Origin: Planctomyces sp. SH-PL62
GTDB lineage: Bacteria; Planctomycetota; Planctomycetia; Isosphaerales; Isosphaeraceae
DNA length: 64,000 bases
Reading direction: 5' to 3'
Assembly: GCF_001610895.1 (NCBI RefSeq)
Contig: NZ_CP011273.1
Span: 1,922,001 to 1,986,000, forward strand
Shown here piece by piece: positions 1 through 64,000 of the stretch. The position numbers and the translations under genes were made by a program. Below the pieces are notes generated by a model. It had not been told where the DNA came from. It saw only the letters and a program-made list of their open reading frames with translations, and did not search any database. Every line of letters starts with the position of its first letter. Position 1 is the stretch's first letter.

Positions 1-126
1 ACCCGAGACCTGGCGGAGGTCCAGCCCGACATCTCCGCGAAGCAGATCCAGGTGCTCCGCCGCGAAGCGGCCACGCCGGTGCCGACCGTCCCCTCGGCCC
101 AGCGGACCCCCTCGCGCGAGGTCTGA
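1..126 (+). CDS. C-terminal end of an unidentified protein (partial)
   Basis: An open frame enters from the left edge and ends at a TGA at 124-126, giving 41 residues. The visible tail is hydrophilic and ends in a Pro/Thr/Ser-rich stretch. Nothing in it identifies a family. Codon use is GC-rich in the third position like the neighbouring genes, and the next gene (treY) starts 102 bases later on the same strand, so the two could be cotranscribed. The function is unknown. Confidence 0.5.
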   Translation, partial: TRDLAEVQPDISAKQIQVLRREAATPVPTVPSAQRTPSREV

Positions 127-228
127 CGCCGCGGCCCAGTGCGAACCACGACCGAAAACGGAGGGGCGGGCCCGCGGGCCCGCCCCCGAACCATTTCCGG
201 CCGACCACCGAAATCGGAGGACCCACAC

Positions 229-3200
229 ATGGAAGCGACCAGCCCGACGACCGATCCCGGATCGGAAGCGGCGGCGCGATGCGCCAAGGATCTTCTCGCC
301 GCCGCGCTCGAGGAGATCGGCCGTCGCCGCGTCGTCCCGACCGCCACTTATCGCGTGCAGCTCCACGCCGGCTTCCGGTTCGAGGACGCCGCCAGGATCG
401 CCCCCTATCTGGCCAAGCTGGGGATCACCGACCTCTACACGTCCCCCTATCTCAAGGCCGCGCCCGGCAGCACCCACGGCTACGACATCGCCGACCATAC
501 CCAGCTCAATCCCGAGATCGGCGACGAGGCCGCCCACGAGGCCATGCTCGACGCCCTCCGCAGCCGCGACCTGGGCTTGCTGCTCGACGTGGTCCCCAAC
601 CACATGGGCGTGGTTGGGAATGAGAACCTCTGGTGGAACGACGTCCTGGAGAACGGCCAGGCCTCGGTCTACGCCAGCTACTTCGACATCGACTGGTCCG
701 CGCCCGTCCGGCCCGAGAACCGTGGCCGCATCCTCCTGCCGTTCCTGGGGGGCCTGTACGGCGACGTGTTGGAGGCGGGAGACCTGATTCTCGGCCGCGA
801 CGGCGGGGCGTTCCATGTCGCCTACCACGAACATCGCTTCCCGCTCGACCCGAGGAGCAGCAACGCGATCCTCGAACCCGCGCTCAAACCGCTGCTCGCG
901 GAGTTCGGCGAGGAAGATCCCGGCGTCCTGGAACTCCAGAGCATCCTGACGGCCGTCCGCAACCTCCCGGCGCACTCCGAAACCGACCCGGCCCGCATCG
1001 CCGAGCGGAATCGGGAGAAGGAGATCGTCAAGCGCCGCCTGGCCTCGCTGCTCGACGAGCGGCCCGCGATCGCCGCCGCCGTCGACGTGGCGCTCGACGA
1101 CCTCGACGGCACCCCCGGCGACCCCCGGAGCTTCGACGGCTTCGACGACCTGCTCAGCGCGCAGCCCTACCGGCTGGCCTACTGGCGGGTGGCCTCCGAC
1201 GAGATCAACTATCGGCGGTTCTTCGACATCAACTCCCTGGCCGCAATCCGCGCCGATCGCGAGGAAGTCCTCCGCGCGACCCACCGACTGGTCCTGGACA
1301 TCGTCGCGCGACTGCCGGCCGCGGGCCTGCGGATCGACCATCCCGACGGCCTCCTGGACCCCCAGGCCTATCTCGGCCAGCTCCAGGAGGCGTTCGTCCT
1401 CGTCGTCGCCCACAAGATCCACCAGGCAAGCGACCAGGCCGAGGCCGTCTCCTGGGCCGAGGTCGAGCCCGAGCTGCGCCGGTTGCTCGCCGCGACCGCC
1501 CCGAGCGACGACCGGTCCCCCCGGCTCTACGTCGTCGTCGAGAAGATCCTCGCCTTCGAGGAGACGCTCCCCCCCGCCTGGGCCACGCACGGGACCTCCG
1601 GCTACGACGCCCTCAACCGCATCAACGGCCTGTTCGTCGACGGGTCGAGCGAGGCGGACTTCACCCGCCAGTACGAGGAGCTGATCGACGACGCCACGCC
1701 GTATCGGGACCTCGTCCTGGAGAAGAAGCAGCTCATCATGGACGCCTCGCTGTCGAGCGAGCTGCACGTCCTGGCCTTCCAGCTCGAGCGGATCGCTTTG
1801 CGCGACCGCCGCGCCCGCGACTTCACGCTCAACTCGCTGCGCACGGCGCTGCGGGAGGTCATCGCGGCCTTCCCCGTCTATCGCAGCTACATCACGGCGG
1901 AGGGCGTCTCGGCCAAGGATCGGATGCTCGTCGGCCGGGCCGTCGGCCGGGCCAAGCGTCGCAACCCGCTCCTCAGCCCGGCGATTTTCGACTTCCTCAG
2001 CCGCGTGCTCCTCGAACGCCCCGAGACGCCCGAGGCCCTCGCGGCGGACGAGCCCTCGCGCGTGGACTTCGCGGGCAAGTTCCAGCAGGTCACCTCGCCC
2101 GTCACCGCCAAGGGGATCGAGGACACGACGTTTTATATCTACAACCGATTGGTCTCGCTCAACGAGGTCGGCGGCGAGCCCGACTACTTCGGATCCTCGC
2201 CGGCCTCGCTCCACAAGTGGTTCGCCCGACGCTCCCAGGTCCACCCCTACGCGCTGACGGCCCTCTCGACCCACGACACCAAGCGAAGCGAGGACGTGCG
2301 GGCGCGGATCGACGTCCTCTCGGAGATTCCCGACGACTGGTTCGACGCCTTCGTCCGCTGGGCCGACCTCAACCTGATCCACCACCGTAGGCTGAGCGAC
2401 GATTCCCTCGCGCCGGGCCGCAACGAGGAATACCTCCTCTATCAGACGCTCCTCGGGGCCTGGCCGACGGAGGAGATGGACGACGAGGCCCTGGCCGCCT
2501 TCCGCGACCGCGTCCGGGCCTACATGGTCAAGGCGACCCGCGAGGCCAAGGTCCACACCAGTTGGCAGAACCCCTTCGAGGAGTACGAGGCCGCGCTCGA
2601 CGGCTTCATCGTCGACATCCTCGATCGCTCCCGGAACCCGTCCTTCTTCAAGGATTTCCTCCCCTTCCAGCGCCGGATCGCCCTGCACGGGCGGGTCAAC
2701 GGCCTGGCGCAGTCGCTCTTGAAGCTCGCCGGGCCCGGCGTCCCGGACACCTACCAGGGGACCGAACTCTGGGACTTCAGCCTCGTCGACCCCGACAACC
2801 GACGCCCGGTCGACTACGCGCTCCGCGAGGCCTGGCTCGACGACCTGATCCGCCGGGCCGAGGCCGCCGGCGACGACAGGTCGGCGATGGCCCGCGACCT
2901 GGCCGAGAACTTCTCCGACGGCCGGGGCAAGCTCTACCTCCACTGGCGGGCGCTGCACGTGCGGCGGCGGTCGCCCCGCCTCTTCGCCGAGGGGGCCTAC
3001 ACGCCGCTCCAGGCGGCCGGCCGCCACGAGGCGTCCCTCTTCGCCTTCCATCGCGGCCTCGACGGCGCGTCGGCGATCGTGGTCGTCCCCCGGCTCACCA
3101 CCCGGCTCTCCTTCGACGGCCTGACGCCGCTCGGCGCGCCGGCCTGGGGCGAGACGGTCGTCCGCCTGCCGGCCGAGGCCGCCGGCCGCCGCTATCGCGA

Positions 3201-3309
3201 TGCCTTCACCGGCGCCCTCGTCTCGGCCGAGGACCTGGAGGGGACGGCCGTCATCCCCGCCGCCGTCCTCTTCGCCGACTTCCCGGTCGCGCTCCTCGTG
3301 GAGGAGTGA
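229..3309 (+). CDS. treY: Malto-oligosyltrehalose synthase (TreY)
   Basis: This cytoplasmic GH13 enzyme turns the reducing-end alpha-1,4 linkage of a maltodextrin into the alpha,alpha-1,1 linkage of trehalose; TreZ then releases trehalose. The GH13 motifs are present in order: DVVPNH near residue 121, LRIDHPDG with the likely nucleophile near Asp370, VVEKIL with the acid/base near Glu438, and THDTKRSED near Asp683. The length (1026 aa) is somewhat above many TreY proteins. The ATG at 229 is preceded by CGGAGG with good spacing; an upstream in-frame ATG-like extension to 139 lacks this support. treZ lies 1.6 kb downstream on the opposite strand with a sulfatase between, so the pair is not one operon here. 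The call is secure. Confidence 0.95.
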   Translation: MEATSPTTDPGSEAAARCAKDLLAAALEEIGRRRVVPTATYRVQLHAGFRFEDAARIAPYLAKLGITDLYTSPYLKAAPGSTHGYDIADHTQLNPEIGDEAAHEAMLDALRSRDLGLLLDVVPNHMGVVGNENLWWNDVLENGQASVYASYFDIDWSAPVRPENRGRILLPFLGGLYGDVLEAGDLILGRDGGAFHVAYHEHRFPLDPRSSNAILEPALKPLLAEFGEEDPGVLELQSILTAVRNLPAHSETDPARIAERNREKEIVKRRLASLLDERPAIAAAVDVALDDLDGTPGDPRSFDGFDDLLSAQPYRLAYWRVASDEINYRRFFDINSLAAIRADREEVLRATHRLVLDIVARLPAAGLRIDHPDGLLDPQAYLGQLQEAFVLVVAHKIHQASDQAEAVSWAEVEPELRRLLAATAPSDDRSPRLYVVVEKILAFEETLPPAWATHGTSGYDALNRINGLFVDGSSEADFTRQYEELIDDATPYRDLVLEKKQLIMDASLSSELHVLAFQLERIALRDRRARDFTLNSLRTALREVIAAFPVYRSYITAEGVSAKDRMLVGRAVGRAKRRNPLLSPAIFDFLSRVLLERPETPEALAADEPSRVDFAGKFQQVTSPVTAKGIEDTTFYIYNRLVSLNEVGGEPDYFGSSPASLHKWFARRSQVHPYALTALSTHDTKRSEDVRARIDVLSEIPDDWFDAFVRWADLNLIHHRRLSDDSLAPGRNEEYLLYQTLLGAWPTEEMDDEALAAFRDRVRAYMVKATREAKVHTSWQNPFEEYEAALDGFIVDILDRSRNPSFFKDFLPFQRRIALHGRVNGLAQSLLKLAGPGVPDTYQGTELWDFSLVDPDNRRPVDYALREAWLDDLIRRAEAAGDDRSAMARDLAENFSDGRGKLYLHWRALHVRRRSPRLFAEGAYTPLQAAGRHEASLFAFHRGLDGASAIVVVPRLTTRLSFDGLTPLGAPAWGETVVRLPAEAAGRRYRDAFTGALVSAEDLEGTAVIPAAVLFADFPVALLVEE

Positions 3310-3321
3310 CCCGACCTCCTG

Positions 3322-3327
3322 TATAAT
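3322..3327 (+). promoter_or_regulatory. Likely -10 element of the sulfatase promoter
   Basis: A perfect TATAAT lies 12 bases after the treY stop and 50 bases before the sulfatase ATG. The expected -35 position (3299-3304) is poor, so this may be an activator-dependent or extended -10 promoter. It suggests that the sulfatase has its own promoter and is not only read through from treY. Confidence 0.45.
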
Positions 3328-3376
3328 CCCCGGACCGGGCCCCGGTCGCGCCTCCCCTTCCGACGAGAACATCCAC

Positions 3377-4957
3377 ATGAAGGCAAGATTCGGTTGGATG
3401 ACCCGCGCGGCGGCGACCGCCGTCGCGTTCGGCTCCTGTTTCGTGGCGACGGCCTTCGCGCGCGAGGCTCCGAAACAGCCCAACATCGTCTTCGTCTTCT
3501 CGGACGACCACGCCTACCAGGCGGTGGGCGCCTATCAGGACCCGCGCAAGCTGCTCGACACCCCGAATCTGGACCGGATCGCCCGCGAGGGGGTCCGGTT
3601 CGACCGCTGCCTCGTCCCCAACTCCATCTGCGGGCCCAGCAGAGCCACCGTGCTCACCGGCAAGTACAGCCACGCCAACGGCTTCTACAACAACTCCAAC
3701 AGCCGGTTCGACGGCGCCCAGCCGACCTTCCCGAAGCTCCTGCGCCAGGCCGGGTACCAGACGGCGATCGTCGGCAAGTGGCACCTCCACTCGGACCCCA
3801 CCGGCTTCGACTACTGGAACATCCTTCCGGGGCAGGGGATCTACTACGACCCCGACATGATCGAGATGGGCGTGCGTTCCCGACGATCCGGCTACGTCAC
3901 CGACGTCGTCACCGACGTCTCGCTCGACTGGCTGAAGAAGCGCGACCGATCCAGGCCGTTCCTGCTGATGTCCCAGCACAAGGCGCCGCACCGCCCCTGG
4001 TCCCCCGCGATCCGCCACCTGGGCCACGACGGCGACCGCACCTACGCCGAGCCGCCGACGCTGTTCGACGACTACGCCGGACGCTCGCTCGCCGAACGCG
4101 ACCAGGACATGACCATCGCCCGCACGATGAACGCGAACGACCTCAAGCTCAACGACTTCAAGGAGCGGTTCTCCCCCGACCAGCGCGCGGCGTGGGACGC
4201 CTACTACAAGCCCCGCAACGAGGCCTTCCGCCGGGCGAACCTCCAGGGCGACGACCTGGTCCGCTGGAAGTACAACCGCTACATGCACGACTATCTCGGC
4301 TGCATCAAGGGGATCGACGAAAACGTCGGCCGGATTCTCAAATACCTGGATGATGAAGGGTTGGCCGAAGACACGATCGTCGTCTATGCGTCCGACCAGG
4401 GCTTCTACCTGGGCGAGCACGGCTGGTTCGACAAGCGATGGATCTTCGAGGAATCGCTGAAGACTCCGCTGCTCGTCCGCTGGCCCGGCGTGGTGAAGCC
4501 GGGGAGCATCGAGCCCCGAATCGTCTCGAACGTCGACTTCGCGCCGACCTTGCTGGAAGCCGCCGGCGTGGCCGTCCCGGCCGACCTCCAGGGCCGGAGC
4601 CTCGTCCCGATCCTCCGCGGCGAGGCCCCCGCAGACTGGCGGAAGAGCTTCTATTACGAGTACTTCGAGTACCCCGACCCTCACCACGTCCGGCCCCACC
4701 ACGGCGTCGTGAACGACCGCTACAAGCTCATCCGCTTCGACGGTCCCGACCTCGACGCCTGGGAGCTGTTCGACCTTCACAACGATCCACACGAGCTTCG
4801 CGACGTGTACGACGACCCCGCCAACGCGGAAGTCGTCGCCGAGCTGAAGCGCGAGCTGGAGCGGCTCCGTCGCGACCTGAAGGTCCCGGCTAAGCTGCCC
4901 CGCGAGGCTTACGGCACGGCGCCATTCATCGAACCGACGCCGGCTCCCGCTCGTTGA
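3377..4957 (+). CDS. Secreted sulfatase, arylsulfatase family (S1)
   Basis: The protein hydrolyses sulfate esters, probably on polysaccharides, after export. Residues 1 to about 28 form a signal peptide ending ATAFA. The metal-binding region FVFSDDHAYQ is followed by CGPSRATVLTG, in which Cys85 is the residue converted to formylglycine (C-x-P-S-R motif). The C-terminal motif DLHNDPHELRD is typical of the family. The 526-aa length is normal. The ATG at 3377 is chosen because the signal peptide starts there; the frame is open upstream into treY. An anaerobic-type maturase is not in the window. The substrate cannot be read from sequence; planctomycetes carry many such genes. The stop is directly followed by the treZ stop on the other strand. 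Confidence 0.92.
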   Translation: MKARFGWMTRAAATAVAFGSCFVATAFAREAPKQPNIVFVFSDDHAYQAVGAYQDPRKLLDTPNLDRIAREGVRFDRCLVPNSICGPSRATVLTGKYSHANGFYNNSNSRFDGAQPTFPKLLRQAGYQTAIVGKWHLHSDPTGFDYWNILPGQGIYYDPDMIEMGVRSRRSGYVTDVVTDVSLDWLKKRDRSRPFLLMSQHKAPHRPWSPAIRHLGHDGDRTYAEPPTLFDDYAGRSLAERDQDMTIARTMNANDLKLNDFKERFSPDQRAAWDAYYKPRNEAFRRANLQGDDLVRWKYNRYMHDYLGCIKGIDENVGRILKYLDDEGLAEDTIVVYASDQGFYLGEHGWFDKRWIFEESLKTPLLVRWPGVVKPGSIEPRIVSNVDFAPTLLEAAGVAVPADLQGRSLVPILRGEAPADWRKSFYYEYFEYPDPHHVRPHHGVVNDRYKLIRFDGPDLDAWELFDLHNDPHELRDVYDDPANAEVVAELKRELERLRRDLKVPAKLPREAYGTAPFIEPTPAPAR

Positions 4958-6949
4958 TCAGGGCCGCCCGCCCCGCCGCCTCCGGCGCAGCGCGGGGTGG
5001 ACGTCGTAGTCCTGGACCTCGGTCGAGCCCATCTCGGCCACGTGCGGACGGTCCGGGGCCGGGACGGGGGCGAAGACGACGGCCGAATGCCCCGGCGCGC
5101 GCCAGGGCTGGTCGGCCTCGAGAGGCGGGATGCCCGAACCGCCGTAGGTGGGGTGCTCGCTGAACCAGGTCACCGACCAGTCCTGGCCCGGCGGCGGCGC
5201 GAGCAAGGGCTCGGTGTTGGCGGCCGGGTAGAGGTCTCGGCCCAGGTTGATCAAGATGAGGCGGCAGTCGGGGAAATCGCCGAAGAACCGGAGCACGAAC
5301 GCCTCGGGGCCGATCACCGCGCCATGGATCTTCGTCGCGTCCTGCGCTCGGAAGACTGGGTCGTCGCGGCGCAGCTTCAGGAGGTCGTGAATCAGCCGGA
5401 ACTCCTGGACTTCGCGAAAATCCGCGGGCTCGACGAGCTTGGAGGCCAGGAACGTCGACTCGGCGGCGGGGTCGAACAGGTGCTCGCGAAGCTCGGGGAG
5501 CGTGGTGCTGGCGAAGCCCGCGAGCTCTTCCCTACGCCCCTCGCGCACCGCCGAGGCCAGCTCCTCGTGATGGTCGCAGAAGTACAAAAAGGGCTGTTCG
5601 CTCCCCAGCTCCTGGCCCTGGAACAGCATCGGCGTCTGCGGCGATAGCAGCTGGAGGGCCGTCAAGGCGCGATACCGCCCCGGGCTCGTAAGGGTCTTGA
5701 GCCGGCTGCCGCGCGCCGAATTCGCGACCTGATCGTGGTTTTCCAGGTAGATGAGGAACTGCTCCGCCGGCAGGTCGATCGCGTAAGTACCGCGTCGCTT
5801 CTGCTGCCACTTCACCAGCTGGCCCTGGAACAGGTATCCCCACTTCACGGCCGAGATCAGCTCTTGGGGCGTTCCGTGATAATCGGCGTAGTAGGCCTCG
5901 GCGCGTCCGGTCGCCGCGACGCGTGCCGCGTGGTGGAAGTCGTCGTTCCACGCGGCGTCGACGCCGCACCCGCCCCGAGACTGGGGCTGGATCATACTGA
6001 CGTCCTGGGCCTCGTTCTCCGCGAAGAGGATGATCGACCGGCCGCCGGCCGCCTCGCGGGCCCGGCGCGTCAGCGAGGCGACGATGTGGTCCGGCGACGC
6101 GTCGTGGATGGCGTGCGTGGCGTCGAGCCGGAGGCCGTCGAGGTGGAACTCGTCGATCCAGTATCCGGCGTTGGACTCGAAGAACTGTCGCACGGGACCG
6201 GAGTCCTCGCCGTCGAAGTTCAGCGCGTCTCCCCAATCGTTGGCGCGCCCACCATGCAGGTAGGAGTCGGAGAAGGCCCCGAAGTAGGCCCCGTCGGGAC
6301 CGAAGTGGTTGTAGACCACGTCCAGGATCACCGCGAGGCCCAGCGAGTGGGCCCGGTCGACGAACCGTCGCATCGCGTCCGGCGTCCCGTAGACGTGATA
6401 AGGGGCGAACAGGTCGACGCCGTCGTAGCCCCAGCCGAACTCGCCCGCGAACTCGGCGACGGGCATCACCTCGACGACGGTCACGCCCAGCTCGACCAGC
6501 CGCGCGAGGCGATCGACGGCCGCGTCCCACGTCCCCTCCGGCGTGAACGTGCCCACGTGCAATTCGTAGAGCACCTGGCCGCGCAGCCCACACCCCTTCC
6601 AGCCCGCGTCGCTCCAGGAGTACGTCGAGGGATCGACGACCTCCGATGGACCGTGGACCCCTTCGGGCTGGAACCGCGAGGCCGGATCGGGGTAGGGGCC
6701 TTCCCCGTCCAGGCGGTAACGATATCGCGCCCCGGCGCCGAGCCCCGGCGCGAAGCCCGAGTAATAGCCTTCCGCCTCGGCATCCAGAGCGACGAGGCTC
6801 CCCGCCCCCCCCTCGACGACGACCTCGACCTGTTTCCGCTTCGGCGCCCAGACCCGGAAATGGACGCCGCCTCCCTGGATTTCGGCCCCCACTGGCAGTC
6901 GGCGTGCAAAACTCGTCAGTCTGGGAGTCGCATCATTCTTCTGATTCAT
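4958..6949 (-). CDS. treZ: Malto-oligosyltrehalose trehalohydrolase (TreZ)
   Basis: TreZ is a GH13 enzyme that releases free trehalose from maltooligosyltrehalose made by TreY. The N-terminal E-set/CBM48 domain is recognisable (GGVHFRVWAPKRKQVEVV). It is followed by the barrel motifs VILDVVYNHFG, GLRLDATHAI (nucleophile Asp), ILFAENEAQD (acid/base Glu) and ENHDQVANSA. The ATG at 6949 fits the family N-terminus; a TTG at 6991 would add 14 residues, and neither has an ideal ribosome site. The gene runs towards treY and the sulfatase, and its stop codon abuts the sulfatase stop with no bases between. Trehalose is likely a compatible solute here. Confidence 0.95.
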   Translation of the reverse strand: MNQKNDATPRLTSFARRLPVGAEIQGGGVHFRVWAPKRKQVEVVVEGGAGSLVALDAEAEGYYSGFAPGLGAGARYRYRLDGEGPYPDPASRFQPEGVHGPSEVVDPSTYSWSDAGWKGCGLRGQVLYELHVGTFTPEGTWDAAVDRLARLVELGVTVVEVMPVAEFAGEFGWGYDGVDLFAPYHVYGTPDAMRRFVDRAHSLGLAVILDVVYNHFGPDGAYFGAFSDSYLHGGRANDWGDALNFDGEDSGPVRQFFESNAGYWIDEFHLDGLRLDATHAIHDASPDHIVASLTRRAREAAGGRSIILFAENEAQDVSMIQPQSRGGCGVDAAWNDDFHHAARVAATGRAEAYYADYHGTPQELISAVKWGYLFQGQLVKWQQKRRGTYAIDLPAEQFLIYLENHDQVANSARGSRLKTLTSPGRYRALTALQLLSPQTPMLFQGQELGSEQPFLYFCDHHEELASAVREGRREELAGFASTTLPELREHLFDPAAESTFLASKLVEPADFREVQEFRLIHDLLKLRRDDPVFRAQDATKIHGAVIGPEAFVLRFFGDFPDCRLILINLGRDLYPAANTEPLLAPPPGQDWSVTWFSEHPTYGGSGIPPLEADQPWRAPGHSAVVFAPVPAPDRPHVAEMGSTEVQDYDVHPALRRRRRGGRP

Positions 6950-7151
6950 GAACCATCCGAGGCCGTCGCCGTCGCGGTCGCCGGGCCTCAACTCCTCATT
7001 GTGGTCGTACTTACAAATCGGGTTAACATCACCGCGTTCTTATGCAATTCCCGTTCCATCGAATTTCATTGACGCTGCGTGCGCCGAGGGGGACGATCGT
7101 GAATGAAGCGGCCCCCCCTTCGCAACGCATTCGTCGACCAAGGACACGATC

Positions 7152-8507
7152 ATGCGTCGTCCGACCCGATCGCTCCTCGCGTGGCTGGCCCTGACGCTCA
7201 CATTCGCCGGGTGCGGTCCCGCTCCCTTGATCCAGGTCGAGACCGTCGTGAATCCCGACGGTTCCTGCGACCGATCCATCTGGCAGCCCAAAGACAGCCT
7301 TCTCCCCGAGGGAGCGCTCGGACCGGACTGGAACTCGCGCTGGGCCTCGGTGGCCGACGTTTCCGTCCCTCCCGCGTTTCAGGAGGAAGTCGGCGGCTCC
7401 ACCGGGACGCCTTATTTTCACGCCCAAGGCCGTTTCGACTCCCCGGCCCAGATCCCCTCCCACTTTCGCAAGACGATCGAAGGCTATCCCGAATTCGGGT
7501 CCAGCGATCTGACGCGATCCTATAAACGCAAGGACTATGGACTCTTCGTCGAGCACGACTGGAGTGAAGGGATCACGAACAACGTCACCCGCGAGGGCTT
7601 CGAGAAGGCTCGGGATGCGTTCATCGAAATCGCCGGTTCGATGATCCCCGACGGCTTCAAGCGGGTTTACGGCCCGGATTTCGAAGTCTCCGCAGCCGTC
7701 GAGGAGTTGAAACGTCGCGGACTTCCGTTGTTCCGCGACCTCCTCGACATCTGGTACGACGCGGCGGCGATCGAAGACCCGAAGGCGGCGAGCGAGGTGA
7801 TGACGACGCAATTGATCGCCGCTCTCGAGCGCGCCGGAATCGACCTGCACGACGCCCAGGGCTCCGTCGTCTCCTCCGAAGAGGCCACGCGGCGCGTGCG
7901 CGAACACCTGAACGAGCGGATCGCCGCGACCTTCCGCCACCATGACGGAAGCCCGCCGAAGCCCGAGGAGATCGAGGCGATTCTGTCGAGCTTGTCGGCC
8001 CCGCCCTACTCACCAACCTGGAACTCGTACGTCAAGGATCGCAAGGAGGAGCTTGAGGCGCGACTCCTCCCCCTTGTGGTGCGGATGACCGGCTATTACG
8101 CCTACCCGCCGCTCCTCCAGCCCCCGGGGCCCAGGTTCGCGTTCGCCGTACGGCTGCCCGGCGAGATCGTCCCGGCCGAATCGAACGGCAGGGTCGAGTC
8201 GTCGGGCCGCGTCTCCTGGCGATTCGACGTCGCCCGCCTCTTCCCGGGCGGTTTCACGATGACGGCCCGGAGCGTCGAGATCGTCCCGGAAGCCCAGCGC
8301 AGGCTGCTCGGCCGACTGGCCATCCCGGATGCGAAAGCGGCCCTGGCGATCCGCGACCTCGCAACTGAAGATCCCGACGTCGCGAACCTCCTTCGCCGGG
8401 CAGCCGAGACGGGCGACGCTCGACTCCTGGAATCGACCCCCGAGACCGACGCGTCGACCGCGACGAGGCTGGACCGCCTCAAGGAACTGCTCGGCGCGAC
8501 ACCCTGA
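7152..8507 (+). CDS. Hypothetical lipoprotein
   Basis: The N-terminus is a lipoprotein signal: two arginines, a hydrophobic core and the lipobox LTFAGC with Cys at about residue 20, so the protein is probably anchored to a membrane. AAGGA lies at good spacing before the ATG. The remaining 430 residues are soluble and charged, mixed alpha/beta, with no catalytic motif I recognise. A segment near residues 330-380 (FAVRLPGEIVPAESNGRVES) looks like a beta-rich domain. The gene stands alone, divergent from treZ and followed by a hairpin. The function is unknown. Confidence 0.8.
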   Translation: MRRPTRSLLAWLALTLTFAGCGPAPLIQVETVVNPDGSCDRSIWQPKDSLLPEGALGPDWNSRWASVADVSVPPAFQEEVGGSTGTPYFHAQGRFDSPAQIPSHFRKTIEGYPEFGSSDLTRSYKRKDYGLFVEHDWSEGITNNVTREGFEKARDAFIEIAGSMIPDGFKRVYGPDFEVSAAVEELKRRGLPLFRDLLDIWYDAAAIEDPKAASEVMTTQLIAALERAGIDLHDAQGSVVSSEEATRRVREHLNERIAATFRHHDGSPPKPEEIEAILSSLSAPPYSPTWNSYVKDRKEELEARLLPLVVRMTGYYAYPPLLQPPGPRFAFAVRLPGEIVPAESNGRVESSGRVSWRFDVARLFPGGFTMTARSVEIVPEAQRRLLGRLAIPDAKAALAIRDLATEDPDVANLLRRAAETGDARLLESTPETDASTATRLDRLKELLGATP

Positions 8508-8553
8508 ATCGACCGAGGAGCGACTCGCGAGGTCGAACGACAATCTGGACGAA

Positions 8554-8575
8554 AATCCGCCGGCGACGGCGGATT
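8554..8575 (+). terminator. Hairpin after the lipoprotein gene
   Basis: AATCCGCC at 8554-8561 and GGCGGATT at 8568-8575 form a perfect 8-bp stem with a 6-base loop, 46 bases after the stop. No clear T run follows, so termination is plausible but not certain. Confidence 0.4.
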
Positions 8576-8796
8576 ATCCACCTTGAACCCACGCACCTCG
8601 CTCCTCGGGACCCACGAAAACCCTGGATTTCAAGGGGCGAATCCTCGTTCTTACACCGTGGCATCTGAAGTGCGAAAGGGCCCGCGAGGACGATTCCAGG
8701 AGTCGATCCCTTGGCGCGACGGCGCCTCACGCGATGGAATCGAAGGGCCGGGCGCGAGTCCGTCCCGATCCTCTTTCGGTAAAGCGAGCCCCATTG

Positions 8797-9930
8797 ATGA
8801 GCGTCAGCAACCGTCGAACGTTCCTTGAGAATTCGGCCGGCGTCCTGGCCCTGGCCTTCCTGCCGAACGCCCTGAGTGGGCGGGCTCGCGGCCAGGAAGC
8901 CCCGGCGACGGCCGAAGCCTTGTCGGCGAAGGGAGTCCAGTTCCTCCGCTCGAGGCAGGACGCGAACGGCCTCTGGTCGGCGGATCGCAAGGAGCCGGGG
9001 ATCACGGCGCTGGCGGTCACGGCCCTTTTGAAGTCGGGGCAGGCGGGTCCCGCCGACCCGGCGGTGGTCAAGGGGCTGGCCTACCTGGAGTCGTTCGTCA
9101 AGCCGGAGGGGGGCCTTCCCGAAGCCTCGCACGCGAACTACGCCACGGCCGTCGCGCTGATGGCGTTCCATCAGGCCAACACCGACGGCCGCTACGATGC
9201 GATCGTCAAGGGCTCGCAGGAGTTCCTCAAGGGCCGTCAGTGGGACGAGAGCGAGGGCAAGTCGCCGGCCGACCCGTTCTACGGCGGCTCGGGATACGGC
9301 GGCCGAAACAACCGCCCCGACCTCTCGAACACCACGTTCATGCTCGAAGCGCTGCACGATTCGGGCGTGCCGTCCAGCGATCCGGCCTTCCAGAAAGCCT
9401 TGATCTTCCTTTCTCGGTGCCAGAATCTCGACAGCGAGTTCAACGACCAGCCCTGGGCCAAGAAGGTCAACGACGGCGGCTTCATTTACACGCCTGCCAA
9501 CGGCGGGACCAGCATGGCGGGCCCCAGCGAGGACGGCGGCCTCCGGTCGTACGCCTCCATGACCTACGCCGGCCTCAAGAGCCTGATCTACGCCGGCCTG
9601 ACCGTCGACGACCCCCGCGCCAAGGCCGCGATCGACTACATCAAGAAGAACTACACCGTCGACGAGAACCCCGGCCTGGGCCAGCGCGGGCTGTACTACT
9701 ATTACCAGGTCTTCGGCAAGGCCCTGTCGCTTTTGGGGGCCGACCAGTTCGAGGACGCGGCGGGCGTCTCCCACGACTGGCGGTCCGACCTCGTCGCCGC
9801 GCTGGCGAAGCGGCAAGGACCCAACGGCGAATGGGTGAACCCGACCGACGCCTTTTTGGAAGGCGACGCCAACCTCGTCACCGCCTACGGCCTGATGGCC
9901 CTGGCGACGACGCGCAAGAAGGGGTCCTGA
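8797..9930 (+). CDS. Tat-exported prenyltransferase/squalene-cyclase-like repeat protein
   Basis: The protein starts with a twin-arginine signal (NRRTFLENSAG followed by a hydrophobic stretch), so it is likely exported folded. The mature part consists of alpha/alpha-barrel repeats of the terpene cyclase/prenyltransferase type: segments with FLRSRQDANGLW, YLESFVKPEGGLPE, FLKGRQWDE and YIKKNYTVDENPGLGQRGLY are spaced about 60-70 residues apart. The squalene-cyclase catalytic DXDD motif is not seen, so it is probably a binding or structural barrel. The ATG at 8797 starts the Tat signal; a longer frame from 8734 would bury it. The gene is upstream of the SRP RNA and is not obviously linked to a pathway. 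Confidence 0.85.
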   Translation: MSVSNRRTFLENSAGVLALAFLPNALSGRARGQEAPATAEALSAKGVQFLRSRQDANGLWSADRKEPGITALAVTALLKSGQAGPADPAVVKGLAYLESFVKPEGGLPEASHANYATAVALMAFHQANTDGRYDAIVKGSQEFLKGRQWDESEGKSPADPFYGGSGYGGRNNRPDLSNTTFMLEALHDSGVPSSDPAFQKALIFLSRCQNLDSEFNDQPWAKKVNDGGFIYTPANGGTSMAGPSEDGGLRSYASMTYAGLKSLIYAGLTVDDPRAKAAIDYIKKNYTVDENPGLGQRGLYYYYQVFGKALSLLGADQFEDAAGVSHDWRSDLVAALAKRQGPNGEWVNPTDAFLEGDANLVTAYGLMALATTRKKGS

Positions 9931-10065
9931 GTCGCGGAATCCTCCCGCCGCTCCGCCAAGGTCGGCGATCGGGTCGCGACCAGCGGCGGAGCAGGGGGGA
10001 CGTCGGGAAGGCGGCCCCGTCGGCGACGTTCAGCCTCGCCGATCGCCTCCTTGCGCCGGTTGGTC

Positions 10066-10094
10066 TTGCATCCCGCTGGGAACTTGCGGAGAAT
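10066..10094 (+). promoter_or_regulatory. Possible promoter of the SRP RNA gene
   Basis: TTGCAT (10066-10071) and GAGAAT (10089-10094) are separated by 17 bases and lie about 37 bases before the first base of the SRP RNA helix. Matches to the sigma-70 consensus are 3/6 and 4/6, so this is tentative. Confidence 0.3.
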
Positions 10095-10130
10095 GGGCGT
10101 TCGCCTGACATCCGCCCTCGGCGGGGGTCC

Positions 10131-10243
10131 GGGTGAGCCGGGGGGGACCCGGGCAATGGGGGTTTGCGAACCTGGTCAGGGCGGGAACGCAGCAGCCATA
10201 AGCATCACCCTCATGTGCGCGGGAGAACCTCCCCGGCTCTCCC
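10131..10243 (+). ncRNA. ffs: Signal recognition particle RNA, small bacterial (4.5S) type
   Basis: The apical domain is unmistakable: GGTCAGG, then GCG-GGAA-CGC (a GGAA tetraloop on a 3-bp stem, 10181-10190), then AGCAGCC, which is the Ffh M-domain binding site. The ends pair: GAGCCGGGG at 10135-10143 with CCCCGGCTC at 10231-10239, extended by 10131-10133 with 10241-10243 and by further G-C/G-U pairs inside. This gives a rod of about 110 nucleotides. The RNA works with Ffh and FtsY in cotranslational targeting to the membrane. It lies 120 bases before dnaX, a location also seen in other bacteria. The exact ends are inferred from pairing. Confidence 0.93.
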
Positions 10244-10363
10244 AGGCCCCCGCAAGACGGGCGGACCCGAAGGATGGAACCGAATCGCGGTCGGAACGCT
10301 CAAGGGTAGGGCTCGCCGCCCTGCCTGACGACACGCGAAACCGGAACGAGGGAGCGCCGGCTC

Positions 10364-12256
10364 GTGTCGCAAGGCCCCGCCTCGAAAACGCGAGTTGATA
10401 TTCCGGCTGCACCTGACGCCCGCTCCGAGAACTATACGGTCGTCGCCCGCCGTTACCGTCCCCAGCGCTTCGAGGACGTCGTCGGTCAGGACCACGTCGT
10501 CCAGGCCCTTCGCAACGCGATCCGGCTGAATCGGCTGGCGCAAGCCTATCTCTTCTGCGGCACTCGGGGCGTCGGCAAGACGTCGATGGCCCGGATCTTC
10601 GCCAAGTGCCTGAACTGCGTGAACGGGCCGACCGAGGAGCCGTGCCAGGTCTGCGACATCTGCCAAGCGATCTCCGTCGGCCAGGACGTCGACGTCATCG
10701 AGATCGACGGCGCCAGCAACAACGGCGTCGAGCAGGTCCGCGAGCTTCGGCAGAACGTCTCGCTCCGCCCCAGCCGCTCGCGGTTCAAGATCTACTACAT
10801 CGACGAGGTCCACATGCTCTCCACCGGCGCGTTCAACGCGCTGTTGAAGACGCTGGAGGAGCCGCCGCCGCACGTCAAATTCTTCTTCGCCACGACCGAG
10901 GCGAACAAGATCCCGATCACGGTCCTCTCGCGATGCCAGCGCTACGACTTCGCGGGGATCTCGCCCGAGGCGATCGTCGGCACCCTCAAGGAGATCTGCG
11001 ATCGCGAGCAGGTCGAGGCCGACCTCGACGCCCTCCAGATCGTCGCCCGCCGCGCCGGGGGCTCGATGCGCGACGCCCAGTCGCTGCTCGAACGCATGCT
11101 CTCGTCGGGGAGCCCTAGACTCACCCCGGACGTCGTCCACGCCCTGCTCGGCACCGCCAGCGACGAACGCCTCCTGGCGATGATCGAGGCTCTGTCCGGC
11201 CACGACCCGGCCACCGCCCTGACCCTGCTGGACCAGGCGACCTCGGAAGGGGTGCAGGCGTCCGAACTGCTCGCCGGGGTGATCGACTTCCTCCGCGACG
11301 CCATGGTCCTCTCGATCGGTGCCGAGGCCCTCACGCTGACCGTCGCGCCTCGACAAAAGCCGAGGCTCCAGGCCGCCGTCGATGTCTGGTCGACCGACGC
11401 AATCCTCGCCGCGCTGCAGATCCTCGCCGAAGCCCGAGCGCGAATGCGAGGCGTTTCTCACGGCAGGCTGCTCGCGGAACTGGCGTTCGTGCGAATCGCT
11501 CGGCTGGAAAATCTCGACGAGCTGGGCGAGGTCGTTCAGCGACTCAAGGCGCTGGAATCAGGCTCCTCGCCATCGCCCAGGCCTTCGGCAGCCAGCGCAA
11601 AAACAAGGCTCTCGCAGGCGGACTCGGCCGCCAGCCTGGGGACCGGCATCGGCAAGCCGTCGAATTTCGTGGCCCCGGTCGAACCTCTGCGCGCCGCCCC
11701 CCCTCTGGACTCGCCCGCCGCTCCTCACCGCCCCTCCGGGCCTCGATCGCAACCTCGCCGCCCCGAAGACGATTCTCCAGGGGGGTTGGAACGAAAGCCG
11801 GCGGCCGAGCCCGGCCGACGTGCCGAGGAACCCCCGCCGCTGGATCTGGAAGTCATCGAAAAGATCTGGCCGGACCTCTTGAAAAAGGTAGGGCCGAGCC
11901 TGTCCTGGCGCCTGAGCCAGGCCCAGCCAATCGGCGTCGACGAGCCGGGTGTGCTGGTCATCGCGGCCAAGCCGGGGTACAATTCAGTCGCCGACCCCTG
12001 CGGGACCGATGAGGCCCGAAGCCGGATCGCGGAATGCCTCCAGTGGCTCCTCCAGAGGCCCCTGAAGGTCCGCTACGAATCGTCGCAAGTCGGGGAAGCC
12101 CCGGCCGATGCACCCGAGAGCGGCCCCCGACGGCTTGAGCAGCTCATGAGCGACCCCCTGATCCAGAAGGTCGTGGAACTCTTCGAGGCCCGGGTGAGCC
12201 ACTTCGAGCCCGAGACCCGGCGTGACGGCGACGAGGCCGCGACGCCCGATCACTGA
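10364..12256 (+). CDS. dnaX: DNA polymerase III subunits gamma/tau (clamp loader)
   Basis: DnaX is the ATPase of the clamp loader that places the sliding clamp on primed DNA. The AAA+ part shows Walker A GTRGVGKTS at about residues 66-74, the zinc-binding Cys cluster (CLNCVNGPTEEPCQVCDIC), the DEVHML Walker B and the sensor FFFATTEANKIP. Residues from about 370 to 500 are Pro/Ala-rich, followed by a C-terminal domain like the tau tail. The start is GTG at 10364 with a purine-rich site (GAGGGA) upstream. I do not see a clear slippery A run for gamma production. It heads the classical dnaX-ybaB-recR set. Confidence 0.95.
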   Translation: MSQGPASKTRVDIPAAPDARSENYTVVARRYRPQRFEDVVGQDHVVQALRNAIRLNRLAQAYLFCGTRGVGKTSMARIFAKCLNCVNGPTEEPCQVCDICQAISVGQDVDVIEIDGASNNGVEQVRELRQNVSLRPSRSRFKIYYIDEVHMLSTGAFNALLKTLEEPPPHVKFFFATTEANKIPITVLSRCQRYDFAGISPEAIVGTLKEICDREQVEADLDALQIVARRAGGSMRDAQSLLERMLSSGSPRLTPDVVHALLGTASDERLLAMIEALSGHDPATALTLLDQATSEGVQASELLAGVIDFLRDAMVLSIGAEALTLTVAPRQKPRLQAAVDVWSTDAILAALQILAEARARMRGVSHGRLLAELAFVRIARLENLDELGEVVQRLKALESGSSPSPRPSAASAKTRLSQADSAASLGTGIGKPSNFVAPVEPLRAAPPLDSPAAPHRPSGPRSQPRRPEDDSPGGLERKPAAEPGRRAEEPPPLDLEVIEKIWPDLLKKVGPSLSWRLSQAQPIGVDEPGVLVIAAKPGYNSVADPCGTDEARSRIAECLQWLLQRPLKVRYESSQVGEAPADAPESGPRRLEQLMSDPLIQKVVELFEARVSHFEPETRRDGDEAATPDH

Positions 12257-12356
12257 GGCTCACAGGAAATCAGGGCGCACCTCCCTCGTTCCCGCAGGAT
12301 CGGCCGTTCGATCTCGGACTTTTCGAAGGGCGTCGGCCGGAAGGGAGCGATGCAAC

Positions 12357-12698
12357 GTGTTTGGCAAAATCGGCGATATCGCGGACCTGATGAAAAACGC
12401 GGGAAAGATCCGCGAATCCATGGCCAAGGCCGCCGAGGCCCTCGGCAAGATGGAGGCCCAGGGCGAAGCCGGCGGCGGGGCCGTCCTCGCCAAGATCAAC
12501 GGCCGCATGGAGATCCTCTCCATCCGCATCGACCCCAAGCTGGTCGCCGACGGCGACGTCGAACTGCTGGAGGACCTGGTCGCGGCGGCGGTCAACGCGG
12601 CGCTGGTCAAGGTTCGCGAGAACGCCACGCAGTCCCTGACCTCGCTCACGGGGGGCATCCCGCCGAACCTCTTTCCGAACGAAGCCGGAGGATCCTGA
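12357..12698 (+). CDS. YbaB/EbfC family nucleoid-associated protein
   Basis: This is a small (113 aa) DNA-binding dimer of the YbaB/EbfC family. The N-terminal helix (IADLMKNAGKIRESMAKAAE) and the central strand region (ING..EILSIRIDPKL) followed by EDLVAAAVNAALVK are characteristic. The GTG at 12357 is chosen because it gives the family N-terminus and follows GGAAGGGA; the frame is open further upstream without a homologous sequence. It lies between dnaX and recR, as in many bacteria, and its stop overlaps the recR start (TGATG), which indicates translational coupling. Confidence 0.93.
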   Translation: MFGKIGDIADLMKNAGKIRESMAKAAEALGKMEAQGEAGGGAVLAKINGRMEILSIRIDPKLVADGDVELLEDLVAAAVNAALVKVRENATQSLTSLTGGIPPNLFPNEAGGS

Positions 12699-13303
12699 TG
12701 GCGGGCTACGCCTCGGCTCTCGACCGCCTCACCACGACGCTGGGCCGCCTGCCCGGCATCGGAGCGAAATCGGCCGAACGCCTCGCCCATCACCTGCTCA
12801 AATGCCCGGTCGACGAGGCCCTGGAACTGGCCGAAGCCATCCGCGCCGCCAAGGAGCAGGTCCGACACTGCACGCGATGCTTCCATCTCACGGAGGTCGA
12901 GCAGCCGCTCTGCTCCATCTGTCGAGACGAGCGCCGGGACGCGGGGCTCGTCTGCGTCGTCGAGCAGTCGCGAGACCTCCTGGCCATCGAGAAATCGGGG
13001 TCTTACCCCGGGGTGTACCACGTCCTCCTGGGTCGGCTCGCCCCCTTGCAAGGGATGGGACCGGATCAGTTGACGATCGCCGCCCTTGAGGCTCGCGTCG
13101 CCGAGGGACAGGTGCGCGAGCTGATCATGGCGACGAACCCGAATCTCGAAGGGGACGGCACCGCGCTCTACATCGCGCAAAGGCTCCAGAGCGAGCCCAT
13201 AAAGATCACCCGGCTGGCTCGCGGACTGGCGTCCGGGAGCACGCTCGAGTTCGCCAGCCGCGACATGCTGGCCGACGCCCTGACCGGTCGCCAGCCCTTC
13301 TGA
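12698..13303 (+). CDS. recR: Recombination protein RecR
   Basis: RecR acts with RecO (and RecF) to load RecA at single-strand gaps. The 201-residue protein has the N-terminal helix-hairpin-helix (LGRLPGIGAKSAERLAHH), the four-cysteine zinc finger (CTRCFHLTEVEQPLCSIC) and the Toprim domain starting at VCVVEQSRDLLAIEKSG. Its ATG overlaps the ybaB stop, so the two are coupled. The length is normal and the call is secure. Confidence 0.96.
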   Translation: MAGYASALDRLTTTLGRLPGIGAKSAERLAHHLLKCPVDEALELAEAIRAAKEQVRHCTRCFHLTEVEQPLCSICRDERRDAGLVCVVEQSRDLLAIEKSGSYPGVYHVLLGRLAPLQGMGPDQLTIAALEARVAEGQVRELIMATNPNLEGDGTALYIAQRLQSEPIKITRLARGLASGSTLEFASRDMLADALTGRQPF

Positions 13304-13392
13304 CGGGTCGCATCCCACGCGATGCCAAGGGATTCCATCACGCTTCGGGATGATCGAGGAGCCCGTTTCGGAGACTTCCTCACGGTGGCGCC

Positions 13393-13421
13393 TTGAAGCT
13401 TGTGAAGCTGCGGCATAATAC
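13393..13421 (+). promoter_or_regulatory. Likely promoter of rpoN
   Basis: TTGAAG (13393-13398) and TAATAC (13416-13421) are spaced by 17 bases, about 93 bases before the rpoN ATG. The intervening sequence is AT-richer than the surroundings. This suggests that rpoN has its own sigma-70-type promoter separate from the recR operon. Confidence 0.4.
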
Positions 13422-13513
13422 TTGCAGAATAACACGTCGCTGAGATCCGGGTGAGCCGGACGCTCACCATCTCGGCGTCGCCGAGGGCCCGTCGGTACTG
13501 AGGAAAACGGATC

Positions 13514-14968
13514 ATGCGGCTTGATACCTCCCAGCAGATGCGGACTGAGATGCGCCTCCGCATGGCGCCTCGAATGATCCAGTCGATGGAAATCCTCCAG
13601 TTGCCGATCATGGCGTTGCAGGAGCGGATCGAGCAGGAGCTGAGCGAGAACCCGGTCCTGGTGGACCTCCGCGAGTCGGCCTCCCCTTCGGAAGAGGGCG
13701 AGGAGACTGCGGGACCGGCCGTCGCCGAGCCGGCGGAGGCCGAGCCCAACGAGTTCGACAGCCTCATCAATCTCGATGAGAACTGGAGCGAGATCTACGA
13801 CGAGGGCCCGCGTCGCAGCCGCGCGTCGCTGAGCGAAGAGGGAGACCGCAAACTCGACGCGATGCAGAACATGGCGTCGCGCCCCCGCTCGTTCCACGAC
13901 AGCCTGACCGAACAGCTGGGATTCTTCGACTGCGAGGCCCTGTTTCGGGAACTAGCCGAGTACCTGATTTACAATCTGGACGACAACGGCTACCTGCCCA
14001 AGAACGTCACCCTGCACGACATCGCCCGCGACTTCGGCCACGACGTCACCGTCGAACAGGTCGAGGACGCGCTGCATCTGGTGCAACGTCTCGATCCTCC
14101 GGGGGTCGGCGCCCGGGACCTGAGGGAATGCCTGCTCCTTCAGCTGACGCCCGACACCCCTTGCCACGACATCCTCCGGACGGTGATCTCACACCACCTG
14201 GACGACCTCCAGCACAACCGCCTCCCCACGATCGAGAAGAAGACGGGCCTGGCGATCGAGACGATCAAGGAGGCCCTCGAGCACCTTCGGCGGCTGAACC
14301 CCAGGCCGGGCTCCTCGTTCAGCCTGACCGAGAACACCCACTACGTCATCCCGGACCTGATCGTCGAGCCCGACGAGACGGGCGCCTACGACGTTCGCCT
14401 GGTGGACGAGCACACCCCCAACCTCTCGATCTCGCACTACTACCAGAAGCAGCTCCGCAACAAGGGGACCGATCCGGCCGCCCGCGAGTTCATCCAGAAG
14501 CGGATCCAGTCGGCCCGGTGGCTCATCGAGTCGATCGAACAGCGCCGGAACACTTTGCTCAAGGTGGCCAGGGCCATCATCGAGCACCAGAAGGCGTTCC
14601 TCGACAAGGGGCCCGAGTTCATCGAGCCGCTCAAGATGCAGCAGATCGCCGACCGCGTGGGCGTCCACGTCACGACGGTGAGCCGGGCGGTCGACGACAA
14701 GTGGGTGCAGTCCCCCCGGGGCATCTTCCCCCTGAAGCGATTCTTCGGCGGCGGCACCGTAACGGCCGACGGCGAGGAGATCGCCTGGGACACGATCAAG
14801 CAGAAGCTGCTCGAGGTGGTCGCCAAGGAAGACAAGTCGAGCCCGATGTCGGACGAGGAGATCGTCGACGAGATGGGCCGTCACGGTCTCAAGGTGGCGC
14901 GGCGCACCGTCACCAAGTACCGCCAGGCCCTCATGATCCCCTCAAGCCGCCAGCGCAAGCAGTTCTAA
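13514..14968 (+). CDS. rpoN: RNA polymerase sigma-54 factor (RpoN)
   Basis: RpoN directs RNA polymerase to -24/-12 promoters that need an AAA+ activator. The N-terminal region I is Gln/Leu-rich (MRLDTSQQMRTEMRLRMAPR, then QLPIMALQERIEQELSENP). An acidic region II follows at about 60-110, then the core-binding domain (LTEQLGFF, LAEYLIYNLDDNGYL, DPPGVGARDLRECLLLQL). The HTH and the RpoN box ARRTVTKYR lie close to the C-terminus. The 484-aa length is typical. The nearby receiver protein lacks an AAA+ domain, so no cognate enhancer-binding protein is in the window. Confidence 0.96.
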   Translation: MRLDTSQQMRTEMRLRMAPRMIQSMEILQLPIMALQERIEQELSENPVLVDLRESASPSEEGEETAGPAVAEPAEAEPNEFDSLINLDENWSEIYDEGPRRSRASLSEEGDRKLDAMQNMASRPRSFHDSLTEQLGFFDCEALFRELAEYLIYNLDDNGYLPKNVTLHDIARDFGHDVTVEQVEDALHLVQRLDPPGVGARDLRECLLLQLTPDTPCHDILRTVISHHLDDLQHNRLPTIEKKTGLAIETIKEALEHLRRLNPRPGSSFSLTENTHYVIPDLIVEPDETGAYDVRLVDEHTPNLSISHYYQKQLRNKGTDPAAREFIQKRIQSARWLIESIEQRRNTLLKVARAIIEHQKAFLDKGPEFIEPLKMQQIADRVGVHVTTVSRAVDDKWVQSPRGIFPLKRFFGGGTVTADGEEIAWDTIKQKLLEVVAKEDKSSPMSDEEIVDEMGRHGLKVARRTVTKYRQALMIPSSRQRKQF

Positions 14969-14994
14969 GGGGCGAAACGGGTGCCGATCGCGTC

Positions 14995-15018
14995 GGGGCG
15001 TCTTTCACCGGACGCCCC
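14995..15018. terminator. Bidirectional terminator hairpin between rpoN and the XRE gene
   Basis: GGGGCGTC (14995-15002) pairs perfectly with GACGCCCC (15011-15018) around an 8-base loop. It sits 26 bases after the rpoN stop and 60 bases after the convergent XRE gene, so it may serve both. Confidence 0.5.
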
Positions 15019-15077
15019 GCGCGAGGGGTTCAGGCCAGGGAGTGAGGTTCCCGACCCGGCTCCCTCCACTGGGCCGA

Positions 15078-15539
15078 TCAGGCCGAGAAGGTGGCCGATC
15101 GACCGATGTGCGAGGATCCGCTCGGGATCCCGGGGCGGGACTCGGCGGCTTCCTCGTCCAACCGTTCGATGACCGGCTTGGAGACGACGCCGATGAGTCG
15201 GGCCATCGCGGCGTCATATCCAAGGATGCGGACGATCTCCAGGATGCGGTGGACCTCCTCGCCGCCGATCCGATTGCAGAGGGCCAGCAGCTTGTGGTCC
15301 TCGGGGCAAAGTGCATCCTCGGGGGGCGAGGGTTCGGCCTCGACGTTGTCGTCGGCCAGATAGTCCAGCGAGACGCCGACGGCCTGGGCGAGCCGGAGCG
15401 CGTTGTCCAGGCCGGGACGGGATTTCCCCTGGAGGATCCGGGAGATTTCCGAGTCGCTGACCTGGGAGAGCCTCGCCAACCGCTGGCCGTTGAGGTTCTG
15501 ACGCTTCATCAGCATCTGGAGCTTTTGCTTCAGTTCCAT
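15078..15539 (-). CDS. XRE-family helix-turn-helix regulator
   Basis: The first 65 residues are a Cro/C1-type HTH: MKRQNLNGQRLARLSQVSDS followed by EISRILQGKSRPGLDNALRLAQAVGVSLDYL. Residues 75-153 form a helical C-terminal part (HKLLALCNRIGGEEVHRILE) that probably mediates dimerisation; it carries no recognised sensor. The protein is convergent with rpoN and downstream of the polyprenyl synthase, separated from it by a terminator. The upstream region (15570-15605) holds AT-rich repeated TTTCGC/GCGAAA words that could be its own operator. The target genes are unknown. Confidence 0.88.
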   Translation of the reverse strand: MELKQKLQMLMKRQNLNGQRLARLSQVSDSEISRILQGKSRPGLDNALRLAQAVGVSLDYLADDNVEAEPSPPEDALCPEDHKLLALCNRIGGEEVHRILEIVRILGYDAAMARLIGVVSKPVIERLDEEAAESRPGIPSGSSHIGRSATFSA

Positions 15540-15929
15540 GACTCGACCGCAGCCATTCTCCCCAATACGGGGGGCTTTGGTTTTCGCTTTCGCAGAAATC
15601 CCGACGAAAACGCAAAATCAGGACAGGCCGACGTCGATATCGCAGGCCGCCGGGGGATGGCGGCGGACCCCCGGTGCGGGGGCGGCATGAACGAGCCCGT
15701 GACGCGACCGACCGCGTCTGCGCCTCATCATAGCCGTCGGCCTGGGGCTTGCAATCAAAAAGCCGCAAATAATCCCCGGCCGGGGCGCCGCCTCCCGAGC
15801 CGGGCCGAGTCCCCGGTTCGGGAAGGCGAACGAAGGCGCTGGGATCCGCCGTTCGATTCCGACTTCGCAATAATCGACAAGTGTTCAACTTCGTCGATCA
15901 CGTTAACGGGAAGCCGTCGCGTCGACGAG
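15540..15929. other. Intergenic region between the XRE gene and polyprenyl synthase
   Basis: This 390-base gap holds the presumed promoter and operator of the XRE gene at its left end (repeated TTTCGC and CGAAAAC words near 15584-15615) and a terminator hairpin at 15873-15898. I find no convincing small gene in either strand. Confidence 0.4.
15873..15898 (-). terminator. Terminator after the polyprenyl synthase gene
   Basis: ATCGACAAGT (15873-15882) pairs with ACTT-GTCGAT (15888-15898, one bulged C) around the loop GTTCA. It lies 31 bases beyond the polyprenyl synthase stop and is followed on the minus strand by TTATT. Confidence 0.55.
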
Positions 15930-16937
15930 TCAGGCGTTGCGGCGAACGACGTACTCGGCCATCGCGGAGAGGACGTCCCGGTAGGGGGACGGGGCGACGA
16001 CTTCGAGGGAGGCGAGGGCCTGCTCGACGTGCCACCTGGCCTTGGCCCAGGCGTAGTCGAGAGCCCCGGAATCCTCGAGCAGGGGTTGGAGGCGGCGGCG
16101 CGAATCGGCCCGGGCTCCCAGGAGCAGGCGGCGCGTCTCTTCCACGGTCGCCGGGTCGCCGATCTCCAGCAGGCGGATCAGCGGCAGGGTCAGCTTTTGC
16201 TTCTCCAGGTCGGTCCCCAGGCTCTTGCCGGTGGCGCGCTCGTCGCCCCAGATGTCGAGGACGTCGTCGGCGATCTGGAAGGCCATGCCGACGTGACTCC
16301 CGTAGGCCTCCAGGGAATCGACGACGGCTTGCTCGGCCCCGGCGTAATGGGCGCCCAGGCGGCAGGAGACGGCGGTGAGGGCCGCGGTCTTGCCGGCGAT
16401 GATCTCGTAATAGGACGGCTCGTCGAGGTCCAGATTGCCGCGGTGGTGGAGCTGCTGCATCTCCCCCTCGCAGACCTCGTTCGCGGCCTTCCCGACCCAT
16501 CGGCAGGCGAGCGTCGAGTCGAGCGAGGCCGCCAGGTGGTAGGCGTGCGCGAACAGGTAGTCGCCGAGCATGACGGCCGTCTCGTTGCCCCACTCGGCGT
16601 TCACCGTGGCGGCGTGGCGGCGGACCATGGACTCGTCCAGGACGTCGTCGTGCACGAGGGTGGCGGTGTGCACCATCTCCACGACCGCCGCCAGCACCGG
16701 GTGCGCGGGGGTCGTCCGGCCGCAGGCTCCGGCGGAGAGCAGGACCAGGGCCGGGCGGAGCCGCTTCCCCTGGTAGTCGCCGCAGTGCTCGACGAGGGCC
16801 TGCACGAACGGGAACCGGCTCCCCAGTTCGTCCTGGAAGATTTGCTCCGCGTCCGCCATCTCGGCCTGGATGGGCGCGAACAGGCGCCCGAGCGTCCGAC
16901 GGCTCTCCTCGGTCTGCAGCCCTGATGGTCTCGTCAT
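15930..16937 (-). CDS. Polyprenyl diphosphate synthase
   Basis: This is an all-trans prenyl chain-elongating enzyme that adds isopentenyl diphosphate to an allylic primer. GKRLRPALVLLS is the substrate-binding region. The first Asp-rich motif is DDVLDES and the second is DDVLDIWGDE, with KTAAL and GxDLEKQKLTLP also present. About 335 residues is normal for a long-chain (heptaprenyl/octaprenyl) synthase, so a quinone side chain is the likely product, but chain length cannot be fixed from sequence. The ATG at 16937 has GGAG six bases upstream; longer starts at 16973 or 16994 would overlap moaC. moaC lies just upstream on the same strand. Confidence 0.93.
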   Translation of the reverse strand: MTRPSGLQTEESRRTLGRLFAPIQAEMADAEQIFQDELGSRFPFVQALVEHCGDYQGKRLRPALVLLSAGACGRTTPAHPVLAAVVEMVHTATLVHDDVLDESMVRRHAATVNAEWGNETAVMLGDYLFAHAYHLAASLDSTLACRWVGKAANEVCEGEMQQLHHRGNLDLDEPSYYEIIAGKTAALTAVSCRLGAHYAGAEQAVVDSLEAYGSHVGMAFQIADDVLDIWGDERATGKSLGTDLEKQKLTLPLIRLLEIGDPATVEETRRLLLGARADSRRRLQPLLEDSGALDYAWAKARWHVEQALASLEVVAPSPYRDVLSAMAEYVVRRNA

Positions 16938-16965
16938 GCCCGTCTCCACTCTGCTGCGTCGTCCG

Positions 16966-17460
16966 TCACTCATCAACTCGATCCGATCCATCACGCTTGT
17001 AGGCGCCCCGCGCGCCCCCGATCTTCTCCTCCAGACGCACGCGCTCGATGACCATCCCGCGGTCGACGGCCTTGCACATGTCGTAGATCGTCAATCCGGC
17101 GACGCTGACCGCAGTCAGGGCCTCCATTTCGACGCCCGTCCGGCCGTGGAACTTGACGGTCGCCACGATCTCCACGGCGTCCGGGGGTGCCGGCGTCAAC
17201 TCGACCTCGACCGCATCGAGCCCCAGAGGATGGCACAGGGGGATCAGCTCGCCGGTCCGCTTCGCCCCCATGATCGCCGCCAGTCGGGCCGTCTCCAGGA
17301 CGTCTCCCTTGGCCGCCTTGCGATCGAGGATGAGCTGCAGCGTCGTCGCCGCCATACGGACCAGCCCGCTGGCCTTCGCCATGCGCAGGGAGGGCGACTT
17401 GGCCGACACGTCGACCATCCGGCTCGCCCCCTGCTCATCATAATGGGTAAGTTCCCCCAT
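16966..17460 (-). CDS. moaC: Cyclic pyranopterin monophosphate synthase (MoaC)
   Basis: MoaC converts the MoaA product into cyclic pyranopterin monophosphate in molybdenum cofactor synthesis. The diagnostic segments [28 protein letters not shown] and [19 protein letters not shown] are all present. The protein is about 164 residues, the usual length. The ATG at 17460 follows GGGGGG; a TTG at 17484 would add eight residues without a ribosome site. moaA and moaE are not nearby; moaB is 28 kb away, so the pathway is dispersed. Confidence 0.96.
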
Positions 17461-17483
17461 CGGCCCCCCAGGTTTTCTGTTCA

Positions 17484-17510
17484 ATTCGTTCTGAACGTAT
17501 TTTACGAATT
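17484..17510 (-). promoter_or_regulatory. Inverted repeat upstream of moaC
   Basis: AATTCGT (17484-17490) and ACGAATT (17504-17510) form 7-base arms, and CGTTC-T-GAACG (17487-17497) forms a nested palindrome. The site lies between the moaC start and the glycosyltransferase stop in a short AT-rich patch. It could be an operator or promoter for moaC, or a weak terminator for the upstream gene. Confidence 0.35.
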
Positions 17511-17513
17511 AAC

Positions 17514-19199
17514 CTAATCGCGGCTAGTGGGTCGCTCCTGATTCTTCGGACCCGGATCGACGAGGCTCCCGCGGCGGTCTTCGTCGATCCGATCAACGGC
17601 GCGAACCGAGGCGTCAGGGGACGGGCGCTGGGTCCTGGGAAATTTCCAGAGGCCGGACAGCCACACGCCCTGACGGCCTCTCGAGGCGACCCTCCGGGCC
17701 GAGGGATCGGCCAGACGTTGGACCAGTTCGGGACTCCAGTAAGCGCGGCGTCGGGAGACGAGGATCCAGTCGGCCTCCGGGACGGCCGACTCGTCGCGGA
17801 TCACGACGTCCCGACGCACCAGCGCGGCGGTGGTCGTGGCGACGCCCTGGCCGGGGTAGAGCGTGGGAGCGAGCGCGACCACCTCGCCGGGCTCGACCCG
17901 TCGCGCCAGCTCGTCGAGCAAGAGGCGGTCGACGGCGTCCCCCCAGTAAGTCGGCTCCAGGCCCAGCCGCTCGGCCCCGGGGAGGCCGCCGACCAGCAGG
18001 TTGTAGTAGCTGAGACCGAACGGGTGCATGGACGCCGCCCCGTAGGCTTGACCGAGCATCAGCCCGACGAGCGCCGCGCGGCCCGCGCGGAAAGCCCCCC
18101 AACGTCGCCATGCGGCGGCGAAACCGAAGCCCGCGAGCATCGCCCACGCCGGGAAGACGAGCAGGAAGAGCCGCTCGCCGTCGTACACCGGGACCCGCAT
18201 GCTGAACAGGAGCAGGAACAGCAGCACCGACGCGATGAGAAGTGCGGGGAATGGGTCCTCGCGTCTTTCCCGCCAGCCCCGAGCGACGCCGACCGCGCCC
18301 ATAACGTGCAGCAGAATCGGGACGGTCACGGCGAAATAGAGCCAGGGGTAATGCCAGGGGACGTCGCGGTCGGCCCAGATCCGCCCGAAGTACTCGACCC
18401 GGATCGACGCCCGGACGACGCCCGTCCCCCAGAACGCCCCCCAGCGCGGGAACGTTTCGTACCAGAGCCAGGGCCAGCCCGCCACGAAGACCAGCACGCC
18501 CACGGCCCCCCAGGCCGACACCAAGCCCAGGGCCTTCGCGGGCCGCAAACGGATCAAGGCCCAGGCCAGAATAAGCGGAACCAGGAACCACGCGTGGATC
18601 TTGGTCAGCAGGGCCAGTCCCCAGAGGACGCCGGCGGCGAGCATCACGGGGAGGGGCCTCCGGGCGTCGACGGCCCGCGCGGCGGCCAGAAGCGCGAGGG
18701 TCCAGAAGAGGCCGAGGAACGTGTCGAGGGCCGCCAGGTGGGCGTGGCCGAAGACGCGGGGCATGACGAGGAGGGTCCAGGCCGACGCGATCCCCGCCGC
18801 GGCCCCCCATCGCCGGGCGGCCTCGGCGGCGATCAGGCCGACGAGGACCGCGAAGGCCAGGGCGGGGGCGACTCGACCCGACAGGACGTAGAGCCCGGTC
18901 GGGTCGGGCCCGAAGATCCAGGCTTCAAACGGCTCCAGGGCCTTCGAGGCGATCCCCAGCAGCCAGCGGCCCAGCGGCGGATGCTCGGCATTGTCGCGGA
19001 AGAGCGCGTCGACGTTAGCCCGCTCGAAGAACCGCCAACCGGCCCGTTGCAGCAGGGCGACGTAGTCTCGTCCTGGACGGACGTCGAGCGGTTCGTCGAT
19101 CGTCAGGCCCGGCCCGCGGAGGGTGGCGAGCGTCAGGAGGGCCGCGAGGAGGCCGGCGGCCAGGCCGAGACGCCGGTGCGGCGTCGGGTTCGGGCTCAC
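17514..19199 (-). CDS. Integral membrane glycosyltransferase (PMT/ArnT-like, GT-C fold)
   Basis: The protein has an N-terminal membrane helix followed by a luminal Asp/Glu motif (LTIDEPLD, then DNAEHPPLGRWLLGI), as in dolichyl/polyprenyl-phosphate-sugar mannosyltransferases and ArnT. About ten hydrophobic helices follow, for example FAVLVGLIAAEAARRWG and VLVFVAGWPWLWYE. The C-terminal 130 residues are a soluble domain. It probably transfers a sugar from a polyprenyl phosphate to a lipid or protein on the outer face of the membrane. The donor and acceptor are unknown. The 561-aa length fits. It lies upstream of moaC on the same strand with a short gap. Confidence 0.85.
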   Translation of the reverse strand: MSPNPTPHRRLGLAAGLLAALLTLATLRGPGLTIDEPLDVRPGRDYVALLQRAGWRFFERANVDALFRDNAEHPPLGRWLLGIASKALEPFEAWIFGPDPTGLYVLSGRVAPALAFAVLVGLIAAEAARRWGAAAGIASAWTLLVMPRVFGHAHLAALDTFLGLFWTLALLAAARAVDARRPLPVMLAAGVLWGLALLTKIHAWFLVPLILAWALIRLRPAKALGLVSAWGAVGVLVFVAGWPWLWYETFPRWGAFWGTGVVRASIRVEYFGRIWADRDVPWHYPWLYFAVTVPILLHVMGAVGVARGWRERREDPFPALLIASVLLFLLLFSMRVPVYDGERLFLLVFPAWAMLAGFGFAAAWRRWGAFRAGRAALVGLMLGQAYGAASMHPFGLSYYNLLVGGLPGAERLGLEPTYWGDAVDRLLLDELARRVEPGEVVALAPTLYPGQGVATTTAALVRRDVVIRDESAVPEADWILVSRRRAYWSPELVQRLADPSARRVASRGRQGVWLSGLWKFPRTQRPSPDASVRAVDRIDEDRRGSLVDPGPKNQERPTSRD

Positions 19200-19388
19200 G
19201 GCCGGGGTCCGTCGGAGATCGCGGCGGGGAGCCCGGCCGCGAGGTCTGGGGTCGGCGTCAAGTCGGCCCTCGGGCCCGGCGGGTTGCGCATCGCGTCGGG
19301 GTCTCGCGTCGTCTGCGTGGCGTCGGCGTGGCTCCCCATCGTACGGGCCGACGCGTGGGTCTGAACAGGGGGGGCCGGAAATGCCGGC

Positions 19389-19450
19389 GAGCCCGGGCCG
19401 CCCGCCTCCTCGACCTTTTGAGAGGTCGGGGGGGCGGGCCGCTCGGGCTC
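19389..19450. terminator. Long GC-rich hairpin between the regulator and the glycosyltransferase
   Basis: GAGCCCG (19389-19395) pairs with CGGGCTC (19444-19450), the intervening arms are largely complementary (CCGCCCGCC with GGCGGG), and CGACCT (19411-19416) pairs with AGGTCG (19423-19428) around TTTGAG. The 62-base hairpin lies about 75 bases after the regulator stop. The rest of the 325-base gap (19200-19524) holds no gene that I can see. Confidence 0.5.
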
Positions 19451-19524
19451 GACCGTCCGGAGAACCGCTAGGCTGGGTCGGCGTCGGGTCCCCGGAGCGA
19501 CGCGCGACCCTCGGCGATCCGATC

Positions 19525-20100
19525 TCAGGGCTCTTCGGACTTCTTCTGCGAGATCAGCCTACGGATCCGCTCGGCGAGCAGGGCGCCGTCGAACGGCTTC
19601 TTGAACCCGTCGTTGAATCCGAGCGAGAAGATCTCCTCGCCGGGCTCGTCGCTGGTCAAGGCCAGGAGGATGGTCGACTGATGGTCCGGGCTCTTGCGCA
19701 GGTTCTGCGCGATCTGCCCGGCCTCGATCCGACCGAGGGCCATATCGATGATGATGCAATCGGGATGGAAGCTTTCGGCGCGGATGCCGGCTTCAAAGCC
19801 CGACGCAGCAGTCTCGATCCGGAAATCGTCGCCTTCGCGGAGGTGATCCCGGAGAACGGCCTGGAGCGGGGCGTCGGCCCCGACGACCAGGATCTTATTG
19901 TAGACCTCGGCCTCGAGATCGCCCAAGGGCATTCCATGCTCCTTGAGGAACCGCAGGAGGTGCTCCCGCGGAATCCGGCGATCCTGAGAGCCGGGGATGC
20001 GATATCCTCGCAAGCGTCCGGAATCGAACCACTTGCTCACGGTCCTAGGCGCGACTTTGCAAATCTTCGCGACCTGGCCGGTTGTAAACACCTTTTTCAT
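19525..20100 (-). CDS. Excisionase-type HTH protein with C-terminal receiver-like domain
   Basis: Residues 1-55 are a winged helix-turn-helix of the MerR/excisionase type (MKKVFTTGQVAKICKVAPRT, then the wing GYRIPGSQDRRIP). Residues 68-190 are a CheY-like receiver, with the likely phosphoacceptor Asp119 in CIIIDM and the conserved Lys in FKKPF. The usual acidic pair near the start of the receiver is replaced by VVGAD, so phosphorylation may be altered. The domain order is reversed relative to most response regulators. The start at 20100 is supported by GGAG upstream; the frame continues another 100 codons without protein-like sequence. No histidine kinase is adjacent. Confidence 0.88.
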   Translation of the reverse strand: MKKVFTTGQVAKICKVAPRTVSKWFDSGRLRGYRIPGSQDRRIPREHLLRFLKEHGMPLGDLEAEVYNKILVVGADAPLQAVLRDHLREGDDFRIETAASGFEAGIRAESFHPDCIIIDMALGRIEAGQIAQNLRKSPDHQSTILLALTSDEPGEEIFSLGFNDGFKKPFDGALLAERIRRLISQKKSEEP

Positions 20101-20752
20101 CTCGAGGACTCCACTCGCCCTGATGGGTGCGAGGCCACGGAGGCTTCCTCCTCCCTCCGGATAGGAACCACGTCGGCTGGCGCCGGCAGGGGTCAGGCTT
20201 TCGCGATCCACCGTCCCGTCTCCGGGGCGGCGTCTCGTTCGAGGCCGAGATCCCTCCCAATCGCTCCGACCCTTCCCCTGTTCTTTATCGCCCCGGGTGA
20301 CAGCGTTCCTACAACTCGAATCAAGACTCAAGTTTTGAAAAGCCGTATGTCGGATCCCGCCGCCCTTCTCCATCGCTGGCGAAGGACCTTGGGAACCCGA
20401 CACCCCGGTTCGAGCAAGCTCGGGGGGCCTCCCACTCCTGTTCGAAGCGGAAGGCGGTCCGACTCCGCAACCATCAAGGGCGTCTCGCTCGCTTCCTTGC
20501 CGTAGCGGACCTGACCGTCAGGACTATTATTCGAGCCGCGCGGCCTGGGACTTTAGAAGCGACAAAGAGTAGTCGTCGCACCCCGGATGATCCGAGGGGT
20601 GGCGCGGGTCGCAAGGGGGGCTGCGGCCGGGGCCTGGGAGGTCGAGACGTGGTGGGGCGGGGGGCCCGGAGGCCCCGCGCCGGGCGACGGCTGGCGTCGA
20701 CTCGGCGAAGGGGACCTCGGGGGCGTGGCGGGGCGTGGAGAAGCCTTGGCGG
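20101..20752. other. Intergenic region upstream of the HTH-receiver gene
   Basis: This 650-base gap lies between two minus-strand genes. The right part (20560-20750) is extremely G-rich and includes a hairpin-like GGGGCCTCCGGGCCCC-type element near 20665-20690. The left part should hold the promoter of the HTH-receiver gene; AT-rich DNA at 20290-20345 is the best candidate. I find no supported gene in it. Confidence 0.4.
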
Positions 20753-22825
20753 TTATTCGCCGCGACGGCGGAAGACCTCGAAGATCCGGGGCCGACCGCC
20801 GCGCCGGGACGGCTCGTCGTCCGAGGCTGCGGCGGGCTCGCCCGAGGTCTTCTGGAGCGCGTCATCTTTCTTGGCGGTCGACGGCTTCGCCGACGCTTCC
20901 GCCTCGGCCGGCTCGGCCTTCGCCGCCGGGTCGGATTTCGCAGCCGGGTCGGCCTTGGCGGCCGTGTCGTCGGAGTCGGCCTGGGCGACGGGGGTCTTGT
21001 CGGCCTTGGGGCTGTCGTCGTCGTCTCCCCGGCCGCGGAACGTGAACATGCGCCGAAGGAAGGAGCCCGAGGTCTGCTTGACCTCATCGTCCACCTTGGG
21101 AAGCTCGTCCTTGCCCAGCAGGGCCTTGGACAGGTACTGCATGTTCGCCTGGGGGACCGAGTCGATGTACAGAGGACCGGGGAGGTTCTTCTGCTTCTCG
21201 GCGGCCTCGAGGATCGCGACGACCTCGGGGTAGGTGGCTCCCAGGCGGGCGACGTGGCGAATGACCTCGCCGATCTCCAGGGAGCTGCGGACCTTCACGT
21301 CCTGCTCGCCGAATTGGCTGGGGACGATCTTGGAGATGTCCACCGCGTCGTCGTGGTCGGCCGCGTTGAGGAGGATGTCCCCCTGGCCGAGCACGAGCGG
21401 GGGCTGGAGATCCTGGCCGCGACCGAAGACGACGATCTCGGAGCGTCGGGACCGCGAGACGTGGACGACCGCGGGCCCCTCGGTCTCGACGATGTAGAGG
21501 GCGAACGGGTCTTCCGGACGGGGACGGCGGCGAGAGATGATCGACATCGCCATCGCGTCCGTGGCCTCCTCGTCGATCTCCTCGCTCGGAGGGGCGTCGA
21601 GGATGCGGACCTGGCCGAGCATGGCGTCGCCCGGGTCCAGGGTCCGCAGGGCGTTGAAGGCGCCGTAGCGGACCTCGATGTCGTCCTCGTTCATCAGGTG
21701 CCGGAGGCGGACCCGGGCGGTGTCGTCCTCCATGGCGGCGAGCGCGGCCAGGGCGTACGCCCGGTACTGCTTCATCGAGACGGCCGTTTCGCCCAGGATT
21801 TTCACGCCGCTGGCCTCATCCAGATAGGCGAGGGCCTCGGCGGCGAAGAATCGGACGTGGGGATCGTCGCTCTGGAGGCCGGCCTCCAGCGCCTGCGAGG
21901 CCGAGGGGCCGAGCGACTCCAGCTTCAAAGCGGCGACGCCCGCCGTCTTGGGGTCGAGCAGCTCGCGGGCGGTCGACGCCAGCCGCTGCTCGCGGAGTTC
22001 GGGGGTGTCGACCATCGGCAGAAGCTGGACCACGCGGAAGTAGCGCTCCTGGTTCTGGTGGTAGACCGCCGGGACGCGAAGCTCCAGGTAGGTGTCGGTC
22101 TTGGCCGTGCTGGCCCCCTTCTGCTGCCCGCGCTCGTTCTGATGGAACCGTTCGTTGACGACCTTCTCCACCATGCCGGCGTTGCGGATGAAGCGGCGGT
22201 TGTCCTTGAGGATCAGCTTGTAGGGGTGGTCCTTCTTGGCCCGCCCCCCCCCGAGCACCCGGCCGGACTTGGGATTCTCCGGATTCTTGGAGTCGCCGAT
22301 CATGACGGGGCCCGCGGCGATCGCCAGGTCGCTGCCCGTCTTGGGCGTGCCGCCGGCCACGAGGACCTCGCGGAGCCGGGTGTTCATCAGATAGCCGCCG
22401 GCCAGGCTCTTGACCGAGCTGGCCGGGGGGAGTTCCAGCTCGACGTCGAAGCGGTCGCGCGGCGAGGCGCCGGTCGGGATCTTCATCCGCACGATCACCA
22501 GCGCGAACTGCTTGCTCTCCAAAAGCTTGCTGGCGTGCTCCACGCCCGCCTTGCTCATCTCATCGACGAGCTGGTCTCGATGCCAGGACGGCGGGGCATC
22601 GCCGCCGGTGCCGTCCAGGCCGGAGACCAGGCCGACCCCCTCGACGGCGACTTCGCCGTTCTGGAAGACGTACGCCAGGTCGCCGACGGACTCGTCGACC
22701 TTCGGCGCGCCCTCCGCCGCCGCCTTTTTCTTCAAAGGCCCCGCGCCGGCCTGACTGCCCGCCAGGGCCGCGATCGCGACCAACGCACCCAACGCCCAGG
22801 AAGCCCTGGGGATTGTCCGACGCAT
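20753..22825 (-). CDS. FlgI-like (flagellar P-ring family) protein with HEAT-like repeats
   Basis: A signal peptide (to about residue 28) is followed by a region similar to the flagellar P-ring protein FlgI: EGVGLVSGLDGTGGDAPP, then IVRMKIPTGASPRDRFDVEL, then SVKSLAGGYLMNTRLREV. Residues from about 310 to 420 contain alpha-helical HEAT-like repeats (LESLGPSASQALEAGLQSDD, HVRFFAAEALAYLDEA, YALAALAAMEDDTARVRL). The C-terminal 100 residues are a low-complexity Ala/Lys/Asp tail. The protein is 690 aa, nearly twice FlgI. AAGGAGG precedes the ATG. No other flagellar genes are present. It is probably a periplasmic or envelope protein whose role is not flagellar. Confidence 0.82.
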   Translation of the reverse strand: MRRTIPRASWALGALVAIAALAGSQAGAGPLKKKAAAEGAPKVDESVGDLAYVFQNGEVAVEGVGLVSGLDGTGGDAPPSWHRDQLVDEMSKAGVEHASKLLESKQFALVIVRMKIPTGASPRDRFDVELELPPASSVKSLAGGYLMNTRLREVLVAGGTPKTGSDLAIAAGPVMIGDSKNPENPKSGRVLGGGRAKKDHPYKLILKDNRRFIRNAGMVEKVVNERFHQNERGQQKGASTAKTDTYLELRVPAVYHQNQERYFRVVQLLPMVDTPELREQRLASTARELLDPKTAGVAALKLESLGPSASQALEAGLQSDDPHVRFFAAEALAYLDEASGVKILGETAVSMKQYRAYALAALAAMEDDTARVRLRHLMNEDDIEVRYGAFNALRTLDPGDAMLGQVRILDAPPSEEIDEEATDAMAMSIISRRRPRPEDPFALYIVETEGPAVVHVSRSRRSEIVVFGRGQDLQPPLVLGQGDILLNAADHDDAVDISKIVPSQFGEQDVKVRSSLEIGEVIRHVARLGATYPEVVAILEAAEKQKNLPGPLYIDSVPQANMQYLSKALLGKDELPKVDDEVKQTSGSFLRRMFTFRGRGDDDDSPKADKTPVAQADSDDTAAKADPAAKSDPAAKAEPAEAEASAKPSTAKKDDALQKTSGEPAAASDDEPSRRGGRPRIFEVFRRRGE

Positions 22826-23015
22826 GGACCCGCCTCCTTGCCTACCGCTCGGGGAGAACCCCCGGACTCGCCTTCAAGAGATGAATGAAGACGTGTCACT
22901 CGCGCAAATACGCCCGCCCACGTCCCTGTGGCGCAGGCGCCGCGGGTCCAGTTCGGACCCACTCTCGGCGGAATCTAGTCCCGACCAGGGCTCCCGTCAA
23001 GGCGAAGTCGGGACT
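22826..23015. other. Upstream region of the FlgI-like gene
   Basis: It contains the ribosome site of the FlgI-like gene at the left end and no visible gene. Together with the broken gene on its right, the whole stretch to 23309 lacks an intact coding sequence. Confidence 0.4.
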
Positions 23016-23309
23016 TCATCCCGACCGCATTTCTCGGCGATCGGCCCATTCCGGGAAGCTTCGCAGGATGACGGGAAGCCTCGTCTCGCCGCCGGCCCCG
23101 TGCCGGGCCCCGCCCTCGACGTGGCGATCCAGCCAGCGGTCCCCTCGCGGGAACCCCGCCGGATCGACGTCCTCGGCGATCCGATCGAATCGAACGGACG
23201 GCCTTGCAGTTCGGTCCCTTCGGGGTCGATCTTCGCCCACCAGCCGGGGTTGTCGCAGGTCGTGGTCGCGACGCCGTGATGGTGCTCTCGGTCGCCTTCG
23301 CCCTTCCGG
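23016..23309 (-). pseudogene. Broken Imm53-like immunity gene
   Basis: Two minus-strand frames carry consecutive parts of an Imm53-type immunity protein (recognised from memory of the family pattern). The first part reads GDREHHHGVATTTCDNPGWW, then AKIDPEGTELQGRPFD. The second, in a different frame, reads GDRWLDRHVEGGARHGAGGE, then TRLPVILRSFPEWADRR. The break is at a tandem 5-base duplication (ATCGA twice, 23184-23193 on the + strand). Removing one copy joins the frames as GRPFDRIAEDVD. The expected N-terminal WLQxWY segment is missing, so the 5' end is also lost, directly at the stop of the HAD gene. Polymorphic-toxin immunity proteins protect against nuclease-type toxins; no toxin gene is visible here. 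Confidence 0.62.
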
Positions 23310-24035
23310 TCAGGCTCGCGAGGGCCGTCCCGGTCGGACGACGTCCCAGCCTCGGGCGCGGGCGAGCTTGAGAAGCCGCGAGCCGGGGTGGACCACCGCC
23401 GCCCGACCCACCCGTTCGAGCAAGGCGCGGTCGCTCCAGTTGTCGGCGTAGGCGGCGGCCCGCTCCATCGCCAGCCCGTAGCGGGCGGCCCATTCCTCGG
23501 CCCAGAAGAGCTTCCCCTCGCCGTAGCAAGGGGGGCCGCCCCCCACGCCGACCAGCCGCCCGCGATTGATCACGACCTTCGTCGTCAGCGAGTCGGCGCA
23601 GCCCAAAAAGATGCGGAGAGGCTCGATCACCAGCCCGGGCGAGGACGAAACCAGCACGAGCGGCGTCCCCATCTTGCGAAGGCCGTTGAAGTGGTCGACG
23701 ACCCCGGGATAGAGCCGGGGTCTGACGTGCTCCACGAAGTTCTCGTAGGCGATCCGCTCCAGCTCCACGATCGGGATCGAGGCGATGCCCTTCAGCCCAT
23801 AGGCGATCAGCGCCCCGTAGTCGAGCCGGCCGAAGCGGTGCTGGAGGCCGTGATACAGGGCGCGGAGCAACGACGACCGGCGGAGCAGACCCCGGCGCAT
23901 CAGGATGCGGGCGAACAGATACGTCGTCGTCTCGGCGAGAAGGGTGCCGTCGACGTCGATGAACGCCACCGAAGGCGGCTCGTCGTAGGTCGGCCAGCCC
24001 CCCTCGGCCTCGGTCCTGGGTCCCCTCTCGATCAT
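23310..24035 (-). CDS. HAD-family phosphatase (subfamily IB, SerB-like)
   Basis: The HAD motif I is AFIDVDGTLL (nucleophile Asp27, acid Asp29), motif II is LVLVSSSPG, motif III Lys is in GEGKLFWAEEW, and motif IV is YADNWSDRALL. The insertion between motifs I and II is helical, as in class IB phosphatases. At 241 aa it resembles HAD-IB hydrolases that act on phosphoserine or on lipid and sugar phosphates; the substrate is open. The ATG at 24035 overlaps the glmM stop (ATGA) and follows GGGGAAG, so the two are translated together, which hints at a phosphosugar-related role. Confidence 0.88.
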   Translation of the reverse strand: MIERGPRTEAEGGWPTYDEPPSVAFIDVDGTLLAETTTYLFARILMRRGLLRRSSLLRALYHGLQHRFGRLDYGALIAYGLKGIASIPIVELERIAYENFVEHVRPRLYPGVVDHFNGLRKMGTPLVLVSSSPGLVIEPLRIFLGCADSLTTKVVINRGRLVGVGGGPPCYGEGKLFWAEEWAARYGLAMERAAAYADNWSDRALLERVGRAAVVHPGSRLLKLARARGWDVVRPGRPSRA

Positions 24036-25408
24036 GATCGATCTTCCCCGCCCGTCACCTGACGACCCACCCGATCGGCCAGGGCGCGCGCGTCGGCCGG
24101 CTCGGCGGCCTCGGCGATGACCCGGACGATCGGCTCCGTATTGCTGGCGCGGACATGCACCCAGCGGTCCTTCCAGGTCAGTCGGAGGCCGTCGCGGCGG
24201 TCGGCCTCGGCCCCCTGGTTCGCGGCGGCGATCCGGTCCCAGAGCCCGGCGATCGCGTCCGGCCCGAGCCCGGGGGGCAGGGGGGACTGGTCCTTCACCA
24301 TCGCGAATCGAGGAAGCCCGTCGACCCAGGCCGACAGCGGCTTCGACGCCGGCCCCGAGGCGAGCAGGTCGAGCGTCAGGGCCATGCCGACGAAGCTGTC
24401 GCGGACCAGGCCCACGCGGGGGTCGATCACGCCGCCGTTCCCCTCGCCGCCGATCACCGCCCCGTTCGCCAGCATCGCCTGGACGACGTGGATCTCGCCG
24501 ACCGGCGTGCGGATTACCGGGCATCCCCGCTCGCGGGCCAGCGCCTCGGTGGTCATGGAGGTGGACAGGTTGAGCACGACGGGACCCGTCGCCTGTTCGA
24601 GCCGACGGGCGGCGGCCAGGGCGAGCGTCAGCTCCTCGCCGATGTAACGCCCTTGCTCGTCGACCAACGCCAGGCGGTCGGCGTCGGGGTCTTGCGCGAA
24701 GCCGACGGCGGCGCCCACGGCGGGGACGAGGCGAGCGAAGTCGGCCAGGTTCTTCGCGGTGGGCTCGGGCGTGTGGTCGTATCGGCCGTCGGGCTCGCCC
24801 CCCAGGACGATCGCCCGGCATCCCAGGCGTTCGAGCAGGACCTTGGCCAGCCGGCCCCCCGAGCCGTGGCAGGCGTCGAGCGCCACGGTGAACTTGCGGG
24901 CGCGGATGGCGTCGACGTCGACGACGCCGAGCACCCGCTCCAGGTGGACCGCGTCGGGATCGTCCAGCTCCCTGATCCGCCCCAGGCCGTCGAACGGGGC
25001 CCAGGCGAAATCCTTGCGCTGCCAGCGGTCGAGCACGCCGCGGCCCGACTCGGGGCTCAGGACCATGCCGGCGGGCTGGAAGAATTTGAGGCCGTTGTAC
25101 TCGGGAGGGTTGTGGGAGGCCGAGATCTGCACGCCCCCCGCCGCCCCCCGCTCGCGGACGAGGACCCCGACCGTCGGCGTAGCGGTCGCGCCGACCTTCC
25201 AGACCTCGCGACCGACGCCGGCGATCCCGGCCGCGACCGCCGCCTCGAACACCGGCGCGGTGAGCCGACCGTCATGGCTGAGGACGATCGCCCCCGGTTC
25301 GCACTGGCTGGCGTAAGCCGCCGCGAATTCCAGGGCCGCCGCCGGGTCCAGACCGTCCCCCACCCATCCCCGGATACCGGACACGCTCGCGATCCGCGTT
25401 CCCTTCAC
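24032..25408 (-). CDS. glmM: Phosphoglucosamine mutase / phosphohexomutase
   Basis: The enzyme interconverts hexose 6- and 1-phosphates through a phosphoserine; for GlmM this gives glucosamine-1-phosphate for UDP-GlcNAc. The phosphoserine loop SASHNPPEYNGLKFF lies near residue 97, the metal loop DPDADRLALVDEQG near 240, the sugar-binding GGEGNGGVI further on, and the phosphate-binding RASNTEPIVRVIAEA at the C-terminus. At 458 aa the length fits GlmM, though phosphomannomutase or phosphoglucomutase activity cannot be excluded. The GTG at 25408 gives the family N-terminus (TRIASVSGIRGWVGDG). It overlaps the HAD gene by four bases. Confidence 0.9.
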   Translation of the reverse strand: MKGTRIASVSGIRGWVGDGLDPAAALEFAAAYASQCEPGAIVLSHDGRLTAPVFEAAVAAGIAGVGREVWKVGATATPTVGVLVRERGAAGGVQISASHNPPEYNGLKFFQPAGMVLSPESGRGVLDRWQRKDFAWAPFDGLGRIRELDDPDAVHLERVLGVVDVDAIRARKFTVALDACHGSGGRLAKVLLERLGCRAIVLGGEPDGRYDHTPEPTAKNLADFARLVPAVGAAVGFAQDPDADRLALVDEQGRYIGEELTLALAAARRLEQATGPVVLNLSTSMTTEALARERGCPVIRTPVGEIHVVQAMLANGAVIGGEGNGGVIDPRVGLVRDSFVGMALTLDLLASGPASKPLSAWVDGLPRFAMVKDQSPLPPGLGPDAIAGLWDRIAAANQGAEADRRDGLRLTWKDRWVHVRASNTEPIVRVIAEAAEPADARALADRVGRQVTGGEDRS

Positions 25409-25548
25409 GACTCCGCCGTCCTTCCAGATTCCTCGGTGCAAAATCAGATGGGCGTTCGCGACCGACGCCCCGGCCGACAAGTCTACGGCGCGCGGGGCGG
25501 CGACGCCCAGCCCCCACGACCTGGAGACGCCCGCGAGAGCCCGCCCGC

Positions 25549-25752
25549 TCAGGCGGCGTGCAGGCCGATCCCCAGCAGGATCAGGCGCAGGGCCTCGCGC
25601 TGCTCGGCCGTGATCCGATGATCCCGGCGGAGGGCCTCGACGTCCTCCAGGCAGCGGTCCAGGGCCAGGCCCACCCCAGGCCTCGCGGCGTCCCGGGCGA
25701 TCCTCCCCACGCACGCGACCACTCGATCAGGGCAATCGACGACGCTGGTCAT
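25549..25752 (-). CDS. Small protein of unknown function (67 aa)
   Basis: The ATG at 25752 is preceded by AAGGAGGAG, a near-perfect Shine-Dalgarno site with 7-8 base spacing, which argues strongly that this short frame is translated. The product is helical with an ordered charged pattern (ALDRCLEDVEALRRDHRITA, then EQREALRLILLGIGL). It has no transmembrane segment and contains three cysteines. It lies upstream of glmM with a 140-base gap and is divergent from pyrE. The family is not recognised. Confidence 0.7.
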   Translation of the reverse strand: MTSVVDCPDRVVACVGRIARDAARPGVGLALDRCLEDVEALRRDHRITAEQREALRLILLGIGLHAA

Positions 25753-26020
25753 GGCGTTCTCCTCCTTGAGAGCCTCGGGACGATCTCGGACGGCCGGGCC
25801 GGCGTCCGCTCGGGCGAGCGTAGCGGGGCGCGTCTCGGTTCGGCCATCTTCCTCGGTGCTGCGGGCAGGATGCCCCGCCCGGCGCGGGCTGTCAAGCGAA
25901 GAATCCCGGTACGGCGACCGACGGCGCTGGACTTGGATCGGCCGCCGCGCGGTGTTAGCCTGGACGGCCTGAGTCCCACAACCCGAAATTGCCTCGACAT
26001 CCGGAAAGGACGCGGCGGTC

Positions 26021-26602
26021 ATGGCCGTGGATAGGAACGACGAGCCCCGCGGCGCGCTCGTCGAATTGCTGAAGCGAGACGCCCTCCGCGTCGGCCAGTT
26101 CACCCTGGCGAGCGGCCGAAGCTCGCATTACTACATCGACGGCCGCAAGGTCACCCTGGGCGCCGAGGGCGCGAGGCTCATCGGCCGGGGCGTCCTCGAC
26201 GTGCTGGCCGAATATCCCGGGATCGCCGCCGTCGGCGGCCTCACCCTGGGCGCCGACCCGATCGTGGGAGCCGCCCTGGCGCTCGCCCCCGAATCCGGGA
26301 TGCCCGCGCTGCGGGGCTTTCTCGTCCGCAAACAGACCAAATCCCACGGCACCGGCAATCTCGTGGAGGGCCCGCTCGAACCGGGCTCGACCGTGGCGAT
26401 CGTCGACGACGTCGCGACCACCGGCGGCTCGTCGTTGCAAGCCGTCGACGCCGTCGAAGCCCTCGGCTGCAAGGTCGCCGTCGTGGTCGCCGTCCTCGAC
26501 CGCCTCGAAGGGGCGGCCGAGACCTTCGCCGCTCGAGGCTTGACCTTCCGCAGCCTCCTGAACATCCGCGACCTCGGCGTCGAGCCCCTCGCCCGCGCGT
26601 GA
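26021..26602 (+). CDS. pyrE: Orotate phosphoribosyltransferase
   Basis: PyrE joins orotate to PRPP to give orotidine 5'-phosphate in pyrimidine synthesis. The PRPP-binding motif VAIVDDVATTGGSS is near residues 125-140, and the N-terminal segment FTLASGRSSHYYIDGRKVTL is typical. The flexible-loop segment includes RKQTKSHGTGNLVEG. The 193-aa length is normal. GGAAAGGA precedes the ATG. It is divergent from the 67-aa gene and may be read together with the next gene, 52 bases downstream. Confidence 0.95.
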   Translation: MAVDRNDEPRGALVELLKRDALRVGQFTLASGRSSHYYIDGRKVTLGAEGARLIGRGVLDVLAEYPGIAAVGGLTLGADPIVGAALALAPESGMPALRGFLVRKQTKSHGTGNLVEGPLEPGSTVAIVDDVATTGGSSLQAVDAVEALGCKVAVVVAVLDRLEGAAETFAARGLTFRSLLNIRDLGVEPLARA

Positions 26603-26654
26603 CGGCCGCGACGGCGGATGGGAGGCCGGCCCCCGATCAAGGACGATCCTCGGA

Positions 26655-27332
26655 ATGGAAACCAGCCTGCATCGCCAGTTGAAGGAACATTTCGGAACGC
26701 TCCACGGCGGCCGTTGCGAGGTCGCCGTGGAGGGGTTCCGGATCGACGCCGTCGACGAGGAGGGCGTCCTGATCGAGATCCAGTCCGGCGGGCTGGGAAG
26801 CCTGAAGCCCAAGCTGAGAAGCCTGCTTCCCAACCATAGGGTCCGGGTGGTGAAGCCCATCGTCCTGCGCCGGACGGTCGTCCGCCGCGATCGTCCCGAC
26901 GGTCCGGACCTTTCCCGACGGCGAAGTCCCCGGCGCGGGACGTTCGCGGACGTCTTCGACGACCTCGTCGGCCTGGCCCCCCTCCTCCCCGACCCGAATC
27001 TCAGCATCGAGTTTCTGGGGGTGACCGTCGAGGAAATCCGCGTGACGAGGCGGCGGCGGCCGGGTTATGTCGTCGCCGACCGCCACCTCGAGTCCATCGT
27101 CGAGGGCCAGATCGTCGGCGAGCCGGCCGATCTCTGGCGTCTCCTCCCGGTCGGATTTCCAGGTTCCGAGCCCTTCACGACCGCCGACCTTGCGCGAAAA
27201 CTGGGCAGGCCTCGCTTCTTTGCTCAGCGAATCGCGTACTGCCTGCGAGTCGGTGGTGCAGCCCAGTTGGTGGGCAAGCATGGCAATAGTCTGGTCTATC
27301 GAGCCTCGGGGAGCATCGCTGTAACGGCTTGA
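26655..27332 (+). CDS. Conserved-looking protein with a possible PD-(D/E)XK nuclease-like core
   Basis: I do not recognise a named family. The N-terminal 60 residues resemble the PD-(D/E)XK fold: LHRQLKEHFG (helix with an early acid), then VEGFRIDAVDEEGVLIEIQS (the D...ExQ pattern), then LGSLKPKLRSLL (helix with Lys). The middle is Arg-rich (VVRRDRPDGPDLSRRRSPRR). The C-terminal half contains a winged-helix-like part (FTTADLARKLGRPRFFAQRI, then AYCLRVGGAAQLVGKHGNSL), which suggests DNA binding. The combination is consistent with a nuclease or restriction-like protein but the activity is inferred. It follows pyrE by 52 bases. Confidence 0.6.
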   Translation: METSLHRQLKEHFGTLHGGRCEVAVEGFRIDAVDEEGVLIEIQSGGLGSLKPKLRSLLPNHRVRVVKPIVLRRTVVRRDRPDGPDLSRRRSPRRGTFADVFDDLVGLAPLLPDPNLSIEFLGVTVEEIRVTRRRRPGYVVADRHLESIVEGQIVGEPADLWRLLPVGFPGSEPFTTADLARKLGRPRFFAQRIAYCLRVGGAAQLVGKHGNSLVYRASGSIAVTA

Positions 27333-27372
27333 GCGACGGCCGGCTCATCGAGGGCCGCATGGCGGGAGCGGC

Positions 27373-27397
27373 GGGGGAGGGGGGAGGGGGGAGGGGA
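27373..27397 (+). other. G-quadruplex-type G tract
   Basis: Four G runs of 5, 6, 6 and 4 bases are separated by single A residues, an ideal intramolecular quadruplex sequence. It lies 40 bases after the stop of the preceding gene. Confidence 0.6.
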
Positions 27398-27462
27398 GTA
27401 TCGGGCGGGAGAGGCGAACACACCCGGGCGACGTCGGCCGGGGGGCGAGTTCGAGTTCGGGT

Positions 27463-27666
27463 TCAGATCTTGGGATTGATGACGACGAGCTGGCGAGAAC
27501 TGGCACCCTGACCTTGAGCCGACGCCGGAGCCAACGCCCCACCGTTATAGAGCAGCCGGAGATTCCGGCGAGCCCGGTCCCAATGTCGACTTTCCAGATG
27601 CTCAAGCCCCTCGTGGTACGACCCGACGGTCGACCCGTTGGAGCGGGAGGATGAGGTGGAATTCAT
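27463..27666 (-). CDS. Possible small hypothetical protein (67 aa)
   Basis: An open frame of 67 codons starts at the ATG at 27666 (or at 27696/27699 with 10-11 more residues). The product has a Ser-rich start, a helical middle (GLEHLESRHWDRARRNLRLL) and the C-terminus QLVVINPKI. The ribosome site is weak and codon use is less biased than in neighbours. No family is recognised, so this call is tentative. Confidence 0.4.
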   Translation of the reverse strand: MNSTSSSRSNGSTVGSYHEGLEHLESRHWDRARRNLRLLYNGGALAPASAQGQGASSRQLVVINPKI

Positions 27667-28582
27667 ATCTTGGCCTATCGTCCTTAAGTCCATCATCGGC
27701 CTGTATTTCGCGAGATTCGTCTCGCACGCGAGGCTGTATCGGGAAAGAAAGCGCACCGGCCCGGGGCCGGGGGGGAGACGACCGATCCTCGTGAAGCGGC
27801 GGTCGGCCGCAAGAACGCGAGGCGTCCTCAGGTGGTCGATCGTAGACATCCTTCGCTGGGGGGACGGGTGAGTCCCCGGTCAGCGGAATCGCAAGCCTCA
27901 AGCTCAAGAGACGCCGGGCGTCCAACATGGCGAGGCGAGGAGGAAGGGACCCACCGAAGGATCGCCGATTCCGATGTATGCGTCAACAAGTACGGGGCCT
28001 CGGTCCAACCATCGTACGATGTGAAACCGCATGGGCCAACCTCCTTGCGCGGTATGCTCGCGGGGCCTCGGAGAAAGCCACTACATCCTGGTACGCATAG
28101 GAGCCGACGAGCATAGCCACCTTTTCCAGATCGGCGGTCGAACGGGAACTCGAGAAGGAGCATCTGAGGCCGAGGTCTTGGTTCATCCCCGGAGGTTGAG
28201 ACGCCTCAGAATCCTAGCAAATACCGCGCCTGAAGAGGACAGCCCCATGACGTCGGCGAGATTTGAAGCCTGAGGACCGATGCAGGAGGGGAATGGGGAT
28301 CAGCCCCACCTCGAACATCGGGCCGGAAGCCCGTCCGCTTTGTAAGAAGCGGATGACTCGAAGACAAAAGTTACAGGTCCGGAACGCACCTGTCAAATAA
28401 AAAAGCGACGAGACCATGATTCTTTTGGGACCTCCGTCGACTCGAGCCCGACGCGCGCCTCTCGTGGGGGCTGGCGCGAGCGGGGCCTCGCCGTCTATAG
28501 TAGAATAGAGGGCGGCGACGGCCTCCAGGTTCGCGGCGTGGAGGGGCGACGCCGAGGCTTGCGTCCATGGGGAACGGCATTC
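27667..28582. other. Weakly coding gap before recQ
   Basis: More than 900 bases show no frame with the GC-rich third-position pattern of the flanking genes; several short frames on both strands overlap each other and resemble nothing known. The region is less GC-rich, and 28290-28400 contains four consecutive hairpins described separately. It may hold a degraded gene or a non-coding RNA. Confidence 0.45.
28296..28393. other. Cluster of four hairpins (possible structured RNA)
   Basis: In order on the + strand: GGGG/CCCC around ATCAG (28296-28308), CGGGC/GCCCG around CGGAA (28319-28333), TCCGCTT/AAGCGGA around TGTAAG (28334-28353), and ACAGGT/ACCTGT around nine bases (28373-28393). The last is followed by an A-rich tract on the + strand. 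The density of short stems suggests a non-coding RNA or a tRNA-like remnant, but no known family fits. Confidence 0.35.
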
Positions 28583-30667
28583 ATGGGTCTCGTCGGTGGG
28601 CCGGTCGATCTGGAACTCTCCCTTCGTGAGCGGTTCGGGCTGCGGGATTTCCGTCCCGGACAGCGCGAGGTCATCGAGTCGGTCCTCGCGGGCCGGGACG
28701 TCCTCTGCGTGATGCCGACGGGCGGCGGCAAGAGCCTCTGCTACCAGCTCCCGGCCGTCGTGACTCCCGGCCTCACGCTGGTCGTCAGCCCGCTCATCGC
28801 CTTGATGAAGGATCAGGTCGACGCCCTCACCGCGCGCGGGGTGCGCGCCACCCTCCTGAACTCCACCATCGACCCGGCCGCCCAACGGCAGCGGATGGAG
28901 GAGATCGAGGCCGGGCTCTACGACATGGTGTACGTCGCCCCCGAGCGGTTCCGCAGCGGCCGCTTCACGGCGATGCTCCAACGGGTCCCCCCGGCCCTGC
29001 TCGCGATCGACGAGGCCCACTGCATCAGCCAGTGGGGGCACGACTTCCGGCCCGACTACGCGCGCCTGGGGGAGGCCCGACGGCGGATCGGCTCGCCTCC
29101 TTGCATCGCGCTCACGGCCACGGCCACCGACGTCGTCCAGCGCGACGTGGCCGAGCAGCTCGGCCTGATCGACCCGCGACTCTTCGTCACCGGGTTCGAC
29201 CGTCCCAACCTCCGCTACGTGGTGGCCCGGACCGGCCGCGACGAGGCCAAGCTCGAGGAGCTGAGCCGCACCCTGGAGCGGTTCCCCGGCCCCTCGGTGA
29301 TCTACGCCTCCAGCCGGGCCCGTTGCGAATCGGTGGCGGGCTACGTCGCCAAGGAGCTGCGCCGGGAGGTCGTCGTCTACCACGCCGGGCTGGATCGCGA
29401 GGCCCGGTCGAAGGCCCAGGACGATTTCATGAGCGGCGACGCCGACGTGGTGGTCGCCACCAACGCGTTCGGCATGGGGGTCGACAAGCCCGACATCCGC
29501 TCGGTCATCCACTTCAACATGCCGGGCACGATCGAGGCTTATTACCAGGAGGCCGGTCGCGCCGGCCGCGACGGCGGGGCCTCGGTCTGCGTGCTGCTCT
29601 ACTCGGCCGGCGACCGGCGGCTCCAGGAGCTGTTCATCGAGAACGAGTTCCCCCCCAAGCCGGTCGTCCACCAGATCTACGACTTCCTGCGGTCGCTCGA
29701 CGACGACCCGATCGAGCTGACCCTGACCCAGATCCTGGAGCGATCGGGCGTGGACGTGAAGGAGTCCGGGGTGGGCGCCGCGCTCAAGATCCTGGACGAC
29801 GCCGGGGCGATCGAAAAGTTCTCGCCGCGTGAAAACATGGCGATCGTCCGCTTCAATCTCGAGGCCGAGGAGGCCGAGGGGAGCCTGGTGGACCGCGTCA
29901 GCGCGCAGGCGCCGGTGAAGCGGGCGGTCCTGGCGGGGCTGGAGGCGATGGCGAGGGGCCGCGTGGGCGAGCCCTGCTACTTCCGCCCCGACGAGCTGGC
30001 CGCCGCGTTGGGCCTCGACCGTGCGGCCCTCAACCGGGCCGTCAAGGGGCTGACGGCCGAGTTGCCGATCGACTATATCCCGCCGTTCCGGGGCAACGCC
30101 CTGCGGGTGATCGACCGCGACCGCAAGCCGCGCGACCTGGATATCGACTTCCGCAAGCTGGACGTCCGCAAGCGGCACGAGTACGAGAAGCTCGACCGCA
30201 TGACCCAGTACGCGATGAGCCCGATCTGCCGACGGTCGCTGATCCTCAGCTACTTCGGCGAGAAGGCCAACCTCTCGGAGCCCTGCGGCGGGTGCGACAA
30301 CTGCCGGTCCGACGACGGCGGCGGGGGAGTGGCCGTCACCGTCGTCGACTCTCCCGAAGCTCGTGAGACCATCCAGAAGATCCTCTCGGGAGTCGCCCGC
30401 GCCAAGGGTCGGTTCGGCAAGACGTCCGTCGCCCAGATGCTCGCCGGGTCGGACTCCGAGCGGATGGCCCGGAGCGGCCTGCAAGCCCTGAGCACCTTCG
30501 GCATCCTCCGCCAGAGCGGCCTGACCCATCGCGAGATCGCCGACCTGATCGACGCGCTGGGGGGGGTCGGATTGATCGAGAGCCAGGCCGTCGCCGACTT
30601 CAAGCCCGTGGTCTCGCTCAGCGAGGCCGGCTGGGCCTGGCTCCGCGACCGCGAGGCCCCCCCCTGA
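28583..30667 (+). CDS. recQ: ATP-dependent DNA helicase RecQ (helicase and RQC domains)
   Basis: RecQ unwinds DNA 3' to 5' in recombination and repair. The motifs are RPGQREVI (motif 0), MPTGGGKSLCYQ (Walker A), DEAHCISQWGHDFRPDY (DEAH box and aromatic-rich loop), YASSRARCE, FGMGVDKPDIR and QEAGRAGRDG. A zinc-binding Cys set (CRRSL...CGGCDNC) and the RQC winged helix follow to about residue 690. The frame ends in a run of eight C residues (30657-30664) followed at once by TGA; the HRDC domain continues in the -1 frame (next entry). The ATG at 28583 follows GGGGAA; an upstream ATG at 28538 is possible. Confidence 0.93.
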   Translation: MGLVGGPVDLELSLRERFGLRDFRPGQREVIESVLAGRDVLCVMPTGGGKSLCYQLPAVVTPGLTLVVSPLIALMKDQVDALTARGVRATLLNSTIDPAAQRQRMEEIEAGLYDMVYVAPERFRSGRFTAMLQRVPPALLAIDEAHCISQWGHDFRPDYARLGEARRRIGSPPCIALTATATDVVQRDVAEQLGLIDPRLFVTGFDRPNLRYVVARTGRDEAKLEELSRTLERFPGPSVIYASSRARCESVAGYVAKELRREVVVYHAGLDREARSKAQDDFMSGDADVVVATNAFGMGVDKPDIRSVIHFNMPGTIEAYYQEAGRAGRDGGASVCVLLYSAGDRRLQELFIENEFPPKPVVHQIYDFLRSLDDDPIELTLTQILERSGVDVKESGVGAALKILDDAGAIEKFSPRENMAIVRFNLEAEEAEGSLVDRVSAQAPVKRAVLAGLEAMARGRVGEPCYFRPDELAAALGLDRAALNRAVKGLTAELPIDYIPPFRGNALRVIDRDRKPRDLDIDFRKLDVRKRHEYEKLDRMTQYAMSPICRRSLILSYFGEKANLSEPCGGCDNCRSDDGGGGVAVTVVDSPEARETIQKILSGVARAKGRFGKTSVAQMLAGSDSERMARSGLQALSTFGILRQSGLTHREIADLIDALGGVGLIESQAVADFKPVVSLSEAGWAWLRDREAPP

Positions 30668-31536
30668 GCCTGGCCCTCCCGCGCGACGCCGCCCGCAAGT
30701 TCGCCGCGGTCCACGGCCTGGCGGCCCCGCCGGCGGCCTCCTCGACCTCCTCAACTCGGTCTTCGTCCTCCCCAGCCCGCGAGACCTCCGAAGCGTCCGA
30801 CCTGAGCGGCGATCCGCTCTGGGAGCGACTCAAGGGCCTCCGCCAGCAGTGGGCGAAGGAGTCCAAGCAACCGGCCTACTGCGTCTTCACCAACCAGACG
30901 ATGGAGGCCCTCGTCCGCCAACGTCCCACGTCCCCCGCCGCCCTCGGCGAGATCAAGGGGCTGGGCCGAGCCCGGATCGATCGCTACGGCGACGCCCTCC
31001 TCGAAGCCGTCGCCGGCGCCCCGGCCCCGACGCCGGTCGAAATGGAGGACGAACCGGTCGCGAAGCCGACGCCCAGGCCGAAACCCGCCGAGCCCAGCCC
31101 GGTCCAGCCGACGGCCGTCGAAGCGAAGTCGAAGCCCCGGCCGACGAAGCCCGAGGAGCCGACGCCCTCGCCCCGAGTGACGACCCCGGCCGCGACCCAG
31201 GCCGAGAAACCACCGGCCGCGACCCTCTCGCCCCCCCCCTCGACGGCTTCCGATCGGGTCTCGACCGAGGAGTGGACGTGGCGGTTGGTGGATCGAGGCT
31301 TCTCGATCGAGGAAGCGGCGGCGATCCGGGGGCTGGACGCGTCGGTCGTGGCCCGTCATCTGGTCTGGATGGTCCGCCGGGGGAAGCCGCTGGACCCGTC
31401 GGCGATCGCGCCGGCCGAGGTCGTCGCCGAGTGGGACGCCTGGATGGCCGAGCATCCCGAAGGCGAGGCCCCCGCCGAACCGGCGGACCGCGCCCATCTT
31501 TGGCCCCTCTTCCGCGTCTGCCGGACGGGCCGCTGA
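30664..31536 (+). pseudogene. recQ: HRDC and HTH C-terminal part of RecQ, out of frame
   Basis: Directly after the C8 tract the -1 frame is open for 290 codons and encodes an HRDC domain (GDPLWERLKGLRQQWAKESK, then YCVFTNQTMEALVRQRPTSP, then LGEIKGLGRARIDRYGDALL). A long Pro/Lys-rich linker follows, and then a helix-turn-helix-like end (LVDRGFSIEEAAAIRGLDAS) as found at the end of some RecQ proteins. There is no ATG, GTG or TTG in this frame before 30901, and a start there would cut the HRDC domain in half. The piece therefore belongs to recQ; a frameshift by mutation, slippage or sequencing error at the C tract explains it. Confidence 0.8.
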
Positions 31537-31557
31537 CCCGAGCGCCGAGAAAGGGCG

Positions 31558-32241
31558 ATGATGTCGAACTGGGAGTTGCTGATCCGCCTGACGACCGCCG
31601 CGCTGCTCGGAGGGGCGATCGGCATCGATCGGCTCCGGGCCGACAAGGCCGCCGGACTCCGCACCCATATGCTCGTCGGCCTGGGCTCGGCCCTGTTCAT
31701 GATCGTTTCGAGCCGCGGCTTCGACGAGGTGCTGAGGCCGTCGCTGGTCCGGCTCGACCCGTCGCGAGTCGCCTCGCAGGTCGTCTCCGGGATCGGCTTC
31801 CTGGGCGCGGGGGCGATCCTTCGTCGCCATGAGGCGGTGCACGGGTTGACGACGGCGGCCAGCGTGTGGACGGTCGCCGCGGTGGGGCTGGCGGTCGGCG
31901 GCGGCCTCTACCTCGCGGCGGTCGCCGCGACCGCCGTCGCGCTCATCGTCCTCACAGCCCTGAGGTGGGTGGAGGATCGATTTCGCGGCCGACCCGTCTC
32001 GAGGTCGATCACGATCCTCGTCGAGAGCCGCGAGGCCGCCGTGCGGCTGGTCGACGAGGCGTTCGTCAAGCCGGGCCTGGAGGTGCTGGAATACCGCATC
32101 CGCCCCGACGAACGTCGGGCGGGCCTCCGCATCGACGCGACCGTCGATCGCATCGCCGACGCCGAACTCCTGGCCCTGACGGCCGGTATCCAGGAAACCA
32201 AGGGGGTGCTCGAGGTGTCTTACAGCGGGAGAGTGAAATGA
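31558..32241 (+). CDS. MgtC/SapB family membrane protein
   Basis: The N-terminal 135 residues are hydrophobic and match the MgtC core: LTTAALLGGAIGIDRLRADK, then AAGLRTHMLVGLGSALFMIV, then VVSGIGFLGAGAILRR and VHGLTTAASVWTVAAVGLAV. The C-terminal 80 residues are a soluble ACT-like domain (VLEYRIRPDERRAGLRIDAT). MgtC proteins are linked to growth in low magnesium and act on ATP synthase or other membrane targets in pathogens; the role in a free-living planctomycete is not established. The stop overlaps the next gene (ATGA). Confidence 0.9.
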   Translation: MMSNWELLIRLTTAALLGGAIGIDRLRADKAAGLRTHMLVGLGSALFMIVSSRGFDEVLRPSLVRLDPSRVASQVVSGIGFLGAGAILRRHEAVHGLTTAASVWTVAAVGLAVGGGLYLAAVAATAVALIVLTALRWVEDRFRGRPVSRSITILVESREAAVRLVDEAFVKPGLEVLEYRIRPDERRAGLRIDATVDRIADAELLALTAGIQETKGVLEVSYSGRVK

Positions 32242-33335
32242 CGCGACGATTTGGGGCCTGGGGCCTGGGATGGGTCGTCGCCGCGGCGATCGGCCTCGGG
32301 GGATCGAGCACGAGAGGCGAGGACCTGAACGCGACGTCCCTTGAGGCCAGGATCCCCTCGGCATCCGCCCCGATCCCGAATCGGCTCCGTTTCGACTCCA
32401 TCGGCCTGTCGATCCCTTCGCCCCACCAGCCGGGGAAGATCCCGGTCGTGTTCATCCACGGCCTTTGGATCGGCCCGCGCTGCTGGGAGCCGATGATCCG
32501 CGCCCTGGAGGCCGACCGCGAAGTCGCGGCCGCCTACCAGTTCTGGACGTTCGGCTACGCATCGGGCGACCCGCTCCCGTATTCGGCCTACCAACTGCGG
32601 ACTGCGCTCGACGAGGCGCGCGGTCGGCTCGACCCCGACCGGTCCGACCACGCGTTCGACCGGATGGTGGTGGTTGGCCACAGCATGGGGGGCCTGCTGG
32701 CGAAGCTCGTGGCCGTCGACAGCGGCGATCGATTCTGGCGACACGCCAGCGACTCCACCCCGGACCAGCTCGCCGGCGACTCTGGGGACGCCGACCTGGC
32801 GCGGCAAACCCTGATCTTCCGGGCGCGGCCGGAGATCCGGACGGTCGTGTTCATCGCCACCCCCCACCGGGGAGGGACGGCCGACCAGTGGCTCCTGCAC
32901 GACGTCGCCACCCGACTGGTCCGCAAGCCCGACCCGCTGATGAAGGCGTACGCGAGGCTGATCGCCGCGAATCCGCCCGAGTTCTTCAAGGCTTCATTCC
33001 GAACGGGCCTGGTCACCAGCATCGACCAGATGCGCTGGGACTCGCCGACCCTCGCCGACCTCCTCGCCCTGACGCCGCCGTCGTCGGTCGCGATGCACTC
33101 GATCATCCCGGTCAAGAACGGCCCTCTCGGCCCCGGCGGCGACGACGGCATCGTGGCCTTCGCGAGCGCCCACCTGGACGGCGTCGCGTCCGAGACCATC
33201 GTCCCGGCGGGCCACTTCTGCCTGGAGAATCCCGCGGCCATCGCCCGCCTTCGACGAATCCTGGCCGACGCTGCGAGCCCCGGGAAGGACGATGCCCCCG
33301 GATTTCAACTTGCGGTTCCATCGGAGGTTAGGTAG
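32238..33335 (+). CDS. Secreted alpha/beta hydrolase (lipase/esterase-like)
   Basis: An N-terminal signal peptide (MTRRFGAWGLGWVVAAAIGL, cleavage near STRGE) is followed by the oxyanion segment VVFIHGLWIGPRCWEPMI. The nucleophile elbow is VVVGHSMGGLLAKLV (G-x-S-x-G). Asp in PGGDDGIVAF and His in GHFCLENP are candidates for the rest of the triad. The residues between include a helical lid. The start codon overlaps the mgtC stop, so the two are probably cotranscribed. The substrate is unknown; a triacylglycerol lipase or PGAP1-like esterase is possible. Confidence 0.85.
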   Translation: MTRRFGAWGLGWVVAAAIGLGGSSTRGEDLNATSLEARIPSASAPIPNRLRFDSIGLSIPSPHQPGKIPVVFIHGLWIGPRCWEPMIRALEADREVAAAYQFWTFGYASGDPLPYSAYQLRTALDEARGRLDPDRSDHAFDRMVVVGHSMGGLLAKLVAVDSGDRFWRHASDSTPDQLAGDSGDADLARQTLIFRARPEIRTVVFIATPHRGGTADQWLLHDVATRLVRKPDPLMKAYARLIAANPPEFFKASFRTGLVTSIDQMRWDSPTLADLLALTPPSSVAMHSIIPVKNGPLGPGGDDGIVAFASAHLDGVASETIVPAGHFCLENPAAIARLRRILADAASPGKDDAPGFQLAVPSEVR

Positions 33336-33456
33336 AACCGGGTCAGGAATCGATCCGCATCGGGTTGATTTTCGGCGAGGAACGTCCCGACAATCGTCTC
33401 TAGATGGACGACGGCGAACCTTGCACCCCCAGCACGAAGCACACTCCGCACCCATC

Positions 33457-34164
33457 ATGAAGGACGACATCAAGGCCCCTGGCTCCGCGTCGCAGCCCGC
33501 CGCCGAAAACGGCCCGGGCGTGCTGGCGCGTTCCTACAAGGCGAAGGCCGGACCGGCCGCGATGGCCCTGGTCATCGGCCTGGCCGCCCTGACCGCCCAG
33601 GCGTCCGAAACGGACCTCGTGCGCGACATCCAGCGCTACTGCACGGTCTGCTGGCGCAACGCCCGGCTCGACCCCCGGCTCTGGGACGACTGCACCCAGG
33701 AAGTCTGCTGCCGCCTCCTCACCAAGGCGCGCGACGGCCGGCTCGACCTCGGCCAGGTCCTCTCCGATGACACGCCCGAACGCCGCGAACTCGTCCGCGC
33801 CATCGACATGGTGCGCAAGCGCGTGCAACGGGCCAAACGGCACCAGCCGATCGACGCCCTCGCCCTCCCGGCCCCCGATACGGACCAACGCCAACGCGAG
33901 CGCCTGGAACTCGGCGAGATCCTCGAATCGGCCCGACGCGCCGTCCTCTCGCCCCGACAGGACCGCATCGTCGAGCTTTGGATGCGCGGCTGGTCCGTCC
34001 CCGAGATCGGAACCGACCTGGGCATCCCCGTGAACCGGGTCAGCGACGAGAAGTACAAGGCCCTCCGCAAGCTGGAACTCCACCTCCGCAACGGTCATGA
34101 CGAGCTGGAGGCGTTCACCCAGACCCAGGCCCGCGCCGAGAACGATCGCCGCGAGACCGCCTGA
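33457..34164 (+). CDS. ECF-like sigma factor
   Basis: The region 2-like segment is WDDCTQEVCCRLLTKARDGR near residues 75-95, with the D-C-x-Q-E-V pattern of ECF factors. The region 4 helix-turn-helix is LSPRQDRIVELWMRGWSVPE followed by IGTDLGIPVNRVSDEKYKAL. The N-terminal 55 residues contain a hydrophobic stretch (GPAAMALVIGLAALTAQA) that is unusual for a sigma factor. The 235-aa length is slightly long. No anti-sigma gene is next to it. The ATG at 33457 is chosen as the first start after a non-conserved open frame; no strong ribosome site is seen. Confidence 0.8.
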   Translation: MKDDIKAPGSASQPAAENGPGVLARSYKAKAGPAAMALVIGLAALTAQASETDLVRDIQRYCTVCWRNARLDPRLWDDCTQEVCCRLLTKARDGRLDLGQVLSDDTPERRELVRAIDMVRKRVQRAKRHQPIDALALPAPDTDQRQRERLELGEILESARRAVLSPRQDRIVELWMRGWSVPEIGTDLGIPVNRVSDEKYKALRKLELHLRNGHDELEAFTQTQARAENDRRETA

Positions 34165-34212
34165 GCAAGCCCGATTCGATACCAGCCCTCGGCACCCCGC
34201 CGAGCGGTTGGG

Positions 34213-34241
34213 GGGACGACGAACCTGATGGTCGTCGTCCC
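34213..34241. terminator. Bidirectional terminator between the sigma factor and bcp
   Basis: GGGACGACGA (34213-34222) pairs perfectly with TCGTCGTCCC (34232-34241), loop of nine bases. It sits between the convergent ends of the two genes, 14 bases from the bcp stop. Confidence 0.65.
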
Positions 34242-34254
34242 GTGTCGTTCGGGC

Positions 34255-34719
34255 CTATTTCAATTGCCGGACGGCCTCCAGCACGGCTTCCGCATGACCG
34301 GGAACCTTGACCTTCGGGAACACGCGGGCTACCTTCCCGTCTCGGTCGAGCACGTACGTCGTCCGCTCGACCCCCATGTACTTGCGCCCGTACATGCTCT
34401 TCTCCTTCCAGACGCCGTAGGCCTCGCAGACCGTCTTGTCGACGTCGGCCAGCAGCGTGAAGGGGAGCTCGTACTTGCCGACGAACTTGGCGTGCGAGGC
34501 CGACGAATCCGGGCTGATGCCGAGGATCGTCGCGCCGGCCGCCTCAAAGTCCGGGAAGCCGTCGCGGAAGCCGCAGGCCTGCTTGGTGCAGCCCGAGGTG
34601 TCGTCCTTGGGATAAAAGTAGAGCACGACGGGCCCACCCTTGAGGGAGGAGAGCTGGATCGGCTCTCCAGCCTGGTCCGGCAGCGTGAAATCGGGGGCGG
34701 GGTTCCCCTCAGCGATCAT
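34255..34719 (-). CDS. bcp: Thioredoxin-dependent peroxiredoxin (Bcp/PrxQ)
   Basis: The enzyme reduces hydrogen peroxide and organic peroxides with electrons from thioredoxin. The active site is FYPKDDTSGCTKQACGFRD, with peroxidatic Cys44 and the nearby resolving Cys49, the typical BCP pattern. The C-terminal segment ERTTYVLDRDGKVARVFPKV is also characteristic. The 154-aa length is normal. It stands alone, convergent with the sigma factor gene. Confidence 0.95.
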   Translation of the reverse strand: MIAEGNPAPDFTLPDQAGEPIQLSSLKGGPVVLYFYPKDDTSGCTKQACGFRDGFPDFEAAGATILGISPDSSASHAKFVGKYELPFTLLADVDKTVCEAYGVWKEKSMYGRKYMGVERTTYVLDRDGKVARVFPKVKVPGHAEAVLEAVRQLK

Positions 34720-35049
34720 GAGACGGTCCTTACCGTAAGAGGTTCGGCGTTTTCCGAATGCTAGCAGCCCCTCCAGGCCTCCTCAAGACGAACATGAAGT
34801 CGAGGCGGCCGGCGGTTTGGTTGCGATCGGCCGGGCCCCCCGCTGGTTGATCGGTCGCCCTGTTGAAGTGGAGCAGGACCCAGGTCGTCGCGGCTTCGGA
34901 GCGTCCTGCGACGAGGCGCGAAACGGATGTCGACAGGGGTTGTGGTCCGCGCGAGGTCCCCCTATCCTCGGAAGGTCCCGCGCGGGAGGGTTGGCATCAG
35001 CCCGACCGAGCGGTCGTATCCAGGGCGGATCATGCGGAGGGGTGGATTC
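34720..35049. other. Divergent intergenic region between bcp and the dipeptidase gene
   Basis: This 330-base stretch should hold the promoters of both genes. I see no gene in it and no convincing promoter hexamers; a GGAGGGG ribosome site precedes the dipeptidase start at its right end. Confidence 0.35.
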
Positions 35050-36678
35050 ATGACGGGCGTCCGGAAGTTCGTCCTGTGGGCTGTCGTGGCATCGGCGACG
35101 GCGAACGGGGCCTGGGCCTGCACGAACATCCTGGTGGGCCGCAAGGCGTCGCGAGACGGCTCGGTCATGATCACCTACTCGTCCGACATCACGATCATGC
35201 CCCGGCTCCTGCGAATTCCCGGCGGCGAGCACAAGCCGGACGAGACCGTCGAGGTCAAGGGCTGGGAGTCGGACGAGGTCCGGGGCCGCATCCCCCAGGC
35301 GGCGCGGACGTACTCGGTCGTCGGCCTGATCAATGAGCATCAGGTCTCCATGGGAGAGACCACCACCGGCGGTCGCCGCGAGTTGCGCGACCGGAAGGGC
35401 CTGCTCGACTACGACGCCCTGATGCTCCTGGTCCTCCAGCGCGCCAAGACCGCGCGCGAGGCGATCGCGCTGGTGGATTCGCTCTGTCGCGAGCATGGCT
35501 ACGGCAGCGCGGCCGAGACGCTTTCGATCGCGGACAGGGACGAGGCCTGGATCATGGAGCTGATCAACAAGGGCCCGGACCAGAAGGGGATCGTCTGGGT
35601 CGCCGCTCGCGTCCCGGACGACTGCATCACGGCGCACGCCAACATGAGCCGGATCACCACCTTTCCCCTGGACGACCCGGAGAACTGGCTCCACGCCCCC
35701 GACGTGATCTCGTTCGCGGTCGAGAAGGGGTATTTCGACCCGAAGGCCGGCAAGCCGTTCAGCTATCGCGACGCCTACCACCCGGACCACGGCCCCTCCG
35801 CCCGACGCGCCTGCGCCGGGCGGGTCTGGAGCATCTATCGCCGCTCCGCCCCCTCGGCGAACTTCTCCGACGCCTGGTTCCGGGGCGAGGACGGCGTCGA
35901 GGACTATCCCCTGTTCATCAAGCCGGACCAGCCCCTCTCCGTCCGCGAGGTGATGGGCCTGATGCGCGACCACTTCGAGGGCACCCCCTACGACATGACC
36001 CAGGGAGTGGACGCCGGCCCGTTCAACAGCCCCTTCCGGCTCCGGCCCCTGGTCTTCCACGTCGACGGCAAGGAGCACATGTGGGAACGCCCGATCTCGG
36101 CCCCGCACGCCGGGTTCACCGTCGTCCACCAGAGCCGGGCGAGCCTGCCGGACGCCGTCGGCGGCGTGACCTGGTTCACCCCGGACGACGCCTCCACGTC
36201 ATGCTTCACCCCGCTCTATTGCTCGATGGACGCCCTGCCGCCGTCGTACATCGCGGGGGATTACCAGAAGTTCTCCTGGCAATCGGCCTTCTGGATCATG
36301 AACCTGGTCTCCAATCTCGCCTACGACCGCTGGTCCCACGTCTACCCGGACGTCCAGGCCGCCCAGGCGAAGCAGGAAGAGGCGCTCCTCAAGATGCAGC
36401 CGATCATCGAGGAAGCCGCCGCCAAGCTCGTCGCGACCGACCCCGCCCTGGCGCGGTCGTTCCTGACCTCGTACAGCACCTCCACGGCCGAAAACGTCTT
36501 CCACGGCTGGCAAGCCCTGGCGGAAACCATCCTCGCCCGCCACCTCGACGGCTACATCAAGGACGCCGACGGCGAAGCCCAGGAAACCGGCTACCCTGAA
36601 GAGTGGCTTCGCCACGTCGTCAAATCACGCCCCGGTCAGTTCTCGGTCCCCTCCAAAATCGGCCTGACCGACTACTGA
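35050..36678 (+). CDS. Secreted dipeptidase, peptidase family C69
   Basis: The protein is an N-terminal nucleophile hydrolase. A signal peptide ends ANGAWA, and the next residue, Cys24 in ACTNILVGRKASRDGSVM, is the expected catalytic N-terminal cysteine after cleavage. ADRDEAWIMELINKG and WVAARVPDDCITAHAN are conserved C69 segments. About 540 residues is the usual length. The ATG at 35050 follows GGAGGGG with six-base spacing; an ATG at 35032 would add six residues. Exported C69 peptidases probably degrade peptides in the periplasm or outside the cell. Confidence 0.9.
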   Translation: MTGVRKFVLWAVVASATANGAWACTNILVGRKASRDGSVMITYSSDITIMPRLLRIPGGEHKPDETVEVKGWESDEVRGRIPQAARTYSVVGLINEHQVSMGETTTGGRRELRDRKGLLDYDALMLLVLQRAKTAREAIALVDSLCREHGYGSAAETLSIADRDEAWIMELINKGPDQKGIVWVAARVPDDCITAHANMSRITTFPLDDPENWLHAPDVISFAVEKGYFDPKAGKPFSYRDAYHPDHGPSARRACAGRVWSIYRRSAPSANFSDAWFRGEDGVEDYPLFIKPDQPLSVREVMGLMRDHFEGTPYDMTQGVDAGPFNSPFRLRPLVFHVDGKEHMWERPISAPHAGFTVVHQSRASLPDAVGGVTWFTPDDASTSCFTPLYCSMDALPPSYIAGDYQKFSWQSAFWIMNLVSNLAYDRWSHVYPDVQAAQAKQEEALLKMQPIIEEAAAKLVATDPALARSFLTSYSTSTAENVFHGWQALAETILARHLDGYIKDADGEAQETGYPEEWLRHVVKSRPGQFSVPSKIGLTDY

Positions 36679-36861
36679 CACGCCCCCTACCTGAGTGGCC
36701 CCCCCGACGGGATGACCGCCGAGGACCTTCCGAGCGTCGAATTCGAGCACGATCGGCGAACCTTCGAGCTTCGAGAGGGTCGTATCCTGACCGTCCCGAT
36801 CGAGCAGTGGGCTTCGTCGCCTGGCGTCGGGCCGGTCGCCGGCGTCGAGAGGAGGATGGGC

Positions 36862-37284
36862 GTGGGAAGCGTGGAAGTCTTCGACCATACGGCCGACCTC
36901 GGCCTTCGCATCACCGCCCCCGATCTCGACGACCTCTTCCGCTCGGCCGCCGAGGGGCTGTTCGACGTGGTGACCGCCGACCGATCGACCATCCAGGCGC
37001 GCGAGGAGGAGGCGGTGGAGCTGACCTCCGACTCCTCCGAACGGCTCCTCGTCGACTGGCTCAACGAGCTGATCTTCCGCGTCGAGACCCGCCACTCCCT
37101 CTACGCCCGCTTCGACGTCCACGTCGCCCCCGACGGCCGCTCCCTGACCGCCGTCATCACCGGGGAACCGATCGATCCCGACCGCCACGAACTCGACCAC
37201 GAGGTCAAGGCCGCCACCTACCACGGCCTGGTCCTGGAGCGGAAAGACGCCGGTTGGTTCGCCGAGGTGATCGTCGACATCTGA
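36862..37284 (+). CDS. Archease family protein
   Basis: Archease activates the RNA ligase RtcB by helping it load GTP and guanylate. The protein shows the family pattern: VEVFDHTADLGLRITAPDLD at the start, FRSAAEGLFDVVT, LLVDWLNELIFRVETR, and ELDHEVKAATYHGL near the end, including the conserved Asp and His residues that bind metal. At 140 aa the length is standard. The GTG at 36862 has GGAGG six bases upstream; ATG at 36856 is directly after that site and less likely. No rtcB is in the window. Confidence 0.88.
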   Translation: MGSVEVFDHTADLGLRITAPDLDDLFRSAAEGLFDVVTADRSTIQAREEEAVELTSDSSERLLVDWLNELIFRVETRHSLYARFDVHVAPDGRSLTAVITGEPIDPDRHELDHEVKAATYHGLVLERKDAGWFAEVIVDI

Positions 37285-37301
37285 ACCGCCCCGACCACCC
37301 C

Positions 37302-37590
37302 GGATTGGCTTCGATCCCAACGCCCCTTGAACCAGGCCGATCAACGTAAAGTCCTGATTCGACAATCATTTAGGCCAGAACCTCGGAGCCCGAAATTGGC
37401 TTCGTTCGGCGCTTTTCGCGAACTGCGCCGGAGCCGTCGGTCGCGGCCTCCCCGGGCCGGCCCACCGAATCCAGAATGGCTTCGATCACTGCGGCCGTCG
37501 AAGGAAGCCATTCGACGCAAACCCTTTTCACAGATTCGTTTAACCCTGGAATTCTCGGCCGAAGATTGGCTTCGTTCGGCGCTTTTCGCT
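37302..37590. repeat. Degenerate repeat with about 82-91 base period
   Basis: A 25-base core (37395-37419) is repeated identically at 37566-37590; both begin ATTGGCTTCGTTCGG. Shorter versions (A-T-GGCTTCGAT) occur at about 37304 and 37477. Starts at 37304, 37395, 37477 and 37566 give spacings of 91, 82 and 89 bases. An inverted partial copy is at about 37504. This fills most of the 520-base gap between archease and the kinase; no gene is seen in it. Confidence 0.6.
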
Positions 37591-37738
37591 GTGCACGGCG
37601 GCCGCCCCGGTCGGCCCGCGGCGCTTGGATCGGAGGGTGGGCTGGGAGCCTCCTTTCGTCAGGCTCGCCCGGGTCCGGTCGCGGTCCCTCCCAGGATACC
37701 TTGGCTCCGAAAGGCGCATCAGGGGCGCGAAAAGCGAT

Positions 37739-37770
37739 CGAAGCCCCGCGACGACCGACGCGGGGCTTCG
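37739..37770 (-). terminator. Terminator of the PfkB-family kinase gene
   Basis: CGAAGCCCCGCG (37739-37750) and CGCGGGGCTTCG (37759-37770) form a perfect 12-bp stem with an 8-base loop, 37 bases after the kinase stop, followed on the minus strand by ATCGCTTTT. Confidence 0.75.
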
Positions 37771-37807
37771 AGGGGATCGGGATTGGAGTGAGCCGGCCGG
37801 GCTTCGT

Positions 37808-38788
37808 TCAGGCCAGGCGTTCGATCGGCAGGGAGTGGCGGGCGAGGAACTCGTCGGCCTCGTGGCGGCGGAAGACGCCGGGGGTGGCACCGACCTCGCG
37901 GACGCAGCTCGCGCCGACGGCGCTGGCGAGGGTCAGGCAGTCCAGCTCGGATTTCCCTTCGAGCAGCCCGACGATGTAGCCGGCGTTGAAGGCGTCGCCG
38001 CCGCCGGTGCCGTCGACGAAGGTGACGGGGAAGGAGCCGAGGCGGACCTCGTTCTCTTCCGAGATCGAGACCAGGCCGCGGTCGCCCATCGTCACCACCA
38101 CGCGGCGGGCGCCCATCTCGCGGAAGGCGCGGGCCTGGCGGATCGGGTCGGTCTCGCCCAGGATCAGGGCCGCCTCGTCGGTGTTGGGGACGAAGACGTC
38201 GGTGAAGGGGAGGACCTTGCGGAGCGGCTCGACGTAATCTCCCGGGCCGGGAGTGACGACGTCGAGGATCGTGTGGCCGCCGGCCTTCTGGACGCGGTCG
38301 AGGCGCAGGGCCAGCCCCTCGCCGTCGAGCTGGGGGACGATCAGGAAGTAGCCGATGTGCAGGACGCGGGGGGGGACGGCGATGGCGTCGTCCATGTCGG
38401 CGGGGACGTAGCCCCGGTTGGCGCCCAGGGTGTGGATGAACCGTCGGTCCTCGCCCTGGACGTTGACGATGAGCGTCTGGCTGGTCTCGCGCTCGGGGTC
38501 GACCTTGATGTCGCCGGTGCCGACGCCGCCGGATTCGAGCGACTCGACGATGAACCGGCCGAAGGCGTCGTCGCCGATCCGGGCGGAGACCGAGACCGGC
38601 ACGCCCAGCCGACCGAGCGCCATGCTCGTGTTGGCTGCGCCGCCGCCGATGTTCAGATAGAGCTGGTCGACCGCGATCAGCTCGCCGGGCTTCGGCATGT
38701 GCGAGATCGGCGGCGTGAGGTGGTCTACCAGGACCATCCCGGCGGAGACGACGGGGGGGCGGGGCGCGGGGGCGGCGGACGTCGACAC
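37808..38788 (-). CDS. PfkB-family carbohydrate/nucleoside kinase
   Basis: This ribokinase-like protein transfers phosphate from ATP to a sugar or nucleoside. The N-terminal signature is LNIGGGAANTSMALGRLG, and the C-terminal signature with the catalytic Asp is FVDGTGGGDAFNAGYIVGLL (anion hole DGTGGGDAF). FVPNTDEAALILGE is also typical. At about 326 aa the length fits. The GTG at 38788 is chosen because upstream codons are low complexity; there is AGGGG about ten bases before it. The substrate cannot be decided; ribose, fructose, adenosine and 2-keto-3-deoxygluconate kinases share these motifs. A strong terminator follows. Confidence 0.88.
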   Translation of the reverse strand: MSTSAAPAPRPPVVSAGMVLVDHLTPPISHMPKPGELIAVDQLYLNIGGGAANTSMALGRLGVPVSVSARIGDDAFGRFIVESLESGGVGTGDIKVDPERETSQTLIVNVQGEDRRFIHTLGANRGYVPADMDDAIAVPPRVLHIGYFLIVPQLDGEGLALRLDRVQKAGGHTILDVVTPGPGDYVEPLRKVLPFTDVFVPNTDEAALILGETDPIRQARAFREMGARRVVVTMGDRGLVSISEENEVRLGSFPVTFVDGTGGGDAFNAGYIVGLLEGKSELDCLTLASAVGASCVREVGATPGVFRRHEADEFLARHSLPIERLA

Positions 38789-38951
38789 GGCTGGAGACCC
38801 CTGGGAAGGAGGGCGGAAAGTTGCGGCCCCTCGTCGGGAGGCGCGGGATACGTCGTCCTCCACGCCGCCGAGGGGCGTCGAGGGCGGTTCCACGATACCA
38901 GCCGAAGCGTCCGCCGCAAGGCGCGACCCGTCGCCCCGCGATCGTCGGAGG

Positions 38952-39584
38952 TCAGACCACGACTCGGCGGGCCGCCCCGGACCCGATCGGTTCGGCCAGG
39001 GCTCGGGCCACCGCCCCGGCAACCTTGGCGCCCCCACGGCCGGAAGGCTCGATGGGCGACAGGATCGAGAAATCCGACGCCTCGGTGCAGATCAGACGGA
39101 GGTCGATCACCGTCAGGCCGGCTCGGAACGCCTCGCGCAGGATGATCTCGTTGAACAGCCGCAGGCCCGTCCGGTCGCCGCGCTCGAGCCCCGGGATCGC
39201 GTCGTACACGGTGCAGACGGCGGTCGGCAGGCCGCGTGCGAGCACGCCTTCCAGCATGTCCCGATACGCTTGCTGGAACGCGTCGGCCGCCTCGGCCAGC
39301 CGATCCAGGGCCTCCGAGACGGAGGCCACGGGCACGCGACGGAGCAGGCCGGCATGGCTGAGCGCGTCATTGCCCCCGGCGCTCACGACGAGGTGGGAGG
39401 CGTCTTTCGGCAGGGTTTCGAGCTGCCGGGCGACGTCGGAGGCGATCGAGCCGTCGACGGCCCGCAGCGACGCCTCCCAGCCGTCGGGTAGCGTCCGACG
39501 CAGGTGGTCGAGGACCGAGGGGCCGTCGGGGACGTACCGGGCGTTGTCGAAGATCGAATCGCCGAGCAGGACGACGTGGGCCAT
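38952..39584 (-). CDS. SGNH/GDSL-type hydrolase
   Basis: Block I is VVLLGDSIFDN with the nucleophile Ser, and block III is VVSAGGNDALSH. The block V His of most SGNH hydrolases (DxxH) is not evident: the matching segment reads SILSPIEPSGRGGAKVA, a form also seen in some members of this family. The 210-aa length fits. The ATG at 39584 gives the usual N-terminus directly before GDS. There is no signal peptide, so it is probably cytoplasmic. Esterase or lipase activity is inferred from the fold only. It lies upstream of the PfkB-family kinase on the same strand. Confidence 0.82.
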   Translation of the reverse strand: MAHVVLLGDSIFDNARYVPDGPSVLDHLRRTLPDGWEASLRAVDGSIASDVARQLETLPKDASHLVVSAGGNDALSHAGLLRRVPVASVSEALDRLAEAADAFQQAYRDMLEGVLARGLPTAVCTVYDAIPGLERGDRTGLRLFNEIILREAFRAGLTVIDLRLICTEASDFSILSPIEPSGRGGAKVAGAVARALAEPIGSGAARRVVV

Positions 39585-39669
39585 CGCGACGCATCTCTCG
39601 GATCGTTGGGAGGCTCCCGGAGGGGGGCCGAAAAGGGAGGCTTCTCGCTGGGCCCGATTGCGTGTCAGG

Positions 39670-39981
39670 CTACTCTTGATCGTCGTGATCTTCATCAGGC
39701 TCCGCGAGTTCTCGCTCCCAGGGCGAATCCGGCCGGGGACGCCACGCTTGCCAGCCTGGAGGTAGGTCGGCCAGTTCGGCGAGGCGTGGATCCCTCTCCA
39801 CCAAAGTCCGCAAGCTCACCAGCAGGCCGTCGGCCACCTCGAAGGGGCCGCCGGCGAGGAATTGCCAGGATCCGTCCTCGGCGTCGCGGCAGACGAGCAG
39901 GATGGGCTCGTCCTCGTGGATGATCTGCCGGACCGTAAGGGCGGCGACATTCGGCGGGTCCGGGAAGGGCCAGTCGTTCAT
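39670..39981 (-). CDS. Small hypothetical protein (103 aa)
   Basis: A compact acidic protein with a clear pattern: VRQIIHEDEPILLVCRDAED, GSWQFLAGGPFEVADGLLVS, LADLPPGWQAWRPRPDSPWE, and an acidic end. Such W-rich segments (GW-AWR) are typical of small conserved hypothetical proteins found in many bacteria; I do not know a function. Codon use is like the neighbours. It lies between ftsH and the SGNH hydrolase on the same strand. Confidence 0.72.
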   Translation of the reverse strand: MNDWPFPDPPNVAALTVRQIIHEDEPILLVCRDAEDGSWQFLAGGPFEVADGLLVSLRTLVERDPRLAELADLPPGWQAWRPRPDSPWERELAEPDEDHDDQE

Positions 39982-40170
39982 CCGATGATCCCCCGGCCCC
40001 GCAGCCCTTGGCGTTTCGAGAGAAAACCTGCGTGCTCGTGGGTGCTTGACCGGCCCGCAGGTGCAAGCAGGCCATGTTCGCCCGAAGCCGCCATACCCTC
40101 AACGTACCGATCTCGTACTCGCCGTGCAAAGCCCTTGCCCGACCCGCGAGGGGGGGACGGCGGAAGGTCC

Positions 40171-40209
40171 AAAAAAAACCGCCTCGGCGGGGCGTCCCCG
40201 GCGAGGCGG
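40171..40209 (-). terminator. Rho-independent terminator of ftsH
   Basis: CCGCCTCG (40179-40186) and CGAGGCGG (40202-40209) form a stem that continues inward with GGGG/CCCC around CGT. On the minus strand the stem is followed by eight T residues (A8 at 40171-40178). It lies 31 bases after the ftsH stop. This is the clearest terminator in the window. Confidence 0.9.
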
Positions 40210-40239
40210 CTTGAGGGGCGAAGGGTTCGCGAATCGGCG

Positions 40240-42243
40240 TCAGCTCGGGTTGTCGAGCGACGCCACGACCTCGTCGCCTTCCGGGGCCTTGGCGGCCTCG
40301 GGCTCGACGTGGCCGGAGCGCTTGCCGATGAGCTGGGTGATCTCCGCCTCGGTGAGGACTTCCTTCTCGATGAGGGCCTCGGTCAGGCGTTCGAGTTCGT
40401 CGCGGTGTTGCTCCAGGAGGCCGTAGGCGTGTTCCTCGGCCTCGCGGAGGATCCGGGCGACTTCCTCGTCGATGATCTGCTGCATGTGCTCCGAGTGGTC
40501 GCGAGGCTCGGACATCTCGCGGCCCAGGAACGGGTTCTCCGAGCTGGACCGGAACGAGACCGGGCCGACGCGTTCGCTCATGCCCCACTGGGAGACCATC
40601 TTGCGGACGAGCCGGGTGGCCTGGTCCAGGTCCTGCGCGGCGCCGGTGCTGAGGTCGTCGTAGACCAGGCGTTCGGCGGCGCGGCCGCCCATCATCGTGT
40701 AGATGCGGGCCTTGATCTGGCTCTCGTTGTAGCTCACGCGGTCCTCCTCGGGGAGGAACTGGGTGACGCCCAGCGAGCGGCCTCGGGGGATGATGGTCAC
40801 CTTGTGCACCGGGTCGGAGCGGGGGGTGAGCCAGCCGACGAGGGCGTGGCCGACCTCGTGGTAGGCGGTGGCCCGCTTGTCGCGGTCGGTGATGACCTCC
40901 TCGCGCTTGGCGCCGAGGATGACCTTGTCGAGCGCGGCTTCCAGGTCCTTGTCGTCGACGGCCGCCTTGTCCTCGCGGGTGGCGAGCAGGGCGGCCTCGT
41001 TGACGAGGTTGGCCAGGTCGGCGCCGCTCATGCCCACGGTGTTCCGCGCGATCCGCTCCAGGTCGACGTCCTCGGCCAGGGGGACGTTGCGGGCGTGGAC
41101 CTTGAGGATCTCCAGCCGGCCCTTCTTGGTCGGCAGGTCGACGGTGACGTGGCGGTCGAACCGGCCGGGGCGGAGCAGGGCGGGGTCGAGGACGTCGGGC
41201 CGGTTGGTGGCGGCCAGGACGATGACGCTCTCGCTGGGGGAAAACCCGTCCATCTCGGTGAGGATCTGGTTGAGGGTCTGCTCGCGCTCGTCATGCCCGC
41301 CGCCGAGGCCCGCGCCGCGGACCCGGCCGACGGCGTCGATCTCGTCGATGAACAGGATGCAGGGGGAGTTCTCCTTGGCCGTCTTGAACATGTCGCGGAC
41401 GCGGCTGGCGCCCACGCCGACGAACATCTGGATGAACTCGGACCCCGAGATCGAGTAGAACGGCACGCCCGCCTCGCCGGCCACCGCGCGGCCCAGCAGG
41501 GTCTTGCCGGTGCCCGGAGGGCCGACCAGGAGCACCCCCTTGGGGATCCGCCCGCCGAGGCGCTGGAACTTCTCCGGGTTCTTGAGGAACTCGACGATCT
41601 CCTGGAGTTCGGCCTTGGCGTTCTCAAGCCCGGCGACCTCCTCGAAGGTCGTCCGCTGCTTGGACTTGTCGTGCCGCTTGGCGGGGCTCTTGACGAAGCT
41701 GCCGAGGATGCCGCCGTCGAACTGGTCGCGCGCCCGCCGCATCATCAGATAGATGAAGCCGAGGATCAGGAAGGTGGGGAGCAGGAGCATCAGCCAGACC
41801 ACGCCGGTGGCCTGGTTCGCCGGGCTGGGCTCGATCCGCACCCGCTCGGCCGGGGTCTTCCCCCCCTTGCGGAGCTTCTCGACCACCGGCTGGATGGAGT
41901 CTTCCGACGGGAAGTAGGTGATGAACTTCCGGACCTCGACCGCCGTGGTCGACGTCGGGGAGGGCTGGTACTCTCGGGCCTCGCGCAGCTCCCCGCGCAC
42001 CTCGGTCCCCATGAGCGAGACGGACTTGATGTTGTCCTGATCGACCTGGTCCAGAAACCAGGGATTGTAGACGACGGAGGTCTCCGGCTTGGGGATGAAC
42101 TGCCAGAAGATAAAGGCGAATCCCCCGAGGAGAATCACCCAGAGCCAGGGGGGCGTCGGGGGCCCGCCGGCGCCGTTGGGCTTGCGCGCGGGCGGCGGCG
42201 ACGGCCGGCGCGGGGGCTCCTGCTGCTGAGGTCGGTTCTCCAT
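40240..42243 (-). CDS. ftsH: ATP-dependent zinc metalloprotease FtsH
   Basis: FtsH degrades membrane and some soluble proteins. Two N-terminal membrane segments ([18 protein letters not shown] and [19 protein letters not shown]) flank a periplasmic domain. The AAA+ part has Walker [14 protein letters not shown], Walker [13 protein letters not shown] and the second region of homology ([20 protein letters not shown]). The peptidase has the zinc motif HEVGH. The length (667 aa) is normal. The N-terminus is Pro/Gln/Arg-rich. The ATG at 42243 lacks a strong ribosome site. Confidence 0.96.
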
Positions 42244-42381
42244 GCGGTCTCACTCTATTGAATCAAGGCGGCGCGAAGGATACTACCGGGGGACACCCGT
42301 CCCGACACGACCGATTCGGGCGCAGCGGGCGACGTCGACCGACGGGCACTTCTGGAATTGTAGCGAAGATCGGGCGAAAGG

Positions 42382-43227
42382 TCAGGGGGTAGCGGCGGCG
42401 GAGGCCGAGCCGAACGCGAAGGCCGAGCAGGGATGCCCCATGACGAGGTCCGAGAACGCCTTCCGGCCGAGGTCGTCGCCCGCGGCTCCGGCGGCGACCA
42501 TCAGCGGGATCAGATGCTCCTCGCGGGGGTGGGAGAACCGGCCGCCGGGGGCGGTCGCCCAGGCGTCGAGCCGGCTCCGGCGCTCGTCGGCCGAGGGGGC
42601 CTCGACGGCCTCGGTCAGCCACGTGTCGAAGCGGGCCGAATCCTCCTCCCCGCCGCCTGCGAAGAACGCCCGGAGGTTGTGGAAGCTCATCCCGCTGCCG
42701 ACGATCAGGACTCCCTCGTCGCGCAAAGGCGCGATCGCCGCGCCGACGCGGGCGTGGAGGTCGGGGTCGAGCGAGCGGTCCAGCGACAGCGCGACGACCG
42801 GCACGTCGGCGTCCGGGAACGCCACCTTCAGCGGGACGAAGACGCCGTGGTCGAACCCCCGATCGGGGTCGACGGCCGCCGGCAGGCCCGCCCCGGAAAT
42901 CAACTCGACGACCCTCGCGGCGAGCGTCGGGTCGCCGGGCGCGGGGTAGGTCAGCTGATAGGTGTGGGGCGGGAATCCGGAGTAATCGTAGATCAGGTCC
43001 GGCCGCCTGCCGCCCGACGCGCGGAAGCCGGCCGTCTCCCAGTGGCCGGAGACGATCAGGATGGCCCGGGGACGGACGCCGACCCGCTCCGGGACGCTCC
43101 GCAGCCAGGCCGCCAGGCGGTCCCAGGTGTCGCGTGGTCCCATCGTCCAGTCCATGAAGAAACAGGGGCCGCCGCCGTGGGGGATGAACAGGACCGGCAT
43201 CCGGGGGGCGGAGGTATCGGCGGCCAT
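42382..43227 (-). CDS. Extradiol dioxygenase of the DODA/LigB type (YgiD-like)
   Basis: This class III extradiol dioxygenase family opens catechol rings such as that of L-DOPA. Typical segments are VLFIPHGGGPCFFMD (metal His), ILIVSGHWETAGFRASGG, DHGVFVPLKVAFPDADVPVV and VLIVGSGMSFHNLRAF. The 281-aa length fits the YgiD group. The ATG at 43227 is preceded by AGGAG; a start at 43296 would add 23 residues without family similarity. It is upstream of ftsH, with a 138-base gap, and divergent from the RsmG fusion gene. The natural substrate is not known. Confidence 0.9.
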   Translation of the reverse strand: MAADTSAPRMPVLFIPHGGGPCFFMDWTMGPRDTWDRLAAWLRSVPERVGVRPRAILIVSGHWETAGFRASGGRRPDLIYDYSGFPPHTYQLTYPAPGDPTLAARVVELISGAGLPAAVDPDRGFDHGVFVPLKVAFPDADVPVVALSLDRSLDPDLHARVGAAIAPLRDEGVLIVGSGMSFHNLRAFFAGGGEEDSARFDTWLTEAVEAPSADERRSRLDAWATAPGGRFSHPREEHLIPLMVAAGAAGDDLGRKAFSDLVMGHPCSAFAFGSASAAATP

Positions 43228-43442
43228 GGGCTGCGGCTCCTGCGGTTCGTCGGGGATGGCGGGCTGCGACAGGCGGGCCCGGCCCGACCGCTTCATTGTA
43301 GCGAGGGCGTCAAAGCGGGCGGCGGGGCCGTCGAATCGCGGGGGCTTGGCGTCGTCGTCGGGCCGGGGGGCGGGTACGATGGATGCGAGCCCGTGGTGCG
43401 ACGGGCATCCTTCGGTCGGTTCGAGAGGTTGGGGAGGCGTCG

Positions 43443-44894
43443 TTGAGACCTGGACGTGACGGCCTGGAAGCGATCCTGCGCGATTGCGGCGTGGAACTGA
43501 AGTCGGAGCCGCTCGATGCGCTCTGGACTTACCACCAGATGCTCCGCGCGGCGAATCCGGCCCTGAATATGACGCGGATCCACAACTTCGAGAACATGGT
43601 CCTGAAGCACTACGTCGACAGCCTGCTGGTGCTGGACTTCGTCGACCTCTCCTCGCCCCTGATCGACATGGGGACGGGACCCGGGCTCCCCGGCGTGCCG
43701 CTGAAACTCGCCCGACCGGACGTCCACATGATCCTCTGCGAGCCCCGATCGGCCCGCGCCGAGTTCCTGCGGGAAGTCTGCGAACGGCTCGACTTGCAGG
43801 GGACGGAAGTCTATGCGCACAAGCTGGGGCCGGACTACCCCGGGCAGGTGAAGGGCGTCATCACCCGCGCGGTGGCGTCGATCCCGGAGACCTTCGAGCG
43901 GGTCGCCGCGTGCATCGAGCCCGGCGGCCGGATGATCTTCATGAAGGGGCCCGGCTGCGACCCCGAGATCGAGGAGGCCGGGCGCGACTGGAAGGCCCAG
44001 TTCCGGCTCAAAGCCGACCACGCCTACACGATCCCCGGCACCACCCACGACCGCCGCCTGGTCGTCTACGAGCGGACCGACGCCGACCCGCCCCTCTCCG
44101 CGAAGGATGCCCCGGCGCGTGCCGCGAGGGCCTTCGAAGGGGTCGTCCGCGAGATCACCAGCGAATCCAACGCCACGTTCCGCCAGCTTTCCGACCTGCT
44201 CACCGGCCGTGGCGTCCGCAAGCACGGCCAGGCGATCCTGTCGGGGCCGAGGATCACGGCCGAGGTCGCCGAGCGGTTCCCCGACCGCGTCGTCGGCTGG
44301 ATCACCGACGCCGAAGGGGCGCCTCCGGCCGATTCCTCCTGGACCTGGCACCGCCTTTCCGGCCCCCTGTTCAAGACTCTGGACGTGGCCGGCACGCACG
44401 CCCCCCTCTTGCTGGTGGAGGCGCCCGGAATCGCGCCCTGGTCCGACGCCGAGCCCTGGCCCAAGGGCTGCAACTTGTTCGTGCCGTTCCAGGACCCGGA
44501 GAACGTCGGCGCGGTGATCCGCTCTGCGGCGGCGTTCGGCGTCGCTCGCGTCGTCCTGCTGCAAGAGGCCGCGCACCCGTTCCACCCCCGCGCCAGCCGC
44601 GCCGCGGGCCCGGCCCTGTTCCAGACCGAGCTGACGGCGGGGCCGTCGATCCGCGACCTGACCTCGACGACGCACCCCTTGATCGCTCTCGACGCGACCG
44701 GCGAGGAACTGGACGCCGAGCCGTTCCCGGAGACCTTCGGCCTGGTGGTGGGCGTCGAAGGCCCCGGCCTGCCCGAGTCCCTGCGTCGCGGCCCCAAACG
44801 CCGCATCCCGATCGCGGAGGGCGTCGAATCCCTCAACGCCGCCACGGCGACCGCCATCGCCCTCTACGCCTGGTCGCGACGGGCGCGAGGTTGA
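43443..44894 (+). CDS. Fusion of RsmG and a SpoU/TrmH-type rRNA methyltransferase
   Basis: Residues 1-215 match RsmG, which makes m7G527 in 16S rRNA: LNMTRIHNFENMVLKHYVDS, the SAM loop LIDMGTGPGLPGVPLKLARP, and KGVITRAVASIPETFE. Residues from about 235 match a SPOUT 2'-O-methyltransferase with motif 1 DPENVGAVIRSAAAFGVARV, motif 2 LVVGVEGPGLPESL and motif 3 GVESLNAATATAIALYAW. The SpoU part has an N-terminal region that may bind RNA. Usually these are separate proteins. The start is TTG at 43443 with GGGGAGG five bases upstream; no internal stop or frameshift separates the two parts. It is convergent with moaB. Confidence 0.85.
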   Translation: MRPGRDGLEAILRDCGVELKSEPLDALWTYHQMLRAANPALNMTRIHNFENMVLKHYVDSLLVLDFVDLSSPLIDMGTGPGLPGVPLKLARPDVHMILCEPRSARAEFLREVCERLDLQGTEVYAHKLGPDYPGQVKGVITRAVASIPETFERVAACIEPGGRMIFMKGPGCDPEIEEAGRDWKAQFRLKADHAYTIPGTTHDRRLVVYERTDADPPLSAKDAPARAARAFEGVVREITSESNATFRQLSDLLTGRGVRKHGQAILSGPRITAEVAERFPDRVVGWITDAEGAPPADSSWTWHRLSGPLFKTLDVAGTHAPLLLVEAPGIAPWSDAEPWPKGCNLFVPFQDPENVGAVIRSAAAFGVARVVLLQEAAHPFHPRASRAAGPALFQTELTAGPSIRDLTSTTHPLIALDATGEELDAEPFPETFGLVVGVEGPGLPESLRRGPKRRIPIAEGVESLNAATATAIALYAWSRRARG

Positions 44895-44910
44895 AGCCTG
44901 CGGGTCGCGC

Positions 44911-45441
44911 TCAGGCTTTGCGCGCCTCGTGGACGAGGTGGGGGAGTTCCGGGAGGATGATCTTCGTCATGGCCAGCTCGACGGCCGCGCGTGAGCCGGG
45001 CATGACGAGGAGGACCGTGCGGCCCATCAGCCCCCCCACGGCGCGGCTGAGAATGCAGGCGGGGCCGATCTCGGCGTAGCTGAGCATGCGGAACAGCTCG
45101 CCGAAGCCGGGCAAGGGCCTGGTCAGGAGGGCGGAGACGGTCTCGAACGTCCGGTCGCGCGGGCTGATCCCGGTGCCGCCGGTGACGAGGATCGCGTGGA
45201 CGTCGGGCTCGCCGGGCCCCGGCCGCGACTGGGCCTCGAAGAAGGCGCGCTGGTCCTCGGGTTCGTCGGGGACGATCGCGCGGGCGATGATTCGGTGCCC
45301 GGCCGCCTCCGCCAGTTGCACGATCAGCGCGCCCGAGGAATCCGTGGCAGTCGTCCGCGTGTCCGACACGGTCAGCACGGCCAGGTTCAGCGAGGACGGC
45401 GCGTCGGCCCGATGCTCGGCGACGGACGGGCTGATGCTCAT
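44911..45441 (-). CDS. moaB: Molybdenum cofactor biosynthesis protein MoaB/MogA family
   Basis: The MoaB/MogA fold adenylates molybdopterin before molybdate insertion. LAVLTVSDTRTTATDSSGAL is the N-terminal signature, and VHAILVTGGTGISPRDRTFE is the diagnostic TGGTG motif; GELFRMLSYAEIG and LVMPGSRAAVELAM complete the family pattern. The 176-aa length fits MoaB. AAGGAAG precedes the ATG. It follows the DUF1501 gene by 34 bases on the same strand, which may be chance. moaC is 28 kb away. Confidence 0.92.
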   Translation of the reverse strand: MSISPSVAEHRADAPSSLNLAVLTVSDTRTTATDSSGALIVQLAEAAGHRIIARAIVPDEPEDQRAFFEAQSRPGPGEPDVHAILVTGGTGISPRDRTFETVSALLTRPLPGFGELFRMLSYAEIGPACILSRAVGGLMGRTVLLVMPGSRAAVELAMTKIILPELPHLVHEARKA

Positions 45442-45475
45442 TGCGATCTTCCTTGATGCGTCCGGGCGGGTCGGT

Positions 45476-46900
45476 TCAGGCGAGGATCGGCCGGACGACC
45501 TGGCCGTGGACGTCGGTGAGGCGGAAGTCCCTGCCGGCGTAGCGATAGGTCAGCCGCTCGTGGTCAAAGCCGAGGAGGTGGAGGATCGTGGCGTGGAGGT
45601 CGTGCACGCTCACCGGGTCCTCGACGGCCTTGAAGCCGAACTCGTCGGTCGCGCCGTGGACCGTCCCCCCCTTGACGCCGCCGCCGGCCATCCAGACGGA
45701 GAATCCGTAGTGGTTGTGGTCGCGGCCGAGGGCGGCCTTGCCGCCGGCGTTCAACTCGACGGTCGGCGTCCGGCCGAACTCGCCCCCCCACACGACCAGG
45801 GTGTCCTCGAACATCCCGCGCTGCTTGAGGTCGGCGATCAGGGCGGCGATGGGCTGGTCGATGTCGTTGGCGTGGCTGCGGTGGTTGGTCGCGATGTCGG
45901 CGTGGTCGTCCCAGGGCTGGCCGGCGCCGTGCCAGAGCTGGACGTAGCGGACGCCGCGCTCCAGCAGACGGCGGGCGATGAGGGTCTGCCGGCCGTGGAC
46001 GGTGTCGCCGTACATCTCGCGGACGTAGGGCGGCTCGCGGTTCACGTCGAAGGCGTCGGCGGCCTCCATCTGCATGCGGAAGGCGGTCTCGAACGACTGG
46101 ATGCGGGCGTCGAGCCGGGGGTCGGGCCGCTGGCGGTGGTGCTCGGCGTCGAGGGTCTTGAGCAGGTCGAGCTGCCGGCGCTGGGCCTCGCGCGAGGCGT
46201 GCGGGCTGCGGACGTTCTCGATGAGCTTGTCGACGTCGCGGTGCTTGGGGTCGATGAACGTCCCCTGGTAGACGCCGGGGAGGAAGCCGGAGCCCCAGTT
46301 CTCGGCGTCCTTGATCGGGTAGCCGTTGGGGCACATGGCGATGAACCCGGGGAGGTTCTGATTCTCCGTCCCCAGGCCGTAGAGCACCCACGCCCCGACG
46401 CTCGGCCGCGCCATGACCGAGTCGCCGCAGTTCATGAGCATCAAGGAGGGCTCATGGTTCGGAACCTGCGCGACCATCGAGCGGATCACGGCGATGTCGT
46501 CGGCGTGCTCGGCCGTCCTGGCGAACAGCTCGGAGATTTCCAGGCCGCTCTCGCCGTACCGGCGGAACTTGAACGGCGAGGGGAACGCCGCGCCGGTCTT
46601 GCGCTCGGTCGTCAGGTTGATCGGGATCGGCTTGCCGTCGTATCGCGCGAGGGCCGGCTTGGGGTCGAAGGTGTCGACCTGGCTGGGGCCGCCGTTGAGG
46701 AAGAAGTGGATGACGCGCCTGGCCTTGCCGGGGAAGTGCGGCGCCTTCGAAGCCAGGAACCCGCCCGGCGCGGCGTCGGCGGCGAGCGCCCCGTCGTCGG
46801 ACAGGACGCCCCCGAGCCCCAGCGCCCCGAGCCCCAGCGCGGAGCGCTGGAGGAGGGAGCGTCGGCTGAACAGCGGACCCTGGCGAAGTTCGTCACTCAT
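45476..46900 (-). CDS. DUF1501 family protein, Tat-exported
   Basis: DUF1501 proteins are related to the alkaline phosphatase/sulfatase fold and are very numerous in planctomycetes. The N-terminus is a twin-arginine signal (SRRSLLQRSALGLGALGLGG). The segments KARRVIHFFLNGGPSQVDTF, SFETAFRMQMEA, and VVWGGEFGRTPTVELNAGGK and GRDHNHYGFSVWMAGGGVKG are typical. The length (474 aa) is normal. GAGGAG precedes the ATG. It follows the DUF1549/DUF1553 gene by 13 bases, the usual pairing in this phylum. The biochemical function is unknown. Confidence 0.93.
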   Translation of the reverse strand: MSDELRQGPLFSRRSLLQRSALGLGALGLGGVLSDDGALAADAAPGGFLASKAPHFPGKARRVIHFFLNGGPSQVDTFDPKPALARYDGKPIPINLTTERKTGAAFPSPFKFRRYGESGLEISELFARTAEHADDIAVIRSMVAQVPNHEPSLMLMNCGDSVMARPSVGAWVLYGLGTENQNLPGFIAMCPNGYPIKDAENWGSGFLPGVYQGTFIDPKHRDVDKLIENVRSPHASREAQRRQLDLLKTLDAEHHRQRPDPRLDARIQSFETAFRMQMEAADAFDVNREPPYVREMYGDTVHGRQTLIARRLLERGVRYVQLWHGAGQPWDDHADIATNHRSHANDIDQPIAALIADLKQRGMFEDTLVVWGGEFGRTPTVELNAGGKAALGRDHNHYGFSVWMAGGGVKGGTVHGATDEFGFKAVEDPVSVHDLHATILHLLGFDHERLTYRYAGRDFRLTDVHGQVVRPILA

Positions 46901-46913
46901 CGGTGGTCTCCTC

Positions 46914-49900
46914 TCAATCGACGAAGGCGAACTCGTTGGACATCAGGAGGACCTGGGCCAGTTGCTCCCAGGGGCCGAGCTCACGGACGGCCTGGCGGGT
47001 GAAATCACGACTGGCGCTCCAGTCGGCGGTCGCCGTCGGGGGCTCGGCGCGGACGACGCGGATCGAGGGGGCCCAGAGGTGGTCGTCGCTGTTCAGGATG
47101 TCGCGGACGTCGACCACGAAGTCGATCGTATCGCCCGGCTCGACGGTCAGCGAAGGGACCGAGAAATCTTCGGAGCGGCCGTGGGCGGTGGCCGTCTTGA
47201 TCACGCCCTGTCGGCCGTGGACGATCCAGCCCCGCACGCCGTCGCCCACCGTCTTCTCGTGGACCAACGTCGACGACACAGCGACCTCGCCGCGGATCGG
47301 CGAGGTCCAGCGCCGGAAGATCGAACGGGCGAGGTCGTCGCCGGGGTGGCCCCCTTCGGCGGTGATCCGGGCCCAGCCGAGTTTGGCGTCGGGCCAGGAA
47401 GGCCCGCCCCCCCAGCCTGCGCCGTCGAAGTGGGGCAGGGGGGTGAAAGCCTTCACGTTCGGCCCCGACGCGGGATCGACCGGGCCGTAGCCGTAGCTCC
47501 AGGCGAGCGTCTCGGGGGCCGGCGCGGGGGAGGCGTCGTCTGACGACGATGCGATGAAGGCGACGGCCGCGGCCCCCTGCTCGGGCGTTGGATCGCGCTG
47601 GTAGAGGCGACGGTAGAGCGCCCGCACGGCGGCCTCGGGGCCGTCCTTGGGCAGCTTCGCGGCGATAGCTCGGGCGCGGTCGGCGACGAACGGGTGGTTG
47701 AGGGCGAAGAGGGCCTGTTGGGCCACCGTGGTCTCGCTGCGGGTCGGCGTGTGGAGGTCCGGGTTCGCGAAGTCGAACGTCCGGAAGACCTCGGGGAGGA
47801 ACTGGCGGTCGACCAGGCCGTAGAGCGTCCGGCGCCGGTTCGGCGGGCCGTCGAACAGCGCAGCGGCCCGGCCCCCCATTCGGTCTTCCAACTCGCCGGA
47901 GGCCGTCAGCAGGGAATCGCGGAACTCCTCGAAGGTGAGCCGGTGCGGGTTCGTCCGCCAGAGGAGCCGGTTCTCCGGATCCGTCAACTGGGCTCGCGCG
48001 AGGGACTCGGGGTCGGCGGGCCCGTCGGAGCGGCGACGGTAGGCGGATGAGACGAGGATCAGGCGATGGACGGCCTTGGTGCTCCAGCCTCGTTCGACGA
48101 GGCGGCTCGCCAGCCAGTCGAGCAGCTCGGGGTGGCTGGGGGGCTCGGCGCGGATGCCGAAGTCGCTGGGGGTGCGCACCAGGCCGGCACCGAAATGCCG
48201 CGCCCAGATCCGGTTCACCCAGACCCGAGCGGTCAGGGGGTTGGACGGGTCGACGATCGCCTTCGCAAGTTCGAGCCGTCCGCCCCCCTGCGTGAACGGC
48301 TTCGCATCCGGGCCGGCGACGACCTTGAGGAACCGCCGCGGGACCTGATCGCCGAGGGTCGCCGGATTGCCCCGGCGGAAGATGTGAGGCTCGGCGATCT
48401 CGTCGCGGTCGACCACCGCGACGGCGAACGGCGGGGCGGCGGGCCGGATCAACCAGCGGTCGACGTCGCCCTGAAGCTTCCACATCGCGTCGATCGTGCC
48501 GGTGTCGAAAAAGAACTCCGTGGAGACGATCGGCTCGTCGGGCACGACGCACGGGGAGTCGTCGGCGTGGAGGACTCGTCGGAGGGCCTCGGAATCGGCG
48601 TCGGGCAGGGCGGTCGCGCCGGGGGAAGCCTGGAGGGCCGCCCGCCACTCGGCGTCGACCTCGGCGAACAGCCGGGCGTAGCGTTCGGCGGCCTCGCGGA
48701 TCGTCGCAGGGGGTGCGGCGAAGGCCGACGCGACGCGGGCGTTCAGCCCCACAGCGCCGGGACTGCTCAATTCGGCGAGGACGCCAGGGGCCTCGGCGGT
48801 GAAGTCGGCTTCGGGGATCGCGGCCAGGCGTCGCCAGGGGCGGAAGATCGGATCGTCGGCCTTGGCCCGGCCTGCCAGGAACGTCTCCCAGCGTCGGGCG
48901 AAGGCGGGCACGATGTCGTCCTTGCCGACGATCACGTCGAAGCCTTCCTGGGGGACGCTCGCCATGTCGAGCTGCACGAGGAGGTAGTCGGCGACCTTCC
49001 CCCGTGCCCGTTCCGAGGCCGTCGCACGGCTGGCGGCCATGCCGTCGCGGAGGGCGTCCCGACGCTTGTTCAGCTCGGCCTCGAACGCCTCGCGCTCCGC
49101 GCCCTCGAGCGACGGCTCGCCGATCCGCGCCAGCCGCTCGGTGCAGTTCATGAAGACGCCGTAGAGCGAGTAATAATCGGCGGTGGGGATCGGGTCGAAC
49201 TTGTGGTCGTGACACCGCGAGCAGGCGACGGTCAGGCCCATCGTCCCCCGGGTGACGACGTCGATGCGGTCGTCGATCACGTCGCGGGCCACGCCGAGGA
49301 ACCGCCGACCGACCGTCAGGAATCCCATGGCCGCGAGCGCGGGGTCGCCGTCGGACTCGGCCTGCTGGTCGGCCGCGATCTGCGCGACGAGGAAGCGGTC
49401 GTACGGCATGTCGTCGTTGAACGCCTTGACGACCCAATCGCGATACGCGGGCGCCTGGACCAGGAACCGCTCCTCGCGGGCGTAGACGTAGCCCTTCGTG
49501 TCCGAGTACCGCGCGACGTCCAGCCAGAGCCGCCCCCACTGCTCGCCGTACCGCTTCGAGGCCAGCAGGCGGTCGACGAGCTTTTCGTAGGCGTCGGGGT
49601 CGGGGTCGGCGGCGAACGCCTCGACCTCCTCGATCGTCGGCGGCAGGCCGGTCAGGTCGTAGGAGAGGCGGCGGATCAGGGTGCGGCGGTCGGCCTCGGG
49701 GGCCGTCGCGATCGACGCGGCGTCGAGCCCGGCCTGGATGAAGGCGTCGACCGGGGTGCGGACCCGGTCCGGGTCGGGGGCGGCCGGGACCGGCGGGTCG
49801 ACGACGGGCTGGAACGCCCAGTGCCGCGCCCAGGTTTCCTGGCGGGTCGCCACGGCCGGCGATCCGGCCTCCGGCCAGGGCGCGCCGGCGGCGATCCAAC

Positions 49901-50228
49901 GCTCCAGCGCGGCGATCGCCTCGGGGGGGAGCTTCCCCTTGGGGGGCATCTTGAGATCGCCCGTCTGCCGGACGGCCTCGATCAGCAGGCTCTCGCCGGG
50001 ATCGCCGGGGACGACGGCCGGGCCGGTGTCGCCCCCTTCGATCAGCGCCGCGCGGGCGTCGAGCCGCAGGCTCCCCTTCTGCTTCTCGGGGCCGTGGCAA
50101 GACTGGCAGCGCTCGACCAGCAGGGGGCGGATCTCGGTCTCGAAGACGTCGTCCCCCCGGGCGGGGCTCGCGGTCAGGGCCAGTACGAGGCCCGCCCAGG
50201 CGAGGACCTTCAGCCGATCGGCGGTCAT
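46914..50228 (-). CDS. DUF1549/DUF1553 protein with planctomycete cytochrome c domain
   Basis: A signal peptide is followed by the PSCyt1-type haem motif CQSCHGPEKQKGSLRLD near residue 42, then DUF1549 (LIRRLSYDLTGLPPTIEEVE, then YGEQWGRLWLDVARYSDTKG) and, towards the C-terminus, DUF1553 (ARVWVNRIWARHFGAGLVRT). The region between about 860 and 1080 contains a further beta-sandwich-like domain. The 1104-aa length is within the usual range. Proteins of this kind are secreted and almost specific to planctomycetes and verrucomicrobia; a role in polysaccharide or redox metabolism is suspected but unproven. It is transcribed with the DUF1501 gene. Confidence 0.93.
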   Translation of the reverse strand: MTADRLKVLAWAGLVLALTASPARGDDVFETEIRPLLVERCQSCHGPEKQKGSLRLDARAALIEGGDTGPAVVPGDPGESLLIEAVRQTGDLKMPPKGKLPPEAIAALERWIAAGAPWPEAGSPAVATRQETWARHWAFQPVVDPPVPAAPDPDRVRTPVDAFIQAGLDAASIATAPEADRRTLIRRLSYDLTGLPPTIEEVEAFAADPDPDAYEKLVDRLLASKRYGEQWGRLWLDVARYSDTKGYVYAREERFLVQAPAYRDWVVKAFNDDMPYDRFLVAQIAADQQAESDGDPALAAMGFLTVGRRFLGVARDVIDDRIDVVTRGTMGLTVACSRCHDHKFDPIPTADYYSLYGVFMNCTERLARIGEPSLEGAEREAFEAELNKRRDALRDGMAASRATASERARGKVADYLLVQLDMASVPQEGFDVIVGKDDIVPAFARRWETFLAGRAKADDPIFRPWRRLAAIPEADFTAEAPGVLAELSSPGAVGLNARVASAFAAPPATIREAAERYARLFAEVDAEWRAALQASPGATALPDADSEALRRVLHADDSPCVVPDEPIVSTEFFFDTGTIDAMWKLQGDVDRWLIRPAAPPFAVAVVDRDEIAEPHIFRRGNPATLGDQVPRRFLKVVAGPDAKPFTQGGGRLELAKAIVDPSNPLTARVWVNRIWARHFGAGLVRTPSDFGIRAEPPSHPELLDWLASRLVERGWSTKAVHRLILVSSAYRRRSDGPADPESLARAQLTDPENRLLWRTNPHRLTFEEFRDSLLTASGELEDRMGGRAAALFDGPPNRRRTLYGLVDRQFLPEVFRTFDFANPDLHTPTRSETTVAQQALFALNHPFVADRARAIAAKLPKDGPEAAVRALYRRLYQRDPTPEQGAAAVAFIASSSDDASPAPAPETLAWSYGYGPVDPASGPNVKAFTPLPHFDGAGWGGGPSWPDAKLGWARITAEGGHPGDDLARSIFRRWTSPIRGEVAVSSTLVHEKTVGDGVRGWIVHGRQGVIKTATAHGRSEDFSVPSLTVEPGDTIDFVVDVRDILNSDDHLWAPSIRVVRAEPPTATADWSASRDFTRQAVRELGPWEQLAQVLLMSNEFAFVD

Positions 50229-50414
50229 GGCTCGCCCTCTGAATCCTGAGGCGTCGGGTCGTCCATAGGTCATGTCCAAATTGTATTCAACATCCCTCCA
50301 GCCCGCAACGGACGGGCGGCGCGGCGAGGCGACGCCTCCCCCTCGCCGTCGCCCCAGCTTGCCCGCTGTGAAGCAGAAGCCTGAACGAAGGCTCGACGAG
50401 GATCGCATCGAAGG

Positions 50415-50444
50415 TTGCCGAGGCGTAACGACCGCCTCTACAAT
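50415..50444 (+). promoter_or_regulatory. Promoter with palindromic spacer before the HEAT-like gene
   Basis: TTGCCG (50415-50420) and TACAAT (50439-50444) are separated by 18 bases. The spacer contains GAGGCG (50420-50425) and CGCCTC (50433-50438), an inverted repeat that could bind a regulator between the two hexamers. The start codon is 58 bases downstream of the -10 element. Confidence 0.5.
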
Positions 50445-50502
50445 AAGGAAAGTTCGGGCGTGGGGAGGGTCGGCGCGGTCGTCGAAGGAAAGCGAGGTCG
50501 AC

Positions 50503-51879
50503 ATGGGTCGCGGAACGCTGGGTGTCGGTCTCTCGCTCCTCCTCTCGGCGGCGATCGGGTCCGTCCGGGCCGACGTGATCGTTCTGCGGGGGGGCGGCCA
50601 GGTTCAGGGCAAGGTCGTTCCGGACCCGGACGCGAAGAAGGGGGAGCGCGTGCTGGTGGTCCTGCCGAAAGGGAAGACGCCGCTGGCGCTTCGCAAGGAC
50701 CAGATCCTGGAAGTCCATCCCAGGCCCGGCCCGCTCGACGAATACGCGGCGAGGCGCGAGAAGCTCGCGGCGACCGCCCAGGCGGAGTACGACCTGGGCG
50801 CCTGGTGCGAGGGCCACGAATTGCCCGACCTGGCCGAAGTCCACTACGAAGCCGCGCTCCTCCGCGACCCGGATTTCGCCGACGCCCGCGTGAAGCTCGG
50901 CCACGTCGAGCGGGACGGCCGATGGCTCTCGCCCGACGAGCAACGCAAGGAGCAGGGGCTGGTCCTGCACAAAGGGCGGTGGGTGCCGGAGGACGAGAAG
51001 GCGAGGGACGACGAGCAGGCCCAGAACTCGGCCGGGTACGCCTCATGGGTGCGCCGGATCAAGCTGCTCGTGCAGGGCGTGCGGTCCGACGACCCGGCCC
51101 GCCGCCGCGAGGCCGAGGGCCAGCTCCTGGAGCTGCGCGACCCGGAGGCCGTCGGCCCGCTGGTCAAGGTGCTGGGCTCCGAGGCCGACGACCTCCGCAC
51201 CCTCCTGGCTCAAGTCCTGGGCGAGATCCCCGGCGAGGCCGCCGCGCGGGCGCTCGTGGATCAGCTCCTGGGCGAATCCGAGGACGCCGTGCGGGACGTG
51301 GTGCTCGAACGCCTCAAGCCCCGTGAGGAGCCGATCGTCCCCAAGCGGCTGGCCCGGGCGCTCCGGTCGTCCGACGTCCGGGTGATCAATCGCGCCGCCT
51401 GGGCGCTGGGGAGGCTCGACGTCTATGCGGCCGTCCCGAAACTGCTGGACGTGCTGATCACGTCGGAGGAACGGATGGTCCTGGTCCCCCCGGCCGGCCC
51501 AACCTATCCCAACACCGGCTACAACCCGCTGATCGCCTACAACGGCAGTTCGGCCGCGTACATGACGGGGCCGGTCGTCGGGCCGGGCGCGGTGGCGTAC
51601 GGGGCTTACGTCGTCCCGAACACCATCGGGCTCGACCCGTTCAACGGCGGCGCGCCGATCAGCGCGGGGAACGGCCTGGGGTACAGCGGCACGGTCGGGG
51701 CGGACCGGGGCCCGCAGCCCGCGCTGATGACGTTCACCTCGCGGAACGTCGAGGTCCTCGCGGCCCTCAACCGGCTCACCGGCCAGGACTTCGAGTACGA
51801 CGTCCCGCGATGGCGGTCGTGGGTCGCCCGATCCTTCAACCCTCGCCCCGCCCCCGCCCGCCGCGTCCCCCAGCCGTGA
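50503..51879 (+). CDS. Secreted protein with TPR/HEAT-like repeats
   Basis: A signal peptide (MGRGTLGVGLSLLLSAAIGS, cleavage near SVRA) is followed by a small beta-rich domain (VIVLRGGGQVQGKVVPDPDA). The middle is helical: a TPR-like part (WCEGHELPDLAEVHYEAALL) and HEAT-like repeats (AEGQLLELRDPEAVGPLVKV, LARALRSSDVRVINRAAWAL). The region from about 335 to 410 is Gly/Pro/Tyr-rich. GAGG precedes the ATG. I do not recognise a named function. It is divergent from the DUF1553 gene and precedes udg by 63 bases. Confidence 0.78.
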   Translation: MGRGTLGVGLSLLLSAAIGSVRADVIVLRGGGQVQGKVVPDPDAKKGERVLVVLPKGKTPLALRKDQILEVHPRPGPLDEYAARREKLAATAQAEYDLGAWCEGHELPDLAEVHYEAALLRDPDFADARVKLGHVERDGRWLSPDEQRKEQGLVLHKGRWVPEDEKARDDEQAQNSAGYASWVRRIKLLVQGVRSDDPARRREAEGQLLELRDPEAVGPLVKVLGSEADDLRTLLAQVLGEIPGEAAARALVDQLLGESEDAVRDVVLERLKPREEPIVPKRLARALRSSDVRVINRAAWALGRLDVYAAVPKLLDVLITSEERMVLVPPAGPTYPNTGYNPLIAYNGSSAAYMTGPVVGPGAVAYGAYVVPNTIGLDPFNGGAPISAGNGLGYSGTVGADRGPQPALMTFTSRNVEVLAALNRLTGQDFEYDVPRWRSWVARSFNPRPAPARRVPQP

Positions 51880-51942
51880 CTTGATCGATCGGCGGCCCCG
51901 GAGTACCATCCGGGCGAGGATTCAGGGACGAGGGAGGCGGCG

Positions 51943-52923
51943 TTGATCGAGGTGGACGCGGACGCGGGGACGGATTCCGACTATGACGCCGAGCGACTCC
52001 GCCTGATCCGCGAGGTCCGCCAGCGGCTGGAGTCGCTGTCGCGCGCCGGGGTCGAGACGATGCCCAGATCCCCGGAGCGCGCGCCCGTCCCGCGCCCGGT
52101 GGTCGCGGAAGCCGCCGTCGCCGCCCCCCGGCCGGTGGTCGAGGTCAAGGTCGAGGCGCCGGCCCCGGCCGCCCCGACGCCGCCCCCGGTCGAAGCCCGA
52201 CCCGAGCCCTCGTCGAAACCGAAGGCGACGCCGACGACCAGGCCGAAGCCCTCGCCCGCCTCGGTTCCGCAGCAGCCGATCGCGGCGGTGGGATCGCTGT
52301 TCGGGGCGGTCGAATTCAAGTCGCCCTACGTCGAGCCGGCGGATCGCGCCGAGGCGCTCGCGGTGCTAGCGGCGGAGGTCGCGGGGTGCGTCCGGTGCCC
52401 GAGCCTGGCGGCCTCCCGGACCCAGACCGTGTTCGCCGACGGCAGCCCCACCGCGCGCCTGATGTTCATCGGCGAGGCCCCGGGAGCCGACGAGGACCGT
52501 CTCGGCGTCCCGTTCGTCGGCAAGGCCGGGCAGCTCCTCACGGACATGATCACCAAGGGGATGGGCCTGCGACGGGAGGACGTCTACATCGCCAACATCC
52601 TCAAGTGCCGCCCGCCCGAGAACCGCGACCCCACGCCCCAGGAATCGTCGAACTGCTTCCCGTACCTGGAACGCCAGATCGAGATCGTCCGGCCCGAATA
52701 CCTCTGCCTGCTGGGCCGGGTCGCCGCCGGTACGCTGCTGAACACCGCGCTCAGCATGGGCCGCCTCCGGGGCCGCTGGCACCGGGTCTTCGGCATCCCC
52801 GCCGTCGCGACCTACCACCCCGCCTACCTCCTCCGCACCCCCGCCGCCAAGAAGGACGCCTGGGAAGACCTGCAAATGCTCATGCGAGCCATGGGCCTGG
52901 TGACGCCGAAGAAGAAAGGCTGA
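51943..52923 (+). CDS. Uracil-DNA glycosylase, family 4 (iron-sulfur type)
   Basis: The enzyme removes uracil from DNA. The motif A region is LMFIGEAPGADEDRLGVPFVG, and the C-terminal motif is ATYHPAYLLRTP. Cysteines for the 4Fe-4S cluster are in CVRCPSL (Cys149, Cys152), in ILKCRPPENRDPTPQE and in the following SSNCFPYLERQI. The first 125 residues are a charged and then Pro/Ala-rich extension, not part of the usual fold. The start is TTG at 51943 with GAGGGAGG five bases upstream. The gene follows the HEAT-like protein gene. Confidence 0.93.
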   Translation: MIEVDADAGTDSDYDAERLRLIREVRQRLESLSRAGVETMPRSPERAPVPRPVVAEAAVAAPRPVVEVKVEAPAPAAPTPPPVEARPEPSSKPKATPTTRPKPSPASVPQQPIAAVGSLFGAVEFKSPYVEPADRAEALAVLAAEVAGCVRCPSLAASRTQTVFADGSPTARLMFIGEAPGADEDRLGVPFVGKAGQLLTDMITKGMGLRREDVYIANILKCRPPENRDPTPQESSNCFPYLERQIEIVRPEYLCLLGRVAAGTLLNTALSMGRLRGRWHRVFGIPAVATYHPAYLLRTPAAKKDAWEDLQMLMRAMGLVTPKKKG

Positions 52924-52968
52924 GCGCCTGCCCAATCGGGCCGTCGGCGAGACCGAACGATGCCCTTC

Positions 52969-53212
52969 GCCCCTGGCTCGGGAAGGTGGCCCGAAGGGCC
53001 GGAAGACACGCAACACAGCCGTCGGCGTTTCAAGCGGCCGGATCGCGGATCCCGGCGGCTCTCGTGCTGGCCTCCCCCTCATCTGACGCCTTCGGCGTCT
53101 GTCTTCCCCCGCGAGGGGGGAAGACCGTAGAGGAGGCCGTCGGCGATCCGAGTCCGAGCCGTAACGTTTTTCCCCCCTGGCGGGGGAAGGTGGCCCGCAG
53201 GGCCTGATGAGG
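52969..53212. repeat. Three copies of a GC-rich palindromic intergenic element
   Basis: A copy at about 53077-53123 reads CCTCATC, GACGCC-TTC-GGCGTC, CTTCCCCC, GCGA, GGGGGGAAG. A second at about 53169-53212 is the reverse complement type (TTCCCCC, GGGGGAAGGTGGCCC, GGGCC, GATGAGG). A third, partial, is at about 52969-53005 (GGGAAGGTGGCCCGAAGGGCC). Such elements are dispersed in many alphaproteobacterial and planctomycete genomes, from memory. Confidence 0.6.
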
Positions 53213-53259
53213 GGGGGACGAGCACCAGGACTGTCGGACTTTCAAGCGGCCGGATCGCG
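53021..53259 (+). repeat. 27-base direct repeat flanking the palindromic elements
   Basis: The sequence at 53021-53047 (GTCGGCGTTTCAAGCGGCCG...) recurs at 53233-53259 with two mismatches in 27 bases. The two copies flank the two complete palindromic elements, 212 bases apart. Confidence 0.6.
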
Positions 53260-53342
53260 AATTCCGATGGGAGAAAGCGTGGGAAGTCCGGCCCGTCGAC
53301 CTGGTGTGACGGGCTCTGGGCCGCTCCCTGCGCCCGCCCGAT

Positions 53343-55364
53343 TCAGGCGACGCCCGCGAGGCGTTCGAACTCGTCCTCGTCGAGGATGGGGACGCCGAGG
53401 GTGCGGGCCTTGTCGATCTTGCTCCCGGGGTCGGCGCCGGCGAGGACGAAGCCGGTGGACTTGGAGACGGAGCCCGTCACCTTGCCTCCCAGGCTCTTGA
53501 TGAGGGTCTCGGCCTCCGCGCGCGATCGCTTCGGCAGGGTGCCGGTCAGGACGAACGACTTGCCCAGGAACGGGAGGTCGTTCGAGGTCGCCGCGACCGG
53601 CGTGTAGGGCTGGGGGTCGACGCCGAGCGCCGTCAGCTCGTCGAGCAGGCGCTGGTGGTCGGGGTCCTGGAAGAACTCGTGGACGCTGGCGGCGACGACG
53701 GCGCCGACCTCGGGGACGGCTTCCAGGTCGGCGAGGCTGGCGTTTCGAAGGTCGTCCAGGGTGCGGAATCGGGTCGCGAGGACTTCCGAGGTCCGCACGC
53801 CGACGTGTCGGATCGCCAGGCCGTTGATGAGGCGGTCGAGGGTCTTGCGCTTGCTCTGCTCGACGGCGGCGGTCAGGTTCTCGGCCGATTTCTCCCCCAT
53901 GCGTTCGAGCTCGGCGAGGGTGGCCGCGTCGAGCCGGTAGAGGTCGGGGAGGCTCCGCACCAGGTTCTGGGTCACGAGCTGGTCGACGAGCTTGTCGCCG
54001 AGCCCTTCGATGTCGAGCGAGTCGCGGTGGGCGTACTGGCGGAGCCGTCGTTCGATCTGCTTCGAGCAGGCGGAGGGCTTGTTCGAGCAACGGTAGTCGA
54101 CCTCGCCGGGATCGCGGACGACCGGGGCCTCGCAGCTCGGGCAGTGGTCGGGGAAGACGTATTCGACCTCCTCGCCGGTACGGGCCTCGACCTCGACGCG
54201 GACGACCTGGGGGATGATCTCGCCCGCCTTCTGGACGACGACCGTATCCCCCTCGCGCACGTCCTTGCGGCGGATCTCGTCGGCGTTGTGGAGGGTGGCC
54301 CGCTTGACGGTCGTGCCGGCGAGGCGGACGGGCTCCAGCTCGGCGACGGGGGTGAGCTTGCCGGTCTTGCCGACCTGCACGGTGATCTTGGTGACCTTCG
54401 TGATCGCCTGCTCGGCCTCGTACTTGAAGGCGATCGCCCAGCGGGGCGACTTGCTCCGCGCGCCTAGCCGATTGCGCTGGCCGAGGTCGTCGACCTTGAC
54501 GACGAGGCCGTCGGTCTGGAAATCCAGCGTGTTGCGACGGCTCTCCCAGACTCGGGCGTGCTCGATCACCTCGTCGATCGAGTCGTACCTGGCGATGTGC
54601 GGGCTGACGGGGAAGCCCAGGGCCTCCAGACGCTTGAACACGTCGTAGAACGAGGTCTCCACGAACCCTCGGGATTCCCCCAGGCCGTGGCCGATGAACC
54701 GCAGCCGACGCTGGGCGCAGAGGCGGGAATCCAGCAGCTTGAGCGAACCGGCGGTCGAGTTCCGGGGATTCTCGAACGGCTTGTCGCCGGCCGCCTTGCG
54801 GATCTCGTTGAGGCGGGCCAGCTCGGCGTTGGTCATGTAGACCTCGCCCCGGACCTCCAGGATCTCGGGGGCCTCGCCCTTGAGGGTCAGGGGGATTTCG
54901 CGGACGGTGCGAAGGTTGGCGGAAACGTCGTCCCCGCGCTCGCCGTCGCCTCGGGTCGCCCCCAGGACGAACCGCCCGTGCTCATAGCGGACCGAGACGG
55001 CCACCCCGTCGACCTTCAGCTCGACGAGGTAGCGGACGACCTCGTCGGCGTTCAGCCCGCGACGGACCCGCGCGTCCCACTCGCGGACCTCGTCGAAGCT
55101 GTAGGTGTTGTCGATCGAGAGCATCGGCGCGGCGTGGACGACCGTCGCGAACTGGGACAGGGGCGCCCCGCCGACGCGCTGGGTCGGGCTATCCTCCGAG
55201 ACCAGTTCGGGATGCGCGGATTCGATCGCGATCAGCCGCTCCATCAAGCGGTCGTAATCCCGGTCGCTGATCTCGGGCGCGGCTTCCAGGTAATAGAGCC
55301 GGTTGTGTCGCTCGATTTCGGCGCGGAGCGTCTGGACCTCGCGCGTCGGGTCGTCCATGGTCAT
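53343..55364 (-). CDS. ligA: NAD-dependent DNA ligase
   Basis: LigA seals nicks in DNA using NAD. The adenylated Lys117 lies in VELKVDGVAVS (K-x-D-G). The N-terminal Ia domain is present, as are the OB fold (VQVGKTGKLTPVAELEPVRL), the four-cysteine zinc finger (CPSCEAPVVRDPGEVDYRCS plus CSKQ), the helix-hairpin-helix region (MGEKSAENLTAAVEQSK) and the C-terminal BRCT domain (GKSFVLTGTLPKRSRAEAE). The 673-aa length is normal. GGGAGG precedes the ATG at 55364. Confidence 0.97.
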   Translation of the reverse strand: MTMDDPTREVQTLRAEIERHNRLYYLEAAPEISDRDYDRLMERLIAIESAHPELVSEDSPTQRVGGAPLSQFATVVHAAPMLSIDNTYSFDEVREWDARVRRGLNADEVVRYLVELKVDGVAVSVRYEHGRFVLGATRGDGERGDDVSANLRTVREIPLTLKGEAPEILEVRGEVYMTNAELARLNEIRKAAGDKPFENPRNSTAGSLKLLDSRLCAQRRLRFIGHGLGESRGFVETSFYDVFKRLEALGFPVSPHIARYDSIDEVIEHARVWESRRNTLDFQTDGLVVKVDDLGQRNRLGARSKSPRWAIAFKYEAEQAITKVTKITVQVGKTGKLTPVAELEPVRLAGTTVKRATLHNADEIRRKDVREGDTVVVQKAGEIIPQVVRVEVEARTGEEVEYVFPDHCPSCEAPVVRDPGEVDYRCSNKPSACSKQIERRLRQYAHRDSLDIEGLGDKLVDQLVTQNLVRSLPDLYRLDAATLAELERMGEKSAENLTAAVEQSKRKTLDRLINGLAIRHVGVRTSEVLATRFRTLDDLRNASLADLEAVPEVGAVVAASVHEFFQDPDHQRLLDELTALGVDPQPYTPVAATSNDLPFLGKSFVLTGTLPKRSRAEAETLIKSLGGKVTGSVSKSTGFVLAGADPGSKIDKARTLGVPILDEDEFERLAGVA

Positions 55365-55416
55365 CGGCTGGGCCTCCCTTCCCAGCCATTTTATCGGATC
55401 GAAGGGCCCCCGACGA

Positions 55417-58400
55417 TCAGGGGGAAGCCTCCTCGGGTTCCGCGGCCGGCGCGTCCGCCTTGGGGAGAGGAGGGGCGGCGGCGGCCGGCTCGGGGGCCGG
55501 GGGGTCGGCCGGGGCCGTCTCGACGAGCCGACGCTCGACGACGTTCGCGTAGTTGAGGAGGGCGTCCCGCATCGCCCGGATCATCTCCAGCGGCTGATTT
55601 TCAAACGTCGGCGGCGGGGGCATCTGCGCGGGCCCCGTGGGCGCGAGGTTCTGGGGCATCCCGGTGTAGGGGACCAGCCGCCGCGGGTTGGCGATCCAGT
55701 GCCTCAGGTACTCGGGGCGGAAGCGGTTGGCGACCTGCCGGAGCTCCGGGCCGTGGACGACGTCGACGGCGCTCTCGTCCGGCTTGTACGGGCCGACGGC
55801 GTGGCACTGGATGCAGGGCGAGCCCTTCGCGGCCATCATCGCGTAGCCCGCGTCCAGGTAGTTCGGGTGGACCTTCTCGCGCTCGACGACGTAGCCCTGG
55901 AGCTGGTGCAGGATCGTCTGGTAGGGGAATTCCACCCCGTCGACCGCGGCGAAGTAGTTCGCCAGCTGCTCGGTCTCGCGGCCGACGCTCCGGTAGTGGT
56001 AGCGGGGCATCCGCAGCTGGGCGGCGGGCCGGATCGCATAGGGGTCCTTCAGGTAGAGCGACGTCCAGGAGGTCTGGACCTTGAGCCCCTCGCGGATCAG
56101 AGGGGGGGGAAGACGGTTCCAGAAGGAGTCGAACGGCTTGCCGGTCTCCTCGGCCTGATAGGCCGCGTAGAGCCAGGCGAAGCCGCCGCCGCGGGCCGGC
56201 TCGACCTGGATCCGGGTCCGGTCGAACGTCAGGATGTCGCCGACGTTGAAGGTGTAGCCCCGTATGACGACCGGCTTCCAGACCTGCACGCTGATCTCGT
56301 CGTCCAGCTCGTCCACCGGCATGGCCTCGACCTCCACGGCCGAGCCGTCGTCCGGGCCGACCGCCAGCGAGGCCTCGATGGACTCGTCGTCGAGCTTCAG
56401 CGCCGGGTCGTGAGTGGTGGCGACGAGCAGGTCGGGCGAGAAGTCGGAGGCTCGGGCGTTGTAGGAGGCCCGCAGGTTGGTGCGGAAGGCGGGGAGGGCG
56501 TCGGCGACGGCCGTACCGGCGGCGATCCGGTACCTCGGCATCTCCATGACGTGGCAGCCGGCGCACTGATAGCGGTCGAGGATCTTGACCCCCTCGGCGC
56601 GGGCGATCTGGGCCTCGTCGTAGTGCGTCCGCGCGACGTACCTCGGGTGGACGCGCTCGCCGGTGAGGCCGAGGACGAACGTCATCACCTCCTCGACGGC
56701 CTCGGGGTCGTCGGCCCAGGCGAACTGGGGCATCCGCAGGCGATCATCCCACGCCTTGTAGAGCGGGTCCCGCTTCAGGTGGTCGTAGCTCCGGGGCCGG
56801 TGGAGCTTCTGGAACAGGAAGCCGACGCGGGAGCGCTCGGCGATCTGGTCCTGGTAGAAGGGGTCCACGCCGTCGCGACGGCCCAAGGCGTCGGCGCGAT
56901 GGTCCTGGAGGAAGTCGTCGACGTGGCCGAAATCGAGCTGGGCGAGGCTCTTGGAGCCCCAGTCGCTGAGGGCGACGCCGATCGGCTTGGCGTCCTCGAA
57001 GCCGGGGACGTCGTGGCAGCCGAAGCAGCCCAGGCGGCCGATGGTCTTCTCGCCGAGGAACAGCAGCTTGTCGTCGGCCGGCAGCCCGGCGACGAACGAC
57101 TCGACCTCGCCGAGCGGTACGCCGACGGCCTTGCCGTCCTTGAGGTAGCCCCCTTTCTTGACGTACAGCCGGACCAGTTCGTCGACGGCGTCGCGCACCG
57201 GGGGTGCGTCGGCCGGCGGGGCTTCGACCTTGGCGGGCCAGCCGCCGGGGACTGACTGGAGCCAGGCGGCGACGTCGGCCGCCTCCTGCACCGAGAGCTG
57301 CAAGTCGGGCATGAGGCTCTCGGGGTCGTGGGCGCCGGGGTCGATCAGCCAGCTCGCGAGCCACGCCTGGCCTTGTTCGTCCGAGGGGAACTTGGCGGCG
57401 ACGTTGACCAGGTTCGGCCCCAGTTCGGCCATCGCGTGCGATCGCGCGGACTCGGGAAAGATGGAGGGGTCGAACGTCTGGTCGACGTCCGGTTTGTAGG
57501 TCGGGTCGACGGCCTTGCGATCGCGGAGGGCGACTTCGTTGTCGGGGCCCTCGGTGCGATACGGGCGATGCTGGTGGCAGGCGAGGCAGCCCTTCTGGAG
57601 GAACGTCTCCTTGCCGCGATCGGGGTCGGGCTCCTCGGCGGGAGTGGGGGTCTCGACGGCGGATTCGCTCTTCGCGAGCAGGTAGCGGACCATGCCGTGG
57701 ACCTCGGCGTCGGCCTTCGCGGCGTCGCCGGGCAGGTCCTCGGAGAGCCCGTAGTAGCGCGGCATGCGGGTGTCGGGGCGGAAGGCGTGGGGGTCCTTGA
57801 TCCAGCGGAAGAGCCAGTCGGGCGAGACCTTGGAGGCCAGCTTGCGGAGGCTCGGGCCGACCCTGGATTCGTCGGCGAAGTTCGGGCCGGGCGATTCGCC
57901 GCCGCCGATCTCATGACAGCCGAAGCAGCCGTAGCTGGCGATCCGCCGACGCCCGGCCTGGAGCCTGGACGCCTCGGGGACGTCGGTGACGTCCTGGTGG
58001 CACTTGAGACAGCTCGACTCCGCGAACCGCGAGGGGAGCATGGGAAAATCCCAGTGTTCCGCGTGCGCCCAGCCGTGATCCTTGCGCCAGCGGGCGGCCT
58101 CGGCGGGGTCGTCCGGGGTGTGGGCGGCGTTCGCGAAATCGACGCCCGAGCCCTGGCCGCCGTGGCAGATGGTGCAGCCGAATTCGTGGATGGGGTGGGG
58201 GCCGTTGGGGTCGAGGAAGAGCCCCGCCTTCACGGGCTTGCCCCGGCCGTCGACGGCCGTCGCCCCGTGGTCGAGCGACGGATGGGACGCGAAGACAGGC
58301 GGGGTGGGACGGCCTTCGGCGTCGAGATCGTATCCGGGGCGGTCGATCCCCTGGTGGCAGGTGGTGCAACGGTCCTGGCGGGGGACGTCCTTGAAGTTGT

Positions 58401-59142
58401 AATCGATCGTGAGCTGGGGGAGGGTGATCTGCTCGATCTTCGTCGGCGAGGCGGCCATGTCGACGCCCGGCAGGCCGCGCAGCCAGGCCTGAACGCCGAA
58501 GTTGCGGGCCTCCTTCTGCTCGATCACGCGGCGGATGCGGTCCACCTCGCGGGTGAGCCGGGCCTGCTCCAGCTTGAGCGACTCGATATTCCCGCCGAGG
58601 GCCTCGCGCGCGGCCTGCGCGGTCGCGAGGGCGGCCTGCGCCTCCTGGTCCTCGCGCGCCAGGTCGGCGAGCCGGCGCTCCGCCTCGGCGACCTCGGCGT
58701 CGAGGAAGTCGCGAGCCCGGCGGGACTCGCCGCGTTCGATCATGCCGTCGTAGACCGTGCGGAGGCTGTCCAACTCGGCCTGCTTGAATCGCCTGGCCTG
58801 GCTGGAGCGCTCGGCCTTGCCGCCCAGACGCTTCAACTCGTCGTCGGCCGCGACCAGCTCGGACGCGCGGCGGCGGGATTCCTCCTCGGCCTCGCGGAGC
58901 TTCGCCCGGACCTGCTCGATCTCGGCCTTCCGCTCGTCGGTCCGGCCCGCGAGCTTCTCGGCCTCGAGCGCCTTGAGCTTGGAGGACTCCAGCCGCTGGA
59001 AGTCGCGCTGCACGCGCTTCCAGGGGCGGTCGTGGTCGGCCGCGATCATCCAGACGACGGCGGCGAGCAGGCCCACGGACGTGACCGCGAAGATGCGGTG
59101 GAGCGTGGGCTGGCTGCGGTAGGTTTCGTCGGCGGAAGGCAT
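55417..59142 (-). CDS. Membrane-anchored octahaem cytochrome c (cytochrome c partner of the b6 complex)
   Basis: The protein has one N-terminal membrane helix (IFAVTSVGLLAAVVWMIAA), a coiled coil from about residue 45 to 225 (Glu/Lys/Arg-rich) and eight CxxCH motifs: CTTCH 259, CTICH 323, CLKCH 378, CFGCH 406, CLACH 519, CFGCH 706, CAGCH 860, CIQCH 1110. Several nearby Met residues (for example RMPRYYG, RMPQFAW, RMPRYHY) could be sixth ligands. It is the last gene of the Rieske-cytochrome b operon and lies where cytochrome f or c1 would be expected. It probably passes electrons from the Rieske centre to terminal oxidases. The length of 1241 aa is exceptional. Confidence 0.88.
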   Translation of the reverse strand: MPSADETYRSQPTLHRIFAVTSVGLLAAVVWMIAADHDRPWKRVQRDFQRLESSKLKALEAEKLAGRTDERKAEIEQVRAKLREAEEESRRRASELVAADDELKRLGGKAERSSQARRFKQAELDSLRTVYDGMIERGESRRARDFLDAEVAEAERRLADLAREDQEAQAALATAQAAREALGGNIESLKLEQARLTREVDRIRRVIEQKEARNFGVQAWLRGLPGVDMAASPTKIEQITLPQLTIDYNFKDVPRQDRCTTCHQGIDRPGYDLDAEGRPTPPVFASHPSLDHGATAVDGRGKPVKAGLFLDPNGPHPIHEFGCTICHGGQGSGVDFANAAHTPDDPAEAARWRKDHGWAHAEHWDFPMLPSRFAESSCLKCHQDVTDVPEASRLQAGRRRIASYGCFGCHEIGGGESPGPNFADESRVGPSLRKLASKVSPDWLFRWIKDPHAFRPDTRMPRYYGLSEDLPGDAAKADAEVHGMVRYLLAKSESAVETPTPAEEPDPDRGKETFLQKGCLACHQHRPYRTEGPDNEVALRDRKAVDPTYKPDVDQTFDPSIFPESARSHAMAELGPNLVNVAAKFPSDEQGQAWLASWLIDPGAHDPESLMPDLQLSVQEAADVAAWLQSVPGGWPAKVEAPPADAPPVRDAVDELVRLYVKKGGYLKDGKAVGVPLGEVESFVAGLPADDKLLFLGEKTIGRLGCFGCHDVPGFEDAKPIGVALSDWGSKSLAQLDFGHVDDFLQDHRADALGRRDGVDPFYQDQIAERSRVGFLFQKLHRPRSYDHLKRDPLYKAWDDRLRMPQFAWADDPEAVEEVMTFVLGLTGERVHPRYVARTHYDEAQIARAEGVKILDRYQCAGCHVMEMPRYRIAAGTAVADALPAFRTNLRASYNARASDFSPDLLVATTHDPALKLDDESIEASLAVGPDDGSAVEVEAMPVDELDDEISVQVWKPVVIRGYTFNVGDILTFDRTRIQVEPARGGGFAWLYAAYQAEETGKPFDSFWNRLPPPLIREGLKVQTSWTSLYLKDPYAIRPAAQLRMPRYHYRSVGRETEQLANYFAAVDGVEFPYQTILHQLQGYVVEREKVHPNYLDAGYAMMAAKGSPCIQCHAVGPYKPDESAVDVVHGPELRQVANRFRPEYLRHWIANPRRLVPYTGMPQNLAPTGPAQMPPPPTFENQPLEMIRAMRDALLNYANVVERRLVETAPADPPAPEPAAAAPPLPKADAPAAEPEEASP

Positions 59143-59218
59143 GGCGGGGCTTCCTTCGGACGTCGGCGGTCGCGGCGTCGCGGGGGGGCGGAGGAGAGGA
59201 GGGCTTCGCGGCTTCGCG

Positions 59219-60802
59219 TCAGATGTTGAATCCGGGGATGGCGATCAGGTATTTGAGATTCAGAGTCCAGCGGAGAATCATCTTGAGCGGCAGTCCGGCC
59301 ATCAGCAGAAGCAGGACGACCATCACCACCGCCCGCGTCCGGCCGGACTTCTCGGTGTAGCTCTTGAAGACCGTCCGCAGCAGCAGCGGCGGCAGGGCCA
59401 GCAGGTACAGGGCCAGGATCAAGAGCCCGGGGGCCTCCCGCACGAGCGCCCACGAGGGCTTCGCCCGTCCAAGGCCCCGCACCCATACGAGGTCCGACAG
59501 GTCCACGTTGTTGAGGGGGTCGACCTTGTGGGGGTCCCACCGCTCGAAGGGGCCGAAGAAGTTCCAGTTCGGACCCCGGAGGAACGTCCCGAGCACGATC
59601 AGGACGATCCAGAGGACCAGGAAGCCGTACTGGAAGACGACGTAGGCGAACGGCCGGGCCGCGATCGTATAGTATCCCGCGCCTTCCTTGTTCGAGTCCA
59701 GGTACGGGATCGCGCACAGGCCGACGATGATCAGGACCGGGAACGCGACGCCCGCCAGCCAGGGGTCGAAGTAGACGAGCATCTCCTGGAGCCCGAGGAA
59801 GTACCAGGGCGCCTTCGACGGGTTCGGGGCCTCGGTCGCCTTGGCCGGCTGCTCCAGGGGGGCGGGGAGGGCCACCGCCCAGACGATCAGGAAGAGGGTC
59901 AGGCCGATCATGCAGATCAGCTCGGTGTACACCAGGTCGGGCCAGGTCAGCACCTTGCCGGGCTCCAGCTCCTCCAGCACCGGGAGGTCGGCCTCGCGGC
60001 GGGCGTCGTTGATCACGGCCCGACGGAGGGCCAGCCAGGTGAAGCCGGACACCAGGACGATCATGCCGACGATCGGGACGTTGTCGGGCTTGGCGACGAT
60101 CACCCGGAAGTCGGCGTCGGTGAGGCTCAGGCCGAAGGCGAGGAGCGACAGGTTCACGATCCCGAAGGCGACGAGCGCGCCGGCGAAGATTCGGCGGAAG
60201 GCGAAGAGGGCCGTGAGCAGGAGCGTCGCCCCCAGGAAGAACGTGGTCGGCCGGGCCGCCCAGTCCACCCCCGCGCGTACGAAGCTCGGCAGGACGATCT
60301 CGCCCTGGAAGAAATAGGTCAGCCCGATCGCCTGGAAGACGACCGCGACGACGCTGTAGACCAGGGTCCAGAGGGTCCGGTTGATCGGCCCGCCGAGCCC
60401 GAAGGCCGGGACGTGGTCGTCCAGCGTGGGCCGACCTTCCAGCTCGTCGGCGTGGGTGCCGGCCGAGGCCCGGACCTCGGCGAAATGCGCCGCGTCGGCC
60501 CCGGCCGTCAGCGCGAGCAGGCCGTTGGCCAGGGCGGCGAGCCCGTAGGCGAGCGCCAGGTCGCCCGGCAGGAGGCCGCGGCCGAGGACCGAGGCCAGCG
60601 CGAGGCCGTAAAGCCCGATCACCGCCAGGGCCAGCCAGTCGGGGAGCCGTCGCGTCCGGGGCGCGTAGCCCTCGCGCGAGGTGCCCTCGGAGACCATCTC
60701 CATGTAGGCGACGTAGCCCGCGGCCGCCGCGTTCAGCGCGGAGGCCAGCAGGTAGTACCAGGCCAGGACGGCCAGCACGGCGGGATCGGCGTCGTTGGGC
60801 AT
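59219..60802 (-). CDS. Cytochrome b C-terminal (subunit IV-like) protein with extra membrane helices
   Basis: The C-terminal part from about residue 255 resembles subunit IV of b6f: the segment NPSKAPWYFLGLQEMLVYF corresponds to the quinol-site PEWY region, followed by membrane helices (FPVLIIVGLCAIPYLD, VVFQYGFLVLWIVLIVLGTF). The N-terminal 240 residues add about six or seven further hydrophobic helices not found in subunit IV. The last 80 residues hold two more. The length (527 aa) is about three times subunit IV. It is 18 bases after the cytochrome b6 gene. The extra helices may replace other small subunits; their role is unknown. Confidence 0.85.
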   Translation of the reverse strand: MPNDADPAVLAVLAWYYLLASALNAAAAGYVAYMEMVSEGTSREGYAPRTRRLPDWLALAVIGLYGLALASVLGRGLLPGDLALAYGLAALANGLLALTAGADAAHFAEVRASAGTHADELEGRPTLDDHVPAFGLGGPINRTLWTLVYSVVAVVFQAIGLTYFFQGEIVLPSFVRAGVDWAARPTTFFLGATLLLTALFAFRRIFAGALVAFGIVNLSLLAFGLSLTDADFRVIVAKPDNVPIVGMIVLVSGFTWLALRRAVINDARREADLPVLEELEPGKVLTWPDLVYTELICMIGLTLFLIVWAVALPAPLEQPAKATEAPNPSKAPWYFLGLQEMLVYFDPWLAGVAFPVLIIVGLCAIPYLDSNKEGAGYYTIAARPFAYVVFQYGFLVLWIVLIVLGTFLRGPNWNFFGPFERWDPHKVDPLNNVDLSDLVWVRGLGRAKPSWALVREAPGLLILALYLLALPPLLLRTVFKSYTEKSGRTRAVVMVVLLLLMAGLPLKMILRWTLNLKYLIAIPGFNI

Positions 60803-60820
60803 CTCGCGCTCGCGTTCACG

Positions 60821-61594
60821 TCACAGGGGGCCGCTGATCCCGCCGTCCTTCCGGACTCGCCAGAAGTGGATCATGATGAGCAGCGACGCGGCCAGCGGGA
60901 TCGCCACGCAGTGCAGCACGTAGAACCGGTTCAGCGCCCCTTCGCCCACGCTCCCGCCCCCCAGGAGCACGTACTTGGCGTCCGAGGCGGGCGTGATCAT
61001 CTTGACGCCGTTGAGCGTGAAGAAGTCCGCGCCGGGGCCTTCCAGCCCCAGGACGGGCGTGGCCCTCGCCATGTTCGACCCCACCGTGATCGCCCAGACG
61101 GCGAGCTGGTCCCACGGCAGCAGGTAGCCGGTGAACGAGAGCAGGAGCGTCAGCACCAGGAGCAGGACGCCGATCACCCAGTTGAACTCGCGCGGGGGCT
61201 TGTAACTGCCGGTCAGGAAGACCCGGTACATGTGGAGCCAGACGGCGATGACCATCGCGTGCGCGCCCCAGCGGTGAAGCTCGCGGAGCACCCCCAGCGT
61301 GGTCACGTCGCGCAGGGCGAGGATGTCGTTGTACGCGTGTTCCAGCGTCGGCCGGTAGTAGAACATCAGGAGGACGCCGGTGACGACCTCGACGAGGAAC
61401 AGGAAGAACGTCGCCCCCCCCATGCACCACGTATAGCTGAGGGCGATCCCCTGCTTGCGGACGCTGACCGGGTGCAGGTGCAGGAAGAAATTGGTGAGCA
61501 TCACCTGCATCCGATTGCGACGGTCGGTCGGCATCGGGTGGCGGAAAAGGCTCTTCCAGACCTGAGTCTTGGTGAGGCGATCCAGGATCGGCAT
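60821..61594 (-). CDS. Cytochrome b6-type subunit of a quinol oxidising complex
   Basis: This four-helix protein carries the two b haems. Ligand pairs are His107/His121 ([20 protein letters not shown], 14 apart) and His228/His243 ([19 protein letters not shown], 15 apart); the 15-residue spacing is that of b6f rather than bc1. [24 protein letters not shown] and [10 protein letters not shown] are family segments. Cys57 in WCMGG matches the Cys that binds haem ci in cytochrome b6. The 257-aa length fits b6 (about 215-225) with a longer N-terminus. It is the second gene of the operon, 31 bases after the Rieske gene. Confidence 0.93.
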
Positions 61595-61625
61595 GAGAAT
61601 CTCGGCGGCTGGGGGGCGCCTCGGC

Positions 61626-63551
61626 TCAGACGGCGACGAAGCTGTCCGGGTCGGACCACTGGTCCAGGTCCTTGCGGAACGTCTGGCTCTTGTCCACGAC
61701 GATCGAGCCGTCGTCGGCGAGGCTGATCTTGTAGCGTTCCAGGGGGCGGGGGGCGGGGCCTTCGAAGTTCACCCCGTCCTTGTAGAATCCGCTGCCGTGG
61801 CAGGGGCACTTGAACTTCTGCTCGCCGGCGAGCCAGCTCGGGGGGCAGCCCAGGTGGGTGCAGTAGGTCTGGAGGGCGTAGATGATTTCCACGCCCTTGG
61901 GGTCCCGATCGCGGACGACCCAGAAGCCCCACAGATCCTTGTACCGCTCGCTGACGTCGCCGGGCTCGTAGTCGGTGGGAAAGCCCACCTTGACGGTGCT
62001 CGGCGGTTCGGGGCTGGCGTTCGGGAAGAGGAACCGAACGACCATCATCGAAAGCAGGGCGGCCACGGCGGCCAGCGCGGCCCAGGCCACGATGACCCAC
62101 CACGAGGCGTAGACGAGCAGGCCCCGACGATCGACCCGCACCTGGGACCGCGACGGCCGCTCGATCGCCGCTTTCTCGCCCTCCGGGCGGTTGGGAGGCG
62201 CGGGAGGCTGGAACGTCGCGGGCCGTCCGGCGGGCTTCGCGGACGACGGCGCGGCGGCGGACTCCGCGGCCTTCCTCGCCCCGGTGCGCCGGAGGGCCTC
62301 GGCGAGATCCCTGGGATCGGTCATCTCGGCCAGCGGCGGCAAGACGCGCTCGGACCCGGCGGCGACGGCGGGTGCCGTAGCCGAGGATTGCGAGGGCGTC
62401 GCCTGCGGGACCGGCATCGCAGCGTCGGGCTCGACCGCCTGGCCGCGCGCGGCGGCCAGCTTGTCCTTCACCGACATCACCTTACCCGGCGCGGCGGCGG
62501 CGGCGGCGGGCGGGGCCGACGGCTGCTGCGTCGGCGGAGGCGCGGAGCCCCCCGAACGAGCCGCGGCCAACTTGTCCTTCACCGACATCGCCTTGCCCGA
62601 ACCGGCAGCCCCGGGGTCGGGGGCCGACGGCTGCATCGCTGGCGGCGGAGGCGCGGAGGCCCCCGAACGGGCGGCGGCCAGCTTGTCCTTCACCGACATC
62701 GCCTTGCCCGAACCGGCGGCGGGCGGGGCCGAGGCGGATGGGGCGGCCGGGGGGGCGGGCGTCGGCGGTTCGGCCGCCTTTCCGGTGCGTGCGGCCGCGA
62801 GCTTCTCCTGGAGGGTGAGCCGGCGACCGCCGGACGAACCGGCTTCCGGTGCAGGCGACGTCGACGGAGCCGCCGCCGGGGGAGGGGGGGCGGCCGCCGG
62901 GGCGGACGGGACGTTTCGCCGGGCCGCGGCGAGCTTCTCCTTCAAGGTCAACCGGGGAGCCTCGCCGTTGGCGGGAGGTGTGGGCGCGACCGGCGCGGGC
63001 GCCGATTCGGCGATGGCCCCGGCGGCGCGGGCCTCGCGCTCGACTCGGGCCTTCTCCAGCTTCTCCTGCAAGGTCAGCCGGACCCCGGGGCCTCCCTGGG
63101 GAGGTGCGGGCGACGACGCGCCGGCGGCGCGGGCCTCGCGCTCGATGCGCGCTTTCTCGAGCTTCTCCTGGAGCGTCAGCCGGGGCCGGGGACCGCCCTC
63201 AGACGAGGCGAGCGACGCCCCGGCGACGGTCCCGGCGGCGCGGGATTCGCGCTCGACGCGGGCCTTCTCCAGCTTCTCCTGCAAGGTCAGCCGGACCCCG
63301 GGGCCTCCCTGGGGAGTCGCGGGCGACGACCCGGCGGCGGCGCGGGCCTCGCGCTCGATGCGCGCTTTCTCGAGCTTCTCCTGGAGCGTCAGCCGGGGGC
63401 CGGGAGCGTCGGATGGGGCTTCGGCTCCAACGGCCGGGGCTGGTTGCGGGGCCTCGCTCGAGGGTGGGGCGGGGGCTTCGGGCCGGGAAGGGCTCGGTCC
63501 TCCTTGGCGGGCGGCTTTCAGAATCTCCTGGATGCTCGGTCGTGTCGCCAT
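61626..63551 (-). CDS. Rieske iron-sulfur protein with repeated N-terminal extension
   Basis: The C-terminal 160 residues are a membrane-anchored Rieske protein: a transmembrane helix at about 481-507, then the 2Fe-2S ligands CTHLGC (564-569) and CPCHGSGF (582-589), with the second disulfide-type Cys in place. The preceding 450 residues contain about ten copies of a short motif of the form S/T-x-(Q/K)-(E/D)-K-L-x-x-A-R, four with [12 protein letters not shown], two of the RLTL type and three with [11 protein letters not shown], separated by Pro/Ala-rich linkers; the first residues ([16 protein letters not shown]) form a degenerate copy. The ATG at 63551 has GGAAG upstream. It heads the respiratory operon. 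Confidence 0.92.
62450..63551 (-). repeat. Tandem coding repeats in the Rieske extension
   Basis: The DNA of the N-terminal extension holds nine clear and one degenerate copy of a 12-residue amphipathic motif. Two copies spaced about 260 bases apart (near 63295 and 63080) are close to identical over more than 60 bases, which shows recent duplication within the gene. Confidence 0.75.
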
Positions 63552-63931
63552 CGTTCGCTTCCGGCCTATCTGGCTCGAATCGCCCGCTCGCATTCCGCTC
63601 GCGACCGCGATGCCGGGGCGGGTCAGGCCGTTTGGCTCCCGGGGACCGCGGGCGGTCCTGGCGGGATGTCTGGTGTTCCGAGCCGTAGGGCTCGTCGCAT
63701 CGGTACGGTCAAGTCCGGCGGTGGGCGATCGGGCGATCCGTGGTGGAAAGCGGGGATCGCGGGTCCGTCTTCGAGCGACCGCGAGGCCCCGGCCCGCGCG
63801 CCGGTCGGCGGCTTGCCGGGGCGGGGCGTCGGACGTCCTCCAGCCTATCACCGGCCCCCGATCGGTTCAACTCACCAGCGATCGGGCGCTCGTTCGAGTG
63901 GGGGCCGGAGGACGCCCCGGAGGCTCGGACC
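63552..63931. other. Region upstream of the Rieske operon
   Basis: This 380-base gap should contain the promoter of the Rieske-cytochrome b operon. I see no small gene, and no promoter I would defend. GGAAG at good distance precedes the Rieske ATG. Confidence 0.35.
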
Positions 63932-64000
63932 TCATTTCATCGCGCTGTAGTCGGTCGGTTCGAGGTAGACGGAGTCGACCTTCTCGACGAGGCGGCCGTT
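63932..64000 (-). CDS. C-terminal end of an unidentified protein (partial)
   Basis: An open frame enters from the right edge and ends at TGA (63934-63932). The 22 visible residues include VEKVDSVYLEPTDYSAM. Too little is present to name a family. It would be transcribed towards the Rieske operon. Confidence 0.45.
   Translation of the reverse strand, partial: NGRLVEKVDSVYLEPTDYSAMK

Follow-up and report, generated by a model that had tools for sequence, protein, structure and literature searches.

A recQ gene split at a C8 tract in the Planctomyces sp. SH-PL62 assembly, very probably by a missing base in a homopolymer

Introduction

HRDC is a frequent though not universal domain of RecQ helicases, and a RecQ that lacks it probably retains helicase activity and binds DNA in an altered way, as work on E. 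coli RecQ suggests. Programmed −1 frameshifting, by which a single gene can be read in two frames, is exemplified by dnaX and by insertion sequences. Breaks of frame can also be introduced by sequencing: one report describes systematic nanopore errors as mostly frame-shifting indels in homopolymers (PMC8011154), and a second, on one long-read assembly, describes false deletions that dominate the indel errors and are tied to runs of 2–8 bases (PMC12007338).

The window analysed here, a stretch of 64,000 nucleotides from Planctomyces sp. SH-PL62, belongs to an assembly of 6.78 Mb in 5 contigs and contains a recQ gene whose reading frame breaks at a run of eight cytosines. An earlier note on this DNA had proposed that homopolymer slippage switches between long and short forms of the protein. 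The evidence gathered here points to a standard RecQ gene of a Paludisphaera-like planctomycete for which the assembly very probably lacks one base of a C homopolymer, most likely through an undercall.

Results

The RecQ ORF carries four domains (DEAD, Helicase_C, RecQ_Zn_bind, and RQC) in one frame, all above the Pfam cut-offs (Table 1). Its likelier start would be ATG 28583, judging from the matches of relatives, which begin at 28577–28610. As the earlier note had stated, the RecQ frame ends directly where the C8 tract adjoins a TGA (30657–30667, + strand), and the −1 frame continues with HRDC, a linker, and an HTH end, both domains being identified by Pfam. The −1 frame is free of stops from 30367. 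Its earliest ATG, GTG, or TTG is ATG 30901, inside HRDC, which bears out the note's reading that no usable start precedes the middle of that domain; before this codon, only CTG codons are offered, of which CTG 30664 overlaps the TGA. Because its start falls inside HRDC, the ORF that opens at ATG 30901 is not credible as a separate HRDC gene. A self-trained codon model places a switch of coding frame at 30659/30660 and scores the −1 frame as coding over 30660–31519, the coding signal in the downstream part persisting to the expected stop. HRDC, which is out of frame with the RecQ ORF in the SH-PL62 assembly, is in frame in the three relatives scanned with Pfam. HTH_40 was also seen after HRDC in three scanned relatives (one above the Pfam cut-off, two just under it), and six RecQ proteins of the genus share a similar C-terminal LWPL motif. 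Elsewhere in the genome, a second RecQ-like helicase of 530 amino acids (L003:1333-2925) has helicase and zinc domains and no match to RQC or HRDC.

Table 1. Features of the recQ locus (window positions) and other genes of the assembly that are split between frames
Feature	Position	Strand	Basis or remark
RecQ ORF to frame break	28538–30667	+	ORF list and Pfam domains
DEAD	about 28652–29140	+	Pfam, RecQ ORF
Helicase_C	29249–29575	+	Pfam, RecQ ORF
RecQ_Zn_bind	30161–30307	+	Pfam, RecQ ORF
RQC	30356–30655 (end approximate)	+	Pfam, RecQ ORF
C8 tract	30657–30664	+	One base fewer than the frame kept in relatives
TGA stop	30665–30667	+	Reached solely through the frame break
−1 frame, remainder of the RecQ gene	30664–31536	+	HRDC, proline-rich linker, HTH_40, stop at 31534–31536
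HRDC	30817–31011	+	Pfam, E 3.5e-18, −1 frame
HTH_40	31264–31461	+	Pfam, E 4.6e-8, −1 frame
Longest conventional-start ORF of the −1 frame	30901–31536	+	Start within HRDC
plsY, sole match of the genome, split at C6 run	L057, G000:C1:5237639-5238201	−	5/5 genus relatives intact
purL, sole copy, split near C7 run	L093, G000:C1:3977043-3979234	−	5/5 genus relatives intact
galE, split between frames at C6 run	L100:13558-14564		Halves match parts of the same family
cysA-like gene (sulfate-transport-type ATPase), split between frames at C7 run	L081:17921-19059		Halves match the same family

The sequence CCCCCCCCTGA occurs once in the window, where shuffled sequences lead one to expect 0.10 occurrences and 10 of 100 shuffles had at least one. 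Runs of at least seven C or G number 12 G7, 10 C7, 3 C8, 3 G8, and 2 C9 in this window of ~70% GC. Because such runs are common, the C8 tract is unremarkable in itself, and it is the frame break that is remarkable. Two further runs within the RecQ gene, G8 at 30559–30566 and C9 at 31231–31239, keep the frame, which tells against error.

A search for the downstream part across 45 family genomes gave a match in 37 of them, the window's own included; among the 36 others, the junction was examined at 29 loci. Three of these (L034–L036) gave a weak upstream alignment and were left out. At all 26 loci with a strong upstream RecQ match, the frame is open over the junction and the HRDC side lies in the same ORF, with scores that descend from 974 to 154 (L033). 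A C8 tract at the junction was found in none of the 26 relatives; within the 210 bases around it, their longest run of any base is 7 (G, L026) and their longest C run is 6. The five genus relatives cross the junction with different codons and a longest C run of C5, and frameshift-aware alignment against each of them gives the window one base fewer at the tract, in keeping with the note's observation that one extra C would join the two frames into a full RecQ. On the sequences compared, the RecQ frame break is private to the SH-PL62 assembly. Intact relatives, taken alone, are equally compatible with a recent real mutation.

The same survey bears on the idea of two proteins made by coupled re-initiation, with the HRDC-HTH part starting at the CTG that overlaps the TGA (CTGA). 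Such a CTG is present, and GCGAGG lies upstream with its GAGG seven bases before it, but CTG start codons are rare and both parts stand in one frame in 26 of 26 relatives. The whole gene elsewhere in the family speaks against a need for a separate HRDC-HTH start, and this reading is extremely improbable.

The switch put forward in the earlier note, in which slippage at the C tract during replication or transcription, or a ribosomal −1 slip, would give both short and full-length RecQ in a phase-variable or programmed manner, is very unlikely. The tract reads C CCC CCC with TGA directly after it, so that a slip of −1 would let both tRNAs pair again, and the downstream frame is preserved; any C8 tract in that phase yields such a slippery heptamer. 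Against the proposal, the tract is unconserved: no tract of varying length was found at the same place among the 26 other genomes compared, and neither conservation of the site nor a downstream structure of the kind that accompanies programmed −1 frameshifting was found at the junction. In a fold test for stimulatory structure, limited to pseudoknot-free folds, the 90 bases directly after the stop were unexceptional (z 0.24); of 200 shuffled sequences, 112 folded at least as well. One-base losses also occur in this genome at C/G runs of unrelated genes, where no stop adjoins the run, the sole plsY and the sole purL included. A literature search on recQ and programmed ribosomal frameshifting returned no paper with these terms in its title or abstract.

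Constraint on the downstream part was compared between the window and its genus relatives. Pairing the window with each of five relatives gives dN/dS values of 0.295–0.421 downstream of the break and 0.106–0.266 upstream of it, and the ten pairs among the relatives give 0.274–0.471 and 0.154–0.340, respectively. Because the downstream values for the window lie within the range of the relative–relative pairs, decay of the HRDC-HTH part is not indicated, and a decaying downstream part was rejected. Unrelaxed constraint is what either an error or a mutation of very recent origin would leave.

Near-complete synteny provides a further setting for the gene, as the window is collinear from 199 to 63551 with contig 1 of Paludisphaera soli, in inverted order. 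Of 42 syntenic P. soli ORFs that match the window at >150 bits, recQ alone is split in two frames, a result against the error reading. The RecQ of P. soli JC670 (G031/L013) has the same domain set, domain order, and gene neighbourhood as that of the window, with 91% identity over the helicase-to-RQC part and 62% over the remainder (HSPs), and is one continuous frame, whereas the window's RecQ is broken at the C8 tract.

Split genes were found elsewhere in the assembly. A homology census covered 864 kb of this genome and 400 kb from each of three relatives. Queries with 158 ORFs of the relatives gave nine split rows at seven distinct loci of this genome, namely recQ, L046, L058, L086, two in L099, and L049, of which the last is weak (38% identity in its first part) and was left out of the count. 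Six split loci (plus the weak one) from 158 queries stand against none from 173 queries in the reverse direction, an asymmetry with a rough Fisher p of 0.011, or 0.024 without recQ. In all nine split rows, the net shift equals one missing base modulo three. Frameshift-aware alignment covered eight loci in 21 comparisons. Every comparison showed a single base missing here and none showed a gain, and at all eight loci the missing base lies at, or at most ~5 bases from, a run of 4–8 C or G.

Two of the split genes, plsY and purL, were chosen for closer comparison after a frame-change scan had flagged them. In this genome, plsY (PF02660) is represented solely by two neighbouring part-matches that lie in different frames; each of the five genus relatives has a single intact match. 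For purL (TIGR01736), two such part-matches and no match over the cut-off stand here against one over the cut-off in each of the five. For the galE and cysA-like genes in Table 1, the evidence of a split is that the two halves match parts of the same family in different frames.

Scans for frame changes gave results of unequal value. A no-start scan over 719 kb of coding sequence here counted 18 frame changes; in 303, 339, and 343 kb from three relatives, it counted 1, 3, and 2. These raw counts were given no weight, because ~8 of the 18 and 3 of the 6 in the controls were judged from their translations to be ordinary gene boundaries. A long-overlap scan, which leaves recQ uncounted because its stop directly follows the break, registered 13 events here, 12 of them of deletion type and 10 with a run of at least 5 inside 30 bases; the three relatives gave 2, 4, and 0 events (six in total, two with such a run). 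At runs of at least 7, the frame changes at 11 of 236 in this genome and at 4 of 257 in three relatives; with gene boundaries included, the excess is modest, which tells against error. A transposase-like gene (L058:2534-3594, − strand), which we take to be of the IS630 type, shifts frame at an A6 run and could be a case of programmed frameshifting, by analogy with some insertion sequences.

A further count that speaks against error came from 464 kb scanned for C/G runs of length 8: 27 of the 37 are in frame, 8 border non-coding sequence, and only 2, those of recQ and L049, change the frame. For runs of exactly 9 in the same scan, 8 of 10 are in frame and 2 of 10 lie beside non-coding sequence. 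Because most C/G runs of 8 keep the frame, the error rate per tract must be low.

Discussion

The signs of an undercall are a private one-base loss in a homopolymer and the recurrence of such losses in other genes, sole core copies included; both were found. Undercalled runs are indicated because the base loss is one-sided, falls at homopolymers, and affects sole copies of core genes. That this particular base was lost to error and not to a real mutation we infer from the pattern across the assembly.

The main rival is a true, recent one-base deletion, after which RecQ would stop just past RQC, without HRDC and HTH_40. Indels arise readily at C runs in nature, the majority of the other C8 tracts are in frame, the short product would retain the whole DEAD, Helicase_C, zinc, and RQC domains, and the genome has the second RecQ-like ORF. 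Such a deletion is nonetheless unlikely: similar lesions in the sole plsY and the sole purL cannot all be real if these genes are needed, a base is missing at eight of eight loci and gained at none, and constraint downstream of the break is unrelaxed, although relaxation would not yet be visible after a very recent mutation. Very improbable, too, is a real C8 tract that slips in the cell and yields an HRDC-less together with a full-length RecQ, with widespread slippage letting the organism tolerate frameshifts at C/G runs of core genes such as plsY and purL.

With an undercall as the preferred explanation, the run would have been undercalled in sequencing or assembly, together with others of its kind in this genome, and the living cell most likely makes a single full-length RecQ with DEAD, Helicase_C, zinc, RQC, HRDC, linker, and HTH_40 in succession. 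The split can be taken, with high but not full confidence, as no real biological feature. It is most probably ordinary and not a genetic switch, and a simple sequencing error, which the earlier note had named as the outcome that would overturn its proposal, is now the likeliest reading. If error is the cause, the assembly needs polishing before pseudogenes are counted or split genes are read biologically. A tract that was real and slipped in the living cell would offer a novel means of varying a repair helicase, which no evidence here favours.

Compared with known systems, the tract has in common with programmed −1 frameshifting of the dnaX or insertion-sequence type a slippery C heptamer and an adjoining stop, and differs in being unconserved in relatives and in having no unusual structure on its 3' side. 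In the long-read homopolymer undercalls described by the two reports, as here, one-base losses at short runs fragment genes, and deletions outnumber insertions (PMC8011154, PMC12007338); in SH-PL62, the cause is deduced from the pattern of the losses.
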